From assembly GCA_026985095.1 (NCBI GenBank), contig JALSQW010000018.1, positions 149,989 to 213,988 of the forward strand: a DNA stretch of 64,000 bases. The letters run 5' to 3'. Source of the stretch: Acidimicrobiia bacterium (GTDB taxonomy: Bacteria > Actinomycetota > Acidimicrobiia > Spongiisociales > UBA5794). The notes beneath the pieces are model-generated. The model was given only the letters and a program-made list of their open reading frames with translations, ran no database searches and was not told where the DNA came from. Positions 1 to 64,000 of this stretch are shown one piece after another; the first letter of the stretch is position 1; every line of letters begins with the position of its first letter. The translations under genes and the position numbers were made by a program.

Positions 1-2591
1 TTCGACACCCGCAAGAGCGCCTCCTCGACGGCGGCGATATCGCCTGGCTCGCCGCCTCGGTACCCCTCGAGGAGCTTCGCCGACTTCACCTCGTGCACCA
101 TCTCGTCGGCGTCGACGTCGGTGATCGGATGGATCCGGAACGACACGTCGCCGATGAGCTCCACGAACACGCCGCCGAGGCCGAAGACGATGAGGGGCCC
201 GAAATTGGGGTCCTCGGTCATCCCGATGAGCACCTCGTATCCTCCGGGGACGAACTCCTGGATCAGGGCGCCCTCGGCGTCGGGCGCCACCGAGACCACC
301 TTCCGGTAGGCCTCCCTGACGGCATCCTCACCCACCACGCCGACGACCACGCCACCGACGTCGGACTTGTGCAGGACCGAGGGGGCGATGACCTTGACGA
401 CGACGGGCCCACCGATCTCGGTGGCCGCCGCGACCGCTTCGCTCTCGTCGTGGGCGGTGCGCTCGGACGGGAGTCGGAGCCCGAAGTCGGACAGCACGGC
501 GGCGACCTCCGACGGTTCGAGCCACCCCCCACCCTCGCCCAAGCGATCCACGGCGGCATCGATGGTCCGTCGGGCGTCGTCGACGTCGACGTCGTCGAAG
601 ACGACGATCGAGCCGCGGGGACGGGCCAGCCAGTCCGAGTAGTCGGCGGCGGCGCCGATCGCCCTGGCGGCGCGCTCGGGGAACGGGTACGCGGGAACCC
701 GGCTGTGATGGCCCGACAGCTCCTCGGGTGCTCCTTCCGAATGCATGTAGACGACCTGGAAGGTCTTGGACCCGTAGTGGGTCTCGCCGACCTCCCTGAT
801 GGCGGCGATGGTCTCGTCGACGCCTACCGGCGAGGCAGGGATGAAGATCGCCATGATCGTGTCGACCTCATCGGACCGGAAGAGTCGATCGAGGACCTGC
901 CGGTACTGCTCAGGGCCCGCAGAGGCGATCATGTCGATGGGGTTCCCGACCGCCGCATCCGGTGCCAGGACCTGACGCAGTGACCCTTGGAGTTCCTTCG
1001 ACAGCTCGGGGACGACCAGTCCTCGCGACACGAGGGCGTCGACCGCCAAGATGCCGGGGCCGCCGCCGTTGGTGACGACCGCGACGCGCCGTCCTTCGGG
1101 GATGGGTTGGTTGGCGAGGAGCGCGGTGACGTCGAAGAGCCCTTCCAGGGTGTCGACCCGGATGACGCCGGCCTGGCGGAAGAGGGCGTCGACGGCGACG
1201 TCCTTGCTGGCCAGCGAGCCGGTGTGGCTGCTGGCTGCTCTGGCGCCGGCGCCCGTTCGACCCGACTTGACCGCCACGATGGGCTTCGTCCGGGCGACCC
1301 GGCGGGCGAGACGCCCGAAGCGTCGCGCCTGGCCGAAGGACTCGAGGTAGAGGAGGATCACGTCGGTGGCCGGATCCTCCTCCCAGTACAGGAGCAGGTC
1401 GTTGCCCGACACGTCGGCGGAGTTGCCGACCGACACGAAGTTGGAGATCCCGATGTTGAGATCGTTGGCGTAGTCGAGCAACGCCAGGCCGAGCGCCCCC
1501 GACTGGCTGGAGATCCCGACGTTGCCTCGGGGCGGGGCGATGGGACCGAACTGCCCGTCGAGGCGGACCGCGGGGTCGGTGTTGATGATGCCCATGCAGT
1601 TGGGACCGACCATGCGCATCCCTGCCTCGCGTACCGCTTCGAGGAGCTGCGCCTCGAGCTGCCGGCCGTCGGGTCCGGTCTCGCCGAACCCTGCCGAGAT
1701 GACGACCAGGCCACGGACACCTTTCCGCGCGCATTCGGAGACGACATCGAGGACGTGCGGGGCCGGGACCACGATGAAGGCCAGATCGACCTGATCGGGG
1801 ATGTCGGTCACGCTGGCGAACGCGGCGACGGACCGCACGACGTTGGTGCGCGGGTTGACCGGGTACACGGGGCCGGTGAAATCCCCGTTGATGAGGTTCG
1901 AGAACAGCCGCCCGCCGATGGAACGAGGGTCCCGACTGGCGCCGATCACCGCGATGGAATTGGGGTAGAAGACCGGAAGGAGCGAAGCGACGACGGCTTG
2001 CCGCTCGTGGGCGGCCTCGGCCTCCAGGACCGCGTCGGACTCCTCGGTCGGGAACTCGACGGTGTAGACGCCTTCTTCGAGCTCGCGGCGCATCGAGAAC
2101 CCCGCGTTGCGGAAGACGCGCATCATGCCCCGGTTGTCGGCCAGCACGTAGGCGCGGAACGCCTCGATCCCATGTTCCCTGGCGTAGGCGGTCAGGAGGG
2201 TCAGCAGCATCGTGCCGATGCCACGGTTCTGGTCGGCATCGGCGACCGCGAAGGCCACCTCGGCCGTGGTGGGCTCGTCGACGAGGCGGGTGTAGCGGCT
2301 GACCCCCAGGATCTTCCCGTCTTCGATCGCCACGAACGCCATCGCGTCGTCGTAGTCGAGGTTCGTGAACGCCTCGAGCTCTTCGGGGGTCAGTTCCTTC
2401 TTGACCCGGAAGAAGCGGAAGTAGATGCTGCGTTGCGACATCCGATGCACGAGGTCCTGGAGGGCGTCGGCGTCCGAAGGGAGGATCGGCCGGACCCGCA
2501 CGACGGTCCCGTCCTTGAGCACCGCATCCTCGACCCAGTCCATCGGATAGCCGCGGGGAGCGTCGTCGATGGAGATCTTCGCTTCGGGCAT
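1..2591 (-). CDS. GNAT acetyltransferase fused to NDP-forming acyl-CoA synthetase-like protein (Pat-type), partial
   Basis: The gene runs off the left edge; 863 residues are visible from an ATG at 2591, which is preceded by GAGAGGAC. Residues about 10-190 form a GNAT domain with the acetyl-CoA loop NRGIGT near 125. A CoA-binding Rossmann domain follows (AVIGASRDP near 210), then the succinyl-CoA-ligase-like region with SSHTG (His456), and an ATP-grasp region from about 690. In the family this layout belongs to protein lysine acetyltransferases such as Streptomyces PatA, where GNAT is N-terminal, the reverse of Salmonella Pat. His456 matches the phospho-histidine of true ADP-forming synthetases, so the ligase half may be active. 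The C-terminus is missing from the window. Confidence 0.85.
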   Translation of the reverse strand, partial: MPEAKISIDDAPRGYPMDWVEDAVLKDGTVVRVRPILPSDADALQDLVHRMSQRSIYFRFFRVKKELTPEELEAFTNLDYDDAMAFVAIEDGKILGVSRYTRLVDEPTTAEVAFAVADADQNRGIGTMLLTLLTAYAREHGIEAFRAYVLADNRGMMRVFRNAGFSMRRELEEGVYTVEFPTEESDAVLEAEAAHERQAVVASLLPVFYPNSIAVIGASRDPRSIGGRLFSNLINGDFTGPVYPVNPRTNVVRSVAAFASVTDIPDQVDLAFIVVPAPHVLDVVSECARKGVRGLVVISAGFGETGPDGRQLEAQLLEAVREAGMRMVGPNCMGIINTDPAVRLDGQFGPIAPPRGNVGISSQSGALGLALLDYANDLNIGISNFVSVGNSADVSGNDLLLYWEEDPATDVILLYLESFGQARRFGRLARRVARTKPIVAVKSGRTGAGARAASSHTGSLASKDVAVDALFRQAGVIRVDTLEGLFDVTALLANQPIPEGRRVAVVTNGGGPGILAVDALVSRGLVVPELSKELQGSLRQVLAPDAAVGNPIDMIASAGPEQYRQVLDRLFRSDEVDTIMAIFIPASPVGVDETIAAIREVGETHYGSKTFQVVYMHSEGAPEELSGHHSRVPAYPFPERAARAIGAAADYSDWLARPRGSIVVFDDVDVDDARRTIDAAVDRLGEGGGWLEPSEVAAVLSDFGLRLPSERTAHDESEAVAAATEIGGPVVVKVIAPSVLHKSDVGGVVVGVVGEDAVREAYRKVVSVAPDAEGALIQEFVPGGYEVLIGMTEDPNFGPLIVFGLGGVFVELIGDVSFRIHPITDVDADEMVHEVKSAKLLEGYRGGEPGDIAAVEEALLRVS

Positions 2592-2677
2592 CGTCCTCTC
2601 GCTTCCGGGAGGGCCGATTCTCGCGCATCGCCGACCGCCGGGCTTCATCGCGGGCCCGACGATGCCGATGGGGAACC

Positions 2678-4117
2678 ATGGCCCTGTCCGACCTCGAGCT
2701 CCTGATCCGGTCGCGGTTCCCGTTGCTGGCGATCCCCACCGGAGACGACGATCGGCTGATGCGCATGCTCGGCCCGGCCGCGGTGGCGAGCGGGATGGAT
2801 CTGTGGCGATGGTCCGTGACGACAGGTCTCGGACCCTTCGATGGCGACGCCGTCTACGACACCAGGGATCTGGGGCGGGCCTTGGCGTTCCTGATCGACC
2901 GGCCGAGCCCGACGCTGTCGGTGTTCGCCGACGTCCACCCGTTCCTCGAGGATCCCGTATCGGTGCGACGGATCAAGGAGACGGCCCGCCGTCTCGATCG
3001 CCGCTCCACGATCGTCCTGACGGGTCCCGGTCTGCGATTGCCGCCCGAGCTCGCCGGGCATGCCGAGCGGTGGGAGCCGACGCTCCCGGACCGCGCCGAG
3101 CTCACGGACCTGGTGGTCCGGACCACCGACCAGCTCGTCCGACGCGGCTTCGAGTTCCCTCTCGGCCCGCGCCTCATCGACGAGATCGTCGACACGGTCA
3201 GGGGTCTCACGCCGGGTCAGGTCGAACGCTCGCTGAGCCGGGTCGTCCTCGAACATGGCCGGGTGTCGGTGCGCGATCTCGCCGCCGTCCGAGCCGAGCT
3301 GCTCGCCGACGACGGGATCCTGGAGTTGGTGGACGTCGAAGGGGCCGACTTCGACACGGTCCTCGGAGCGGATCGTCTCAAACGCTGGTTGACGATCCGG
3401 TGGGCGGCGGCCGCGAACGCCGAGGGGATCGACCTGCCCCGCGGCGTGCTGTTGACCGGCGTCCCGGGGTGCGGCAAGAGCGCCATGGCCAAAGCCCTGG
3501 CCGGCCAGATGGGCAGGCCCCTGGCGCTCCTGGACCCGGCGAAGATCTTCGACCGGTACCTCGGTGAGAGCGAACGGCGGCTGTCGGCCGCGCTGCGGAC
3601 CGCCGACGCGTTGGCCCCGGCGGTCCTGTGGATCGACGAGATCGAGAAGGGGTTCGCCGGAACGTCCGACCATGACGGCGGCGCGGCGAGCCGGGCGCTC
3701 GGGACGTTCCTACGATGGCTCCAGGAGCGGCGGTCGGACACGTTCGTGGTGGCGACCGCCAACGACATCGACCGTCTGCCGCCCGAGCTGCTGCGCAAGG
3801 GTCGCTTCGACGAGATCTTCTTCTTCGACCTCCCGGGCCCGGAGGTCCGCGAGCAGATCCTGCGCTCCCACCTGTCCCGACGCGGAGCCACCGTCGACGA
3901 CCTGGCATCGGTGGTGGCCGCCACCGACGGCTTCTCCGGCGCCGAGCTCGAGGCGCTCGCGGTGTCGGCCGTCTACCGAAGCGCCGCCGAGGGCCTCCCG
4001 GTCGACGCCACCATGCTGCTGGCGGAAGCCACGGCCACGGTGCCGCTGGCGGTGTCACGCCCTCTCGAGATCGCCTCGATCCGGGCCTGGGCCGGCCGTG
4101 CGGCCACGGCGGCGTGA
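2678..4117 (+). CDS. Ycf46-like AAA ATPase
   Basis: A 479-residue protein with a poorly conserved N-terminal half (about 1-225) and one C-terminal AAA module. Walker A is GVPGCGKS at 261-268 and Walker B is WIDEIEK with D320/E321. A sensor Asn follows in ATAND, then an arginine-finger-like RKGRFDE. A small helical lid with FSGAELEAL closes the module. The single-module layout matches the cyanobacterial/plastid Ycf46 family rather than FtsH or Cdc48, and no protease or membrane segment is present. Its role is not settled. It is divergent from the Pat-like gene, which starts 86 bp away. Confidence 0.8.
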   Translation: MALSDLELLIRSRFPLLAIPTGDDDRLMRMLGPAAVASGMDLWRWSVTTGLGPFDGDAVYDTRDLGRALAFLIDRPSPTLSVFADVHPFLEDPVSVRRIKETARRLDRRSTIVLTGPGLRLPPELAGHAERWEPTLPDRAELTDLVVRTTDQLVRRGFEFPLGPRLIDEIVDTVRGLTPGQVERSLSRVVLEHGRVSVRDLAAVRAELLADDGILELVDVEGADFDTVLGADRLKRWLTIRWAAAANAEGIDLPRGVLLTGVPGCGKSAMAKALAGQMGRPLALLDPAKIFDRYLGESERRLSAALRTADALAPAVLWIDEIEKGFAGTSDHDGGAASRALGTFLRWLQERRSDTFVVATANDIDRLPPELLRKGRFDEIFFFDLPGPEVREQILRSHLSRRGATVDDLASVVAATDGFSGAELEALAVSAVYRSAAEGLPVDATMLLAEATATVPLAVSRPLEIASIRAWAGRAATAA

Positions 4118-4128
4118 GTCGACACCGC

Positions 4129-5442
4129 TCACGGGCTCCCGGGGCCGAGCAGGACCACGACCCGCGCGCCGCCGGTGGGTGACGCGCCCACGATGAGGTC
4201 CCCTCCGGTGGATCGTGCCGCCTTGGCCACGATGTCCAACCCGAGCCCGGTCCCTCCTCGGGAACTGACGCCGCGGCGGAGGACCTTCAGGTCGCCGAAA
4301 CCCGGTCCGTCGTCCTCGATGATCAACTCGTGGAAGCCCTTGGCTCGGGTCCGGACCGCCATCGAGTAGCCGGCGCCGGGTGGGGTATGGGTGTAGACGT
4401 TCTCGAGGAGCGTGTCGATGAGGGCGCCCAACTCGGCGGCGGTCAGGTCGACGATGTGGCGACCGCCGTCCACCTCGAGCGAGGTGGGTCGCCCTTGTTC
4501 GTCGGCCAAGACCTGCCAGAAGGCAGCGCGGTGCCGGACGATGGTCCCGAGATCGGCTCCGGACTCCTCCCGGTCCGTCGACGGGCGTCGAGCCTCGGCG
4601 ATCATGGCGTCGACGGCCTGCTCGAGACGGTCGATGTCGGTCAGGAGCGCATCGGCTTCCTTCGGATCGCCGAGGGTCTCGGCCTGGAGACGAAGCGTCG
4701 TCAGCGGGGTCCGGAGCCGATGGGAGAGGTCCGCGACCGATTCGCGTTCGGCTTCCAGCAGCGACCGGAGGCGCTTGGCCAGCAGGTTGAACGCCTCGCC
4801 GACCTCGGCGATCTCCGTCGGACCCTCGGGATCCACGCGGGTTCCCAGGTCACCATCACCGAGCTTGCGGGCTGCCTCCGACAGCGCCGTGACCGGCGAG
4901 ACGATCGACCTACCCAGGCGGTCTGCCGCAACGATCGCGACGAGCACGAGGAACACGCCGAGCCCCGCGAGCATCGCCCACGCCACGGCGACCCCACGCT
5001 GGAGCTCGTCGTCGGGCACGAAGCTCCGTACGACCACCGCGTCCCCTGCCGGCGGAGCGTCGGCGAGCAGCACCGGGACGAGGACCTCGGCGCCGCCGGG
5101 CACGAGCGCGGTGAAGGCTGCTCCTCGACGGGCCGCCTCCAGATTGGCGGTGTCGGGGACGGAACGGCCGACGATGGCGCCGTCGGGGAAGACGATGGAC
5201 TCTCCTGCGGGTTCCCCGAAGGCCGCCAGAACGGCCTTCGCGAGGGTCGGGTCGACCGTCGATCCCGGTTCGGTCGATCCGGCCACGGCGAGGGCGGCGG
5301 CGATCGACTGCGCGTCCCGCTCGGCCCGCGACAACGCCCGGTCCTGGGCCTGGTTACGGACGAGGATCCCGAGGGGGATGAGGAACGCGACGACCACCAG
5401 CGACGAGACGGCGAGCGACAGCCACGCCATGCGGCGTCTCAC
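4129..5442 (-). CDS. Two-component sensor histidine kinase
   Basis: A 437-residue membrane kinase. The GTG start at 5442 overlaps the response regulator stop by four bases (GTGA), which suggests translational coupling; an ATG 12 nt further in is the alternative. TM1 is about 7-28, an extracytoplasmic domain of about 120 residues follows, then TM2 at about 150-172 and a HAMP linker. The dimerisation helix carries SHRLRTP with the phospho-acceptor His241. The ATP-binding domain has an N-box (LLENVYTH), DDGPGFG and GGTGLGL. This is the EnvZ/OmpR-class kinase layout. The signal is unknown; the sensor domain has no motif I recognise. Confidence 0.92.
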   Translation of the reverse strand: MRRRMAWLSLAVSSLVVVAFLIPLGILVRNQAQDRALSRAERDAQSIAAALAVAGSTEPGSTVDPTLAKAVLAAFGEPAGESIVFPDGAIVGRSVPDTANLEAARRGAAFTALVPGGAEVLVPVLLADAPPAGDAVVVRSFVPDDELQRGVAVAWAMLAGLGVFLVLVAIVAADRLGRSIVSPVTALSEAARKLGDGDLGTRVDPEGPTEIAEVGEAFNLLAKRLRSLLEAERESVADLSHRLRTPLTTLRLQAETLGDPKEADALLTDIDRLEQAVDAMIAEARRPSTDREESGADLGTIVRHRAAFWQVLADEQGRPTSLEVDGGRHIVDLTAAELGALIDTLLENVYTHTPPGAGYSMAVRTRAKGFHELIIEDDGPGFGDLKVLRRGVSSRGGTGLGLDIVAKAARSTGGDLIVGASPTGGARVVVLLGPGSP

Positions 5443-6125
5443 GCCGGAGGCTCCGTGAGCTTGACCCCGACACCGAAGACCGTGTGCAGGTAGCGGCTGT
5501 CTGCGGCCGTTTCGCCCAGCTTGCGGCGGAGCCACGACAGGTGCACGTCGACGGTCTTCTCCGAACCGCCGTAGGGCTCCCGCCAGACCTCGGCGAGGAT
5601 CTCGCGTTTGGTGACCACTTCCCCCGCCCGACCGGCCAGGTAGGCGAGAAGGTCGAATTCCTTCGGGCTGAGGCGGAGCGGCCGCCCGTCGACGGATGCC
5701 TCCCGAGAGGTCGGGTCGACCACGAGACCTCCGACGGTCAACGCCCGTCCGGGGGTCGCCGTGGGTGCCGTCCTGCGCAGAACGGCGCCGACCCTGGCGA
5801 CGAGCTGCTCGACCGAGAAGGGCTTGATGAGGTAGTCGTCGGCGCCGGCCTCCAGTGTGGTGATGACGTCGCGCTCGTCGCTTCGGGCAGTGGCGACGAT
5901 GACGGGGACCGACGTCACCGCCCGGATCATCTTGAGCAGCTCGGCGCCGTCGAGATCGGGGAGCCCCATGTCCAAGATGACCAGGTCCGGGGCGAACCCG
6001 ACGATCGTCTGGAGCCCGTCGAGCGCCGTCGACGCCCCTCGAACCTCGTACCCCTTGTCGGCGAGTACCCTCGCCACGAGCTCGCGGATGCGCTGTTCGT
6101 CCTCGACGATGACCACCGATACCAT
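5439..6125 (-). CDS. OmpR/PhoB-family response regulator
   Basis: A 228-residue regulator with an N-terminal receiver domain (acidic pocket E8/D9, phospho-acceptor D52 in VILDMGLP, conserved Lys in IKPF) and a C-terminal winged helix with the PYGGSEKTVDVHLSWLRRKL recognition region. It is the first gene of a two-gene operon with the kinase. It is transcribed divergently from a small exported protein at 6204. Three direct repeats in the 78-bp gap are the probable binding site, so autoregulation and control of the neighbour are both plausible. Confidence 0.93.
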   Translation of the reverse strand: MVSVVIVEDEQRIRELVARVLADKGYEVRGASTALDGLQTIVGFAPDLVILDMGLPDLDGAELLKMIRAVTSVPVIVATARSDERDVITTLEAGADDYLIKPFSVEQLVARVGAVLRRTAPTATPGRALTVGGLVVDPTSREASVDGRPLRLSPKEFDLLAYLAGRAGEVVTKREILAEVWREPYGGSEKTVDVHLSWLRRKLGETAADSRYLHTVFGVGVKLTEPPA

Positions 6126-6150
6126 CGCACCACTGTCTCACGGGATCCGA

Positions 6151-6177
6151 TCCTTAGCAATTCCTTATCGAATCCTT
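6151..6177. promoter_or_regulatory. Three direct repeats at 11-bp spacing, probable response-regulator operator
   Basis: TCCTT occurs at 6151, 6162 and 6173, exactly one helical turn apart, in the divergent intergenic region between the OmpR-family regulator and the exported protein at 6204. The same repeat reads AAGGA on the other strand. OmpR/PhoB-class regulators bind direct repeats with 10-11 bp periodicity, so this is the obvious candidate site. The link to this regulator is inferred from position. Confidence 0.6.
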
Positions 6178-6203
6178 GGGGACACCGAAAGGAGCCGTCG
6201 CGC

Positions 6204-6791
6204 ATGATGCGACAGATGCGGCAGCGGCTCCTCCTGGTCGCCGGTTGGCTACTGGCAGCCGTCGGCTCGGCGGTCGTCGCCTCGGGTGCCGTGGCGGTAG
6301 CCGGAGGGCAGGTCCTCGACCGACCCCTCCGACCCCTCACGGCGGCAGAGGTCGCGGCGCTGCCCGTCGTGCGATCGACAGCGGGAACAGAGCCGAGCGA
6401 GCCCCTTGCCTCCGGCGGCATCGTTTCAACCCCCGAACCCGCTCCGATCCACGATATAGCCGGCACCGGAGCCGATCGAGAGCCCCGGCCGGGAGGAGCT
6501 TCCGCATCACCACCACCGCCTGCCGACCTCGACCCGGTGGTCGAGCCGGAGGCTCGGTCCACGGCTCGCCTCGTTCGGGTCACCGGCGGTCGCATCTCTG
6601 TCGCGTCGCGCAACGACGCGCTCACGTTGCTGTGGGCGGCACCGACACCCGGGTACGTCGTCGTCGCCGACATCGTGGACGACGGGACGATCGAGGTGAC
6701 CTTCACGGGCGATCCCACCCGGGACGTGGTGACGATCCATATCGAGGACGGTGAGCTCGTCGTGGACTCGAAGACCGAACCGATCCGATGA
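6204..6791 (+). CDS. Small exported protein of unknown function
   Basis: 195 residues. The ATG at 6204 follows the Shine-Dalgarno GAAAGGAG. The first 40 residues form a basic then hydrophobic N-terminus (LLLVAGWLLAAVGSAVV) that looks like a signal peptide or anchor. A Pro/Ala-rich linker with PPPP follows, and then a C-terminal beta-rich domain of about 75 residues (LVRVTGGRISVAS through EDGELVVDS). I do not recognise the family. It is divergent from the two-component pair and shares the putative operator, so it may be the local target, for example a PepSY-like periplasmic partner; that is inference. Confidence 0.65.
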   Translation: MMRQMRQRLLLVAGWLLAAVGSAVVASGAVAVAGGQVLDRPLRPLTAAEVAALPVVRSTAGTEPSEPLASGGIVSTPEPAPIHDIAGTGADREPRPGGASASPPPPADLDPVVEPEARSTARLVRVTGGRISVASRNDALTLLWAAPTPGYVVVADIVDDGTIEVTFTGDPTRDVVTIHIEDGELVVDSKTEPIR

Positions 6792-6803
6792 GCGAAACGC
6801 TCC

Positions 6804-8399
6804 TCAGGACAGTTCCACCAGCCCCAACATGTCCTCGTCGAAATGGCGGGTCTCGCCGTCGGGCATGAGGATCGCCCGATGCGGAGACAGCGCGGCGACG
6901 AAGTCCCGGTCGTGGGAGACCAGGACGAGGGTTCCCGAGTAGGCGTGGAGTGAGCCGAGCAACGCCTCGGTGGCCTGAGGGTCGAGGTTGTTGGTCGGTT
7001 CGTCGAGCATGAGGACGTTGTGGCCGCCGACCACGAGCCGTGCCAAGGCCAGCTTGGTCTTCTCTCCTCCCGACAGCGTCCCGGCGTCCTGGTCGATCTT
7101 GTCGGCCAGGAGGAAGTGGCCCAGGATGCCGCGAAGCTCGCGGTCGGACAGCGAGCTCACCTCGCGGAGATGCTCGAGGACGCTCCGGCCCGCCACGATC
7201 GACTCGTGCTCCTGGGCGTAGTAGCCGATCGTGGCGTTGTGGCCCCGCACCACCTCTCCCAGATCGGGCTGCTCCTGAGCAGCGAGGATCTTCAGCAAGG
7301 TGGTCTTGCCTGCCCCGTTGAGACCGATGATCGCGATCCGCTCGCCCCGATCGAGGTCGACGTCGATGTCCACGAACACGATGTTGTCGCCGTAGGCCTT
7401 CGTCAGGCTGGTCGCTCGCAGTGGGGTGCGCCCGGAGGCCTCCGGTTCGGGGAACCGCACCGTCACGGCTCGTCCCGGGCGGTCGACGTGGACGAGGTCG
7501 GAGCGGATCCGCTGCACCCGTGTCTCCCACGACCGGGCCCGCTTGGCGAGCTTCTCGGAGGATCCCTTGAACCGGCGGATGCCCTCCTCCAGCCGGGCGA
7601 TGTCGGCCTCCTGGCGCCGACGTTCCTTGCGGCGCCGTTCCTGACGCCGACGGCGTTCGACCCTGAAGTGGCTGTAGTCACCCCGGTAGGTCTCGATCGT
7701 GCCGTGGTCGAGGGCGTGGATGGTCGTGATCGCCTCGTCGAGGAGCGGAAGGTCGTGGCTGACCATCAGCAGACCGCCCTTGTAGCCGGTCAGGAAGGAG
7801 ATCAGCCAGTCCCGAGCATCCAGATCGAGGTGGTTGGTCGGTTCGTCGAGGAGGAGGACGTCGGTGTCGGCGAAGAGGATCCTGGCCAGCTCGACGCGGC
7901 GACGCTGCCCTCCGGACATGGTCACGACGGGTTGGTCGAGTTCGTCCGTCCCGATGCCGAGGCCCGCGGCGAAGCGTTCGGCCTCGGCCTTCGCGGGGTA
8001 GCCACCTCCGGCGGAGAACTCGTCCTCGAGCCGGGAGAACCGACGGATGAGCCGATCGCGTTGCGCGCCCGAGACGTGCTCCATCTGCGCCCTGACCTCC
8101 TCCATCTCTCGTTCGAGGGAGCCGATGGCGCGGGCGGTGAGGATCCGCTCCCGTGCGGTGGTCGACACGTCCAGGGCCGCGGTCGTCGGATCCTGCGACA
8201 GATAGCCGATCCTTCCCCGGCGGTGGATCTCACCGCCATCGGGTTCGCGTTCTCCGGCCAGGGTCCGCAGCAGGGTCGTCTTGCCGGCGCCGTTGGGGCC
8301 GACCAGCCCGGCCTTGATCCCGGCGTCGACGACGAACGACCCGCCGGAGACGAGTCGGCGGGGGCCGATCTCGATGAGGATGTCGCGGCATGACAGCAC
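6804..8399 (-). CDS. ABC-F family ATPase (ribosome-associated type)
   Basis: 531 residues, no membrane segments, two tandem ABC domains: the layout of the EttA/Uup/antibiotic-protection ABC-F group that acts at the ribosomal E site. Domain 1 has GPNGAGKTT, signature MSGGQRRR and LLLDEPTNHLD. An Arg/Lys/Glu-rich linker (RRRRQERRRKE) joins the domains. Domain 2 has GLNGAGKTT, LSGGEKTK and MLDEPTNNLD. The GTG start at 8399 follows GGGAG. Which ABC-F subfamily it belongs to cannot be read by eye. It sits tail-to-tail with the exported protein at 6791. Confidence 0.9.
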   Translation of the reverse strand: MLSCRDILIEIGPRRLVSGGSFVVDAGIKAGLVGPNGAGKTTLLRTLAGEREPDGGEIHRRGRIGYLSQDPTTAALDVSTTARERILTARAIGSLEREMEEVRAQMEHVSGAQRDRLIRRFSRLEDEFSAGGGYPAKAEAERFAAGLGIGTDELDQPVVTMSGGQRRRVELARILFADTDVLLLDEPTNHLDLDARDWLISFLTGYKGGLLMVSHDLPLLDEAITTIHALDHGTIETYRGDYSHFRVERRRRQERRRKERRRQEADIARLEEGIRRFKGSSEKLAKRARSWETRVQRIRSDLVHVDRPGRAVTVRFPEPEASGRTPLRATSLTKAYGDNIVFVDIDVDLDRGERIAIIGLNGAGKTTLLKILAAQEQPDLGEVVRGHNATIGYYAQEHESIVAGRSVLEHLREVSSLSDRELRGILGHFLLADKIDQDAGTLSGGEKTKLALARLVVGGHNVLMLDEPTNNLDPQATEALLGSLHAYSGTLVLVSHDRDFVAALSPHRAILMPDGETRHFDEDMLGLVELS

Positions 8400-8447
8400 G
8401 GGATCTCCCGATCTCCGGGGTGGAGTACGATGACCGATACGGTACTG

Positions 8448-8462
8448 CGCCGCCGGGCGGCG
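8448..8462 (-). terminator. Terminator-like hairpin after the GGDEF-EAL gene
   Basis: A GC-only inverted repeat (CGCCGC, loop CGG, GCGGCG) lies about 10 nt past the stop codon of the gene ending at 8473. There is no U-tract, as is usual in high-GC actinobacteria. Confidence 0.35.
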
Positions 8463-8472
8463 GCGTTCGAGA

Positions 8473-10524
8473 TCAGCGCACCGGGAGCCCGTGTTCGCTC
8501 GAGTTGTATCGGCGGATGAACTCCGGAACGTCGTCGGCGGCGAGCGGGCGTGAGACCGAGAAGCCCTGAAGCCGACGGCATCCGAGCGAGGCAAGGAGCT
8601 CGCGCTGGGCGACGGTCTCGACCCCTTCGGCGATGACCTCGATCTCCAGGGTCCCGGCCATGGCGATGATCGCCGAGACGGTCGCGAGCGCCTCGGGGTC
8701 GGGCAGTGCCTCGACGAAGCTCCGGTCGATCTTGACGCCGGCGATGGGCATGGTCGGCAACTTGCCGAGGGACGTGGCGCCGGTGCCGAAGTCGTCGATG
8801 AGGGCGGTGATCCCCCGCTCCTTGAGCCGCTCGAGCGTCCGGACGGCTCGATCCATGTCCTCGGCGAGCGCCGATTCGGGAAGTTCGAGTTGGAGCCCCT
8901 TCGGGTCCATCCCGGCGAGCCCGAGGGCGCGGTCGACCGAAGCGAACACGTCGGCGTGGCGGAACTGTCGGTGGGACACGTTGGTGGAGACCCGGAACCC
9001 GCCGAGACCGAGGGACTGCCAGCGACGCATGTCGGCGCAGGCTCGTTCCAGCACCCACTCGCCCATCGGCAGCACGAGGTCGGTCTCTTCGGCGAGCGGG
9101 ACGAAGCGTGCCGGGGCGATCGGGCCGAGTTCGGGATGTTCCCATCGCATGAGCGCTTCGACCGAGACGACCCGGCCGGTGCCGAGATCGACGGTCGGGA
9201 GGTAGACGAGGTCGAGGTTCTCGTGGGCGTCGAGGGCATGGCGGAGACCGTCGATGAGCGCCAACCGCTCCGACGTCCGCTGGCGGAGCTCCCTGGTGAA
9301 GTACTGATAGGTGTTGCGACCGGCCGCCTTGGCCGAGTACATGGCCAGGTCCGCGGCTTTGACCAGCTCCTCGGCGTTGTCGCCGTCGACCGGGAACATG
9401 GCGATCCCGATCGAGGTGGTGACCTGCACCTCGGCTTCACCGACGCGGTACGGGCGCCGAAGGGCGGCGAGGATCTTGGTGGCGACGCGCCCTGCATCTT
9501 CCACCCGGTGGCCTCCTTCGAGGATGACGGTGAACTCGTCTCCGGCGAGGCGAGCGACCGTGTCGGATTCGCGTACCGATCCGACGAGACGTTCGGCGAT
9601 CTGGCGGAGGAGCGCGTCGCCCGCGGCGTGACCGTATCGGTCGTTGACGTCCTTGAAGTCGTCGATGTCGAGGAACATGACGGCGACGAGGCCACCGTCA
9701 CGCCGGGCGCGGGCGACCGCTCCTTGGAGACGGTCGGTGAACAGGGTCCGGTTGATGAGACCGGTCAGCGGATCGTACCGGGCGAGGTAGGACAGACGGA
9801 CCGGATCGAGCTCCCGATCCGAGCGGCTGCGTTCCCTCTCGTCCCACAGATCCCTGAGCCGCTTCGCCGCCGGCCGGAACAGGAAGAACCCTTCGAGGAG
9901 GAGGACCAGCAGCGTCGCCGAGAACAACAGGTACTGGATCTGCTTGAGGCGGGCGACCCGCCGTTCGGCCTCGACCTGGGCCTGGAAGACGACCGATCCC
10001 ATCCCGACGTCGAACAGGCCGGCAGCCCCGACGAGCTGGTCGACGTCGGATCGCGCCGGGCTGCGCCCCTCGTCGAGGGCGGCGACGACCGCATCGGCGG
10101 CGTCGACGATGGTCTGATAGGACGCCTCCACCGCGTTGAGGGCTTGACGCACCGTCCCGTCGGGGGCCGGAACGCCGCGGGCGGGATCACCGAGCGCGAG
10201 TGCCCGCTGGTCTTCGACGAGGCGATCTCTCAGCTGATGGATCTCGACCACCTCGATGGGGGTGGCTTCATCGTCGAGAGAGGCCACCGCCGCGGCGAGC
10301 CTGCGCGCGGTGCGTCCTTGTTCGGCGGCGAGCTGGATGACGGCCGCGTCGCTCTGCTGGCGGGACAGCGCCCGGTAGGTGACGGCGGTACTGGCCGCCG
10401 CCATGAGCGCGATGAGGACGAGCCCCACGACGTAGCGCCCGACGGGACGCGCCGGCATCGGTGTCGCCGGGGACCCGTTTCCGGGCAGGGCGGCACCTGG
10501 GCTACGCATCCGATCGTCGAACAA
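8473..10524 (-). CDS. Membrane-anchored GGDEF-EAL protein (c-di-GMP turnover)
   Basis: 683 residues. A TTG start at 10524 has GAGGAG five bases upstream, a better fit than the ATG 15 nt further in. TM1 is about 28-50, a helical extracytoplasmic sensor follows, then TM2 at about 198-218, the GGDEF domain and the EAL domain. The active-site loop reads AGDEF, a variant often still active. The inhibitory RxxD site (RESD) is five residues upstream. The EAL domain keeps EAL, DDFGTG, the KID lysine and AEGVET, but the substrate loop reads YLP instead of YQP. It could be bifunctional or act mainly as a phosphodiesterase. Confidence 0.9.
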   Translation of the reverse strand: MFDDRMRSPGAALPGNGSPATPMPARPVGRYVVGLVLIALMAAASTAVTYRALSRQQSDAAVIQLAAEQGRTARRLAAAVASLDDEATPIEVVEIHQLRDRLVEDQRALALGDPARGVPAPDGTVRQALNAVEASYQTIVDAADAVVAALDEGRSPARSDVDQLVGAAGLFDVGMGSVVFQAQVEAERRVARLKQIQYLLFSATLLVLLLEGFFLFRPAAKRLRDLWDERERSRSDRELDPVRLSYLARYDPLTGLINRTLFTDRLQGAVARARRDGGLVAVMFLDIDDFKDVNDRYGHAAGDALLRQIAERLVGSVRESDTVARLAGDEFTVILEGGHRVEDAGRVATKILAALRRPYRVGEAEVQVTTSIGIAMFPVDGDNAEELVKAADLAMYSAKAAGRNTYQYFTRELRQRTSERLALIDGLRHALDAHENLDLVYLPTVDLGTGRVVSVEALMRWEHPELGPIAPARFVPLAEETDLVLPMGEWVLERACADMRRWQSLGLGGFRVSTNVSHRQFRHADVFASVDRALGLAGMDPKGLQLELPESALAEDMDRAVRTLERLKERGITALIDDFGTGATSLGKLPTMPIAGVKIDRSFVEALPDPEALATVSAIIAMAGTLEIEVIAEGVETVAQRELLASLGCRRLQGFSVSRPLAADDVPEFIRRYNSSEHGLPVR

Positions 10525-10657
10525 GCGCGCTCCTCACGTCCACCAGGCCGACGTGATGCCGACCACACTGGGTGGTTATCGGCACGGACAGCGCGGAAGT
10601 TGAACCGGCCACCGGGTGCGCCCGGTACCCTGCCGGTTCGCCGAGCCGGGAGACCGG

Positions 10658-11320
10658 ATGAGCGCAACGATCGCCCTTCGACCGGCCCACCGCATCGCCG
10701 TGTGGGCGCTCGTCGTCGCGACGGTGCTGTGGCTGGCCGTGGAGCTCGCCTGGCCGGGCGGACCGATCGGGGCGCTGGACCGCTGGTGGGCGTCGCTCGG
10801 ACCGCCTCGTTCGGAAGCGGCCATCGCACTGGCCCGACTCCTCGACGTCGTCGGCGGCGTCGTCGTGTCCGTGGCGATCAGGGTGGCGGTGGCGTCGTGG
10901 CTGTGGCTGCGGCGGCGCACCGGTGACCTGTGGCTGTGGCTGGGCTCGGTGGTCGCCGCCGAGGCGGTGTCGTTGGCCGCGAAGTACCTGTACGACCGTC
11001 CCCGACCGCCGGGATCCCTGGTGGAGACGGTCACCGCCAGTTTCCCGTCCGGACACACGACCAACGCGGCGGCGATGAGCATCGCTGCGGTGGTCGTGTT
11101 CACCCGGCCCGGAACCCTCGGGCGTCGCGTCGGCATCGTCCTGGCGATCTCGTACACCGCGGCGATGGGATGGTCCCGGACGTACCTCCAAGCCCACTGG
11201 TTGGGCGATGTGATCGGCGGTGCCCTCATCGGAACGACCGCCGTGCTCGCCGTCGCCGCCGTGTCGGGTTCCGGGATCCGGGCCGCGACCGACACGTCGC
11301 GGGGACGGCCGCATCCGTGA
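10658..11320 (+). CDS. PAP2-family membrane phosphatase
   Basis: 220 residues with about five membrane helices and the complete three-part phosphatase signature: KYLYDRPRP, then FPSGHTT, then SRTYLQAHWLGD. The family removes phosphate from lipid phosphates such as phosphatidate or undecaprenyl diphosphate at the outer membrane face. The ATG at 10658 follows GGGAGA; a TACCCT minus-10 lies at 10626-10631. A GTG at 10616 is possible but has no ribosome site. The substrate cannot be told from the sequence. Confidence 0.88.
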   Translation: MSATIALRPAHRIAVWALVVATVLWLAVELAWPGGPIGALDRWWASLGPPRSEAAIALARLLDVVGGVVVSVAIRVAVASWLWLRRRTGDLWLWLGSVVAAEAVSLAAKYLYDRPRPPGSLVETVTASFPSGHTTNAAAMSIAAVVVFTRPGTLGRRVGIVLAISYTAAMGWSRTYLQAHWLGDVIGGALIGTTAVLAVAAVSGSGIRAATDTSRGRPHP

Positions 11321-11328
11321 CCGCGAGG

Positions 11329-11412
11329 TGCCCGGGGAGGGATTCGAACCCCCACGCCCCGAAGGGCAGCGGAGTTTAAGTCCGCCGCGGCTGCCGGTTA
11401 CGCCACCCGGGC
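11329..11412 (-). tRNA. tRNA-Leu (anticodon TAA)
   Basis: 84 nt with a seven-base acceptor pairing (GCCCGGG with CCCGGGC), a long variable arm typical of class II tRNAs, the anticodon loop CTTAAAC and a T-arm GGTTCGAATCC. Discriminator A is at 11329 and CCA is not encoded. A minus-10 TAGCCT lies nine bases upstream. Confidence 0.96.
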
Positions 11413-11421
11413 TCGCCGTGC

Positions 11422-11427
11422 AGGCTA
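11422..11427 (-). promoter_or_regulatory. Minus-10 of tRNA-Leu
   Basis: TAGCCT on the minus strand, nine bases before the tRNA 5' end. No convincing minus-35 was seen. Confidence 0.5.
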
Positions 11428-11490
11428 CCGGCCGGACGAGGCCTGACTGCCGACGGTATCCTTCCGTCACCCGACCATGGAGGAGAGGCA

Positions 11491-13548
11491 GTGAAGGTGT
11501 TCCCACCCGACAAGATCCGCAACGTCGCGCTCGTCGGACATTCCGGGTCTGGGAAGACCACGCTCGCCGAGGCGTTGCTGTTCCGCGCCGGAACGATCGA
11601 CCGCCTGGGACGGGTCGAAGATGGCACCACCGTGACGGACTTCGACCCCGAGGAGCACGCCAAGGGCATGTCGTTGTCGCTGTCGATGGCTCCCTTCGAG
11701 TGGCGGGGGCACAAGATCAACCTCATCGACGTGCCCGGCTACGCCGATTTCGTCGGCGACGTCCATTCCGCGCTCCGCGTCGCCGATCTGGCGATCTTCG
11801 TCGTCGACGCCGTCGAAGGTGTCCAGGTGCAGACCGAGTACGCCTGGCAGGTGGCCAAGGAACACGAGGTCCCGCGCATGGTGTTCATCAACAAGCTCGA
11901 CAAGGAACGGGCCTCCTTCGACCGGACCCTCGAGCAGCTCCGTGACCGGTTCGGCGCCGGGATCGCCCCCATCGAGCTCCCCGTCGGCGAGGGGCCTGCC
12001 TTCCATGGGGTGGCCGACCTGTTCCGCGACAAGGCCTCCATCTACGACTCGGGCACGGCCGAGGAAGCTCCGATCCCCGACGAGATGGCCGAACGGGAAC
12101 ACGAGGTCCACGACAACCTGGTCGAGGGCATCGTCGTCGCCGACGACGATCTCCTGGAACGGTATCTCGAGGGCGACGTCCCGTCGGTCGAGGAGCTGGA
12201 GCATGCGATGGCCGCAGGCATCGCGGCAGCCAAGGTGTTCCCGGTGGTGTGCGGCTCGGCGACCGGGCCGATCGCGGTGGATCGACTGGCGGACTTCATC
12301 GTCGAGCTCGGCCCTTCTCCCCTCGATCGGCCACCGGTCGTGGCCACCGCCGGCGACCAGACCGTGGAGATCGCCCCGGATCCCGCCGGCCGGCCGCTGG
12401 CGTTCGTCTTCAAGACCTTGGCGGATCCCTACGTCGGGCAGATCTCGCTCCTCAAGGTCCGGTCGGGAACGTTGAAGCCGGAGATGACCCTGACGAACAC
12501 GCGGTCGGGCGCGGACGAGCGGTTCGCCAAGATCGCGACGATGTTCGGGAAGGAGACCGAGCTGGTCGACGCCGCCCCGGCGGGTGACATCGTCGCGGTG
12601 GCGAAGCTGAACGCCACCCGCACGGGCGACACGCTCGCCCCCAAGAACCAGCCGGTCGAGCTTCCCCCCGTGGAACGACCCGAGCCGGTGCTCGCCGTCG
12701 CCCTCAAGGCCCGCACCCAGGCCGACGAGGACAAGCTCGCGAACGCCCTCCGCCGCATCTTGGAGGAGGATCCGGCCCTGGCCCTCGAACGCAACGACGA
12801 GACCCACCAGACCTTGTTGCGAGGCATGGGTGACACACATCTGACCATCACGCTGGAGAAGCTCGCCAGGAAGTTCGGCGTGAACGTCGATACCGAACCG
12901 GTGAAGGTGCCGTACCGCGAGTCGATCACCCGCCGAGCGGAAGCCGAAGGCAAGTACAAGAAGCAGACCGGCGGTCACGGCCAGTTCGGAGTGGCCCAGA
13001 TCATCGTCGAACCCCTTCCCCGGGGTGCCGGGTTCGAGTTCGTCGACGAGATCAAAGGTGGCGCCATCCCGCGTCAGTTCATCCCGGCGGTCGAGAAGGG
13101 GATCGCCGAGACGATGGCCGATGGCGGCGTCAACGGCTTCCCTGTGGTCGACGTCCGGGTCCGCCTCATCGACGGCAAGTACCATTCGGTGGATTCCTCC
13201 GAGATGAGCTTCAAGATGGCGGGGCGCCTGGGGTTCAAGGCGGCCATGGAGAAGGCCGGGCCGATCGTGCTCGAGCCGGTGTCGAAGATCGAGGTGGTCG
13301 TCCCCGCCGAGTATCAAGGTGACGTGATGGGCGACCTGTCCTCGCGGCGAGGTCAGGTGCAGGGCACCGAGGCGGCGCCGGGCGGCAGGCAGAAGATCAC
13401 GGCGCTGGTTCCGACGGCCGAGATCATGTCCTATGCCATCGATCTGCGGTCCATCACCCAGGGGTGGGGGCGTTTCAGCGAGACCTTCGACCACTATCAG
13501 GAACTGCCGTCGCATCTGGCCGCCAAGGTGACCGCCGGCGAGGACTGA
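11491..13548 (+). CDS. fusA2: EF-G-like translational GTPase (EF-G2 type)
   Basis: 685 residues. The GTG start at 11491 follows GGAGAGG; a minus-10 TATCCT is at 11457-11462. The G domain has GHSGSGKT (P-loop), DVPGY in place of the usual DTPGH, and NKLD. Domains II-V follow, including TGGHGQFG of domain IV. The SGSGKT loop and the Tyr in place of the catalytic His are typical of the actinobacterial EF-G paralogue, not of the main translocase. In relatives the function is unclear and ribosome-dependent GTPase activity is reduced or absent. It ends 6 bp from the convergent ppx gene. Confidence 0.88.
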   Translation: MKVFPPDKIRNVALVGHSGSGKTTLAEALLFRAGTIDRLGRVEDGTTVTDFDPEEHAKGMSLSLSMAPFEWRGHKINLIDVPGYADFVGDVHSALRVADLAIFVVDAVEGVQVQTEYAWQVAKEHEVPRMVFINKLDKERASFDRTLEQLRDRFGAGIAPIELPVGEGPAFHGVADLFRDKASIYDSGTAEEAPIPDEMAEREHEVHDNLVEGIVVADDDLLERYLEGDVPSVEELEHAMAAGIAAAKVFPVVCGSATGPIAVDRLADFIVELGPSPLDRPPVVATAGDQTVEIAPDPAGRPLAFVFKTLADPYVGQISLLKVRSGTLKPEMTLTNTRSGADERFAKIATMFGKETELVDAAPAGDIVAVAKLNATRTGDTLAPKNQPVELPPVERPEPVLAVALKARTQADEDKLANALRRILEEDPALALERNDETHQTLLRGMGDTHLTITLEKLARKFGVNVDTEPVKVPYRESITRRAEAEGKYKKQTGGHGQFGVAQIIVEPLPRGAGFEFVDEIKGGAIPRQFIPAVEKGIAETMADGGVNGFPVVDVRVRLIDGKYHSVDSSEMSFKMAGRLGFKAAMEKAGPIVLEPVSKIEVVVPAEYQGDVMGDLSSRRGQVQGTEAAPGGRQKITALVPTAEIMSYAIDLRSITQGWGRFSETFDHYQELPSHLAAKVTAGED

Positions 13549-13554
13549 CGGGCC

Positions 13555-14445
13555 TCAGGCCCGATCGGCCAGGTCGAGGGCGATCCCGTCGAGGAGGTCC
13601 CGGGTCGACACGACCAGGGTGCTCGCGTCGATGGCCGCCATGGCGGCTTCGACCACGATGGCGCCGCCGAGGATGACGGGCGCCCGACCGGCGGGGACCC
13701 CGGCGATGGCCTCGATCCGATCGACGGACAGGTGGGCCAGCCGTTCGATGGTGGCGGCGATCGTCTCGGCCTCCAGCGGGCGTCCGGCGACGGGGAGGTC
13801 GGGACGGGCCATCGCCGCCAGCGTCGTGATCGTTCCGCCGACCCCGACGGCGTTCCCCGGCGGGGTCCTCACCACGGAGAAGGCTTCGGCGGCCATGGCT
13901 CTGGCCGCGGTGACCCGTCCGGCCCCGGCGGGGAGATCCTGCAGGAGCCGGTCCGTGAGCCGGACCGATCCGATATCGATGCTGCGGCACCAGGTGGGTT
14001 CGGCGTGCCCGTGGACGATCTCGGTGGAGCCGCCCCCGACGTCGAGGACGGTCGCCGGTGGCGGCACCGGCGACCCGGCGGTGGCCCCCCGGTACGACGA
14101 TGCCGCTTCCACGTCGCCGCCGATGATCTCGGGGCGCACTCCGAGGACCGCTTCGGCCTGGTCGAGGAACTCGGAGGGATCGGCGACATCACGGCTGGCC
14201 GAGGTGGCGACGGCTCGGATCCGTTCGACTCGGTGGGCGCCGGCCAGGTCCCGGTAGCGGGCCAGCGCCTGGAGGGTGGCGGTGAGAGGACCCGAGGCGA
14301 ACCGACCGCTGGCGTCGACACCGCGACCGAGGCCGGTGATCACGGAACGACGGATCACCTCGCAGGGGACCCGATCTCCGTCACCGACGTCGGCGATCAG
14401 CAACCGGACGGTGTTGGTCCCGATGTCGACCGCGGCGACCCTCAT
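13555..14445 (-). CDS. ppx: Ppx/GppA-family exopolyphosphatase
   Basis: 296 residues of the actin-like ASKHA fold: DIGTNTVRLLIAD at the N-terminus, ATSASRD, the phosphate loop DVGGGSTE and GVGGTITT. It is about 300 residues, the short actinobacterial form without the C-terminal HD-like domain. It degrades polyphosphate or ppGpp-type pentaphosphate. It is the last gene of the eno-ftsB-DUF501-ppx run, and its ATG overlaps the DUF501 stop (ATGA). Confidence 0.92.
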   Translation of the reverse strand: MRVAAVDIGTNTVRLLIADVGDGDRVPCEVIRRSVITGLGRGVDASGRFASGPLTATLQALARYRDLAGAHRVERIRAVATSASRDVADPSEFLDQAEAVLGVRPEIIGGDVEAASSYRGATAGSPVPPPATVLDVGGGSTEIVHGHAEPTWCRSIDIGSVRLTDRLLQDLPAGAGRVTAARAMAAEAFSVVRTPPGNAVGVGGTITTLAAMARPDLPVAGRPLEAETIAATIERLAHLSVDRIEAIAGVPAGRAPVILGGAIVVEAAMAAIDASTLVVSTRDLLDGIALDLADRA

Positions 14446-14955
14446 CGCGGCTCCCGCCAGGCGGGGTTCGCAACGACGGTGCCGTCGTCGACGACGCAGG
14501 GGATCGAGCATGCGATCGTGCCGATCCGTTCGGCCACCCATGCGCCCACCGGATTGTCGTTCCCTGCCGCGTGGTCGGCGTAGTGGGCGTGGAGGCACTT
14601 GACGCCGCCGTGGGATCCGCCGACGCCCCCGATCGGCGCCGGACCGTCATGGTCCGGAGGGATCATCGCCTCCCGGTCGCGGACGTACCGTCGATGGGTG
14701 GCCTCGAGACGGGCCGCGAAGGTCTCGTCGGTCGCGACGCGCTCGTCGAGCTCGGCGATCGCCCCGGAGCTCTCCAGCCGACTGATGCGACGCACCGCGA
14801 GTGGACATCCGAGCCAGTAGGTGGTCGGGAACGGCGTCCGGTCGTCGAGGATCGGCGGTACGACGGTCACCACGGGCAGACCGAGGGAGCATCGTGCGGC
14901 GACCTCGACCCGGGAGCGGGGCTCGCGCCCGATCTGTGCCGCGACGACCGACCGG

Positions 14956-14963
<8 letters not shown>
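14442..14963 (-). CDS. DUF501 family protein
   Basis: 173 residues. It has the conserved Cys/His region of the family: CPLAVRRISRLES, GGVKCLHAHYA and NPVGAWV. DUF501 proteins are nearly always found between the ftsB/divIC-like gene and ppx in actinobacteria, as here, but their function is unknown. It overlaps ftsB by eight bases and ppx by four, so the three are surely co-translated. Confidence 0.92.
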
Positions 14964-16694
<1,731 letters not shown>

Positions 16695-16714
16695 CTCGCC
16701 CCTTCCGGCAAGAC

Positions 16715-18187
16715 CTATGACCGGGATCCGGGGGGTTCGCCCTTGGCATCGCTCCAGAGGGCCTCGAGCGCGTCGGCGGGCAGATCTCGCAGCTCGTCGC
16801 CGCGGTCGGCAGCGATCCGCTCCATCTTCTCGAACCGCCGGACGAACTTGGCATTGGCTTCGGCCAGGGCGATCTCCGGGTCGACCCCGAGATGCCGGGC
16901 CAGGTTGACGACCGAGAACAGCACGTCGCCGAGCTCCATGGTGGCTGCGGCGCGGTCTCCGGCGACGGCGCGGAGCTCGTCGAGCTCGGCGGCGACGACG
17001 TCGAAGATCGGGGCCGCGTCGGCCCAGTCGAAGCCGACGGATGCGACCCGCCGCTGGATCTTGTCGGCCCGTGTGATGCCCGGCAGGGTCTCGGGGATGT
17101 CGGCCACCAGCGACGCCCGGGCCTTCTCGGCGCGCTTGATCGACTCCCAGTTGGCCTTCACCTCGGTGGCGTCGGCGACCTCGACGTCTCCGAAGACGTG
17201 GGGGTGTCGCCTGACGAGCTTGCGACGGACGGTCTCGGCGACGTCGTCGATGTCGAAGGCGCCGGCTTCGGCGGCGAGGGTCGAGTGGAAGACGACCTGC
17301 AGGAGCAGATCTCCGAGTTCCTCTTCGAGCTCCGCGTAGGCGCCCATGTCGGGTTCGCCGGCGGGGGCGTCGGGGGGAAGATCGGCGATCGCATGTAGCG
17401 TCTCGTAGGCCTCCTCGATGAGGTGGGTGGCGAGGGTGTGGTGGGTCTGTTCGGCGTCCCAGGGGCATTCGCGGCGCAGCACGCGGTTGGTCGCCACGAG
17501 GCCGAACCATCCGGCGTGCGCCGCGGGGACGAACACGGTGGTGCGTTCGTCCACGGGGACGCGGGGCAATCCCGCCAGGGGCACGGTCCGGCTCTCCTCG
17601 TCGGGCGAGCCGAGCCGGGCCAGCACCGTGATGGGGGCGTCGTCGGACAGGAGACGGCCGAGGGAGACGGCAACGTCGGCGAGCACCAGCGGCGTGTCGA
17701 CCTGGGTGATGAACGTCGGGACGTGCAGCGGGAAGGGATCGGGAAGGTCGCGGCCGTCGACGATCTGGCTCCCGTCGGTGACAGGATCGACCCCGACGGC
17801 GAGGCAGGCCAGGTCCACGAACGATGCCCCAGGATGGGTTTCGATGTCGATCCCCCGGCTTCGGGCCCGGCGCAGCAGCTCGGCGGCCGCTCGCTCGCCG
17901 ACCGCGACGCTTCCAGGCACGGCGTAAACGACGGGGCCGTCGTCGAGGTGCCGCCAGACGCGTTCGACGATCCCTTCGTAGACGTCGTCGATCGTCTCGG
18001 CGGTCTGGTACAGGTCGTCGCAATGATCCACGTCCCGGAGCGCCGCGAGTTCGACGGCGGCAGGATGACGCAGGGTCCGCACGACGACGGTCCGGTCGGG
18101 ATCGGTCAGGGCCCGCCGGGCGGCTCGAGGGACCCGCTCGAGACCGGCCGGTCCGAGACCGACGAGGACGAGGCGCGAGGCGCTCAT
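16715..18187 (-). CDS. mazG: Tetrapyrrole methylase-domain / MazG nucleoside triphosphate pyrophosphohydrolase
   Basis: 490 residues in two parts, the YabN-like architecture. Residues about 1-220 are a SAM-dependent tetrapyrrole-methylase-like domain (LVLVGLGPAG; HPGASFVD). The rest is a tandem MazG module with the metal-binding helices LIEEAYET, ELEEELGDLLLQ and ELGDVLFSVVNLARH. MazG hydrolyses aberrant (d)NTPs to the monophosphate. The start overlaps the stop of the upstream PpiC gene (ATGA). The role of the methylase half in such fusions is unknown. Confidence 0.92.
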   Translation of the reverse strand: MSASRLVLVGLGPAGLERVPRAARRALTDPDRTVVVRTLRHPAAVELAALRDVDHCDDLYQTAETIDDVYEGIVERVWRHLDDGPVVYAVPGSVAVGERAAAELLRRARSRGIDIETHPGASFVDLACLAVGVDPVTDGSQIVDGRDLPDPFPLHVPTFITQVDTPLVLADVAVSLGRLLSDDAPITVLARLGSPDEESRTVPLAGLPRVPVDERTTVFVPAAHAGWFGLVATNRVLRRECPWDAEQTHHTLATHLIEEAYETLHAIADLPPDAPAGEPDMGAYAELEEELGDLLLQVVFHSTLAAEAGAFDIDDVAETVRRKLVRRHPHVFGDVEVADATEVKANWESIKRAEKARASLVADIPETLPGITRADKIQRRVASVGFDWADAAPIFDVVAAELDELRAVAGDRAAATMELGDVLFSVVNLARHLGVDPEIALAEANAKFVRRFEKMERIAADRGDELRDLPADALEALWSDAKGEPPGSRS

Positions 18188-19110
18188 CCCTCGGGTGGTG
18201 GAGCGATCCCGTCGGCGGACGCCACCCAGGTGCCGACGTCGGATCGGACGTCGATCTCGGCTTCGGCAACGACCTCGTCGAGCCATCGGGTCCAGGCGTC
18301 GTTGACGGCGGTGGGATGGACGAACGCCAGGGGGTCGGATCGCAGCTCTTCGAACGTTTCGGGGGCGGCCCGCTGGTCGACGATGAGCACGTGCCAGCCG
18401 AACTCGGTCTGGATGGGTCCGGTGACCTGGCCGATCTCGGCGGTCGACGCCGCCTCACCGAAGGTCTCGGGGAACGATCCGGCCGGGATCGGGCAGGGCA
18501 GGACACCGCCGGGGCTCTGAGTGTCGAGGCTGACGTCGTCGGCGATGGCGGCGAAGTCCTCACCGGCTTCGAGCCGGGCGAGGACGTCTTCGATCTCGGG
18601 TTCGGTGGCGGTGAGGATGTGCCGGACGCAGACCTGTGACACGAGGCTCCGTTGGTTGTCGAAGAGATCTCGGAGGTACCCCTGATCGTCCTGGAGGATC
18701 TTCTCCGCCACCCTCTCACGGACGACGAGCTGCTGTGCGGCGAGGCGGATCGTCTCGTCGGTGAAGTCGGCCTGGGACCGGATGGACTGGAAGAGCTGAA
18801 GCTCGTCGCCGCTGGGGGTGCCGAGCTTCAGGTCGATGGCGGCCGGATCGTCGAGGTCGGTGAGGCCGAACTGCTCGGCGGCGGCGTGTTCCTCGGCGGC
18901 GAGGAAGATGAGCCGGGTCAGATCCTGACGGAAGTTCTCACCCGAAACGCTCGAGGTGTCCTGGTAGCTGTGACGCAGGGCGAGCACCTGATCCTCTCCG
19001 ATCGGGCTGCCGTCGACGGTGGCCACCGGGAGGGTCGTCTGGCTGCAGGCGGCGAGCAACACGGCGCCGGCGGCCAGGGCGATGACGGTTCGTCGGGTTC
19101 TCGGGCGCAT
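18184..19110 (-). CDS. PpiC-type peptidyl-prolyl isomerase lipoprotein
   Basis: 308 residues. The N-terminus has RPRTRR, a hydrophobic core and the lipobox LLAAC, so it is a membrane-anchored lipoprotein. A SurA-N-like helical region is followed by a parvulin domain (VRHILTATEPE; DTQSPGGVLPC; GWHVLIVDQR). It would assist folding of exported proteins. I chose ATG 19110 because AGGTGA lies five bases upstream. A GTG at 19119 overlaps the mfd stop (GTGA) and is the alternative. Confidence 0.87.
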   Translation of the reverse strand: MRPRTRRTVIALAAGAVLLAACSQTTLPVATVDGSPIGEDQVLALRHSYQDTSSVSGENFRQDLTRLIFLAAEEHAAAEQFGLTDLDDPAAIDLKLGTPSGDELQLFQSIRSQADFTDETIRLAAQQLVVRERVAEKILQDDQGYLRDLFDNQRSLVSQVCVRHILTATEPEIEDVLARLEAGEDFAAIADDVSLDTQSPGGVLPCPIPAGSFPETFGEAASTAEIGQVTGPIQTEFGWHVLIVDQRAAPETFEELRSDPLAFVHPTAVNDAWTRWLDEVVAEAEIDVRSDVGTWVASADGIAPPPEG

Positions 19111-19115
19111 CGGGT

Positions 19116-22481
<3,366 letters not shown>

Positions 22482-22489
22482 GGGACCGA

Positions 22490-22495
22490 ATCGTA
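22490..22495 (-). promoter_or_regulatory. Minus-10 of mfd, leaderless
   Basis: TACGAT on the minus strand, eight bases from the GTG start and no Shine-Dalgarno. Confidence 0.55.
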
Positions 22496-22521
22496 CCGAC
22501 CCGATGGTCGAAGCCGCCGGG

Positions 22522-23493
22522 TCAGTCGACGAGACCTTCGTCCCTGAGCCAGGTGACGGTTCGGATGATCGTGTCCGTCAGGGGTCGGTAGACCACGCCG
22601 AGTTCGCGTTGGGAGCGGCCGGCGTCGAAGCGGTGGCCGTGGGCGAGGGTCCGCAGCAGGTCGGGGCACACGAGGCTGGCCCCCGCGATCCGATGGATGA
22701 CCGCGGCGAGGGGCGTTCCGAGCCCCAGGAGGGTGCCGGGGACCGTGATGGGCTCGATGGTCCGGCCGGTGGTCTCGGCGATGAGCGAGAGGATGTGCGA
22801 TGCGGTGGCGGTGGCGCCGCTGAGGAGGTAGCGCCGACCGGCGACGCCCCGGTCGGCGGCGGCGAGGTGCCCGGCGGTGCAGTCGTCGATGTCGACGATC
22901 GACAATGCCGTCTCGACGATGAGGGGGCGCCGCGAGCGGAGGGCGTGGATGAGGAGTTTGGCCGAGCCTCCCGATCGGCCGGGGCCCTGAACCGACGAGG
23001 GAAGGACCGCGACGAGCTCGATGCCCGCCCGGTCGGCGGCGGCGAAGGCCGCGCGTTCCCCGCGGTGTTTGGAGCGGGCGTAGTGGGATGGGAAGGTCGC
23101 CGGCAGGGTGGTCTCGTCGGCGACGACGCCGGCGGGTTCCCCGATCGCGGCTGCCGACGAGGTGTGGACGATGCGGGGAACACCGGCGGCGGCGAGGGCG
23201 TCGACGACGGCGACGGCGCCGTCGATGTTGTCGCGATAGAGGCCGGCGATATCGCGAGGGCAGGTGTCGTTGCGTCCGGCGACGTGGAAGGCGACGGCGG
23301 CGCCGCGGGCGCCGTGGACGATGGCGTCGTGGGAGAACAGGTCGCCACGGATCGGTTCCGCGCCGAGCCGGGCGACCTGTCGGGCGGCGGCGTCGCTGCG
23401 GGCGAGGGCGGCGACCGCGTCGCCTCGGGCGACGAGTGCCCGGATGAGGTCGCCGCCGAGAAGGCCGGATCCGCCGGTGACGAAGACCCGCAT
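22522..23493 (-). CDS. NAD-dependent epimerase/dehydratase (extended SDR)
   Basis: 323 residues. The Rossmann motif is VFVTGGSGLLGG at the N-terminus. An extended-SDR active site can be seen as Ser in HTSSAAAIGE and the catalytic pair YARSK (Y-x-x-x-K). Relatives include dihydroflavonol-4-reductase-like and hopanoid-associated sugar epimerases; the substrate is not predictable. The ATG shares one base with the pgsA stop (TGATG), so it is translated with pgsA. Confidence 0.87.
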   Translation of the reverse strand: MRVFVTGGSGLLGGDLIRALVARGDAVAALARSDAAARQVARLGAEPIRGDLFSHDAIVHGARGAAVAFHVAGRNDTCPRDIAGLYRDNIDGAVAVVDALAAAGVPRIVHTSSAAAIGEPAGVVADETTLPATFPSHYARSKHRGERAAFAAADRAGIELVAVLPSSVQGPGRSGGSAKLLIHALRSRRPLIVETALSIVDIDDCTAGHLAAADRGVAGRRYLLSGATATASHILSLIAETTGRTIEPITVPGTLLGLGTPLAAVIHRIAGASLVCPDLLRTLAHGHRFDAGRSQRELGVVYRPLTDTIIRTVTWLRDEGLVD

Positions 23494-24047
23494 CAGTCGG
23501 CGATGCGTTTGGCGGCGAAGACGGAGCGGAAGCGGGCGAAGTAGTCCCCGGCGGAGATCCAGGTGACGGCGACGGCAACGGCCATGGCCCACTGGTCGAG
23601 TCGCCATGTTCCGACGACGATGTCGGCCCTGAGGATGGCCAGGCCGATGGCGATGAACTGGACGGTCGCTTTCGATTTGCCCCACCAGCTCGGCGGCACC
23701 GTCGACTGGTCGAGGGCCGCGACGCTGCGGAGACCCATGACCGCGAGCTCTCTGGCGACGATCAACGTCGCGGCCCAGGCGGAGGTGGTCCCGACCTCGA
23801 CGAGGGCGATCAGGGTCCCTGCGACGAGGACCTTGTCGGCGACGGTGTCGAGGAACGCGCCGAGGCTGGTGGTGATCTTCCATCGCCTGGCGAGGAAGCC
23901 GTCGGCGAAGTCCGTGAGCGCGGCGACGACGAACACCGTGACGGCCCAACCGACGACGGATCGGTCGTCGACGCTCCTGAGGACGAGCGCCATCGTGACC
24001 GGGGTGAGGACCAGTCGACTGATCGCGAGCAGGTTGGGGATCGACAT
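23493..24047 (-). CDS. pgsA: CDP-alcohol phosphatidyltransferase (phosphatidylglycerophosphate synthase-like)
   Basis: 184 residues with about four to five membrane helices and the full CDP-alcohol phosphotransferase signature, D-x2-DG-x2-AR-x8-G-x3-D-x3-D, seen as DFADGFLAR then LGAFLDTVADK. The length and the RELAVMGLR segment fit PgsA, which makes phosphatidylglycerophosphate from CDP-diacylglycerol and glycerol-3-phosphate. The glycerol kinase gene upstream would supply that glycerol-3-phosphate. Confidence 0.88.
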   Translation of the reverse strand: MSIPNLLAISRLVLTPVTMALVLRSVDDRSVVGWAVTVFVVAALTDFADGFLARRWKITTSLGAFLDTVADKVLVAGTLIALVEVGTTSAWAATLIVARELAVMGLRSVAALDQSTVPPSWWGKSKATVQFIAIGLAILRADIVVGTWRLDQWAMAVAVAVTWISAGDYFARFRSVFAAKRIAD

Positions 24048-24071
24048 CGGGCAACCTCCGTCGGCCTCGCG

Positions 24072-24077
24072 ATGCTA
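24072..24077 (-). promoter_or_regulatory. Minus-10 of pgsA
   Basis: TAGCAT on the minus strand, 24 bases before the pgsA start, with the Shine-Dalgarno GGAGG in the short leader. Confidence 0.45.
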
Positions 24078-24153
24078 GAGCACCGCCCCGCAGAGCCCGC
24101 TCGTGTGCGTGTTCATGCCGGCCGTCGCGCGAGGGGCTGGGACGGGGCGGTCC

Positions 24154-25620
24154 TCACACCCAGCCCATGGCGCGTTCGACGGCCCGGTGCCAGTGGGCGA
24201 CGAGGTCGGCGCGTCGACCGGCCGGCATCGACGGTTCGTAGCGGCGGGCGGACCGCCACTGCGCGGAGAGGCTGGGAAGGTCGGGCCAGAACCCGACGCC
24301 GAGGCCGGCGGCGTAGGCGGCTCCGAGGACGGTCGTCTCGGTGGTCTCGGGGACCACGAGGGGCAGGTCGAGGATGTCGGCTTGGAACTGCATCAGCAGC
24401 GTGTTGGCGACCATGCCGCCGTCGACGCGGAGCTCATGGAGACGGAACCCGGCGTCTTTCTCCATCGCTTCCACGACGTCTCGGGTCTGGTAGGCCGTGG
24501 ACTCGAGGGTGGCTCGAGCAAGATGATGGCGATCGGCGTAGCGGGTGAGACCGACGATGACGCCGCGGGCGTCGTCGCGCCACCAGGGAGCGAAGAGCCC
24601 AGAGAAGGCGGGAACGAAGTAGACGCCGCCGTTGTCGTCGACGGCCCGAGCGAGCGCTTCGACCTCGGGGGCGTCGTCGATCAGCCCGAGGTTGTCGCGG
24701 AGCCATTGGACGGCGGCGCCGGCGATGGCGACGGAGCCTTCGAGGGCGTAGCGGGGCCGGTCCCCTTCCCGCTGGTAGGCGACGGTCGTGAGCAGCCCGT
24801 GGTCGGAGACGGCGATCCGTTCCCCGGTGTTGACCAGGAGGAAGCATCCGGTTCCGTAGGTGTTCTTGGCGGCGCCTTCGTCGAACCCGGCTTGGCCGAA
24901 CAGGGCGGCTTGCTGATCGCCGAGGATCCCCGCCAGCGGGACGCCTTCGAGAGGTCCGCGGCAGATGCCGATGGGGCCCGAAGAGGGGACGATCTCGGGC
25001 AGCGCCGAGATGGGTACCCCGACGATGGATGCCAGCTCGTCGTCCCAGGCGAGGTCATCGAGGCGCATGAGCAGCGTTCGGGAGGCGTTGGTGACGTCGG
25101 TGACGAACCGGCCGGTGAGCTTCCATGCGAGCCAGGCGTCGATGGTCCCGAAGGCCAGCCCTTGGGCGTCGGCGACGCCGGTGCCGTGGTCGATCATGTG
25201 CCGCATCTTGGGGCCGGAGAAGTAGCTGGCGATGGGGAGGCCGGTGATGCGACGGAACCGGTCGCCGTGGTCGGCGTCGAGCTCCCGACAGCGCTCGGCG
25301 GTGCGGGTGTCTTGCCAGACGATGGCGTTGCCGAGGGGTCGGCCGGTGGTCCGGGACCAGGCGACGACGGTCTCTCGCTGGTTGGTGATGCCGACGGCGG
25401 CGAGGTCCTGGGGACGGAGGCCGGCGATCTCGAGGGCTTCGGTGATCACGGCCACGGTGTTGTCCCAGATCTCGTCGGGGTCGTGTTCCACCCAGCCCGG
25501 GTTGGGGAAGATCTGGCGGTGTTCCCGTTGCGCCATGGCGACGATCACGCCGTCTCCGTCGACGATGGCGAACCGCGTGCTGGTCGTGCCTTGGTCGATC
25601 GCTCCGATGCGCTCAGCCAC
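24154..25620 (-). CDS. glpK: Glycerol kinase
   Basis: 488 residues, normal length, FGGY family. Motifs are [12 protein letters not shown] (phosphate 1), [24 protein letters not shown], the glycerol-binding region [11 protein letters not shown]-site GTGCF and the C-terminal RVDGGMVAN. It phosphorylates glycerol to sn-glycerol-3-phosphate. The GTG start overlaps the pth stop by eight bases. No glpF or glpD is adjacent, so the gene seems to feed phospholipid synthesis (pgsA is next). Confidence 0.97.
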
Positions 25621-26212
25621 CTGTTCGTTCCTCCCGTGCTGCGTTCGCTTCTCCGGCGCGGCGCCTGGCCGCCTCGCCGCCGTCGACGATGAAGGCGAGG
25701 GCGACGGCCACGGCGTCTTCGACGACGCGGTCCATGATGGCGCGTTCGTCCTTGCGGAACCGACTCAGGACGTAGTCGGCGGGATCGATCCGGCCGGGCG
25801 GCCGCCCGACGCCGATCTTGAGGCGCCAGAACTCGTCCGACCCGAGCGAGGAGATGATGGAGCGGATCCCGTTGTTGCCTCCCGAGCGTCCCCCTCTGCG
25901 GACGCGGAGTTTGGCGAAGGGCAGGTCGATGTCGTCGTGGGCGACGAGGAGATCGTCGAGGTCGGCGTGGTAGTAGCGGACGAGGGGGGCGACCGCGCGG
26001 CCCGATTCGTTCATGAACGTGCGGGGGATCGCCAGGACGGCGCGACGGCCGTCGCGGTGAACGTCGGCGACGTCTGCGGCGATGCGCCGCGGGCCGCGTC
26101 TGAACGAGACGTCGAGTTCGGCGGCGAGGGCGGCGACGGCGTCGCCACCGACGTTGTGTCGCGTCCCTTCGTACTTCGACCCCGGGTTGCGAAGCCCGAC
26201 GACGAGGCGCAC
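25613..26212 (-). CDS. pth: Peptidyl-tRNA hydrolase
   Basis: 199 residues. It cleaves the ester bond of peptidyl-tRNAs released from ribosomes. The catalytic His is in TRHNVG near residue 19. Other signatures are [19 protein letters not shown] and GGNNGIRSI. It follows rplY by five bases, the standard rplY-pth pair. The GTG start at 26212 is fixed by the close upstream stop. Confidence 0.97.
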
Positions 26213-26217
26213 CGGGG

Positions 26218-26874
26218 CTAGCCCTCGGCGTCCTCTTCGGGTTCGCCTTCGGATGGGGCTTCGGCGCCTTCCTCGAGTTCACCCTCGATCTCTTCGACGG
26301 CGACCTCTTCCTCGGCGGCCCGGGCGATGACCGTGATGAGCGGCCGGTCGGGATCGTCGAGGTACTCGACGCCGGGGATCTCGGGCAGGTCGGCGACCTT
26401 CATGGTCTCACCGATGTGGAGGCCCGAGATGTCGAGGGGGATCGACGACGGGATCTCACCGGGGAGGGCCGAGACGGTGACGGTGGGCGCGAGGGTCTCG
26501 AGGATCCCGGCGTCTTCCCTGACGCCGATGGGAACGCCTTCGTACTCGACGCCGACTTCGGCTTCGATGGCGACGTCGAGGGAGACCTTGATGAAGTCGA
26601 CGTGGATGACGTCGCCGCGCACGGGGTCGCGTTGGATCTCCCGGGCCACGGTGGTGTAGCTGCCGTCTCCTTCGACCTCGAGGTCGATGATGGCGTTGAG
26701 GCCGGCTTCGGTGTGGAGGACGGCGTAGAGGTCCTTGGCGTCGACGGCGACGGGGACCGGTCCCACGTCCTTGCCGTAGACGACGGCGGGGACGTTGCCG
26801 GCGCGCCGGAGCCGCCGGGCGGGCCGGGTGCCGGATTCGGTGCGCCGTTGGGCGCGCAACGTCTCGAGTTCCAT
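26218..26874 (-). CDS. rplY: 50S ribosomal protein L25 (general stress protein Ctc form)
   Basis: 218 residues: an N-terminal L25 domain that binds 5S rRNA, a C-terminal beta domain (TL5/CTC type) with LPGEIPSSIPLDIS, and an acidic Glu-rich tail. The ATG at 26874 follows GAGGAGAA. An upstream in-frame extension to about 26922 lacks a ribosome site and is rejected. Expression should start from the minus-10 at 26912. Confidence 0.95.
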   Translation of the reverse strand: MELETLRAQRRTESGTRPARRLRRAGNVPAVVYGKDVGPVPVAVDAKDLYAVLHTEAGLNAIIDLEVEGDGSYTTVAREIQRDPVRGDVIHVDFIKVSLDVAIEAEVGVEYEGVPIGVREDAGILETLAPTVTVSALPGEIPSSIPLDISGLHIGETMKVADLPEIPGVEYLDDPDRPLITVIARAAEEEVAVEEIEGELEEGAEAPSEGEPEEDAEG

Positions 26875-26911
26875 CGTGAAGTTCTCCTCGGGAGGGCGAC
26901 GCGGGCCCCGG

Positions 26912-26917
26912 ATTCTA
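26912..26917 (-). promoter_or_regulatory. Promoter of rplY-pth
   Basis: TAGAAT, the closest match to the consensus minus-10 on this strand of the operon. TTGCCG lies 19 bp upstream as a possible minus-35, and the palindrome AGGGCCCT is in the spacer. Confidence 0.5.
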
Positions 26918-26947
26918 TGCACGCCAGGGCCCTAGCGGCAAGGCTGG

Positions 26948-27673
26948 TCACGCGTCGGGGCGCGGGACCAGTTCCTTGATCTTGGTGGCGGGGACGCCGC
27001 CGACGACCCACCGGTCCGGAACGTCCTTGGTGACGACCGAGTTGGCGGCGATGACGGCCCGGTCGCCGATGGTGACGCCGGGCATGATGACGGACCGGAA
27101 CCCGATGACGGTGTTGGATCCGATGGTGATCGGCGCCATCGTCCTGCCGCAGTACGGCAGCGGGACGGAGAAGTCGTCGAGCTCGTGACCGTGGGTGGTC
27201 AAGATGGCGCCCGCGGAGATCATCGTGTAGTCGCCGACGACGATGGGCCCCCGGTCGTCGAGGGTGACGCCGCGGTTGACGAAGACGCCGTCGCCCAGCT
27301 CGATGTTGGTGCCCATGAGGATGAAGACGTCGTTGTGGAAGATGACGTCCTTGCCCATCTTCTTGAGGACGCGCTCGGCGAGGATGCGGCGCACCTTGAC
27401 GGAGAAGTCGGGTAGGGCCGAAGCCGGGGTGCGGTCGAACATGCGCCAGAGCAACAGCGCGTACGTGTCGGCTTCGAGGAGCCGTTCCCGGTCCTTGCCC
27501 TTCATCGGGTCTTCGGGGATGAACAGCTCGCCGTGGTCGAGGAACCGCTGGGCGAGTTCGTCGAACCGCGCCAAGAGCCGGCTTCCGTGCCCGGCGAGTT
27601 GCCCGCTGCGGGCGAGCCGCTCCAGCTCGGCCAGGATCTGGGCTTGGGGTTCCTCGGCGTGCCGTACGGTCAT
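26948..27673 (-). CDS. Left-handed beta-helix (hexapeptide) acyltransferase
   Basis: 241 residues. Residues 1-105 are helical. From about 110 hexapeptide repeats of the LbH fold appear ([60 protein letters not shown]). This resembles the maltose/galactoside O-acetyltransferase group, with the catalytic His probably in TTHGHE. The acceptor is unknown. The ATG has GGGAGG upstream and a minus-10 TACGGT at 27700. Confidence 0.85.
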
Positions 27674-27699
27674 GGTGCCTCCCTGGTCGATTCGCCTGC

Positions 27700-27705
27700 A
27701 CCGTA
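27700..27705 (-). promoter_or_regulatory. Minus-10 of the acyltransferase gene
   Basis: TACGGT on the minus strand in the 60-bp gap after yjbQ, with GGGAGG before the start codon. Confidence 0.4.
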
Positions 27706-27733
27706 GGCGACGGGCACGGCGCCGGCCAGATGG

Positions 27734-28144
27734 TCAGTGGCCGGGGAGGAAGCTGAGCCTGACCTGGCGGCGCGGGTTGTCGGTGTTGGTGTCGACGAGC
27801 AGGATGGACTGCCAGGTGCCGAGGGCGAGGCGCCCGTCGATGACGGGGATCCCGACGCTGGGAGGCAGGAAGGCCGGGAGCAGGTGATCGGCGCCGTGGC
27901 CGGGGCTGCCGTGGCGATGCCGGTAGAGCGAGTCGTCCCTGGGTAGGAGGACGTCGATGCGGTCGATGAGGTCGAGGTCGGAGCCTGCGCCGGTCTCGAT
28001 GATCGCCAGGGCGGCGGTGGCATGGGGGACGAAGACGTTGAGGAGGCCGTCGCCTCGACCGGCGACGAAGCGGGCGGCTTCGGGGGTGAGGTCGGTGGTA
28101 CCGGCGCGGTGGCCGGTCTCGACGGTGAGCACGACGGTGTCCAT
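27734..28144 (-). CDS. YjbQ/UPF0047 family protein
   Basis: 136 residues and the family hallmark run: VPHATAAL, RHRHGSPGHGADHLLPAFL and LGTWQSILLVD. The conserved His and Asp residues form a metal site. Some members show weak thiamine-phosphate synthase activity, which gave the family its common name, but the physiological role is not known. It follows aceK by nine bases on the same strand. Confidence 0.93.
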   Translation of the reverse strand: MDTVVLTVETGHRAGTTDLTPEAARFVAGRGDGLLNVFVPHATAALAIIETGAGSDLDLIDRIDVLLPRDDSLYRHRHGSPGHGADHLLPAFLPPSVGIPVIDGRLALGTWQSILLVDTNTDNPRRQVRLSFLPGH

Positions 28145-28153
28145 GCGGCGAGC

Positions 28154-29872
28154 CTACTTCCGCAGCGCCAAGGCACGCCGGTAGGGACGGATCTCGATGG
28201 TCTCGCCCCGTTCGATGCGCCGTTGGATCCGTTGCCAGAAGGCGACGTCGAACAGGTCGCCGTGGCGGGCTTCGAAGGCGGCGCGCAGTTCGGGTGCGAC
28301 GCCGAGGAAGGCCCGGAACTCCTCGGGGAAGATGTCCCCTTCCCCGACCCCGAACCAGGGGCTCTCGGCCATCTCGTCGAGGGGATCGTCCGAGACCGGC
28401 AGCCGGCGGAAGTTGCAGTCGGTGAGCAACATGAGTTCGTCGTAGTCGTAGAAGACGACCCTTCCCCGGCGGGTCACCCCGAAGTTCTTGATGAGCATGT
28501 CTCCGGGGAAGATGTTGGTGGCGGCCAGGTTCTTGATGGCGGTGCCGTAGTCGACCATCGCTCGGGCCGCCTCGTGGTGGGACGCGGTCTTGACGTGGAT
28601 GTCGAGTGGGGTGACGCGCCGCTCGATGTAGACCCGATGCAGGGTCAGTTGGTTGCCCGACACCGATGTCGTGCGGTTGGCGTGGCCGCGGAGTTCGGCG
28701 AGGAGCTCGGGGTCGAACCGGTCGAGGGGGAAGCGGAGATGCTCGAACTCCTGGGCGTCGATGAGTCGACCGGCTCGGTCGTGGCGGGAGACGATCCGGT
28801 ACTTGGAGCGGACCTCGTCCGGTGTGGTCGGTTTCTGGGGTGGGAACCGGTCGCGGATGACCTTGAACACGACGTCGTAGCCGGGCAGGGTGAAGACGAT
28901 CATGACGAGGCCGGGGATGCCGGGGGCGAGGACGAACCGGTCGGTGGAGGCCGCGACGTGCGCCATGAGGTCGCGGTACAGCTCGGTCTTGCCGTGCTTG
29001 CGGTGGCCGATGGCGGTGTACATCTCGGCGACGCGACGGTGGGGAAGCAGCGCGCCGAGGAACCGGACGAGGAGGGCGGGCTCGGGGGCGTCGACGTGGA
29101 AGGCGGAGTGGGTGTACGAGAAGAGGACCGAGACGTCGTCGGGGTCGGTGATGACGGCACCGAGGAAGAGCCCGGCCCGCCCGTGGTGGATGGCGAGCAC
29201 GAGCGGCATGGAACGCGGTCCTGCAGTGGCCCTGGCGACGACGTAGGCGCCTTGGCCGCGGAAGAAGATCCGGTCGAACACCTCGATCCGGTCCGGCATG
29301 CCGGGAAAGCCGTGGCGGGCGAGGGCCTCGCCGAGCGCAGCGGAGGCGAGTTGCAGGTCGCCGTGCCGATCCTGCCAGACGGCCTGGAAGCGACAGTGGC
29401 GGATGAGGTCGTCGATGAGGGCTTCGGGAGAGGCGGGAACGTCGATGCGTCGGACGGCGGCGTCCCACGAGGCGGGTCGGGGCTCGGGTTCGAGGAACTC
29501 GATCTCGGCGTCGACCCCGTGGGTGACGAACACCCGTCGGGTGACGGAGTTCCAGTAGGTCTCGGCGATCTCGATGTCGGGGGTGGCGTAGACGAGCTTG
29601 CGGTACTCGGTGCGGGCTTTGCGCCAGACGGTGCGGTCTTCGATGCGGCCGCCGAGGAGCTTCCGCACCGAGGTGACGGCTCCCGAGACGGTTTCTTCGT
29701 ACAGGTCGATCCGTTCGACGGCGTCGCGTTGGAGGCCTTTCCAGTCGCGGGCTTCGAAACGGGTGGCGGCGCCGCGAGTGATGGACGTGAACCGCCGGCG
29801 GTAGCCGATGAAGGGTCGATGGATGGCGTGGGCCACTCGGACGGCGAGGTGGCGTTCGGTGATCGACGGCAT
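28154..29872 (-). CDS. aceK: Isocitrate dehydrogenase kinase/phosphatase (AceK family)
   Basis: 572 residues, close to the 578 of E. coli AceK. Clear signatures run through the C-terminal kinase-like domain: LAPGIPGLVM, FTLPGYDVVFKVI, DRFPPQKPTT, HDRAGR, DAQEFEHL, NIFPGDMLIKNFGV and VVFYDYDE, which holds the catalytic and metal Asp residues. AceK switches isocitrate dehydrogenase off and on to divert carbon to the glyoxylate shunt. I chose the ATG at 29872; an in-frame TTG at 29908 is possible. The family is best known from Proteobacteria. No aceA, aceB or icd lies in the window. Confidence 0.93.
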   Translation of the reverse strand: MPSITERHLAVRVAHAIHRPFIGYRRRFTSITRGAATRFEARDWKGLQRDAVERIDLYEETVSGAVTSVRKLLGGRIEDRTVWRKARTEYRKLVYATPDIEIAETYWNSVTRRVFVTHGVDAEIEFLEPEPRPASWDAAVRRIDVPASPEALIDDLIRHCRFQAVWQDRHGDLQLASAALGEALARHGFPGMPDRIEVFDRIFFRGQGAYVVARATAGPRSMPLVLAIHHGRAGLFLGAVITDPDDVSVLFSYTHSAFHVDAPEPALLVRFLGALLPHRRVAEMYTAIGHRKHGKTELYRDLMAHVAASTDRFVLAPGIPGLVMIVFTLPGYDVVFKVIRDRFPPQKPTTPDEVRSKYRIVSRHDRAGRLIDAQEFEHLRFPLDRFDPELLAELRGHANRTTSVSGNQLTLHRVYIERRVTPLDIHVKTASHHEAARAMVDYGTAIKNLAATNIFPGDMLIKNFGVTRRGRVVFYDYDELMLLTDCNFRRLPVSDDPLDEMAESPWFGVGEGDIFPEEFRAFLGVAPELRAAFEARHGDLFDVAFWQRIQRRIERGETIEIRPYRRALALRK

Positions 29873-29950
29873 CGCCGGCAGTTTCCACGCCTGGCGCCGC
29901 CACGGCAAGCCTGAAGCCGTTCGGCACGGTCGGGAGGGAGCGGCGGGAGA

Positions 29951-29971
29951 CCACCCGCGCGTCGCGGGTGG
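29951..29971 (-). terminator. Terminator-like hairpin after prs
   Basis: A perfect nine-base-pair GC stem (CCACCCGCG, loop CGT, CGCGGGTGG) starts about 14 nt after the prs stop codon and before aceK. There is no U-tract. Confidence 0.55.
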
Positions 29972-29985
29972 GACCGAGCCGGGCG

Positions 29986-30957
29986 CTAGGTGTTCTCGCC
30001 CTTGAAGATGGCGGAGACCGAAGCGTCGGAGAAGATGGCGTCGACGACGCCGGCGAGGATCGGTCCGATCGACAGCACCTTGAGGTTGTCGAGGGCGGCG
30101 GCGTCGGCGGGCAGGGGCAGGGTGTTGGTGATGATGGTCTCTTCGATGGGGGCGTTCTTGAGCCGGTCGATCGCCGGATGGGACAGGACGCCGTGGGTGG
30201 CGACGACGCGGACGCTGAGGGCGCCGCGATCCTTGAGGAGGTTGGCGGCGGCGGTGACGGTGCCGGCGGTGTCGATCATGTCGTCGACGACGATGCAGTG
30301 GCGGCCCTCGACGTCGCCGACGACCTCGAGGGCGGCGACTTCGTTGCGGGCGTCGATGCTGCGTCGCTTGTGGACGAAGGCGACGAGCGCTCCGAGGTGC
30401 CCGGCGTAGCGGGAGGCGAGCTTGACCCGGCCCGAGTCGGGCGACACGATCGTGGTGGGCCCGTCGATGGTGCCTTGGAGGTAGTCGGCGAACAGGTGCA
30501 GGGCGGTGAGGTGGTCGAACGGGATGTCCACGAAGCCTTGGATCTGGCCGGTGTGGAGGTCGACCGAGGCGATCCGGTCGGCGCCGGCGGTGAGGAACAG
30601 GTCGCCGATGAGCCGGGCCGAGATCGGTTCGCGGGGGCGACCTTTCTTGTCCTGCCGGGCGTAGCCGTAGAAGGGCAGGACGGCGGTGATGCGTTTGGCC
30701 GAGGCTCGTCGCAGCGCATCGATCATGATGAGCTGCTCCATGATGTGGAAGTTGATGGGGTCGGTGTGGGATTGGATGACGAAGCAGTCGGCGCCGCGTA
30801 CCGATTCGGTGTAGTGGATGTAGATCTCGCCGTTGGCGAAGACGGATCGTTCGACGCCGCCGAGGTGGACGCCGAGGATCTTGGCGACCTCTTCGGCGAG
30901 CGGTTCATTGGCGGAGCCCGAGAACAGCATCAACCGCTTGCGACTGGGGAGCTCCAT
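29986..30957 (-). CDS. prs: Ribose-phosphate pyrophosphokinase
   Basis: 323 residues. It makes PRPP from ribose-5-phosphate and ATP. Motifs are FSGSANEPLAEE at the N-terminus, the catalytic loop with GYARQDKKGRPREPIS, the DLHTGQIQGFVDIP segment, and the PRPP loop CIVVDDMIDTAGT. The ATG at 30957 shares its first base with the glmU stop (TGATG). A GTG one codon earlier is the alternative. The glmU-prs pairing is standard. Confidence 0.97.
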   Translation of the reverse strand: MELPSRKRLMLFSGSANEPLAEEVAKILGVHLGGVERSVFANGEIYIHYTESVRGADCFVIQSHTDPINFHIMEQLIMIDALRRASAKRITAVLPFYGYARQDKKGRPREPISARLIGDLFLTAGADRIASVDLHTGQIQGFVDIPFDHLTALHLFADYLQGTIDGPTTIVSPDSGRVKLASRYAGHLGALVAFVHKRRSIDARNEVAALEVVGDVEGRHCIVVDDMIDTAGTVTAAANLLKDRGALSVRVVATHGVLSHPAIDRLKNAPIEETIITNTLPLPADAAALDNLKVLSIGPILAGVVDAIFSDASVSAIFKGENT

Positions 30958-32336
30958 CACCCGTGCTTCTCCTGGGCCCTGCGCCTGCGACGTTCAGCGT
31001 AGCCTTCGATCTGCTTCTGCGGCGAACGCTCGATCGCCAGGGCGCCTGGCGTGACGTCGGTGGTGATGACCGACCCGGCGCCGGTGTAGGCGTCGTCGCC
31101 GATCTCGACGGGGGCGACGAGCATCGTGTCCGATCCGATCCGGACCCGGTCGCCGATGACGGTGCGGTGCTTGTCGTACCCGTCGTAGTTGACGGTGATG
31201 GTGCCCGCCCCGATGTTGGAGTCCTCGCCGATCGTTGCGTCGCCGATGTACGACAGGTGCGGGACCTTGGAGCGGGCGCCGACGACGGACTTCTTGATCT
31301 CGACGTGGGCTCCTGCCTTGGCGTCCGCTTCGAGGACGGCGCCGGGTCGCAGGTAGGTGTAGGGCCCGACGGTGGCGCGGGGCCCGACGGTGGCGCCTTC
31401 GAGCACGGCGTAGCGGACGGTGGCGTCGGCGGCGATGTGCGAGTCGGTGCTATCGACGTCGGGTCCGACGACGGCGCCGGCGTCGACCTGGCTGTCACCT
31501 TTGAGGTAGGTCCCGGGCCACAGGGTGGCGCCGGGGGCGACGACGACGTCGGCTTCGACGTGGGTGCGGGCGGGGTCGATGATGGCGACGCCGGTGGCCA
31601 TCAGCTCGTCGTTGATGCGGCGGCGCAGCTCTCCGGCGGCGGCGGCGAGCTGCCCGTGGGTGTTGACGCCGGCGGCTTCGATCGGGTCGGCGACCACGGC
31701 GGCGACGGGGAGGCCGTCGCCGGCGAGGATGCCGATGACGTCGGTGAGGTACCACTCGCCCTGGTCGTTGTCGTTGCCGACGCGGGGCAGGGCGTCGCGG
31801 AGGGCGGCGGCATCGAAGGCGTAGACCGAGGTGTTGACCTCGTCGATGGCGGCCGTCTCCGGGTCGGCGTCACGGTCTTCGACGATGGCGACGACGGCGC
31901 CGGTGCCGTCGCGAACGATGCGCCCGTACCCGGTCGGGTCGGCGACGGTGGCGGTGAGTACGGTGGCGGCGGCCTTCGAGGTCCGGTGGGCGTCGAGGAG
32001 GGCGATGAGGGTGGCGGCGGTGAGCAGGGGCATGTCGCCGGGGACGACGAGGATGTCGTCGACGTCGCCGACGGCGTCGAGGCCGACGGCGACGGCGTCG
32101 GCGGTGCCTCGCTGGTCGGGTTGGACGACGGCGACGGCGCCGGCGGGGAGGGTGGCGGCGACGCGGTCGGCGCCGTGGCCGACGACGACGATGGTCTGGT
32201 CGACATCCACCGGTGCAAGGGCATGGAGGACCCAGCCGATGAGGGGTCGTCCCATGGCCGGATGCATGACCTTGGGCAGGTCGGAGCGCATGCGGGTGCC
32301 CTTGCCGGCGGCGAGGACGATGGCTGCCGTGGTCAT
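30957..32336 (-). CDS. glmU: Bifunctional N-acetylglucosamine-1-phosphate uridyltransferase / glucosamine-1-phosphate acetyltransferase
   Basis: 459 residues. The N-terminal pyrophosphorylase domain has LAAGKGTRMRSDLPK and GTADAV. The C-terminal left-handed beta helix has hexapeptide repeats and the acetyltransferase signatures YLRPGA, HVEIKKS, YIGDA and GAGTITVNYDG. It makes UDP-GlcNAc for peptidoglycan. The start is the ATG of MTTAAIVLAAG; an in-frame extension runs back through the tRNA-Gln gene and is rejected. The 26 bp between tRNA-Gln and glmU show no minus-10. Confidence 0.97.
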   Translation of the reverse strand: MTTAAIVLAAGKGTRMRSDLPKVMHPAMGRPLIGWVLHALAPVDVDQTIVVVGHGADRVAATLPAGAVAVVQPDQRGTADAVAVGLDAVGDVDDILVVPGDMPLLTAATLIALLDAHRTSKAAATVLTATVADPTGYGRIVRDGTGAVVAIVEDRDADPETAAIDEVNTSVYAFDAAALRDALPRVGNDNDQGEWYLTDVIGILAGDGLPVAAVVADPIEAAGVNTHGQLAAAAGELRRRINDELMATGVAIIDPARTHVEADVVVAPGATLWPGTYLKGDSQVDAGAVVGPDVDSTDSHIAADATVRYAVLEGATVGPRATVGPYTYLRPGAVLEADAKAGAHVEIKKSVVGARSKVPHLSYIGDATIGEDSNIGAGTITVNYDGYDKHRTVIGDRVRIGSDTMLVAPVEIGDDAYTGAGSVITTDVTPGALAIERSPQKQIEGYAERRRRRAQEKHG

Positions 32337-32362
32337 GGCTGGGTTCCGTTCGCTCGTTGGTG

Positions 32363-32437
32363 TGGCTGGGGGGACAGGACTCGAACCCGTACTGGGTGGA
32401 CCAAAACCACCTGTGCTGCCAGTTACACCACCCCCCA
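32363..32437 (-). tRNA. tRNA-Gln (anticodon TTG)
   Basis: A 75-nt cloverleaf including an encoded CCA. The acceptor TGGGGGG pairs with CCCCCCA, with discriminator G; the U1-A72 pair is typical of tRNA-Gln. The anticodon loop is TTTTGGT and the T-arm is GGGTTCGAGTCC. glmU lies just downstream. Confidence 0.96.
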
Positions 32438-32452
32438 TGGAGGACGGGCGCG

Positions 32453-32458
32453 AGTGTA
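32453..32458 (-). promoter_or_regulatory. Minus-10 of tRNA-Gln (and probably glmU-prs)
   Basis: TACACT on the minus strand, 15 bases before the tRNA 5' end. No other minus-10 is seen before glmU. Confidence 0.45.
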
Positions 32459-32524
32459 ACGGTCCCCCATGGTCAGCGGCGAGGTCGAGTTGCGGGCCGG
32501 CGTCTCGCCGTCGAGACTCGGCCC

Positions 32525-33547
32525 ATGAAGATCGATACCATCGCGTTCGACCCGCGCCTCGAGAAGGTCCCGGGTCAGGCCATCGACGCCGAGGCGGCCG
32601 GCTACGACGGGCTCTGGTCCGCGGAGACGGGCCACGACCCGTTCCTGCCGCTGGTGCTGGCGGCGGAACATTCCGACACGATCGAGTTGGGGACGGCGAT
32701 CGCGGTGGCGTTCGCCCGCAATCCGATGTCGATGGCGTACCTGGCCCACGACCTGCAGTCCTATTCGGGTCGGTTCATCTTGGGCTTGGGGTCACAGATC
32801 AAGCCGCACATCGAGAAGCGGTTCTCGATGCCGTGGTCGTCGCCGGCGAGGCGGATGAAGGAGTACATCGAGGCGCTGCATGCCATCTGGGACACGTGGA
32901 ACGAAGGCGGTCCGCTTCGGTTCAAGGGCGAGTTCTACACCCACGTGTTGATGACACCGTTCTTCGCGCCGCCGCCGAGCCCGCACGGCAAGCCGCGGGT
33001 GTTCCTCGCTGCGGTCGGTCCGCTGATGACCAAGGTGGTGGGGGAGGTCGCCGACGGGCTGATGGCGCATGGTTTCACGACCGAGTCGTACCTGCGGGAG
33101 GTGACGGTGCCGACGCTGCGGTCTGCCGCCGAGGCCGCCGGGCGGGACCCCGAGACGATCGAGATCGCGCTGCCGGTGTTCGTCGTCACCGGCAGGGACG
33201 CGGCCGATGTGCAGGCGTCGGAGGTGGCGGTGCGCCAGCAGATCGCCTTCTATGCGTCGACCCCGGCCTACCGCGGCGTCCTCGAACACCACGGCTGGGG
33301 CGACCTCCAGGGTGAGCTCAACGCCATGTCGAAGCGAGGCGAGTGGGGCGAGATGGCCGACCTCATCGACGAGGAGATGCTCGCGACGTTCGCGGTGATC
33401 GGGGAGCCGGCGCAGGTGGGGCGCGAGATCGTCGCACGCTACGGCGACATCGCCGACCGGATCAGCTTCTACACCCGCCCCGACGGCCTGGATCGAGAGA
33501 CGTTGGCGACGATCATGGCCGCGATCCGCGAGGCGGAGGCCACCTGA
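32525..33547 (+). CDS. F420-dependent LLM-class oxidoreductase (MSMEG_2256-like)
   Basis: 340 residues of a luciferase-like TIM barrel. AEAAGYDGLWSAETGHDPF, TAIAVAFARNPM, FILGLGSQ and AAVGPLMTKVVGEVADG match the TIGR03617-type F420 group named after MSMEG_2256. The substrate is unknown. ATG 32525 is preceded by GAGACT six bases upstream, a weak leaderless minus-10. The presence of F420 enzymes fits an actinobacterium. Confidence 0.85.
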   Translation: MKIDTIAFDPRLEKVPGQAIDAEAAGYDGLWSAETGHDPFLPLVLAAEHSDTIELGTAIAVAFARNPMSMAYLAHDLQSYSGRFILGLGSQIKPHIEKRFSMPWSSPARRMKEYIEALHAIWDTWNEGGPLRFKGEFYTHVLMTPFFAPPPSPHGKPRVFLAAVGPLMTKVVGEVADGLMAHGFTTESYLREVTVPTLRSAAEAAGRDPETIEIALPVFVVTGRDAADVQASEVAVRQQIAFYASTPAYRGVLEHHGWGDLQGELNAMSKRGEWGEMADLIDEEMLATFAVIGEPAQVGREIVARYGDIADRISFYTRPDGLDRETLATIMAAIREAEAT

Positions 33548-33801
33548 CGGAGGAGCCACCCGGGAACGGCCGCTGCCTGCGCCGGGACCCTACGGTGCTT
33601 CCCTTCACGGTTCCTCGATGGGGCCGTTCGGGATCGTCCGCCATCAGGGGGGTCGACGACACCGCCGACGGCGCCTCCATCGGCTGATCGGCAGGATCAC
33701 CTCGTGGCTGGAAGCGTCCGGATCTGTGACCGCTGAGCCGCGGCGGGCGGCTCTGTGCACGGCGGATCCGACCCCTCGGCCTGGCGGCACTCGCGGGCAG
33801 G
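33548..33801 (+). other. Intergenic stretch before the SOS promoter
   Basis: No coding feature is supported in these 254 bases. The only structure is a hairpin GAGCCGC, loop GGCGG, GCGGCTC at 33735-33753, which could end transcription from the LLM gene although it lies about 190 bp past its stop. Confidence 0.4.
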
Positions 33802-33830
33802 TTGCGAACACCTGTTCGATGGTGTACGTT
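33802..33830 (+). promoter_or_regulatory. SOS promoter with LexA box
   Basis: A LexA box of the actinobacterial type, CGAAC-acct-GTTCG, occupies 33805-33818 and is perfectly symmetric in both half-sites. It overlaps the minus-35 TTGCGA (33802-33807) and the spacer. The minus-10 TACGTT is at 33825-33830, 17 bp from the minus-35. LexA bound here would block RNA polymerase. Transcription would begin near 33837, just before the Shine-Dalgarno and the GTG at 33858. Confidence 0.75.
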
Positions 33831-33857
33831 GCCGGCTCGGGCGGACGAGGGACGAAC

Positions 33858-34907
33858 GTGGCGACCGGTACTCGCACCTGGGGGATCGAACTGCAGACGC
33901 TGCTCGGCGAGCTCGCCGAGGCGCAGGGAAGCCCCGACCGGATCCTCCGACCCGCCGACGTCACACCGCTGGCCCGCGACCTGGATGCTCGGGTGAGCCT
34001 GCTCCGGTCGGTCGTCACCCGGCGGGACCGTCTCCTCGAGGAGCGTCGCCGGCTGGAGGCGTCCATCCACGGCTACGGACGGGCCCTCGAACTGCTCGAA
34101 GCGACCGACCAGGTCGACGCCGGCCCCGTCGAGCGCAGCCTCCGGAGTCGGGTGCACGAGCTGCGCCGCCGACTCGTCGAGCTCGCCGACGACATCGCTC
34201 CGATGCAGCGGCGGGTCGAGCGGCTCGAGGTCGAGGTCGAGTCCCTGCGCGGTCGCATCGTCACCGAGCTGCGACATGCCGTCGAGGCCGCCCGGGTGAA
34301 CCGGCTCGCGACCCGCACGCACGCCCGCGGTCTCGTCGAGCGTTCCCGCACGGACCCCATCGATCTCGAGGTCCTTTGGTCACCGGTTCCCGTCACCGGA
34401 TACCGAGCGTGGAACATCCGCCACGACGGCCTCTACGGCGCCCGGCGGCGGTGGCTGCGCCCGACGCTGACGGCGGGCTGCCGGGAGGGCCTCGACGTGC
34501 CCCACGTCGACGGCCGGTGCGCCGAGGTGGCGTTCGGGTGCGGCATCTACGCGGCGAAGTCGGTGCCGAGGCTCCTCGCCGACTTCGACATCGACGGTGA
34601 CACCCGGGTGGCCGTCGGCCGGGTCGACCTCGAGGGGAGGGTCGTGGAGCACGATCACGGCTACCGGGCACAGCAGGCGACCGTACGCGCGCTCGCCGTC
34701 GTCGACCGCGACGTGGTCCGCTTCGCGGCCGACGAGGAGCGCATCCGGGGGCTCTTCATCGATCCGCGGGAGGCACCGCTCCTCGCCGCCCAGGTGGGGC
34801 GCCTGCCCCTGCCGACCCGTGAGCTGCGACGACTGATCGACGACCTGATCCGAGAACCGGCCGACGGCTACGCACGGCGGCTCTCGGGGGAGCCCGGGCC
34901 CGCATGA
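33858..34907 (+). CDS. SOS-controlled coiled-coil protein with C-terminal CGIYA domain, unknown function
   Basis: 349 residues. The GTG at 33858 follows GAGGGA and fits the SOS promoter; an ATG at 33819 would begin upstream of the expected transcript start. Residues about 45-150 are strongly helical, Arg/Glu/Leu-rich and look like a long coiled coil. The C-terminal region (about 175-325) starts GYRAWNIR and has Cys208, His216, Cys221 and Cys228 in a CGIYAAKS segment, which could bind a metal or be redox active. I recall similar CGIYA-type domains in uncharacterised actinobacterial proteins, but I know no function. The LexA box implies a role in the DNA damage response. Confidence 0.75.
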   Translation: MATGTRTWGIELQTLLGELAEAQGSPDRILRPADVTPLARDLDARVSLLRSVVTRRDRLLEERRRLEASIHGYGRALELLEATDQVDAGPVERSLRSRVHELRRRLVELADDIAPMQRRVERLEVEVESLRGRIVTELRHAVEAARVNRLATRTHARGLVERSRTDPIDLEVLWSPVPVTGYRAWNIRHDGLYGARRRWLRPTLTAGCREGLDVPHVDGRCAEVAFGCGIYAAKSVPRLLADFDIDGDTRVAVGRVDLEGRVVEHDHGYRAQQATVRALAVVDRDVVRFAADEERIRGLFIDPREAPLLAAQVGRLPLPTRELRRLIDDLIREPADGYARRLSGEPGPA

Positions 34908-34932
34908 TCCCGACGACGAGAGAGGACGAACG

Positions 34933-35103
34933 ATGGACATCGGAACGCAGCGGCGAGTGATCGTGGTCGAGCCACTCCGCCTCGACGACCCGCCGGAACC
35001 GGAGGCCGGGCCGGTCGCCGGCCCCGGCGAGCCCGTCGCATCCCCCGGCACGGATCGGACACCGGCGCCGACCGCGGCGAGGCGCCTCGAGGGAGCGTCG
35101 TAG
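34933..35103 (+). CDS. Small hypothetical protein
   Basis: A 56-residue ORF with ATG at 34933 preceded by GAGAGGA. The N-terminus is ordered (RRVIVVEPLRLDD) and the rest is a Pro/Ala/Gly-rich tail. It lies 25 bp downstream of the SOS gene on the same strand with no separate promoter, so it may be co-transcribed with it. I do not recognise it, and it may not be translated. Confidence 0.5.
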   Translation: MDIGTQRRVIVVEPLRLDDPPEPEAGPVAGPGEPVASPGTDRTPAPTAARRLEGAS

Positions 35104-35156
35104 CGGCGCTCGCCGGCCGTCCGCGCCGGAGCGACGCGGTCTGCCAAGATGGCGCC

Positions 35157-35981
35157 ATGAGCGAGCCTCACCCCGACGATCTCCCGCGTCCGCAGCATCT
35201 CCCCGCCGACCGAGTCATCCATGAGCTGTCCGAGTTCGGACGCCGCCGAATCGAGGAGCTGTCGCCGATGAAGGTCCTCCTCCTGGGGGTCATGGGCGGT
35301 GCGTTCATCACCGCCGGGGCGCTGTTCTCGGTCCTGCTGGCGTCGGGGTTCGACAGCTACGGGGCGCGGGTGCTGGTGGAGGGCTTCGGGTTCTCCACCG
35401 GGTTCTTCTTCGTCGTGTTGTCCGAGGCCGCGCTGTTCACCGAGGCGAACGTGGCGATGCCGGCGACGCTGTTCCACGGCGTGGCACCAACGGGGCGGGT
35501 GCTGCGGTTCTGGGGCTTGGCGCTGATCGGGAACCTCGCCGGGGCGATCCTCATCGGATGGCTGGTCCGGGCGGCGCAGGTGTATTCGCCCGAGTTCGAG
35601 TCGCTGCTGGCCGAGATCGTGGCCTTCAAGATGTCCTATCGAGACATCGGCGGGGTTCGGGGATGGTCCGAGATCGTGCTGTCGGGGATGCTGGCCAACT
35701 GGCTCGTCGGCATGGCGGCGTTCTTCGCCACGATGGGCCGCACGATCATCGGCAAGTACATCCCGGTGTTCCTGGCGGTGTCCCTGTTCGTCACCGCCGG
35801 CTTCCAGCATTCGCCCGCCAACATGGGGTACTTCTCCCTGTCGATCGCCGCCGGGGGCGCCCCCGGCTGGGCCCAGGCGCTGGCGTGGAACCTCGTCCCC
35901 GCCGGCATCGGCAACGTCCTGGGCGGGACCCTGCTGGTGGCCCTGCCGTTCTGGTACCTGTACGGACATCGCGGGGACTGA
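35157..35981 (+). CDS. Formate/nitrite transporter (FNT) family channel
   Basis: 274 residues, six membrane helices. FNT marks are GGAFITAGALFSV, GNLAGAI, NWLVGMA and the central-His region GFQHSPANMGYFS (family: GFEHSIANM), then NLVPAGIGNVLGG. The N-terminal 35 residues are polar and cytoplasmic. FNT channels pass formate, nitrite, hydrosulfide or similar monovalent anions; the substrate cannot be assigned. No formate or nitrite enzyme gene is adjacent. Confidence 0.88.
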   Translation: MSEPHPDDLPRPQHLPADRVIHELSEFGRRRIEELSPMKVLLLGVMGGAFITAGALFSVLLASGFDSYGARVLVEGFGFSTGFFFVVLSEAALFTEANVAMPATLFHGVAPTGRVLRFWGLALIGNLAGAILIGWLVRAAQVYSPEFESLLAEIVAFKMSYRDIGGVRGWSEIVLSGMLANWLVGMAAFFATMGRTIIGKYIPVFLAVSLFVTAGFQHSPANMGYFSLSIAAGGAPGWAQALAWNLVPAGIGNVLGGTLLVALPFWYLYGHRGD

Positions 35982-36047
35982 GCGACCGGCAACCTGGCCC
36001 ACCGGCGGGTCGCGAGATCTGTCACAACCCGTGGACAGGCTCAGGTC

Positions 36048-36760
36048 ATGGTGGCGATGAACCTCGACACGACGACCCCCCGGCCGGACGAGGCTGCGGC
36101 GTTCGCCGCGTGGTTCGACGATCGGGTTCCCCCGATGGTGCACCGCACGGCCACCGCCGACGCGGCGGCCGCGGCGGATCGATGCGGCGATGCCGGTGAG
36201 CTGGACCGAGTGACGCAGATGGCGCCGGGTCCCTTCCTGGGCATCATGCTCGCCGGGGTGGACCCGACGACGCTGTCGGAGTCGGACCAGATCCGCTATC
36301 TGCGGGCCCAGGCGCGGATGGTCGCCCACCATCAAGCCCGACCGTTCGAGGCCATGGCCGCGATCCACACCGGCATCGCCGAGGACCTCGACGGCGGCGT
36401 CATGGCCGAGGCGACCGCCGCCGAGATCGGCGTCGCCCTGCACCTCACCCGCCGGGCCGCCGAGCGGGACCTGGAGGTCGCCCTCGCCCTGCGGCCCCGG
36501 ATGCCGCATGCCGGCGGTCGACTGCGACCTGGACCACACCGTGCCGTGGGCGGATGGCGGGCGGACCCGCTGCGACAACCTCGCTCCCTCTGCCGGCACC
36601 ATCACCGGCTCCATCACCGTGGCTGGCGCTACGTGGTGACCTCCCACGGACACGTCCGATGGACCAGTCCGCTCGGCCAGGCCACCACCGTCCATCCCGA
36701 CGGCCAGAGCCGGCCGCCGCCACCGCCGGGAGCGGGAGCGGGAGCGGACCGTAGGCGGCG
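36048..36760 (+). pseudogene. Broken DUF222-HNH endonuclease (REP13E12-like)
   Basis: The first 150 codons encode the N-terminal part of a DUF222 protein, ending in AAEIGVALHLTRRAAER. Next, out of frame, comes a classical HNH segment (PGCRMPAVDCDLDHTVPW, then TRCDNLAP). It is interrupted after NLAP by a one-base loss near 36585-36589, after which the first frame resumes with LCRHHHRLHH. Intact relatives are 400-500 residues, so a central stretch is deleted, and there are two frameshifts. These genes are multicopy and mobile in actinobacteria. Confidence 0.8.
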
Positions 36761-36816
36761 GCACGGGCGGATGCGAGACGCCGGGGCTCGGGGGATCCTC
36801 GGCGTGCCTCGGGGCC

Positions 36817-37674
36817 TCAGGCGTCCGGGTCGAGACCGTCCCCCGCTTCCCAGGCGCGGGGAACAGGTTCCGCGGCATCGGCGAAGCGCACGCCGCCAGG
36901 GGCGACGTCGGCCGCGGCGGCCGCCTCGGACCGGGTCGGGAAGAAGCCGAACAACCCCGATCCGGACCCGGTCATCGCCACCGGCACATCCCAACGGGCC
37001 TCCAGCTCGGCGCGCCAGTCGTCCAGGTCCGGCGCCAGGGACGCCGCCGCCGGGTACAGGTCGTTGCGCAGTGGCAGGAGGTCGCGCAGCGACGGCGGCA
37101 ACGCCGCAGCCGGGATCGCTGGGCCGCGCGGGCCGTCGAGGTCGTCCCACCGGCGATACACCTCGGGTGTCGACAGCTCCACCGGCGGCACCACGACCGC
37201 CAGGGCGTATCCGGCGGCGAACGGCAACGGCTCGACGATCTCGCCTCGCCCCCGCACCACCGCCGTCCCGCCGACGAGGCCGAAGGGAACGTCGGAGCCC
37301 AGCTCCGCGGCGGCGCCGGCCAGGCGCCCAGGATCCACGTCGGCGCCCAGGGCGCCGAGCACGGCGGCGGCGTCGGCGCTCCCGCCCCCGAGGCCCGCCT
37401 GCGTCGGGATCCGCTTGGCAAGCACCATCCGCATCGCTCGCCGCATCCCGGTCAGGTCCCGCACCGCCTCCAGAGCCCGCCAGGCCAGGTTCTCGCCGGG
37501 GATCGACGGTGCCCCGCCATCCACGACGAGCTCGTCGACGTCGGCGAGATCCACCGCGATCCGGTCGGCCAGGTCGAGGGACTGGAAGAGGCCGCGCAGC
37601 TCGTGGTACCCGTCGGGACGGACGCGACCGACCACCAACGCGAGGTTCACCTTGGCGTGGGCGTGGATCCTCAC
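36817..37674 (-). CDS. ispE: 4-diphosphocytidyl-2-C-methyl-D-erythritol kinase
   Basis: 285 residues, GHMP kinase of the MEP isoprenoid pathway. It has HAKVNLALVVGRVRPDGYHEL at the N-terminus, the ATP loop PTQAGLGGGSADAAA and the C-terminal MTGSGSGLFGFF. The GTG start overlaps the rsmA stop (GTGA). It is the last gene of metG-tatD-rsmA-ispE, the order seen in most actinobacteria. Confidence 0.96.
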   Translation of the reverse strand: MRIHAHAKVNLALVVGRVRPDGYHELRGLFQSLDLADRIAVDLADVDELVVDGGAPSIPGENLAWRALEAVRDLTGMRRAMRMVLAKRIPTQAGLGGGSADAAAVLGALGADVDPGRLAGAAAELGSDVPFGLVGGTAVVRGRGEIVEPLPFAAGYALAVVVPPVELSTPEVYRRWDDLDGPRGPAIPAAALPPSLRDLLPLRNDLYPAAASLAPDLDDWRAELEARWDVPVAMTGSGSGLFGFFPTRSEAAAAADVAPGGVRFADAAEPVPRAWEAGDGLDPDA

Positions 37675-38507
37675 GACGTCGCCTCCGCGGCGGCCTCGGC
37701 GAGGGCGAGCCAGCCCTCCGGTGGGACGTCCTCGGGGCGGGCCGTGGGGTCGATCCCTGCGGCCGTGAGGACCGCCTCGGGATCCTCCAGGACCTCGGTC
37801 AACGACCGGCGCAGCATCTTCCGCCGCTGCCCGAAGGCGGCCGCCGCCAAGGCGATCGCCTCCTCGGCCCGGGGCGGCGCCGGACGGCGCCTGATCCGCA
37901 CCACCGCCGATTCGACCTTCGGCTGGGGCAGGAACACCTGCGGCGGGACCCCGAACGCGAAACGGGCGTCGCCGTGGAGACCCACCACGACCGATGGCAG
38001 GCCGTAGTCCTTCGAACCCGGGCCGGCGAGGAGGCGATCGGCCACCTCCCGCTGCACCATCACGACGATGTCGGTGACCTGGGGCACGTGGCGAAGGACG
38101 TCGAGGACGATCCCGGTGCCGACGTGGTAGGGCAGGTTAGCCACCAACGTCCACGGGCCGCCCTCGAGGGCCTCGCCGAGGTCGAGCCTGGCGGCATCGG
38201 TGAAGCGCATCTCGACGTCGTCCCGGCCGGCCAGGACCTCGTCGAGGACCGGCCGCAGGCCCTCGTCCACCTCGAAGCTCACGACGCGTGCACCGGCATC
38301 GGCGAGCGCCGCCGTCAACGTCCCGGTCCCGGCACCGATCTCCACCACCTGGTCCCCCGGCCCGACCTCGGCGGTCCGGACGATCCGCTCGGTGATGTTC
38401 GGATCGGCGAGGAAGTTCTGTCCCAGCGACCGCCGCGGCGACAGGCCATGCCGGTCGAGCAGCTCGGCGATCTCGGCTCGGACCTGAGCCGCTCGGTCAG
38501 CCCCCAT
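37671..38507 (-). CDS. rsmA: 16S rRNA (adenine1518-N6/adenine1519-N6)-dimethyltransferase
   Basis: 278 residues, KsgA family. It has the SAM-binding VVEIGAGTGTLT, SFEVDE, the catalytic NLPYHVGT and the conserved FLPQPKVESAVV. It dimethylates two adjacent adenines in helix 45 of 16S rRNA. It overlaps tatD by 11 bases at its start and ispE by four at its end. Confidence 0.97.
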   Translation of the reverse strand: MGADRAAQVRAEIAELLDRHGLSPRRSLGQNFLADPNITERIVRTAEVGPGDQVVEIGAGTGTLTAALADAGARVVSFEVDEGLRPVLDEVLAGRDDVEMRFTDAARLDLGEALEGGPWTLVANLPYHVGTGIVLDVLRHVPQVTDIVVMVQREVADRLLAGPGSKDYGLPSVVVGLHGDARFAFGVPPQVFLPQPKVESAVVRIRRRPAPPRAEEAIALAAAAFGQRRKMLRRSLTEVLEDPEAVLTAAGIDPTARPEDVPPEGWLALAEAAAEATS

Positions 38508-39270
38508 CGGGAGCTCCGAACACGCTCACCGCCCGGGCCGTCGTGAGCCTGGCCACCTCGCCGACGTCGATGCCCCACAAGGCGGCCAGCTCGGTGCCCA
38601 CCGCCACGACGTTGGCCGGTTCGTTGCGGTCGGTCCGGTTCGGTTCCGGAGTGAGATACGGCGTGTCGGTCTCGACCATCGCGGTGGCCGGATCGACCTC
38701 CGAGACGGCCTCCCGCAACGTGTGCGCGGTGGGATAGGTGACGATCCCGCTGAACGAGAACGTCGCACCCAGCTCCCGGAAACGCTTCGTCCATCGACGG
38801 CCACCGGTCCACGAATGCAGCACCGCCCGGGAGCCGAGACCGGCGCCCTCGAGCACCTCGAAGACGGCGGCGAACGCGTCCCGACAGTGGACGATCACGG
38901 GCTTGTCCAGCTCGACGGCCAGGCCCACCTGCGCTTCGAACGCGACCCGTTGGACGTCGCGCGGCGACAGCTCCCGATAGTGGTCGAGGCCGCATTCGCC
39001 GACGGCAGCGGCGTCGGCGGCGAGGGCGACGATCCGGTCGGCCTCGGCCGGCCAGCGATCGGCGTCGTGGGGATGCAACCCGGCCGACCAGAGGACCCGT
39101 CCCGGCTCGGCCCCGGCGACGGCCCGCGCCGCGTTCGACGAGTCGGCGTCGATGCCGGGGCACATCACCCAGCCGACACCGACGGTGGCCGCCCGGTCGA
39201 GCACCCGGCCGGCGGGTTCGTCGAGCATGGTGAGGTGGCAGTGGGTGTCGACCCAGCGCACCGCGGTCAC
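38497..39270 (-). CDS. tatD: TatD-family metal-dependent hydrolase
   Basis: 257 residues of a TIM-barrel amidohydrolase. Metal ligands are seen in DTHCHL, GECGLDHY, VIVHCRDA, HSWTGG and ETDTPYL. The family includes 3'-5' DNases and D-aminoacyl-tRNA or RNA processing enzymes. The GTG start at 39270 overlaps the metG stop (GTGA). An in-frame extension upstream lies inside metG and is rejected. Confidence 0.94.
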   Translation of the reverse strand: MTAVRWVDTHCHLTMLDEPAGRVLDRAATVGVGWVMCPGIDADSSNAARAVAGAEPGRVLWSAGLHPHDADRWPAEADRIVALAADAAAVGECGLDHYRELSPRDVQRVAFEAQVGLAVELDKPVIVHCRDAFAAVFEVLEGAGLGSRAVLHSWTGGRRWTKRFRELGATFSFSGIVTYPTAHTLREAVSEVDPATAMVETDTPYLTPEPNRTDRNEPANVVAVGTELAALWGIDVGEVARLTTARAVSVFGAPDGG

Positions 39271-40928
39271 CCGACCTCGCGCTCGAGGGCCTCCAGCTTG
39301 GAGAACAACGGCTTCGGCTCCGCCACGGTCGCTCCGACCGCGAGGGCGGGCCGTCCCCAACGAGGTCCTTGCGGGGGAACCTCGAGCCCCATCCCTTCCA
39401 GGACCTCGCGGGACGTGAACGGCAGGTACGGAGCGAGACCGGCGGCCAGGCCGGCGATGGCCCCCAGGGCGACGGCCAGGGTCGTACCCGTCCGCCCCAT
39501 GTCGGACGTGGCGGTCCGCCACGGCTCCCGCTCGTTGAGGTACTGGTTGACCGCCTGCGCGCCGACCATGAGCCGTTGGAGGGCACCGCGCAGCTTCACG
39601 GCCTCGATGAGCTCCCCGGCTTCGACCAACGTCCGGTCGACCTCGGCCAGGAGCGCCTCATCGACGTCGTCCGTCGCCGCCTCCGGAACGGCGCCCCCGA
39701 AGTACCGGTGGGTCATCGACACGACCCGGTTGACGAGGTTGCCCCAGGTGGCGACGAGCTCCTCGTTGACCCGGCGGACGATCTCGGCGTCCGACAGGTC
39801 CGTATCGTGGGTCTCGGGGAACACCGACGCCACCGCGTAACGCAACGCGTCGGGCTCGACGCGTTCCAGGTACCACGAGATCGACCGCCCGACGCCACGC
39901 GACGCCGACCCCTTCTCCCCGCCGAAGGTGAGGTACTGGTTGGCGGGCACGTCCGTGGGGAGGTCGAGACCGCCGTGGCCCATCAGCAGCGCCGGCCAGT
40001 AGACGGCATGGAACGGGATGTTGTCCTTGCCGACGAAGTAGTAGGACTCCGCCGCCGGGTTCATCCACCACTCCTTCCACGCATCGGGGGTACCACGCCG
40101 CTCGGCCCATTCCTGCGGCGCGGAGTAGTACCCCATCACCGCCTCCCACCACACGTAGATGACCTTGCCGGGCCCCAGGTCGTCGACCGGCACCGGGATC
40201 CCCCAGTCCAGATCCCTGGTGAAGGCACGGTCGTGGAGGCCCTCTTCGACCATCCCGAGCGCGAAGTTGATCACATGCGGCCGCCAGCCCTCCCGTGTGC
40301 GCAACCATTCGAGGAGCGGCTCCTGGAATGCCGACAGCTTCCAGTAGTAGTGCTCGGTCTCGCGCAGCACCGGCCGGCTTCCCGACAGCTTGGAGCGGGG
40401 GGCGATCAGTTCGTGCGCGTCGAGCGTCCGGCCGCAGTTGTCGCATTGGTCGCCGCGGGCATGCTCGTAGCCGCAGTGGGGGCACGTGCCTTCGACGTAC
40501 CGGTCCGGCAGGAACCGCTGCTGCTCCTCGTCGAAGAACTGCTCGGTCGTCTTCTTGTACAGGTAGCCCTTGTCGAGGAGCGTGAGGAAGAACTCCTGGA
40601 CGACCCGCTTGTGGGTCTCGGTCCCCGTCGTCGTGTACAGATCCCACGAGAACCCGAGGTCCTTCCAGTTCTCGAGGATCTCGGCGTGGTACCGCTCGAC
40701 GATCTCTTCGGGGCTGACGCCTTCGGCTTCGGCCCGGACGGTGATGGGGGTGCCGTGGACGTCCGAGCCGGACACCATGAGCACATCGTTGCCGGCGGCC
40801 CGGTGATAGCGGGCGAAGACGTCCGCAGGCAGGTACGCGCCGGCCAAGTGGCCGAGATGACGTGAACCGCTGGCGTAGGGCCACGCGACGGCGACGAGGA
40901 TCTTGCGGGGTTCATGTTGGGTGGTCAC
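39267..40928 (-). CDS. metG: Methionyl-tRNA synthetase
   Basis: 553 residues, class Ia. It has the HIGH-type motif HLGH, SGSDVHGTPI, the zinc knuckle CPHC and CDNC, WEAVMGYYS and NIPFHAVYWP, then the anticodon-binding helices. The KMSKS loop reads KGSAS at 339-343, which is unusual even against the KFSSS-type loops that I recall in other actinobacterial enzymes. No C-terminal tRNA-binding domain is present. The GTG start has a leaderless minus-10 upstream. Confidence 0.96.
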   Translation of the reverse strand: MTTQHEPRKILVAVAWPYASGSRHLGHLAGAYLPADVFARYHRAAGNDVLMVSGSDVHGTPITVRAEAEGVSPEEIVERYHAEILENWKDLGFSWDLYTTTGTETHKRVVQEFFLTLLDKGYLYKKTTEQFFDEEQQRFLPDRYVEGTCPHCGYEHARGDQCDNCGRTLDAHELIAPRSKLSGSRPVLRETEHYYWKLSAFQEPLLEWLRTREGWRPHVINFALGMVEEGLHDRAFTRDLDWGIPVPVDDLGPGKVIYVWWEAVMGYYSAPQEWAERRGTPDAWKEWWMNPAAESYYFVGKDNIPFHAVYWPALLMGHGGLDLPTDVPANQYLTFGGEKGSASRGVGRSISWYLERVEPDALRYAVASVFPETHDTDLSDAEIVRRVNEELVATWGNLVNRVVSMTHRYFGGAVPEAATDDVDEALLAEVDRTLVEAGELIEAVKLRGALQRLMVGAQAVNQYLNEREPWRTATSDMGRTGTTLAVALGAIAGLAAGLAPYLPFTSREVLEGMGLEVPPQGPRWGRPALAVGATVAEPKPLFSKLEALEREVG

Positions 40929-40936
40929 GGGCCCGG

Positions 40937-40942
40937 ATGCTA
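40937..40942 (-). promoter_or_regulatory. Minus-10 of metG, leaderless
   Basis: TAGCAT on the minus strand, eight bases before the metG GTG, without a Shine-Dalgarno. Confidence 0.55.
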
Positions 40943-41011
40943 CCCGGCGCCCGGCGTCGGCGGCCGAGCCAGCAGCAGTACACTCGGAGCAGCGCCATCT
41001 CTTGGAGGTCG

Positions 41012-41254
41012 ATGCCCGTGGACCCCGCCATCGTTCGGAAGATCGACGACCTCGGCCGGATCGTCGTCCCCGCCGAGACCCGGCGGCTCTTCAACATCCA
41101 CGAGGGCGACCAGCTCGCCATCACCGTCGAAGGCGACGCGATCGTCATCCGCAAGCTCGAAGCCTCCTGTGTGTTCTGCGACGCGACCGAACAGGTCACG
41201 TCGTTCCGCGGCCGCGGCGTGTGCGCCGCCTGCCGCAAGGAACTGACGAGCTAA
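41012..41254 (+). CDS. AbrB/SpoVT-like transcriptional regulator with zinc ribbon
   Basis: 80 residues. Residues 8-50 are a swapped-hairpin AbrB domain (IVRKIDDLGRIVVPAETRR, INIHEGDQL-type turn). Residues 55-76 hold two CxxC pairs, CVFC and CAAC, forming a small zinc ribbon. The ATG at 41012 follows GGAGG, with a minus-10 TACACT at 40979-40984. It is divergent from metG and could regulate it; that is inferred from position only. Confidence 0.85.
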   Translation: MPVDPAIVRKIDDLGRIVVPAETRRLFNIHEGDQLAITVEGDAIVIRKLEASCVFCDATEQVTSFRGRGVCAACRKELTS

Positions 41255-41264
41255 CGGCGCCGCG

Positions 41265-42104
41265 TCAAGCCTCCTCGACCCGACGGCGGCGCAGCGCCGC
41301 CTGGTACAGCTCACGGCGGGACACGCCGGTGGCGTCCGCCACGGTCCGGACCGCGTCCGACAGCCGGGCACCTGCGTCCGTCTCGGCGCCCACCGCGGCG
41401 AGGGCCTCCTCCAAGGTCACCCCGGCGTTCCTGACGCCCGCCATGACGAGGGTGAACTCGCCTCGCGCCTCGGCCTCCTGACGCCAGTGTCGTGCCGCCT
41501 CTTGGACCGTCCCCCGCCACACCTCCTCGTAGCGTTTCGTCAGCTCTCTCGTGACGACGATGGCGCGATCGGGGGTGCGGACGGCGAGTTCGTCGAGATC
41601 CGCGACCAGCCGCGACGGGGCGGCGAACAGCACCACGGTCCGTTCCTCCCCGGCGATGCCGTCGAGCCGTGCAACACGTTCCCCTCCGCTGCGGGGAAGG
41701 AATCCTTCGAACACGAACCGGTCGGCGTTGAACCCCGAGACGGCCAAAGCAGCGGTCACGGCGCTGGGCCCGGGAACGACGGTGACGGTCGCTCCCGCGG
41801 CCACTGCGGCTCGGACGGCGGACACACCCGGATCGGACACCCCGGGCATCCCGGCGTCGGTGACGAAGGCCACGGTCTCGCCCCGTTCGAGGCGGTGAGC
41901 GAGCTCGACGGACTTGCGCGCCTCGTTGCCCACGAAATACGACCGCACCGGAGTGTCGACGCCCAGACGGTGCAGGAACGTGTTGGTGCGCCGGGTGTCC
42001 TCGGCGTAGATGAGGTCCACCGATGCCAGCGTCTCGACGAGCCGAGGACTGACGTCCTTCATGTTGCCGATCGGCGTGCCACAGATGACGAGGGTCCCGG
42101 CCAT
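41265..42104 (-). CDS. rsmI: 16S rRNA (cytidine1402-2'-O)-methyltransferase
   Basis: 279 residues of the tetrapyrrole-methylase fold used by RsmI: LVICGTPIGNMKD, YAEDTRRT, FVTDAGMPGVSDPG and VPGPSAVTAAL, followed by the C-terminal helical region. It methylates C1402 of 16S rRNA. A leaderless minus-10 (TATCGT at 42111) lies six bases upstream, inside the DUF192 gene, which overlaps its start by 46 bases. Confidence 0.95.
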   Translation of the reverse strand: MAGTLVICGTPIGNMKDVSPRLVETLASVDLIYAEDTRRTNTFLHRLGVDTPVRSYFVGNEARKSVELAHRLERGETVAFVTDAGMPGVSDPGVSAVRAAVAAGATVTVVPGPSAVTAALAVSGFNADRFVFEGFLPRSGGERVARLDGIAGEERTVVLFAAPSRLVADLDELAVRTPDRAIVVTRELTKRYEEVWRGTVQEAARHWRQEAEARGEFTLVMAGVRNAGVTLEEALAAVGAETDAGARLSDAVRTVADATGVSRRELYQAALRRRRVEEA

Positions 42105-42472
42105 GTCCCCACGATAGGCGCCGAACCCGCCGGATCCTCGGCGAGGCGCACCACCGAGCCGACGCGGGGAGCGGGCGCCTCGGTCGGCAACTCGAGGGCG
42201 AACCGGGCGCCGGGGCGCCGCAGGATCCCCCTCCGCACGAGCGTGTCGACCGCCAGGACCTGCCCGTCGTCGTCGAGCCACACCACCCTCACCGGCGCGT
42301 CCATCCCGAAGCCGTGGACCCCCGAGGTGACGAAGATCATCGACCGTCCCCGCGGGTGGGGTCGGAGTCCGGTGAACCGGCGACGGAGATCGAGCGCCGC
42401 GGTGGCGACGCCCGAGAGCCCGGAAAGGGGCTCGGCGTAGCGGTACGACGGTGGTACCCTCCCGGCCACCAT
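42059..42472 (-). CDS. DUF192 family protein
   Basis: 137 residues with the DUF192 core: DLRRRFTGL, then HGFGMDAPVRVVWLDDDGQVL and RFALELPTEA. The family is usually small, exported or cytosolic, with unknown function. The domain begins before the internal Met at 42340, so the start at 42472 is preferred. That ATG sits in CCATGG and overlaps the ATG of the bL37 gene on the other strand, leaving no room for a usual leader. Confidence 0.7.
   Translation of the reverse strand: MVAGRVPPSYRYAEPLSGLSGVATAALDLRRRFTGLRPHPRGRSMIFVTSGVHGFGMDAPVRVVWLDDDGQVLAVDTLVRRGILRRPGARFALELPTEAPAPRVGSVVRLAEDPAGSAPIVGTWPGPSSSVARRSAT
42111..42116 (-). promoter_or_regulatory. Minus-10 of rsmI, leaderless
   Basis: TATCGT on the minus strand, six bases before the rsmI ATG, within the 3' part of the DUF192 gene. 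Confidence 0.45.
42455..42460 (+). promoter_or_regulatory. Minus-10 of the bL37 gene
   Basis: TACCCT, ten bases before the ATG. The transcript would have a leader of only a few bases. The promoter lies within the opposite-strand DUF192 reading frame. Confidence 0.4.
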
Positions 42473-42554
42473 GGCGAAGGCGAAACGACGCAAGCTCCGC
42501 GCCCGCCGCAGCAAGGCGAACCACGGGCGCAAGCCCAACGCCGGTCGCGGCTGA
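42471..42554 (+). CDS. Small ribosomal protein bL37-like
   Basis: A 27-residue, very basic protein (MAKAKRRKLRARR, then SKANHGRKPNA). The C-terminal SKANHG-(K/R)-PNA motif matches, from memory, the 24-residue bL37 seen in mycobacterial 50S structures, which is restricted to actinobacteria. The gene is below the size that most gene finders accept. It is followed by a strong hairpin at 42634. Confidence 0.75.
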   Translation: MAKAKRRKLRARRSKANHGRKPNAGRG

Positions 42555-42633
42555 GCGCGCCAACGGGTCTCGACGGTCGATCGTGATCCGGTTCGTCGCG
42601 CCCGCATCCCGGTGAGGCTATCGGGCCCGGAGG

Positions 42634-42653
42634 GACGGGGGAAGACCCCCGTC
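42634..42653. terminator. Bidirectional terminator-like hairpin
   Basis: A perfect eight-base-pair stem GACGGGGG, loop AAGA, CCCCCGTC lies between the convergent bL37 gene and the lipoprotein gene that ends at 42670. There is no U-tract on either strand. Confidence 0.5.
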
Positions 42654-42669
42654 GCCCATCCTCTGGCGT

Positions 42670-44049
42670 TCAGACCCCGAGTTGGCTGCGGATCGACGCG
42701 CCCGCGCCCCGATCGGTGGAGGCGACGAAGAAGATCTCGTTCTCGACTCGGTCGATGAAGACGTAGACGGGACCGTTGTCGAAGAGGAGGCCGCCGCCGG
42801 ATTCGATCGCCTTCCCGGCGCCCATCTGCGCCTTGGCGTGGGCGATCAGCGCATCGGCGAGTTCCTCGGCGTCCCTGACGGACTCGCCCACGTAGTGGAA
42901 CCCGAAGGCGACACCGTCGGCGTCGTCGGTGAGGACCTGATAGCTGTCGTTGCCCCAGCCCGCAGCCGCTTGGGTCGCTTCGCCGGGGCGGAGGGTCTCG
43001 CCGACGATCAGGCGGATCCCCCACTCCCCCAAGGTGCCTTCGTCGTGGACCTGCCAGCCGGCCACGGCCACGTCGACCGGGTCCATGGCCGCCGGAGGCT
43101 CACGCCGCAGGTACTTGGCAGGTTCGAGGATCTGCTCGGTCGTGTCGGGCGGATCCTGGTAGGCCTCGTCGACCCGTGCGATCCCGCCGGCATCGACGAG
43201 CGCCTGGACGAACGTCAAGCCCTGCTCGTAGGGGAACAGGAGATCCTTCTGGATCCACGACGGGGCCGCGTCCAGCACCGCCGAATCGAACCCGAGCGCT
43301 TCGGTGGCGACCTGCAACGCTTCGAGCGGCGACAAGCTCTCCATGTAGACGAGCTGGAAGTAGGTCGCATCACCCTCCACGAGGGCCGCCATGGCCGACT
43401 CGTCGTCGCCGTTGCCTTCCTCGCTGCGACGCTCGAACTCGTCGTTGAACCCGAAGTGCTGGTCCGTCAAGGCATGGACCAACTCGTGGACGACCGTGAC
43501 CTTCTGCAGCGGGGTGAACCCGTCGGCCGACGCCGGCACCACCAGCTCGCCGGTATCTCCGTCGTAGAACCCGGCGACCTGCTCGGTGTACAGATCGAGG
43601 AGGAGAGCGGTGAGGTCGGTGCCGGGATCGAGCATGCCCATCAGGGTGTAGAACCGACCGTCGGCAGCCAGCACCTCGGGGTCGAGCTCCGAGGCGACGA
43701 GGTCCCTGACCCGCTGGGAGAAGTCGGCCTCGTCGAGGATCGCCACCGGAGGGGTCTGCAGGAACGGCAACCCACGGACCTCCTCGGTGACGGCGAGCAG
43801 CTCGGCGACCTCCTTGCGCATCCGCTCGACGACGTCGGGCGACAACGACGGCGAGTTGGTCCCCGGGATCTCCTCGGGGGGAACGACGGTCGGTCCGGGA
43901 ACGGTGGTGCTGGTCGTCGTCACCGTCGGATCCACATCCGTGGTGGTCGTCGTCGTGGTGCCTCCGCCCCGGGGGGTGCAGGCAGCGACGAAGACGGCGG
44001 CGAGGACGAACGCGCCGAGGGAGCGACGGAATCGGGATGAGCCGGGCAC
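42670..44049 (-). CDS. Lipoprotein with HExxH metallopeptidase motif
   Basis: 459 residues. The GTG start at 44049 is chosen because a leaderless minus-10 lies seven bases upstream; a longer in-frame reading runs into glgC antisense. The signal ends in the lipobox VAAC. A Thr/Val/Pro-rich linker of about 35 residues follows. HELVH at 187-191 is a zinc-peptidase motif, with a possible third ligand Glu in EGDATYF near 224. I do not recognise the rest. It is probably an anchored zinc protease of unknown substrate. Confidence 0.75.
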   Translation of the reverse strand: MPGSSRFRRSLGAFVLAAVFVAACTPRGGGTTTTTTTDVDPTVTTTSTTVPGPTVVPPEEIPGTNSPSLSPDVVERMRKEVAELLAVTEEVRGLPFLQTPPVAILDEADFSQRVRDLVASELDPEVLAADGRFYTLMGMLDPGTDLTALLLDLYTEQVAGFYDGDTGELVVPASADGFTPLQKVTVVHELVHALTDQHFGFNDEFERRSEEGNGDDESAMAALVEGDATYFQLVYMESLSPLEALQVATEALGFDSAVLDAAPSWIQKDLLFPYEQGLTFVQALVDAGGIARVDEAYQDPPDTTEQILEPAKYLRREPPAAMDPVDVAVAGWQVHDEGTLGEWGIRLIVGETLRPGEATQAAAGWGNDSYQVLTDDADGVAFGFHYVGESVRDAEELADALIAHAKAQMGAGKAIESGGGLLFDNGPVYVFIDRVENEIFFVASTDRGAGASIRSQLGV

Positions 44050-44056
44050 GGACGGC

Positions 44057-44062
44057 AGGCTA
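44057..44062 (-). promoter_or_regulatory. Minus-10 of the HExxH lipoprotein gene, leaderless
   Basis: TAGCCT on the minus strand, seven bases before the GTG start. Confidence 0.5.
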
Positions 44063-44084
44063 CCGGCAATGCCGGAGAACCTGG

Positions 44085-45320
44085 TCACTCCGGGACGATC
44101 TCGCCCTTGCCGATGACGACGATGCCCGAATCGGTCACCGTGAACCGCTCCCGATCGACCTCGAGATCGACGCCGATCTGGGAGCCCGCCGGCACGGTCA
44201 CGTTCTTGTCGATGATCGCCCGTCGGACGACGGCCCCTCGTCCGACGTCGACGCCGTCGAGCAGGATCGAGTCCTCCACCGAGCTGTACGAGTGCAGATG
44301 CACACCCGACGAGATCACCGACCTGCGGACCGTCCCGCCCGACGAGATGACGCCGGTGGCGACGACCGAGTCGTAGGCGGCGCCTCGGCGACCCTCGGCA
44401 TCGAACACGAACTTGGCGGGCGGCACCTGCGGCCGGTAGGTGTAGATCGGCCACTGGTCGTTGTAGAAGCTGAAGATGGGGTCGACGGCGATCGTGTCCA
44501 TGTTGGCGTCGAAGTAGGCGTCGATGGTCCCGACGTCCCGCCAGTAGCCCCGCTCGCGTTCGGCCTGGCCGGGAACCACGTTCTCGGCGAAGTCGTAGAC
44601 GTAGGCGACCCCTTCGGCGACGAGCGCCGGGATGATGTCCCCGCCGAGGTCGTGACGAGACGCCTCGTTCTCTGCGTCGCGGGTCAGGACCCTCCGCAAC
44701 GTCGGGGTGGCGAACACGTAGTTGCCCATCGACACGTACGCCATCGTCGGATCGTCGGGTGTGGGCTTCGGCTCCGGCGGCTTCTCGACGAACGACACGA
44801 TCCGGCCGTCCGCGTCGGCCTCGATGACCCCGAACGCCGAGGCCTGCTCGATCGGCACGCGGATCCCAGCAACGGTGACGCCGGCGCCGGTGCCGATGTG
44901 CCGTTCGAGCATCTGACGGGGATCCATCCGGTACACGTGATCGGCGCCGAAGACGAGCACGTGGTCGGGACGCTCGTCGACGAGGATGTTGAAGTTCTGG
45001 TAGATGGCGTCGGCCGACCCTGCGAACCACCGGGGACCGCGCCGCATCTGGGCCGGGACGGGCGTGACGTAGTTGCCGAGCAACGTCGACATCCGCCACG
45101 TCAAGGCCAGGTGACGGTCGAGGCTGTGGGACTTGTACTGGGTGAGGACGGCGATCTTGCGGTAACCGCCGTTGACGAGGTTGGAGAGGACGAAGTCGAC
45201 CAGCCGGTAGATGCCGCCGAAGGGAACCGCCGGTTTGGACCGGTCCCGGGTCAGGGGCCACAGCCGTTTCCCTTCGCCGCCGGCCAGCACCATGGCGATG
45301 ACCTTGGGCGAAGATCGCAT
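44085..45320 (-). CDS. glgC: Glucose-1-phosphate adenylyltransferase
   Basis: 411 residues. It makes ADP-glucose for glycogen or related glucans. The N-terminal nucleotidyltransferase domain has [36 protein letters not shown] and [13 protein letters not shown]-terminal left-handed beta helix with the regulatory region follows. It lies two bases after the FMN-binding gene. No glgA or glgB is in the window. Confidence 0.96.
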
Positions 45321-45322
45321 CG

Positions 45323-45961
45323 TCAGCGTTCGAGGACGTGGTCGGGAACGGGGAGGTCGACCGCCGAGGCCGGATCCGGCCGAGGCGGCCCGTATGTGGT
45401 CCGGACGGGGAGGACACCCGCCCAGATCGGCAGCTCGTAGTCCTCAGGCTCGTCGCCGGGAGGTCCGGTGCGGCTCTTGAAGGACGCCTCGGTGAGGGGG
45501 AGGCGAAGCAGCACGGTGCCGCGCCGTTCCTTGTCGGTCATCGGCCGGACGGCTTCGGCCCTCCCCGGCACGACATGGTCGACGAGGGCGTCGAAGACGC
45601 GACGTTGCTCGGCGGCGTCCGTCACCGGCTCGGCGACGCCGAACGCGACGACGGAGCGGTAGTTCATCGAATGGTGGAACCCGGAACGGGCGAGCACGAG
45701 GCCGTCGACGATGGTGACGGTGACGCACACCTCGACGCCATCCTTCATCCGCCGGAGCATGCGGCTGGCCGGCGAGCCGTGGAAGTAGAGGGCGTCGCCG
45801 ACACGGGTGTGGATGGTGGGGATGACGACGGGATGGCCATGGGTGTCGACGAACCCGACGTGACAGATGAGCGCCTCGTCGACGACGGCGTAGATGGCGG
45901 CGGTGTCGTGGCTCCCGCGTTCGGGAAGGCGGCGCAGGGTGGTGCGTTCGGTGGGCTCCAT
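45323..45961 (-). CDS. Pyridoxamine 5'-phosphate oxidase-like FMN-binding protein
   Basis: 212 residues of the split-barrel flavin fold: [49 protein letters not shown] and [14 protein letters not shown]. It resembles the NimA-like/flavin-nucleotide-binding subgroup. Its reaction is unknown. The leaderless minus-10 TAGCAT at 45968 includes the TAG stop codon of the upstream lipoprotein gene. Confidence 0.87.
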
Positions 45962-45967
45962 CGCCGC

Positions 45968-45973
45968 ATGCTA
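45968..45973 (-). promoter_or_regulatory. Minus-10 of the FMN-binding gene, leaderless
   Basis: TAGCAT on the minus strand, six bases before the start codon. Its first three bases are the stop codon of the preceding gene. Confidence 0.45.
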
Positions 45974-47155
45974 CCGGGCGGGCCTGAACTCCAGGATGCG
46001 AACGCCGAGCTCCTCGTCCATCGTCGTGCGCGACGGGTCGACGGAGATCCGGGTGGGGAAGCCCTCGGGGGCATAGTCGACGTCGATCTCGTCGGCGTAG
46101 GCGTGACCCTCGATCACGTCGAACAGCCCGTCGACGGTGAAGAACCTGCGGTCGACGAACTCCGCGGCGGGCTCACCGTTCCAGGTCGCCGCGGCGACCT
46201 CTCCGTCCACGACGGTGACCTCGAAGGGCCCCCGGTACTCCTCCGGACAGAAGCAGTCCACCTGGACGACCATCTCGTAGTCGTCGATGCCGGCGGCAGC
46301 CCAGTCGGCGCGCCGGGCGGCCAGGTCGTCGAGGATCGTCTCGGCGGAGAGCGCCACATCGGGCGTGAACGAGACGACCGACAGGTCGACCACGCCGTCG
46401 GGTCCGCGGGCGAACACCTGGTTCGGGTAGCCGAATCCGATGTCGTAGCGGACGTCGAGCTCGGCGGCATCGAGGTGCCGCTCCACGAGTGCGAACAGGT
46501 CGTCGACGGTGAGCGGAGGCCCGTCGGCCTCCGTCGGGTCGATGACGCAGCCCCCGAACCGGTCGATGGCCGTCGACGGAACGCCGTCGACGACGACGAT
46601 CAGCAGGTCGCCACCGCACGAGACGTCGGCGAAGGCCTCGCCGGGGCCGACCGCGATCTCGATCGTGTAGTCGTCGATGCCGCGGTCGGCCCATCGCCGC
46701 CGGGCGTCGGCCAGGGCCTCGGCGGCTCCCTGGGTGGGGCCGGGCGTCCCTGAGGCGACGATGGATCCGGCCAGGGACGCCAGCTCGGCGCACTCGCCGA
46801 CCCCGGCCGCGGCGAGGCCGTCGGCGAGCGGAACGAGTTCGATGGCGACCCGGTACCGTGCCTGCGGCGAGGTCGCGAGGTCGCCGTCGAGGGCCGATCC
46901 GGCCGCTTCGGCCAGATCGCGGAGCTCGGCGAGGCCGTCGCCGACGGCGGCGTGGATGTCCTCGAGAGCGGAGACGATCCGTTCGGTCTCACCGACTTCG
47001 CTCGCCAGGTCCCGGACGATGCCGGCGCAGGCGGCGGAGACACGTTCGGAACCCTCGGTATCGAGAACCGGGCGCGAGGGGCCGCCGACGGTACCGGCGG
47101 CGCAGGCCGACAGGAGGAGCGCCCCGGCACCCACGGCGATGGCGATGCGCCTCAT
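45971..47155 (-). CDS. Lipoprotein with two DUF6174-like domains
   Basis: 394 residues with lipobox LLSAC after a short signal. A helical region (about 25-150) is followed by two related C-terminal repeats. Each begins with Trp, a Gly-Ile-Asp-Asp-Tyr turn and a beta-rich part ending VVDG (RRWADRGIDDYTIEI; DWAAAGIDDYEMVVQ). The second contains the CFC pair. This fits a duplicated DUF6174-like domain of unknown function. ATG 47155 is used because the upstream frame overlaps the hydrolase gene. Confidence 0.72.
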   Translation of the reverse strand: MRRIAIAVGAGALLLSACAAGTVGGPSRPVLDTEGSERVSAACAGIVRDLASEVGETERIVSALEDIHAAVGDGLAELRDLAEAAGSALDGDLATSPQARYRVAIELVPLADGLAAAGVGECAELASLAGSIVASGTPGPTQGAAEALADARRRWADRGIDDYTIEIAVGPGEAFADVSCGGDLLIVVVDGVPSTAIDRFGGCVIDPTEADGPPLTVDDLFALVERHLDAAELDVRYDIGFGYPNQVFARGPDGVVDLSVVSFTPDVALSAETILDDLAARRADWAAAGIDDYEMVVQVDCFCPEEYRGPFEVTVVDGEVAAATWNGEPAAEFVDRRFFTVDGLFDVIEGHAYADEIDVDYAPEGFPTRISVDPSRTTMDEELGVRILEFRPAR

Positions 47156-47199
47156 GGTGGTTCCGACGTCGGGAGGCGGCCGTCGGGTTCCCGTGGCGG

Positions 47200-47976
47200 T
47201 CAGCTCGCCCAGAACTCCTCGATCCGCGCCACGAACCGGTCGGGGTCGACGAGGTGCGGGTAGTGGCCGAGACCGGGCCAGACGTCGATCTCGGCGTGAG
47301 GGATGAGGGTCCGCAGCCAGGCCCGGTAGTCGGGGCCCGGATCGATCCCGTGGAGCGACAGGTAGGGGCCCGCGATCGCCGATGCAGCCGCCTCGACCAT
47401 CGCCGCGAGCTCCTCCGTGGGGGCATCGAGTACGGGCTCCCAGATCCCGAGGACGACCGGTTGGTCGGCTCGGCGGTGAGACTCGATGCGTGCCCGCTCG
47501 GTCGGGTCGAGCACGTCGCCGGCGAGGTCGTCGAACAGTCCGGCGATGACGGTCGGGAACAGCTCCGGATCCCGCAACGCCGGAGCTGCCGCCTGGAGCT
47601 GCGCCTGGAAGTCGTCCAGCTTCAGCGGCTGGTCGACGTTCACCGCCGATGCGACGGGGAACGCCCCGGCGAGGGCCGACACCACGGCGCCACCGAGCGA
47701 GTGCCCCACGACGTGGGGCCGATCGAGGCCTTCGGCCATGGCGACGGCGGCGACGTCCCCGGCGAGCGCGGCCAGGTCGTAGGGCGGATACGGGGGCGAT
47801 TCGCCGTGACCGCGCAGATCCAGGGTCACGACCCGATGGTCGGCCGAGAGGCGGTCGACGATGGGGTCCCACATCCGGGCGCACTCGGTGATGCCGTGGA
47901 CCAGGACGACGGGATCTCCCGCCCCGGCGGTCTCGTAGTGGATGGTCGCTCCGTCACCGGTCTGGGTCGTCGGCAT
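47200..47976 (-). CDS. Alpha/beta hydrolase
   Basis: 258 residues. It has oxyanion-hole VLVHGITE, nucleophile elbow GHSLGG with the catalytic Ser, and the C-terminal His in GLGHYPHL. No cap domain of known type is evident, so the substrate is unknown. The ATG at 47976 follows GGGAG; an upstream extension to 48021 has no ribosome site. Confidence 0.88.
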   Translation of the reverse strand: MPTTQTGDGATIHYETAGAGDPVVLVHGITECARMWDPIVDRLSADHRVVTLDLRGHGESPPYPPYDLAALAGDVAAVAMAEGLDRPHVVGHSLGGAVVSALAGAFPVASAVNVDQPLKLDDFQAQLQAAAPALRDPELFPTVIAGLFDDLAGDVLDPTERARIESHRRADQPVVLGIWEPVLDAPTEELAAMVEAAASAIAGPYLSLHGIDPGPDYRAWLRTLIPHAEIDVWPGLGHYPHLVDPDRFVARIEEFWAS

Positions 47977-48006
47977 CGTCGTCTCCCTCTCTCCGATCCG
48001 GACCCG

Positions 48007-48029
48007 ATCATATCCGACCACGCCCGTGG
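48007..48029 (-). promoter_or_regulatory. Hydrolase promoter with inverted repeat
   Basis: TATGAT on the minus strand (48007-48012) is a near-consensus minus-10. The inverted repeat CCACG-CC-CGTGG at 48018-48029 sits in the spacer, where a repressor could block it. Confidence 0.45.
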
Positions 48030-48108
48030 CGTCGGGTGACGACAGCGGCGTCGATGCGTGAGGGACGACACGGCAGGGAGGCCCCGTTGCTCGATCAGCC
48101 TGCGAGCG

Positions 48109-48567
48109 TCACCCGCCGGACCTCCACCACGAGGCCGCGCCGATCACCGCGATGGCACCGCCGATGGCGACCAGCGGCCACACGGGTCCGGTGACGAGAC
48201 CCACGCCGGCGAGCACCGCTCCGGTTCCGACGCGCAGCACCAGGTCGCTTCGGCCGACGCGAGGGGTCGTGGTTCCCCCCGCCAGGGCCTCGAAGAGCGC
48301 TCCGAGCTCGTCGGAGGTCCGACGACCGGTGTGGCGGAAGACCTCGACGCCGTCGCGCACTCCGATGAGGGTGGGCGTGCCGCGGGCCCCCAACGCCCGG
48401 ATGGCGTCGACGTCATCGGCGGCATTGACCATCATCAGATCGACCCGCCCGCGGTAGCGTTCGGCGGCGGCGTCGAGGTCGGGCTGCATCGCCTTGCACA
48501 CCGAGCACGAGGGTGCCCACACCTCGATGACGGTGGGACGGTCGAGGGTGGTGAGGTCGAGGGTCAT
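48109..48567 (-). CDS. Thioredoxin-fold protein with C-terminal membrane segments
   Basis: 152 residues. A thioredoxin domain (about 12-95) has VIEVWAPSCSVCKAM with the CSVC redox pair and the cis-Pro segment GTPTLIGV. It is followed by two short hydrophobic segments near the C-terminus, so it is probably anchored with the Trx domain inside the cell. ATG 48567 follows GGAGAC. About 185 bp upstream hold no gene; TACCAT on the minus strand near 48715 is a possible minus-10. Confidence 0.8.
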   Translation of the reverse strand: MTLDLTTLDRPTVIEVWAPSCSVCKAMQPDLDAAAERYRGRVDLMMVNAADDVDAIRALGARGTPTLIGVRDGVEVFRHTGRRTSDELGALFEALAGGTTTPRVGRSDLVLRVGTGAVLAGVGLVTGPVWPLVAIGGAIAVIGAASWWRSGG

Positions 48568-48752
48568 GAGGTCTCCTTCGGCGGATCGTCGGGCCGGGGA
48601 GCGCGATCCCGTCCAGCCTCGACGAGCCGCATCGCGTGCGCCTTCCGTCTCGTGTCTGCGGTTCGAGGGACGACCGGAGTGTCGAAGGCCACACCCACCG
48701 ATCGCGCTCGATGCATGGTACGGAGGGCGATGGCGTTCGGTTCGCTGCTCGG

Positions 48753-49220
48753 TCAGCGAGTGTCGTGGCGCATCTGCCAGGCACCCATCCCGAACAGGAC
48801 GCCGGCCGCGTAGAAGACGAGCGCGAAGAACAGCGTCGAGCCCGAATAGCGTCTGGAGGTGATCAACGTGTCGTCGATGAAGTCGTACACGGCGATGATC
48901 GCCATGGCCCACGCCCCGACCTTGACGATGGTCCCGTAGAGCGGATACCAGGGCGCATCGGAGGAGCCCGAGTAGTAGCGGTACATCGCGGCGAGTAGAC
49001 CGATCGGGACCACGACGCTGAGATGCGACAGGCCGTAGTCGTCGAGGAGCAGAGTGCCGATCACCCAGTCGACGACGAGGACCAGCAGCGCGCCGATGGC
49101 GATCAGCCGCTCGGGCCCGGAGAGCTGGTTGGCCATCTCCTTGGCCGCCTCTTGGAGCTCGTCGGCTGCGGATGGCTCCTTCGCAGCCTCGTCGCCCGAC
49201 GCGGACTCATGCTCGCTCAT
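48753..49220 (-). CDS. Four-helix membrane protein of unknown function
   Basis: 155 residues. An acidic cytoplasmic N-terminus (about 35 residues) is followed by four hydrophobic helices (LIAIGALLVLVVDWVIG; LSVVVPIGLLAAMY; IVKVGAWAMAIIAVYDF; LFFALVFYAAGVLFG). No catalytic motif is visible. The start has GGAGGGAGG upstream and a minus-10 TAGGGT at 49245-49250. Confidence 0.75.
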   Translation of the reverse strand: MSEHESASGDEAAKEPSAADELQEAAKEMANQLSGPERLIAIGALLVLVVDWVIGTLLLDDYGLSHLSVVVPIGLLAAMYRYYSGSSDAPWYPLYGTIVKVGAWAMAIIAVYDFIDDTLITSRRYSGSTLFFALVFYAAGVLFGMGAWQMRHDTR

Positions 49221-49244
49221 GTGGTACCTCCCTCCTTCTCGCCG

Positions 49245-49250
49245 ACCCTA
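49245..49250 (-). promoter_or_regulatory. Minus-10 of the four-helix membrane protein gene
   Basis: TAGGGT on the minus strand, upstream of the Shine-Dalgarno GGAGGGAGG. Confidence 0.45.
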
Positions 49251-49304
49251 CCACCGGCATCGACGCGACGAGGGAAGACGAGGCACAGAACCAAGGGTTG
49301 ACGT

Positions 49305-50441
49305 ATGGCCCGGGGGGTACCTTGGTGGAGGACGGCTGAGCGTTCCTTCGGAGATCGAATAAAGCACCGCGACCGATCGAACCGGGGCCTGCATGGCTTC
49401 GTTCGGCTTCTCGTGATGTCTGCCAATGTCGTTCTCGTCGCCACCGTGACGGTTCTCGTCCCTGCAGCGGCTGCATCGGCGGTCATACCCGAGACGGTCC
49501 ACTGGCCGACCGTCCAGTACAATCATCGCGGCAGCGAGGTGAAAGCGCTTCAGTGGCTCTTGAGAGGATGGGGCTACGACCCTGGGTCGATCGATGGCGC
49601 ATTCGGCTCGGGTACCCGGTCCAAGGTCCAACAGTGGCAGTCGTCTCGGGGCTTGCCCGCGGACGGCTACATGATCAAGACGGATTGGGAAATGATCACC
49701 CCGTGGTTGTCAAAGGGCCGTCCGGGCATGAAGCGAGACCACGTACGGGCCCTCCAGCATCTCCTCAACGTCAAGAACGGAGCCGGTCTTGTCGTCGACG
49801 GACTCTTCGGCACGGGCACGAAGAACGCGGTCAAGGCGTTTCAACAACATCGAGGTCTCACCGTCGACGGTGTTGTGGGCCCAGCCACATGGAAGAACTT
49901 GCTCTGGCACTATGAGCGGATGACGGACACCTCGACGACCTGTCGTACTGCTTCGGCATGGTACGAACGTGAGGAGTGGGGGCACGGCACGACGGTGGCA
50001 GCAGTTATGAAGGCAGCGTCCAATCTCAAGGCATACTGGCCCCGTGTCGAGCTTCCATTCTGGGACCTCTCGTACGAGCATGGCGGAAGTGTGGGCCACG
50101 CTTCTCACAAGCGTGGCATGGATGTCGACATTGGCGTCATCACGACGAACAACGGCCACTGCTCGGGTCGGTCCGCCAACCGCTGGAGTTCCAACTACTC
50201 GTGGCAAGCAACGTCGCGTCTTGTCACGGATCTCAGAAAGGGCGCAGACTGGAACACCGACGGCATGATCAGCTTGATCTACTTCAACGATGTGCGAGTG
50301 AAGAACGACCAGCCGCCCACCCTTGTCCGTCCGTACTCGGGCCATGACGACCATCTTCATGTTCGATACTGCGCTCGCTCCGAGGGCTCGGTGCACTCGT
50401 CGTCCGAGGAGACGAAGTGGTCGGGAGGCAACTGCACATGA
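49305..50441 (+). CDS. Exported peptidoglycan-binding M74-type (MepA-like) endopeptidase
   Basis: 378 residues if the ATG at 49305 is used. The true start is uncertain, because the signal-peptide-like core (RLLVMSANVVLVATVTVL) begins only near residue 34. Two peptidoglycan-binding repeats follow (VKALQWLLRGWGYDPG; VRALQHLLNVKNG, each with DG-x-FGxGT). The C-terminal domain has HKRGMDVDIG and HDDHLHVRYC, the metal-site motifs of penicillin-insensitive murein endopeptidases. Base composition is less GC-rich than neighbours (about 62 percent in sampled lines). It overlaps the next gene by four bases. Confidence 0.78.
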   Translation: MARGVPWWRTAERSFGDRIKHRDRSNRGLHGFVRLLVMSANVVLVATVTVLVPAAAASAVIPETVHWPTVQYNHRGSEVKALQWLLRGWGYDPGSIDGAFGSGTRSKVQQWQSSRGLPADGYMIKTDWEMITPWLSKGRPGMKRDHVRALQHLLNVKNGAGLVVDGLFGTGTKNAVKAFQQHRGLTVDGVVGPATWKNLLWHYERMTDTSTTCRTASAWYEREEWGHGTTVAAVMKAASNLKAYWPRVELPFWDLSYEHGGSVGHASHKRGMDVDIGVITTNNGHCSGRSANRWSSNYSWQATSRLVTDLRKGADWNTDGMISLIYFNDVRVKNDQPPTLVRPYSGHDDHLHVRYCARSEGSVHSSSEETKWSGGNCT

Positions 50442-51673
50442 GACGCTTGGGGATCCTCGCCGGTGCGGTCGTGGTCACGCTCGTCGCAGCCGCGTGCGCG
50501 TCGCCCGCGGGCAGCGGGTCCGGGTCGACAAGCGACACCATCAACACCACCGCCGATGTGGTGGCCACCACAACGAGCCAACCACCAGACCTCACTGCGC
50601 CGCCCACGACGACCGTCGCGATCGGTCGGGGAACCACCACCACGACGGCCGGGAGACCGGTACCTGCGTCTGGTGTGGCGAGGATCTCTCCCGACAGGGC
50701 GCGCGACTCGATCCCGTCCTTCCGATCTGAGGTCGCGCTTCCCGTGGGAGGTGGCGATGCATTGACGCTGACGCTTTCACGTGACGGCGATTTCGAATGG
50801 ACCAACGTCGCCACCGGGGCACCGGAAACCCTCTACGATGCCCGAACGCTGACGCAGGTATCCACTCCGCCTGGTGGAGTTGTTCTGGTGCGTACGGGGG
50901 TGATCGTGGGAGGCCCCGACTGGCCCGCACCGTACATGGAGGAGCACCGGTTCTTCCAGTCGCTGGCCGCACGAGCGATCGAGGAAGGCTCGGGAACCTC
51001 TGTGGACATCGATGGGAACCTCTCGGTCGAGATTCGTGAGACATGGGAGCCCACCCACCACGATGGTCGAAACGAGATGCTCGAGCGAGTCTTCGCCGTC
51101 GATGTCGCTACGGGCCTCTTGACCAAGTTCGAAATGCGTTTCTCGCTGCCCCAGGCGAACTTCTCCTCGGTCGGTGGTGTCACGTCCGACCTCGTCCGCG
51201 ACGAGGCGTCATTCATCTCGTCGAAGGCCCCATATGACCCGAGGGAGGACTCCGGTGTCGAAACACTCTCGGACGCCGGCTTCATACCGATCGGCTCGCT
51301 CGATGAAGCATCGAGGCTCGCAGGCTACGACGTCCCACCACCCGGATTCGTCCCGGATGGGTTCGCACTCACCCAGATCGCATACGGCGCCGATCCGGCG
51401 TCGTACGTCGGGGGAAAGAACGTCGTTGCGCTCACCTACATGAACGCCGGCTGGGCCTTCACCGTGACGTACCGGGACAAGCCCTTCTATGGGGACCCGT
51501 TCGACCCGGCCGGCGACTTCGGATACGAGGACCTGGCAGTCGAACACGGCGCCTTCACGCTCGTCCCTGCCGGCATCACCCACGCATACGGCACCATCGA
51601 CGGCCGATTCATCACCGTCGACGGAGGGATCGGACTCGAGACCCTCCGAGAGATCGTCGACGGCCTCGGCTGA
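50438..51673 (+). CDS. Lipoprotein of unknown function
   Basis: 411 residues. The ATG at 50438 overlaps the endopeptidase stop (ATGA) and has GGGAGG upstream. The signal ends in the lipobox VAAAC. A Ser/Thr/Pro-rich linker extends to about residue 75. The mature domain has no motif I recognise. Coupling to the endopeptidase suggests that it works at the cell envelope. It shares the lower GC content of that gene. Confidence 0.75.
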   Translation: MRRLGILAGAVVVTLVAAACASPAGSGSGSTSDTINTTADVVATTTSQPPDLTAPPTTTVAIGRGTTTTTAGRPVPASGVARISPDRARDSIPSFRSEVALPVGGGDALTLTLSRDGDFEWTNVATGAPETLYDARTLTQVSTPPGGVVLVRTGVIVGGPDWPAPYMEEHRFFQSLAARAIEEGSGTSVDIDGNLSVEIRETWEPTHHDGRNEMLERVFAVDVATGLLTKFEMRFSLPQANFSSVGGVTSDLVRDEASFISSKAPYDPREDSGVETLSDAGFIPIGSLDEASRLAGYDVPPPGFVPDGFALTQIAYGADPASYVGGKNVVALTYMNAGWAFTVTYRDKPFYGDPFDPAGDFGYEDLAVEHGAFTLVPAGITHAYGTIDGRFITVDGGIGLETLREIVDGLG

Positions 51674-51750
51674 GACTCTTCGGCTCCGCGCGTTCGGAGG
51701 GTCCTGCGATGCCCGGCCATGATGATGCCACAGCGGGATGATCACCCCTC

Positions 51751-51766
51751 CGCTGCGAACGCAGCG
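51751..51766 (+). terminator. Terminator-like hairpin after the lipoprotein gene
   Basis: A six-base-pair stem CGCTGC, loop GAAC, GCAGCG lies in the gap before the cyclodeaminase gene. No U-tract follows. Confidence 0.35.
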
Positions 51767-51799
51767 CCCCCACCCCTCGCGTGGTTCCCGGGCGGCGGT

Positions 51800-51805
51800 T
51801 AGCCT
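51800..51805 (+). promoter_or_regulatory. Minus-10 of the cyclodeaminase-like gene, leaderless
   Basis: TAGCCT, five bases before the ATG at 51811. Confidence 0.4.
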
Positions 51806-51810
51806 TCCGT

Positions 51811-52770
51811 ATGGTCTTCGACGAATCGAGACTCCGCGTCCTCGACGACCGCGACCTCGAACGGGAGCTTGCCAGGACCCTGGAGGTGGCGCTAGCCGCC
51901 GCGCGCGAGGCCCTCCTGGCCCACGCCGAGGCCCAGCTGGTCGCCCCGCCCCGCTTCGCCCTCGACGCGGGGCGCGGTCGGCTCGTCTTCACCGCCGGCG
52001 CCGAGACCCGAAGCAGCCAAGCGCTCGGTTTCCGGGTCTACGAGACCTACCCCGATCGCACCCCCGACCACGCCCAGCTGGTCGCGGTCTGGGACGCGCG
52101 CGACGGCCGCCTGCTCGGCCTCGTCGTCGGCCACCTCCTGGGCGCGCTGCGCACCGCGGCGCTGAACGCGGTGGCACTGGAGCGCCTGGCCCGGCCCGGC
52201 GCCCGCGTACTCGGGGTGTTGGGCACCGGCTTCCAGGCCCGTTTCCACGCCTTGGCCGCCCTCGCGGTAGCGCCCTTCGAAGATGTGCGCATCTACAGCC
52301 GACGGCCGGAGAACCGCGCCGACTTCGTCCGCTGGCTGGCTTCGCACACGCAGACTCCGGTCGAGGCCGTGGACTCGGCCGAGGAGGCGGTGCACGCCGC
52401 CGACGTGCTGCTCGAGGTCACCAGCGCCCGCGTCCCGGTCTTCGACCCCGCCTGGCTGAAACCGGGGGCGCACGTCAACACGGTGGGCCCCAAGCTGAAA
52501 GGCGCCCACGCGCTGCCCCTCGAGGCCGCCTGTGCCGCCGACCTCCTGGTGAGCGATTCGCCGGCCCAGCTCGAGGCCTACGGGAGCTACTTCCTGCCCC
52601 CCGAGGCCCGGCGGCGGGTGGTGCCGCTCTCCGCCCTGGTCGCAGGGGAGCACCCCGGACGCCGGCGGGCCGACGAGCGCACCGTCTTCCTCTCCGCCGG
52701 TCTCGCCGGCACCGAACCGGTGGTGGCCCGGCGGCTCTTGGAGGCGTTGGGGGGCGGGGTCGACGGATGA
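51811..52770 (+). CDS. Ornithine cyclodeaminase/mu-crystallin family protein
   Basis: 319 residues of the NAD(P)-binding cyclodeaminase fold. It has LRTAALNAVAL, the dinucleotide loop GVLGTGFQARFH, YSRRPENR and NTVGPKLKGAHAL. Members catalyse ornithine cyclisation, alanine dehydrogenation or imine reduction, so the reaction is not settled. Its codon style (very high GC3, frequent GAGGCC and CTGGCC) differs from the lower-GC genes upstream and resembles Thermus-group members. Acquisition by transfer is possible. Confidence 0.85.
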   Translation: MVFDESRLRVLDDRDLERELARTLEVALAAAREALLAHAEAQLVAPPRFALDAGRGRLVFTAGAETRSSQALGFRVYETYPDRTPDHAQLVAVWDARDGRLLGLVVGHLLGALRTAALNAVALERLARPGARVLGVLGTGFQARFHALAALAVAPFEDVRIYSRRPENRADFVRWLASHTQTPVEAVDSAEEAVHAADVLLEVTSARVPVFDPAWLKPGAHVNTVGPKLKGAHALPLEAACAADLLVSDSPAQLEAYGSYFLPPEARRRVVPLSALVAGEHPGRRRADERTVFLSAGLAGTEPVVARRLLEALGGGVDG

Positions 52771-52863
52771 GGCTCCGAGGACCCGGTACGTGGCGCTCCT
52801 GAGCCGAGTGAACCGCCCGCCGAGGCGGTCGTGGAGGCGCCCGGTGTGGTGCCAGTGCACCCG

Positions 52864-52888
52864 CCCGAGAGGGCGAGACGCCCTCGGG
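52864..52888. terminator. Hairpin between the cyclodeaminase gene and tRNA-Ala
   Basis: A stem of seven pairs (GAGGGCG with CGCCCTC, loop AGA) extended by CCC/GGG across a two-base bulge. It could end either flanking transcript. Confidence 0.35.
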
Positions 52889-52905
52889 GCACAAGGGCTG
52901 ATCCG

Positions 52906-52982
52906 TGGTGGAGGTGACGGGATTTGAACCCGTGACCCCTACGTTGCGAACGTAGTGCTCTGCCGAACTGAGCTACACCCCC
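52906..52982 (-). tRNA. tRNA-Ala (anticodon CGC)
   Basis: A 77-nt cloverleaf including an encoded CCA. The acceptor pairs GGGGGTG with CACCTCC and contains the G3-U70 wobble pair that identifies alanine tRNAs. The anticodon stem-loop is CTACG-TTCGCAA-CGTAG and the T-arm is GGGTTCAAATCCC. Confidence 0.97.
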
Positions 52983-53021
52983 GGGACGCGGCCAGTGTAC
53001 CAGCGGCGATCGCTCAGCGGC

Positions 53022-53291
53022 TCACGACGGGCTGCCGGCCTGCGACCATTCGAGGTCGAACCCGATCCGGTCGGGATGGGCGTGGCCGTTGACGCATTCG
53101 ACCCGCTGGCCGAGGACCTCGCAGTCACGTTCGGTAGGCTCGTCGGCCGCGACGAACACCGGGCGTTTCGCTCCGGCTCGCCATCCGGTCAGTGGGTACA
53201 CCTCGGTGCATCGCACGTCTCGAACCAGACGGATGTCGGTGCTCCCGCATGCCGGGCAGGCGGACACTTCGGTGGTGGTGCTGTCGGTCAT
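53022..53291 (-). CDS. Small zinc-ribbon protein
   Basis: 89 residues. It has CPACGS near the N-terminus and further Cys residues in RDVRCTEV, DCEVLGQRVECVNGH. The CPxC and the later C/C-x2-H group could form a zinc ribbon. Function unknown. ATG 53291 follows GAGGAGAA; the promoter overlaps a palindrome at 53325. Confidence 0.7.
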   Translation of the reverse strand: MTDSTTTEVSACPACGSTDIRLVRDVRCTEVYPLTGWRAGAKRPVFVAADEPTERDCEVLGQRVECVNGHAHPDRIGFDLEWSQAGSPS

Positions 53292-53319
53292 GCCGTTCTC
53301 CTCTGGGATGGGAAGGACG

Positions 53320-53341
53320 AGGATACCGACACCGTGTCGGT
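53320..53341 (-). promoter_or_regulatory. Promoter with overlapping palindrome before the zinc-ribbon gene
   Basis: The minus-10 TATCCT (53320-53325, minus strand) abuts a perfect inverted repeat ACCGACAC-C-GTGTCGGT at 53325-53341 that covers the spacer. It may be an operator. It could also act as a terminator hairpin for the translin gene, whose stop lies 10 nt away. Confidence 0.5.
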
Positions 53342-53350
53342 TCCCGGTCC

Positions 53351-53980
53351 CTACGATCCGGCGACCTCGTCGAGTCGACGACGGAGCCGCTCCTGAACGA
53401 TGGTCGAGGTCAGATCGGCCCGGCTGCGCTCGATCAGTGCCCGAGCCACGTCGGTCGTGCGACGAAGCCCCGCGGTCATCCCGTCGGGATAGTCGAGGGA
53501 CGTCAACAGGTCCAAGATCGCCTCCATCGCCGCGAAGGACTCCTCCGCCTCGTCCAGTTCGCCGACCCGGAGCTGATCGAGCAGCCGCCGGCGCAACTCC
53601 CCCACCGCCTCGCCGAGACCCTTGAGGTACGGGACGGCGTCGACACCCAACGCGGCCGGTCCCGGCAACGGCCGGCCGGCCATCAGGGCCGCCGTGAGCT
53701 CGGCCTCGGCGTACTCCTTCACCGCGTCGTAGAAGAAGCCGGCCGCTCGGATCTCGGTGTGACCGGCGAGCGCCTCCTCCGTCTCGGCGACGAGATCCCT
53801 GGCCTCCGACAGGAGCGTCGCTGCCCCCTCGACGTCGGAACGGTGCAGCGCCCGGATGGCGTTGGCCGACGTACGGATGATCTGGCGACACGTACGAAGT
53901 GCGAGCTCCCGCGCCTCGTACTTGGCGTCGAGGTCGGCGCGGACGAACGACTCGATGTCCGAGAGGTCGATCGGGTCCAT
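53351..53980 (-). CDS. Translin-family protein
   Basis: 209 residues, almost all helical. The C-terminal part, LKGLGEAVGELRRRLLDQL, AMEAILDLLTSLDYPDG, LRRTTDVARALIERSRADLT, matches the translin/TRAX family. In eukaryotes these bind single-stranded nucleic acid and form the C3PO RNase. The catalytic Glu and Asp residues of TRAX cannot be confirmed by eye. ATG 53980 is two bases after the stop of the GlpR-like gene, so the two form an operon. Confidence 0.72.
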   Translation of the reverse strand: MDPIDLSDIESFVRADLDAKYEARELALRTCRQIIRTSANAIRALHRSDVEGAATLLSEARDLVAETEEALAGHTEIRAAGFFYDAVKEYAEAELTAALMAGRPLPGPAALGVDAVPYLKGLGEAVGELRRRLLDQLRVGELDEAEESFAAMEAILDLLTSLDYPDGMTAGLRRTTDVARALIERSRADLTSTIVQERLRRRLDEVAGS

Positions 53981-53982
53981 CC

Positions 53983-54429
53983 TCAGCCGGCGATGACCCG
54001 AACGGTCGGAGGTGCGTCCTCCACCTCCGGAGCGACCAGCGGCGCGGTCGCCGACGGAACCCGCGGAACCGACCGGGAAGCGAGACGCTGCTGCTTGACC
54101 ATCAGCAGCAGCGTGACGTACCCGGCCATCACCACATCGAGGCCGATGGTGATCCACAACCACAGCACCGAACCGGTCACCACCGCTACCAGCAACGTCA
54201 CCACGATCGCCGCGGCGAGCCCGACGAGGATCTGACGCCGACGCACCTGCGAACGGCTGGTGTACCGGATGCTTCCGGAAGAACCGACCGACACGGTGGC
54301 CAGCAACGCTCGGGACCGGGCGAAGGCCTGCGTCGAAGCCCCGGGCGCGCCGCGGCGCTCCTCGAGGAAGGAGGGAAGCAGGAAGGCCGCCCAGATACCG
54401 GCGATCAGTATGAAGCCGATGAGTTCCAT
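53983..54429 (-). CDS. GlpR-like membrane protein
   Basis: 148 residues. There is one N-terminal helix (LIGFILIAGIWAAFLLP), a polar cytoplasmic stretch with an Arg cluster (SQVRRRQ), and two more helices (LVGLAAAIVVTLLVAVV; WLWITIGLDVVMAGYVTLLL). The C-terminal tail is disordered. Topology and position near a MoeA-type gene suggest GlpR, the corynebacterial membrane receptor for the gephyrin-like division protein Glp. Homology is not proven. ATG 54429 follows AAAGGGA. Confidence 0.55.
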   Translation of the reverse strand: MELIGFILIAGIWAAFLLPSFLEERRGAPGASTQAFARSRALLATVSVGSSGSIRYTSRSQVRRRQILVGLAAAIVVTLLVAVVTGSVLWLWITIGLDVVMAGYVTLLLMVKQQRLASRSVPRVPSATAPLVAPEVEDAPPTVRVIAG

Positions 54430-54510
54430 CGTCGTCCCTTTACTCTGCCCTTCCCGTGAGCGTAGGCCCCCGGGCGCCGTGTCCAAAGCATTTCGGAAGC
54501 GACGCGACCA

Positions 54511-54996
54511 CTAATTGTGGTCGGGATCGGACCCTATCAGCAACTCGATCGCGTGCCGCAACGCCCCGACGACGACGTCGAGGGACTCCTCGACGCCACG
54601 GGGGGACCCCGGGAGGTTGACGACCAACGTCGAGCCCACGATCCCCGACACGCCCCGCGACAGCATCCCGAAGGGGTTCCTCCCGAACGTCGCCGCCCGC
54701 ATCGCCTCGGAGAACCCCGGCGCTTCCCGCTCGATCACCGACGAGGTCGCCTCCGGCGTCAGGTCCCGCGGCGCCAGACCGGTCCCGCCGGAGGTCACGA
54801 CCAGATGCGCCAGGGACGCGAGCCGGCGGATCGCCTCGGCCACCGACTCGACGCCGTCGGGCACGACCTCGGTGGCGACGACCTCGAAGCCGGCGGCCTC
54901 GAGACGAGCGACCGCCGCCGGACCGGATCGGTCCTCCGCCTCCCCGCGGCTGACCCGATCGCTCACCGTCAACACCGCCGCGGTGAGGTCAGTCAC
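54511..54996 (-). CDS. mog: Molybdenum cofactor protein of the MogA/MoaB family
   Basis: 161 residues. It has LTVSDRVSRGEAEDRSGP, VVTSGGTGLAPRDLTPEA and LVVNLPGSPRGVEES, all standard molybdopterin-binding marks. It adenylylates molybdopterin before metal insertion. The GTG start at 54996 overlaps moaC by eight bases. Confidence 0.93.
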   Translation of the reverse strand: MTDLTAAVLTVSDRVSRGEAEDRSGPAAVARLEAAGFEVVATEVVPDGVESVAEAIRRLASLAHLVVTSGGTGLAPRDLTPEATSSVIEREAPGFSEAMRAATFGRNPFGMLSRGVSGIVGSTLVVNLPGSPRGVEESLDVVVGALRHAIELLIGSDPDHN

Positions 54997-55462
54997 GGTT
55001 CCACGTCCCGGACCTGCCACCGCTCTTGTGGAGCAGCCGCACCGAGGAGATCTGCGCCCCTCGGTCCACACCCTTGATCATGTCGTACAGCGCGACCGCG
55101 CCGACCGCCGCGCCCGTCATGGCTTCCATCTCGACGCCCGTCCGGGCTCGCACCCCCACCGAGACCCGGATGCGGACACCCTCGTCGACGGCGTCGACCT
55201 CGACGTCGATGGCGTCCACCGGCAACGGATGACACAACGGGACCAGATCCGGGGTCCGCTTGGCTCCCTGGATCGCGGCGATCCTGGCGACCGCGAAGGC
55301 GTCGCCCTTGGGAAGGTCGCCGGCGACCAGCAGCGCCGTGGTGGCGGGCGCCATGACGACGGTCGCCTCGGCGACCGCCCGGCGCTCGGTGACCTCCTTG
55401 TCCCCGACGTCGACCATCCGTGCCCGACCCTCTTGGTCGAGATGGGTCAGACGATCACTCAC
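54989..55462 (-). CDS. moaC: Cyclic pyranopterin monophosphate synthase
   Basis: 157 residues, normal MoaC length. It has MVDVGDKEVTERRAVAEA, LCHPLPVDAIDV, GVEMEAMTGAAVGAVALYDMIK (the last contains the conserved Lys and Asp). It makes cPMP with MoaA, which is not in the window. It overlaps moeA and mog by eight bases each. Confidence 0.96.
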   Translation of the reverse strand: MSDRLTHLDQEGRARMVDVGDKEVTERRAVAEATVVMAPATTALLVAGDLPKGDAFAVARIAAIQGAKRTPDLVPLCHPLPVDAIDVEVDAVDEGVRIRVSVGVRARTGVEMEAMTGAAVGAVALYDMIKGVDRGAQISSVRLLHKSGGRSGTWNRD

Positions 55463-56681
55463 CGAGGGCCTCCCTGCGTGTGCGCTGCTCGGGCCAGTAC
55501 AGCATCTCCACCTCGACCCGATCGCCGGGATCGACGTCACCGGTGCCGACCGGGACGACGGCGAACCCGTCGGCCGCGGCGAGCGCGGACAGGACGTTCG
55601 AGGACTGCCCGCCCGAGGGCCGCGCGGTCCATCCCCCGTCGACGGAGACCTCGACGCGGACGAACACGGTCTTGGCGGGGTCGGTCGAGATCCGTTCGGC
55701 GACGGTCGCCTCGATGCGGGGCCGGAACAGTTCGGCGGCTCCCATCATGTGCAGGATCGCCGGGCGGACGAACTGTTCGAACGAGACGAGCACCGACACC
55801 GGGTTGCCGGGAAGGCCGAAGAACGGCGTCTCGGCCAGCGCCCCGAAGGCGAACGGCTTGCCCGGCTGCATCGCGACCTTGTTGAAGGCGATCGTACCCG
55901 ACAGGGCCGCCTTGACGACGTCGTACTCGCCCATCGACACGCCACCGGAGGTGATCACCACGTCGGCCTGGTTCGCGGCGTGACCCAACACCCGAGTGAG
56001 GAGCTCCACGTCGTCGGGGACGATGCCCCGATCGATGATCGTCACCCCGAGGTCCTCGAGGGCGCCCCGCAGCATCGTCCGGTTCGTGTCCCGGATCTTC
56101 CCCGGCGCCAGCGTCGGGGTCTCGGGAGGGACGATCTCGTCTCCGGTCGACACGATGGCGACCACCGGTCGGCGACGTACGGTGGGTTGGACACCGACGG
56201 CGGCGAGGAGGGCGATCTGCGGAGCACGCAGACGCACGCCGGCGTCGAGGACCGGGGTCCCGGCCTTCATGTCGCCGCCGGCCGGCCGAACGTTGGTGCC
56301 GCGGGGGGGCGCGACGAGGATCCGGACGGTCGCCGGATCGGCCATGTCGGTGTCTTCGACCTTGACGACCGTGTCGGCGCCCGCCGGCATCGGTGCGCCC
56401 GTCATGATCTTGATGGCCTCTCCGCTGCCGACCACCCGCTCCGGCACCTGGCCGGCGCCGACTTCTTCGACGATCGTCAACTCCACGGGGCCCGCCGCGA
56501 CGTCGTCGTGGCGCACCGCGTATCCGTCCATCGCCGAGTTCGGGAACGGAGGAACGTCGTGGGGCGCCACCACCGGCTCGGCCAGGACGAGCCCTCGGGC
56601 CTCTCGGAACCCGACCTGGCGCAGCGGAAGCTGCGGGACGGCGTCGATGACCTCGGCCTGGACTTCGGGAAGCGGCCTCAT
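55455..56681 (-). CDS. moeA: MoeA/gephyrin-like molybdopterin molybdotransferase (possible Glp)
   Basis: 408 residues with the four MoeA domains. PFPNSAMDGYAVR and TGAPMPAGADTVV are near the N-terminus. The molybdopterin-binding STGDEIV and TSGGVSMGEYD follow, then FGLPGNPVSVLVSFE. It inserts molybdate into adenylyl-molybdopterin. In Corynebacterium a MoeA paralogue, Glp, works in cell division with the receptor GlpR, and a GlpR-like gene is close by. The gene overlaps plsY (ATGA). Confidence 0.93.
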   Translation of the reverse strand: MRPLPEVQAEVIDAVPQLPLRQVGFREARGLVLAEPVVAPHDVPPFPNSAMDGYAVRHDDVAAGPVELTIVEEVGAGQVPERVVGSGEAIKIMTGAPMPAGADTVVKVEDTDMADPATVRILVAPPRGTNVRPAGGDMKAGTPVLDAGVRLRAPQIALLAAVGVQPTVRRRPVVAIVSTGDEIVPPETPTLAPGKIRDTNRTMLRGALEDLGVTIIDRGIVPDDVELLTRVLGHAANQADVVITSGGVSMGEYDVVKAALSGTIAFNKVAMQPGKPFAFGALAETPFFGLPGNPVSVLVSFEQFVRPAILHMMGAAELFRPRIEATVAERISTDPAKTVFVRVEVSVDGGWTARPSGGQSSNVLSALAAADGFAVVPVGTGDVDPGDRVEVEMLYWPEQRTRREALGE

Positions 56682-57256
56682 CCTTCCACCGTCCGTTCAC
56701 GGCCGGCGACGATCCTGCGGATGTTCGGCAGGTGCCGGGCCACGACGAGGACCACGATCGCCACGACGAACCACAACGACGCGTCCCGGTGCCCGGCGAC
56801 GGCGATGGCCGGAACGTACAGCGCCATGGCGGTGAGCGAAGCGATCGACGCGACCTTCCACACGAGCACGATGACGAGCCACACGACGGCGAGCACGACA
56901 CCCGACACGGGTGCGAGCGCGATGGCGACGCCGATCGCGGTCGCAACTCCACGGCCGCCGTGGAATCGATGCCACAGCGGGAAGACGTGCCCGACCACCG
57001 CGAAGAACCCGGCTGCAGCAGCCAGCACGTCGCCACCGACGCTCTGGCCGACGACCGCGGCCAGGGCGCCCTTGGCTCCGTCGCCGACCAGCACCAGCGC
57101 GGCGGGGCCTTTCCCGAGGGTGCGGAACACGTTCGAGGTGCCCGGGTTGCCGCTCCCCTGGGCGTAGATGTCGATGCCCATGAGTCGGGGCACGATGACG
57201 CCGAAATCGACGCTGCCGATGAGGTACGCGACGGCCACCGCGAGGAGCGCTTCCAT
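56678..57256 (-). CDS. plsY: Acyl-phosphate:glycerol-3-phosphate acyltransferase
   Basis: 192 residues, about five membrane helices. Motifs are YLIGSVDFGVIV, GSGNPGTSNVFRTLG, GDGAKGALA and GHVFPLWHRFHGGRGVAT, the three PlsY active-site segments. It makes lysophosphatidate from acyl-phosphate, the first step of phospholipid synthesis. It leads the operon plsY-moeA-moaC-mog, from a leaderless promoter. Confidence 0.95.
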   Translation of the reverse strand: MEALLAVAVAYLIGSVDFGVIVPRLMGIDIYAQGSGNPGTSNVFRTLGKGPAALVLVGDGAKGALAAVVGQSVGGDVLAAAAGFFAVVGHVFPLWHRFHGGRGVATAIGVAIALAPVSGVVLAVVWLVIVLVWKVASIASLTAMALYVPAIAVAGHRDASLWFVVAIVVLVVARHLPNIRRIVAGRERTVEG

Positions 57257-57263
57257 CGCTGGG

Positions 57264-57269
57264 AGTCTA
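57264..57269 (-). promoter_or_regulatory. Minus-10 of plsY-moeA-moaC-mog, leaderless
   Basis: TAGACT on the minus strand, seven bases before the plsY ATG. Confidence 0.55.
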
Positions 57270-57360
57270 GGTCCGCGCCCGCAGCCAAGGCCCGACGCCG
57301 ACCTCCTCGTCCGGATGTCCTTCCCGAACACCCCCGAACGCGCAACAATCAGGGCAGGTT

Positions 57361-57445
57361 CCCTCCCCGTGGGAGCTGAACGCAAGTCCCCCACCATTCC
57401 CCCTGCTTGCGGGATGTGACCACGGGGAGGGCTTCTCCCCGGTGA
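57361..57445 (+). ncRNA. Candidate structured RNA with two exclusive folds
   Basis: A perfect 12-bp outer stem, CCCTCCCCGTGG (57361-57372) with CCACGGGGAGGG (57420-57431), encloses a symmetric 8/8 internal loop. Inside is a six-base-pair stem, CGCAAG (57381) with CTTGCG (57406), and a 19-nt loop with two C5 tracts. The 3' arm of the outer stem can instead pair with CTCCCCG (57435-57441), a switch-like arrangement. AACAAT at 57344 is a weak minus-10. The C-rich loop recalls actinobacterial 6C RNAs, but I cannot confirm membership. Confidence 0.45.
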
Positions 57446-57458
57446 CGGGGCTCTTCCA

Positions 57459-57477
57459 ACCGCGCTCGGTGCGCGGT
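57459..57477 (+). repeat. Inverted repeat upstream of the SAF gene
   Basis: ACCGCGC, loop TCGGT, GCGCGGT: a perfect seven-base-pair stem just upstream of, and sharing one base with, the minus-10 TACGTT. It may be an operator on DNA, or a hairpin in RNA that reads through from the structure at 57361. Confidence 0.5.
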
Positions 57478-57482
57478 ACGTT
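57477..57482 (+). promoter_or_regulatory. Minus-10 of the SAF-domain gene, leaderless
   Basis: TACGTT, six bases before ATG 57489; the A of ATG would be the transcript start. Confidence 0.5.
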
Positions 57483-57488
57483 CGACGC

Positions 57489-58010
57489 ATGCTGTGGCTG
57501 GGCCGTCCCCCGTACCTGCGTTGGATCGCCGCCGTCGCGGTCCTCGTCGCGGCCGCCGCGATGGACCTTCGAGGGCGAAGGCAGGTGCCGGTCCCGTACG
57601 CGGCCACCACGATCGAGCGAGGCGACCCCATCGTGCCCCGATCCGTGGTCTGGCGGACCGTGGTCGCCGGATCGGTCCCGGTGCCCGCCGACCTCGACGG
57701 CGCCGTCGCGGCGGTCCGCATCGAACGCGGCGATCCGATCGTCGCCTCGGTGGTGAGCCGGGACCGGCCGGTACCTCAGGGGTGGTGGTCCGTCCCGGTC
57801 GCGCTCGGGCCCGGGGCGACCAAGGGCGACCCGGTCCGGCTGGTGCTCGTCGACGGGGACCGGATCGTCCCTGGGATCGTCATCGAGACGGGAGCGCCCG
57901 ACGTGCTCACCGCCGCCTCGGTCGGGTCGGTCGCCGTCCCCGAGGCCGACGCGACCGACGTCGCGGTGGCGGCGGCCGAGGGCCGGCTGGTCGTGCTCGT
58001 CGCCCCGTAG
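57489..58010 (+). CDS. SAF-domain membrane-anchored protein
   Basis: 173 residues. One N-terminal helix (LRWIAAVAVLVAAAAMDL) is followed by a SAF-like beta-clip (VPVPYAATTIERGDPIVPRSVVW). The second half repeats a similar beta pattern (RIERGDPIVASVVS). This is the layout of CpaB/FlgA-type proteins, but no pilus or flagellar gene is adjacent. Function unknown. Confidence 0.72.
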   Translation: MLWLGRPPYLRWIAAVAVLVAAAAMDLRGRRQVPVPYAATTIERGDPIVPRSVVWRTVVAGSVPVPADLDGAVAAVRIERGDPIVASVVSRDRPVPQGWWSVPVALGPGATKGDPVRLVLVDGDRIVPGIVIETGAPDVLTAASVGSVAVPEADATDVAVAAAEGRLVVLVAP

Positions 58011-58043
58011 CCGACATGCGAACGCCGACGCCGCGCGAGCCGA

Positions 58044-58049
58044 TAGGGT
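58044..58049 (+). promoter_or_regulatory. Minus-10 of uppP, leaderless
   Basis: TAGGGT, seven bases before ATG 58057. Confidence 0.5.
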
Positions 58050-58056
58050 GTCGCCG

Positions 58057-58815
58057 ATGTTCGACGCCATCCTGTGGGGCCTCATCCAAGGCCTGACCGA
58101 GTTCCTGCCGATCAGCTCGAGCGGCCATCTCGTGCTGATCCCGGCGGTGTTGGGTCGCTCCGGTCCCGATCTCGCCACCTCCGCCATGCTGCACCTAGGA
58201 ACGCTGGTGGCGGTCCTGATCTACTTCCGGAGCGACGTGCTGTCCATGGCCAGGTTCGATCGACCGGGGAGGCGACTGCTCACCCTGATCGTCATCGGCA
58301 CGATCCCGGCGGCCATCCTCGGCCTGGCGTTCGAATCGACGCTCGATCGGCTCACCCAGCGGCCGGCGATCGTCGCCGGCATGCTCTTGGTGACCGGTGT
58401 CGTCCTCGTCGGTACCCGTCTCCTGCGCCGCGGCGACCGCACCGTCGACGATGTGGGCCCGACGGACGCGGTGATCGTCGGCTCGGCGCAGGCCTTGGCG
58501 CTGGTCCCTGGGATCTCACGGTCGGGGATGACCATCACCGCCGGTCTCGCCCGCGGCATGGACACGGTGGCCGCCGCCCGCTGGGCGTTCCTGCTCGGCA
58601 TCCCTGCCATTGCCGGCGCCGGCGCCCTCGAGACGCTCAAGCTCGTCAAGGACGGCGGCGGCGTGTCGACGGCAACGATCGTCGGGATGCTCGTGGCCGC
58701 CGTCAGCGGCTACGCGGCGATCGCGTTCCTCCTCCGGATCGTCGGCAGATGGGGGCTGGCGCCCTTCGGGCTCTACTGCCTCGTCGCGGGGACGGCCTTC
58801 CTCCTCCTGGTGTGA
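58057..58815 (+). CDS. uppP: Undecaprenyl-diphosphatase
   Basis: 252 residues with about eight membrane helices, the BacA family. Active-site motifs are GLIQGLTEFLPISSSGHL and PGISRSGMTITAGLARG. It recycles the lipid carrier of peptidoglycan synthesis. Its stop codon abuts the stop codon of the convergent ThDP-enzyme gene, together forming TGATCA. Confidence 0.96.
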   Translation: MFDAILWGLIQGLTEFLPISSSGHLVLIPAVLGRSGPDLATSAMLHLGTLVAVLIYFRSDVLSMARFDRPGRRLLTLIVIGTIPAAILGLAFESTLDRLTQRPAIVAGMLLVTGVVLVGTRLLRRGDRTVDDVGPTDAVIVGSAQALALVPGISRSGMTITAGLARGMDTVAAARWAFLLGIPAIAGAGALETLKLVKDGGGVSTATIVGMLVAAVSGYAAIAFLLRIVGRWGLAPFGLYCLVAGTAFLLLV

Positions 58816-60456
58816 TCACACGCCGTAGACCGAGCTCATGCGGAGCTGCTCGGCGATCTGGACGTTGACGAGGGCCGGCAGTCCGCTGTCGGCAGCCCGC
58901 TCGAGCGCGGGCCGCAGCTCGGCGGGGTCATCGACGAACTCCCCGTAACCCCCGAGACCTTCGACCATCGCGTGGTACGGGCGAACCCCGAGATCCGCGG
59001 CGACCATGCGGTCCGGGTACAGCATCCGGTGGACGACCTTGATGTTGTTCCAGGCTCCGTCGTTGCCGACCACCCCGACGACCGGCATCTCGTGACGAAC
59101 CAGCGAGTCGTACTCCATCCCGTTGAACCCGAAGGAGCCGTCGCCGTAGACGATCCCGACCCGCCGCTGCGGATGGAGTGCCTTGGCGGCGATGGCGAAG
59201 GGGGCGCCGACCCCGAGACAGCCGAAGGGGCCCGGGTCGAGGAGGCCGCCGGGGAACGACGTGCGCAGCCACTTGGCGGTGGTCGACACGATGTCGCCGC
59301 CGTCGGCGGCGACGATCGTGTCCTCGGCGAAGAACTCGGCGACCTCCCTGGCGAAGCGTTCCGGATGCACGGGCGAGGCGTCGGATCGTGACGCCTCCTC
59401 GGCGGCGGCCTGCTTGTTCCGCTCGACCGCCATGAGGTCCTCCAACCAGGCGCGGTCGGTGCGGCCGAATCCGCCGGCGAGTTCGAGGAGCTGGGCGGCG
59501 ACGACCCCCGGGTCGGCGACGGCGCCGATGTCGGCGGCGCGGTTCCACCCGACACGATCGGGTTCGGTGTCGATCTGGACGACGGTGGCATCGGCGGCGA
59601 CTCGCTTGCCGAAGCCGGTCCGGAAGTCCCAGTCGACGCCCAGCGCCAGGACCACATCGGCCTGCGACAACGCCGCCGACCGGGAACGGTTGCCCAGATG
59701 CGGGTGGCCCCACGGGAGCGACCCGCGGGCCAGCGAGTTCAGGTAGACGGGTGCGGACAGTGCGGCGGCGAGGCCTCCGAGGACCTCGTCGATGCCCGCC
59801 TGGCGGGTCCATCGCAAGCCGGTGCCGCCGAAGACGACCGGCCGTTCGGCGCCGGCGAGGGCGGTGACGATCTCGGCCAAGGGCTCGTCGGGCAACCCGG
59901 CAGGCCGGTTCGCCCGGTAGCGCTGGGGCCATTCGATGGCGGTGTCTTCGACCATCTCGGCTTGCACGTCCCACGGAACGTCCAGGAAGACGGGGCCGCC
60001 ACGCCCGGCGAAGGCATGTCGGGCGGCGGTCGCCACGTACTCGGGGAGCCGACCGGCGTCGCGGGCCGTCTCCGCCCAGCGGGTGATGGCCCGGAAGAGC
60101 CGGGGATGATCCATCTCCTGGAGGCCGCCGCGCAGATCCTCCTTGGTCATGTGCCGGCCACCGAGGAGCAACGTCGGGCTGTTGGCGAACCAGGCGTTGG
60201 CGACACCGGTGAGCGCATCGGTGACACCCGGGCCTGCGGTGACCACGGCGACGCCGAGGCGCCCGGTGAGCCGGGCGTAGGCGTCGGCGGCGTGCGCGGC
60301 GGCCTGTTCGTGGCGGACGTCGACGATGCGGATGCCTTCTTGCACGCAACCGTCGATCACCGGCAGCACGTGGCCGCCGGTGAGCATGAACACGGTATCG
60401 ACCCCTTCTCGCGCCAGCGCCCTCGCGATCACCTGCCCGCCGTGGATCTTCGCCAT
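58816..60456 (-). CDS. Thiamine-diphosphate-dependent enzyme (acetolactate synthase/oxalyl-CoA decarboxylase-like)
   Basis: 546 residues. It has the three ThDP-enzyme domains: an N-terminal pyrimidine-binding domain with the essential Glu in RHEQAAAHAADAYAR, a middle domain, and a C-terminal diphosphate-binding domain with GDGSFGFNGMEY and the Asn in GNDGAWNN. The substrate is not determined; acetolactate synthase, oxalyl-CoA decarboxylase and sulfoacetaldehyde types are all possible. The ATG has GAGAGG upstream, and the gene is divergent from the gene at 60526. Confidence 0.87.
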   Translation of the reverse strand: MAKIHGGQVIARALAREGVDTVFMLTGGHVLPVIDGCVQEGIRIVDVRHEQAAAHAADAYARLTGRLGVAVVTAGPGVTDALTGVANAWFANSPTLLLGGRHMTKEDLRGGLQEMDHPRLFRAITRWAETARDAGRLPEYVATAARHAFAGRGGPVFLDVPWDVQAEMVEDTAIEWPQRYRANRPAGLPDEPLAEIVTALAGAERPVVFGGTGLRWTRQAGIDEVLGGLAAALSAPVYLNSLARGSLPWGHPHLGNRSRSAALSQADVVLALGVDWDFRTGFGKRVAADATVVQIDTEPDRVGWNRAADIGAVADPGVVAAQLLELAGGFGRTDRAWLEDLMAVERNKQAAAEEASRSDASPVHPERFAREVAEFFAEDTIVAADGGDIVSTTAKWLRTSFPGGLLDPGPFGCLGVGAPFAIAAKALHPQRRVGIVYGDGSFGFNGMEYDSLVRHEMPVVGVVGNDGAWNNIKVVHRMLYPDRMVAADLGVRPYHAMVEGLGGYGEFVDDPAELRPALERAADSGLPALVNVQIAEQLRMSSVYGV

Positions 60457-60493
60457 CGTTCCGTGTCCTCTCCCGTTCGGTCGGTCGCCGGCG

Positions 60494-60503
60494 ACGCTAG
60501 CGT
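60494..60503. promoter_or_regulatory. Symmetric bidirectional promoter
   Basis: The palindrome ACGCTAGCGT contains a minus-10 TAGCGT on each strand (plus 60498-60503, minus 60494-60499). It would start transcription near 60510 rightward and 60487 leftward, in both cases a short leader with a Shine-Dalgarno before each divergent gene. Confidence 0.55.
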
Positions 60504-60525
60504 GCGGCGGGACCGAGGAGGAAGC

Positions 60526-60936
60526 ATGGAGATCACCGACCGCGAGGCCGCCGCTCGCCTCACCATCGAACCGATCGCGTGGCTGACGACGGTGGATGCC
60601 GTGGGGCGACCCCGCACGTCGCCCGTTTGGTTCGTGTGGGACGGCGAGACGGTCCTCGTCTACTCGATGGCGGGGACGGCCAGGACCCGCAACCTCGCCG
60701 CCGACCCGCACGTCTCGTTCCATCTCGAAGGCAACCACTGGGCCGGGACGGGCGATGTGGTGATCGTGGAGGGAACGGCTCGCGTCGACGAGGCCGCGCC
60801 ATCCGCCGATCGCAACGAACCGTATCTGGAGAAGTACCGGCTCCAGATGGAGGTCAACGGCTGGACACCCGAGTGGTTCGCCGAGCACTATCCCGTCCCG
60901 GTCCGCATCGAGGTGGAACGCCTCCGCTCCTGGTGA
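60526..60936 (+). CDS. Split-barrel FMN/F420-dependent oxidase-like protein
   Basis: 136 residues of the PPOX fold: IAWLTTVDAVGRPRTSPVWFVWDGETVLVYS, then RTRNLAADPHVSFHLEG. This is the layout of F420- or FMN-dependent PPOX-class enzymes (TIGR03618-like). The start has GAGGAGGA. Substrate unknown. Confidence 0.85.
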   Translation: MEITDREAAARLTIEPIAWLTTVDAVGRPRTSPVWFVWDGETVLVYSMAGTARTRNLAADPHVSFHLEGNHWAGTGDVVIVEGTARVDEAAPSADRNEPYLEKYRLQMEVNGWTPEWFAEHYPVPVRIEVERLRSW

Positions 60937-61027
60937 CCGCGGCGTCGACGGGACCCGCCGGCAGCGAGCGGGCATAGGATCGCCCCTCGGTGGGTTGTGG
61001 GTCACGACACCGGGAGACGGGACGATC

Positions 61028-61465
61028 ATGGCCATGTTCAAACGGAAGGCGAAGGCGCGGAAGCTCCGCGACCTCCGCGAACTGGAGGAGCTGCTCGACG
61101 ATCCCAAACCGATCCTTCTCGACTTCTATCAGGTGGGATGCGCCCCGTGCCAGGTCATGGACGGGATCGTCAACGAACTCGCCGCCGAGTTCGCCGGGTC
61201 GGCTCACATCGTCAAGGTCGACGTCGGTCGGGTACCGGGCGCCGCCGAGACCTTCAAGGTCATGTCCACCCCGACGTTCGTGCTCCTCGCTCGCCCCAAG
61301 GTCAAGAACACCAAGCACGCCAGGAAGAAGTCCCGTCAGGGCAAGCCGAACGCCAAGCAGGCGGCCCAGCGCAAGGCCCAACGGTGGCGGACGACCGGGT
61401 TGGTCAAGAAGGACCAGCTCGAGCGCCTGCTCGTCAGCAACGGCGCCCGAGCCGCCGCCGACTGA
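61028..61465 (+). CDS. Thioredoxin-like protein with basic C-terminus
   Basis: 145 residues. The active site is VGCAPCQVM (CAPC in place of CGPC) and the cis-Pro region is TPTFVLL. The C-terminal 45 residues are rich in Lys, Arg and Gln, possibly for binding nucleic acid or another polyanion. ATG 61028 follows GGGAGA with suitable spacing. Confidence 0.82.
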   Translation: MAMFKRKAKARKLRDLRELEELLDDPKPILLDFYQVGCAPCQVMDGIVNELAAEFAGSAHIVKVDVGRVPGAAETFKVMSTPTFVLLARPKVKNTKHARKKSRQGKPNAKQAAQRKAQRWRTTGLVKKDQLERLLVSNGARAAAD

Positions 61466-61522
61466 GCCCACAGGCGCCGCCACGAGCCGTCCGGGCGCGT
61501 CGGTCGGGCGGGAACCCGCCCA

Positions 61523-62380
61523 TCAGCCGTAGTCGTAGAACCCCTTGCCGGACTTCCGGCCCAGCAGGCCCGCCTCGACCATGCGACGCAGCAGCGGGGG
61601 CGCCGCATATCGAGGGTCCTGGTACTCGGCCATGAAGGCGTCGGCGACCGCGAGCATCGTGTCGTTGCCGATGAGGTCCGACAAGGTCAGCGGCCCCATG
61701 GGATAGCCGGCACCGTTGACCATGGCGGCGTCGATGTCCTCCCGAGAGGCGAAACCCTCCTCGTACATCCGGATCGCCTCGAAGATGTAGGGGCACAGCA
61801 GCTTGTTGACGATGAAGCCTGCCCGGTCCTTGGCCCGCACCACGGTCTTGCCGAGGGTGTCCGACGCGAAGGCGGCGGCCCGGTCGACGACCTCCGGTGC
61901 GCTCACCACCGTCGAGACGACCTCGACCAGCGGCATGATCTGGGCCGGGTTGAAGAAGTGCATCCCCACGACGTGGTCGGGCCGTGAGGTGGCCGTCGCG
62001 ATCCTGGTCACCGGCAGCGACGACGTGTTGGTCGCCAAGATGGCGTCGGGATCGGTGACGATCCGGCCCAACTCGGCGAAGAGCTCCCGCTTGATCGCCT
62101 CGTTCTCGACGATCGCCTCGATGACGAGCTGGCGGTCGGCGAGGTCGACCAGGTCGGTGGTGAGCCGCAAGCGGTTCAACGCCGCGTCCCGGTCCTCGGC
62201 GGTGAGCTTGCCCCGGTCGACGGCCTTGCCGAGCGACCGCTCGATCCCGGCCCGGGATCGCTCGGCGAGCTCGTCGGAGACCTCCCGCACGATGACGTCG
62301 ACGCCCGCCTTGATGCACACCTCGGCGATCCCTCCGCCCATCTGTCCACCGCCGACGATCCCGACCCGCTCGATGGTCAT
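61523..62380 (-). CDS. 3-hydroxyacyl-CoA (3-hydroxybutyryl-CoA) dehydrogenase
   Basis: 285 residues, monofunctional form. NAD fold VGIVGGGQMGGGIAEV; EAIVENEAIK; the catalytic Ser-His region ATNTSSLPVT and HFFNPAQIMPLVEVV; C-terminal NKLLCPY, GPLTLSDLIG and GKGFYDY. It oxidises 3-hydroxybutyryl-CoA. It is divergent from the membrane protein at 62478. Confidence 0.94.
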   Translation of the reverse strand: MTIERVGIVGGGQMGGGIAEVCIKAGVDVIVREVSDELAERSRAGIERSLGKAVDRGKLTAEDRDAALNRLRLTTDLVDLADRQLVIEAIVENEAIKRELFAELGRIVTDPDAILATNTSSLPVTRIATATSRPDHVVGMHFFNPAQIMPLVEVVSTVVSAPEVVDRAAAFASDTLGKTVVRAKDRAGFIVNKLLCPYIFEAIRMYEEGFASREDIDAAMVNGAGYPMGPLTLSDLIGNDTMLAVADAFMAEYQDPRYAAPPLLRRMVEAGLLGRKSGKGFYDYG

Positions 62381-62406
62381 GTCCGCTCCTTCCTTGGCTC
62401 GCCGTC

Positions 62407-62455
62407 AGGATAGGAACGGTCCATGGGCCCGCGGCCGGACCGGGCCCGGTAGGCT
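62407..62455. promoter_or_regulatory. Divergent promoters of the dehydrogenase and the membrane protein
   Basis: Minus strand TATCCT at 62407-62412 serves the dehydrogenase. Plus strand TAGGCT at 62450-62455 serves the gene at 62478. Between them lie two copies of GGGCCC (62425 and 62442) that may form an operator. Confidence 0.45.
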
Positions 62456-62477
62456 GCCGCAGATCGGAAGGAGTTGC

Positions 62478-63176
62478 GTGACCGACGCGCCGAGGTGGAA
62501 AGACGAGTCGTTCTGGGCCGACATCAGCGAGAAGCTGGTGTCGGTGGCCCTCGCCGCGGCGGTGGTCCTCACCGCCTGGTCGGGGTTCCAAGCGTCCAAG
62601 TGGAGCGGGGTGCAGGCGAACTCGTACGCCGCCGCGGGAGCGACGAGGACCGAATCGATCCGGCTCTCGAACCTCGCCGGCCAGCAGGCACAGATCGACG
62701 TCTCGCTGTTCGTCGACTGGGTGGCGGCGATATTCGACGAGATCGAGGCCGGCACCGTGACGCTCGGGAACGCCGCCGAGTACCGGCCCGATCGCGGGAG
62801 CCTGTCGGGGTTCCTGTTCCTGCGGATGCGCGACGAGTTCAAACCCGCCATCGAGGCGTGGTTGGCCACCGACCCGATCAACAACGACGACGCTCCGGCG
62901 AGCCCGTTCGCCATGGACGAGTACCGCCTCGCCGCGCAGGAGCAGGCCGACGCCCTCCGGGCGGAGGCCGAGGCGCTCTCCCAGACCGCCCGAGAGGCCA
63001 ACCAGACGTCCGACAACTACGTCCTGACCGGGGTCCTGTTCGCCGGGGTCCTCTTCTTCGGAGGAATCGCCAACTCGTTGAAGAAGATGCAGAACCGGAT
63101 GGTGGTGCTTGCCATCGCCATCTTGATCCTGGTGGCGTCGGCCTTCGTGCTCCTGCGCTTCCCGATCGAGATCTGA
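62478..63176 (+). CDS. Membrane protein of unknown function
   Basis: 232 residues. There is a first helix at about 18-35 (VSVALAAAVVLTAWSGF), a long helical extramembrane section with many Glu/Ala/Gln residues (about 40-175), and two more helices at the C-terminus. The GTG start has GGAAGGAG upstream. I cannot assign it; the layout is DUF4337-like, which is only a guess. Confidence 0.65.
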   Translation: MTDAPRWKDESFWADISEKLVSVALAAAVVLTAWSGFQASKWSGVQANSYAAAGATRTESIRLSNLAGQQAQIDVSLFVDWVAAIFDEIEAGTVTLGNAAEYRPDRGSLSGFLFLRMRDEFKPAIEAWLATDPINNDDAPASPFAMDEYRLAAQEQADALRAEAEALSQTAREANQTSDNYVLTGVLFAGVLFFGGIANSLKKMQNRMVVLAIAILILVASAFVLLRFPIEI

Positions 63177-63210
63177 TGGGTTCGATGGCGGCCACCGCGA
63201 AGGCGTGCGC

Positions 63211-63585
63211 ATGACCGAACGACGCCGCATCGACCGCATCCGGGACCGGTGCGGAGCCCTCCCGGCGGCGAACCTCGAGTTCCCCTTCGGCGAAGAGGCG
63301 GCCGTCTACAAGGTGGGTGGCAAGATGTTCGCCCTCGTGACCGTCGACGGCGAGCCCGGCCATGTCACGGTGAAGGCCGACCCCGACGACGTCGTCGCAC
63401 TCCAAGCCCAGTACCGCTCCGTGCGACCCGGCCATCACATGAACAAGCGCCACTGGGTCACCGTCGATCTCGTTGACGACGACGCGGCCCACCTGGCGGT
63501 CGAGCTCGTCGAAGACTCCCATCGCCTCGTCGCCTCTGCCCTGTCGCGCCCGATCCGCCTGGAGTTGGGGATCGAGACGCCCTGA
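63211..63585 (+). CDS. MmcQ/YjbR family DNA-binding-type protein
   Basis: 124 residues. Standard family marks are FPFGEEAAVYKVGGKMFALV, VTVKADPDD, then RPGHHMNKRHWVTVDL. The fold is a CyaY-like or double-wing motif; function unknown. ATG 63211 is preferred because GAAGG lies at suitable distance; GTG 63205 is an alternative. Confidence 0.88.
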   Translation: MTERRRIDRIRDRCGALPAANLEFPFGEEAAVYKVGGKMFALVTVDGEPGHVTVKADPDDVVALQAQYRSVRPGHHMNKRHWVTVDLVDDDAAHLAVELVEDSHRLVASALSRPIRLELGIETP

Positions 63586-63746
63586 GGAGGGCCGCCCCAG
63601 GTCGAAGATGAGCCCAGCACGGGCAGGGCCGACGACGAGAACGCGCTCGTCGACCACGTCGCGACCCCGACCGGCCCGCATGATCCAGTTCCTTCCATTG
63701 ACCTCCCCCCCCAACGCGTACACTCGCGTTGGCGAAAGGAGCGGTT
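63586..63746 (+). promoter_or_regulatory. Intergenic region with palindromic promoter
   Basis: No gene was seen. The inverted repeat CCAACGCG-TACACT-CGCGTTGG (63711-63732) has the minus-10 TACACT at its centre. TTGACC at 63698-63703 is a minus-35. A run of eight Cs (63705-63712) falls in the 15-bp spacer. It should drive the lipoprotein at 63747. Confidence 0.55.
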
Positions 63747-64000
63747 GTGAAGCGAACAACAGCCTCGGTCGGCCTCTTGGTGATGCTCGCTCTCGTCGCT
63801 GCCGGGTGCGCGACCGGACCCTCTGCGACCGACCGATTGCCTCCCGGCGAGCTCACTCTGCATGCACCGGCGGAACGGTCCCCGGCGCCGGCAACGCCTT
63901 CGATACCGCAGGGATCTCCGCGGTACCGCGTAACCGCCCCGCCGGCGTCGTTTCGGGAGGTGCCTCCGCAACTCGCCGGCGGCATCGACGACGGGAACGT
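63747..64000 (+). CDS. Lipoprotein, partial (runs off the right edge)
   Basis: 84 codons are visible. A GTG start follows GAAAGGAG. The signal sequence (KRTTASVGLLVMLALVAAGC) ends in the lipobox VAAGC. The mature part begins Ala/Thr/Pro-rich, a typical linker. The function is not readable from this part. Confidence 0.7.
   Translation, partial: MKRTTASVGLLVMLALVAAGCATGPSATDRLPPGELTLHAPAERSPAPATPSIPQGSPRYRVTAPPASFREVPPQLAGGIDDGN

Follow-up and report, generated by a model that had tools for sequence, protein, structure and literature searches.

A putative SOS-regulated CGIYA-DIG operon in an Acidimicrobiia genome

Overview of the Operon

The window (the whole 64 kb stretch of DNA that was analysed) carries two adjacent genes that probably form an SOS-regulated operon, CGIYA-DIG, encoding an accessory effector of the DNA-damage response. 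The first gene encodes a helical protein with a beta domain named CGIYA, and the second encodes a microprotein named DIG. The names come from this analysis or from the sequence-only reading, and no description of a CGIYA-DIG module was found in open-access text. Conservation falls on the LexA box, the CGIYA domain, and DIG. The coordinates of all features are listed in Table 1.

Table 1. Features of the CGIYA-DIG operon and its promoter (window positions).
Feature	Position	Strand	Remarks
-35 element TTGCGA	33802-33807	+	Overlapped by the LexA box; TTGCGAAC conserved in homologous promoters
LexA (SOS) box CGAACACCTGTTCG	33805-33818	.	Sole perfect match in the window; before 35/36 homologues
-10-like element TACGTT	33825-33830	+	17 bp after the -35 element; TAnGnT-like hexamer in most homologous promoters
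Coiled-coil and CGIYA-domain protein, 349 aa	33858-34907	+	Open frame; homologues in 26/60 relatives; AlphaFold2 pLDDT 85
N-terminal helical hairpin, residues 35-163	33960-34346	+	AlphaFold2 helices 35-82 and 89-163; variable
CGIYA beta domain, ~residues 174-289, ~115 aa	34377-34724	+	Alignments; domain model pLDDT 86, pTM 0.83
Putative zinc cluster C208, H216, C221, C228	34479-34541	+	Invariant in 20-member alignment
DIG microprotein gene, 56 aa, MDIGTQRRVIVVEPL...	34933-35103	+	Adjoins the CGIYA gene, same strand

LexA Box and Promoter Conservation

The only perfect CGAAC-N4-GTTCG sequence in the window is CGAACACCTGTTCG, with a chance expectation of 0.21. A perfect box was also present in 20 of 100 shuffled windows, which speaks for a chance palindrome before a gene outside SOS regulation. 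A lone perfect box in 64 kb could indeed be luck, and its reality rests on conservation upstream of homologues.

Homologues of the CGIYA protein were found by protein search in 26 of 60 relatives. Twenty formed a first set. One of these had its upstream end cut off; each of the 19 others, counting that of the window, had a perfect box close to the start. To this set were added 33 loci of named assemblies from actinobacteria, most of them Acidimicrobiia, and the results of an order-wide search. Identical domains were removed and only members with usable upstream sequence were taken, giving 36 non-identical homologues, the window's own among them. A perfect box was found before 29 of them and a box with one mismatch before six, and one had none. 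The resulting 35/36 stands against a chance expectation of <0.1 of 36 (from ~20 sites per ~3 Mb genome), with the reservation that the 36 are related and so are not independent events, although several families of the order are represented. The homologue without a box is one of two neighbouring CGIYA copies in L089. In L175, the same locus, two adjacent CGIYA genes were observed; a perfect LexA box belongs to one of them, and the second lacks a box of its own. Since the box was kept before the homologues, it is regarded as real, and a chance palindrome is highly improbable, as is a gene outside SOS regulation unless some other regulator recognises this motif.

The homologous promoters have the consensus TTGCGAACAnnTGTTCGAT, which would place LexA over the -35 element. 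The sequence-only reading had described a perfect LexA box over a -35/-10 pair with 17 bp spacing, and both the coordinates and the description hold in the sequence. It had also proposed LexA control, to be checked by the pairing of motif and protein in related genomes, with absence of the box before orthologues as counterevidence. The box counts among the homologues, and the recurrence of the motif at recA and further SOS genes of this genome, strongly support this proposal. The gene may, as that reading further suggested, take part in repair or a damage checkpoint.

SOS Regulon of the Host Genome

The host genome contains a clear lexA gene and 23 LexA-type sites, compared with one site for a reversed control motif. 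A near-perfect box lies just before lexA itself, and recA has a box ~110 bp upstream. The motif appears to be the SOS box of this organism, and the CGIYA gene is very likely under SOS control. Its repression by LexA and induction by DNA damage are predicted with high confidence.

Several further SOS-type loci were observed. A gene divergent from lexA (L067:618-950, minus strand; G000 contig C37) encodes a membrane-plus-LysM protein, and the intergenic region between the two genes holds three LexA-type boxes (two perfect and one with a mismatch). Position and protein type are the usual ones for actinobacterial SOS division inhibitors, and this gene is probably the SOS division inhibitor of the lineage. 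Another gene (L071:752-2389, minus strand; G000 contig C56), in which a DnaQ-type exonuclease is fused with a GIY-YIG nuclease and a UVR motif, has a perfect LexA box ~50 bp upstream. More perfect boxes, whose conserved form is CGAACATACGTTCG or CGAACGTATGTTCG, were found in G000 at L068:2227, L069:2281, and L073:2445, before or between genes of uncertain function. By eye, one of these genes is possibly imuA-like; it had no Pfam match.

CGIYA Protein

The best start of the CGIYA gene is the GTG at 33858, behind GAGGGA, a ribosome-binding-type sequence. In the AlphaFold2 model, the C-terminal beta domain follows the long helices, and no membrane segment was seen. Among the homologues, the N-terminal helices are long, short, or replaced. 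This coiled coil, the least conserved part, may set assembly or target choice. The open frame and the model confirm the earlier description of a gene for a coiled-coil protein with a C-terminal CGIYA domain. The coiled coil put forward as its main trait in the title of the sequence-only reading is present, and the emphasis falls on what proved to be the most variable part.

The three Cys and one His of the putative zinc cluster, already noted from the sequence as lying in a short span, occur within 21 residues. The three Cys are still invariant in a wider 30-member set, and the His position is occupied by Cys in several distant CGIYA members. His/Cys swaps are typical of zinc ligands. The invariant ligands and this exchange support the metal site guessed earlier, and the cluster quite likely binds zinc. 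At other actinobacterial loci (L101, L136, L138, L177, and L178), CGIYA domains joined to membrane-segment-like stretches were observed, in which the His ligand is often Cys.

The searches of Pfam, NCBIfam, PHROGs, and PADLOC revealed no family match for the protein other than coiled-coil or low-complexity noise; with the PADLOC models of known anti-phage defence systems, this was coiled-coil-type noise at E 0.037. Foldseek with the full-length protein returned coiled coils only. A PDB sequence search gave no matches with A2 and only weak matches to the ribosomal L32 zinc-ribbon (E 0.05) with the broader A7, which were not taken as a sign of homology. The clear fold matches of the CGIYA domain model were phage CGIYA proteins, followed by DUF7666 proteins. 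The structure matches in the PDB were weak and led by ADP-ribosyltransferase (ART)-related entries, the best with E 0.29. No conserved acidic residue was found across the CGIYA family in the alignments. This lack of a conserved catalytic acid makes binding, and not catalysis, the probable mode of action of the domain.

DIG Microprotein

In the window, the DIG gene begins 25 nt after the CGIYA gene, has its own ribosome-binding-type sequence, and does not overlap it. The N-terminal pattern of the peptide is MDIGxxRRVIxVEP, and this is the only copy found in the genome. An alignment of the DIG N-terminus was searched against 138 genomes of the order, with matches of E up to 1e-3 counted as strong. 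For 28 of the 31 strong matches, a CGIYA gene is present on the same strand at a distance of no more than 1.5 kb. Although the seed peptides were taken from CGIYA loci, whole genomes were searched, which makes the location of the new matches a fair test.

The DIG start codon of most homologues falls inside the CGIYA gene, 10 or 28 nt short of its end, and this overlap of start and stop makes coupled translation of the two genes probable. The WT or WI that recurs at the C-terminus of the CGIYA protein arises because the MDI codons are read in another frame. For 9 of the 36 homologues, no DIG start was found in the segment inspected behind the CGIYA stop; one of these nine, the G043 copy, has DIG upstream. 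The DIG partner downstream had been missed in the sequence-only reading, which dealt with one gene only.

Distribution in Other Actinomycetota and Phages

A scan of the genome contigs with a single protein gave no matches, and an alignment scan gave 33 loci. The CGIYA domain was detected in 40 of 397 genomes across the phylum. The scanned relatives from other lineages showed no perfect LexA box in their upstream sequence. A DIG-like ORF was present on the same strand at 13 of 29 loci from other Actinomycetota (a few of these 29 being divergent members from the window's own order), nearly always directly upstream of CGIYA, and on the opposite strand at 1 of 29. In other Actinomycetota, the pair stands mostly in reverse gene order. 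The CGIYA-DIG module appears to be older than its SOS control.

In the Streptomyces phages BRock, GiJojo, LuckySocke, Alone3, and pSt2308, an MDIG/MNIG gene comes after the CGIYA gene and overlaps it. The corresponding pair of the window, the CGIYA domain (34377-34724) and the adjacent DIG gene (34933-35103), lies on one strand. The BRock-type phage loci (L183:1637-2517, L184:2196-3079, L203:1447-2345, and L205:1456-2333) have an HNH endonuclease gene nearby and, in several cases, a ribbon-helix-helix gene. The plasmid matches were weak, and with a second query none passed E 1e-3. That CGIYA and DIG are paired in both gene orders, and in cells as well as phages, points to two proteins that work together, and a two-protein complex is likely.

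Many complete relatives, G001 of the same genus among them, lack the operon, which is thus not essential. Its neighbours in the window are housekeeping genes, and the neighbours differ between genomes; no shared gene neighbourhood beyond DIG was found among the homologue loci. A second, distant CGIYA gene was observed in the host genome itself (G000, C8:126359-126631, L173; 25.7 bits), with no LexA box directly upstream. At L131:1278-1500, a DIG peptide reads in frame into a CGIYA motif before meeting a stop, and the remainder of the domain is in a different frame; this is possibly a decayed fusion or a sequencing error.

Alternative Explanations

An ART enzyme was the initial reading and was moved down among the rivals for lack of a conserved catalytic acid. 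CGIYA would then be an ART-fold enzyme and DIG its antidote, together an SOS-induced toxin-antitoxin-like pair. The best PDB matches are led by ART-related entries (the Rhs toxin complexes TreX and TreTu, CARDS, and PARP domains), several viral ART/PARP proteins stand low in the viral Foldseek list, and the GIYA strand followed by a helix recalls the PARP GIYFA motif. Two small genes that usually overlap, one encoding a tiny partner, also resemble toxin-antitoxin operons, with the window copy showing a gap instead. However, the E-values of the ART matches are at least 0.29, and any chain of the Rhs complexes may be the one matched. No Glu is conserved across the CGIYA family, E264-H265 are lost in phage and other members, and no match to defence or toxin models was obtained, which leaves such a pair unlikely. 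The sharing of the gene pair with Streptomyces phages and its patchy distribution raise a different thought, that of a phage-derived or anti-phage module kept by bacteria and switched on in the SOS response, for example against induced prophages. The adjoining housekeeping genes, which vary between genomes and include no prophage or defence genes, the lack of a PADLOC match, and the breadth of the bacterial family in Acidimicrobiia make this reading rather improbable.

The coiled-coil protein could also act with DIG as a brake that halts division or replication after damage. SOS control, the coiled coil, and the accessory, non-essential nature of the gene would fit such a role, but it lost weight when the LysM gene was found beside lexA, since this gene, with its three LexA-type boxes, probably already fills that slot in the genome. 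The model of the window protein, in addition, has no membrane segment, and a division brake is considered improbable.

Proposed Mechanism and Significance

In the favoured explanation, an SOS-regulated accessory effector operon, LexA bound to the box over the -35 element would block transcription. After DNA damage, activated RecA would promote the self-cleavage of LexA, and one mRNA for both proteins would be made; this switch is deduced from the conserved promoter and from the lexA and recA genes of the genome. The first gene would yield a helical protein whose CGIYA domain is stabilised by zinc, and the second the DIG microprotein, translated in step with the first through the start/stop overlap in most relatives. 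Their linkage across the phylum and in phages, in both gene orders, makes it most likely that the two proteins bind each other and function as a unit. In Acidimicrobiia, the older module would have been joined to N-terminal helices and placed under LexA.

The gene pair is probably a real and unstudied cell module. A broader proposition is evenly balanced: that CGIYA-DIG is an undescribed module of Actinomycetota and their phages, in which a zinc-cluster domain works only with a microprotein marked by an N-terminal MDIG motif, and that in one branch it became an effector dedicated to the SOS response. SOS genes without an assigned function are nothing new, and many SOS genes have been identified; new ones that are conserved across several families of an order and have a private partner are rarer. 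Such a gene could uncover a step of the damage response beyond the model bacteria. It offers a testable handle in the form of a domain absent from Pfam, NCBIfam, and PHROGs and a microprotein that annotation may overlook, and the phage versions sit in genetically workable Streptomyces hosts.

Comparison with Known Systems

The window box shares the form of the Streptomyces LexA motif, tCGAAC-N4-GNNCGa (PMC9380542). Its core, read as the reverse complement, matches the M. tuberculosis recA box given in PMC8607333, where nanomolar binding of M. tuberculosis LexA to the tested boxes was also reported. The window gene differs from the known LexA regulon of Actinomycetota in that its product has no annotated relative, and this product is not named as a regulon member in PMC9380542 or PMC8607333.

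The DUF7666 proteins (PF24703), mostly from phages, match the CGIYA domain with a Foldseek probability of 1.00 and a TM of ~0.4. In hhalign, the CGIYA strand is laid on their G-x-H-x-C strand and the next hairpin is aligned, at a probability of only 7.5-18%, and the Pfam scans of the window protein and its relatives gave no DUF7666 match. The ART-fold proteins (PARP and Rhs ART toxins) bear a weak structural resemblance to the CGIYA beta domain, which differs from them in having an extra Cys/His cluster and no conserved catalytic Glu. With Streptomyces phage BRock (gp216-gp215) and its relatives, the window shares the pair itself, a CGIYA protein gene followed by a microprotein gene, which overlaps it in the phages. 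The BRock protein matches the window CGIYA domain at a Foldseek E of 1.2e-5 with ~30-32% identity, and differs in carrying this domain at the N-terminus, whereas in the window protein it is C-terminal.
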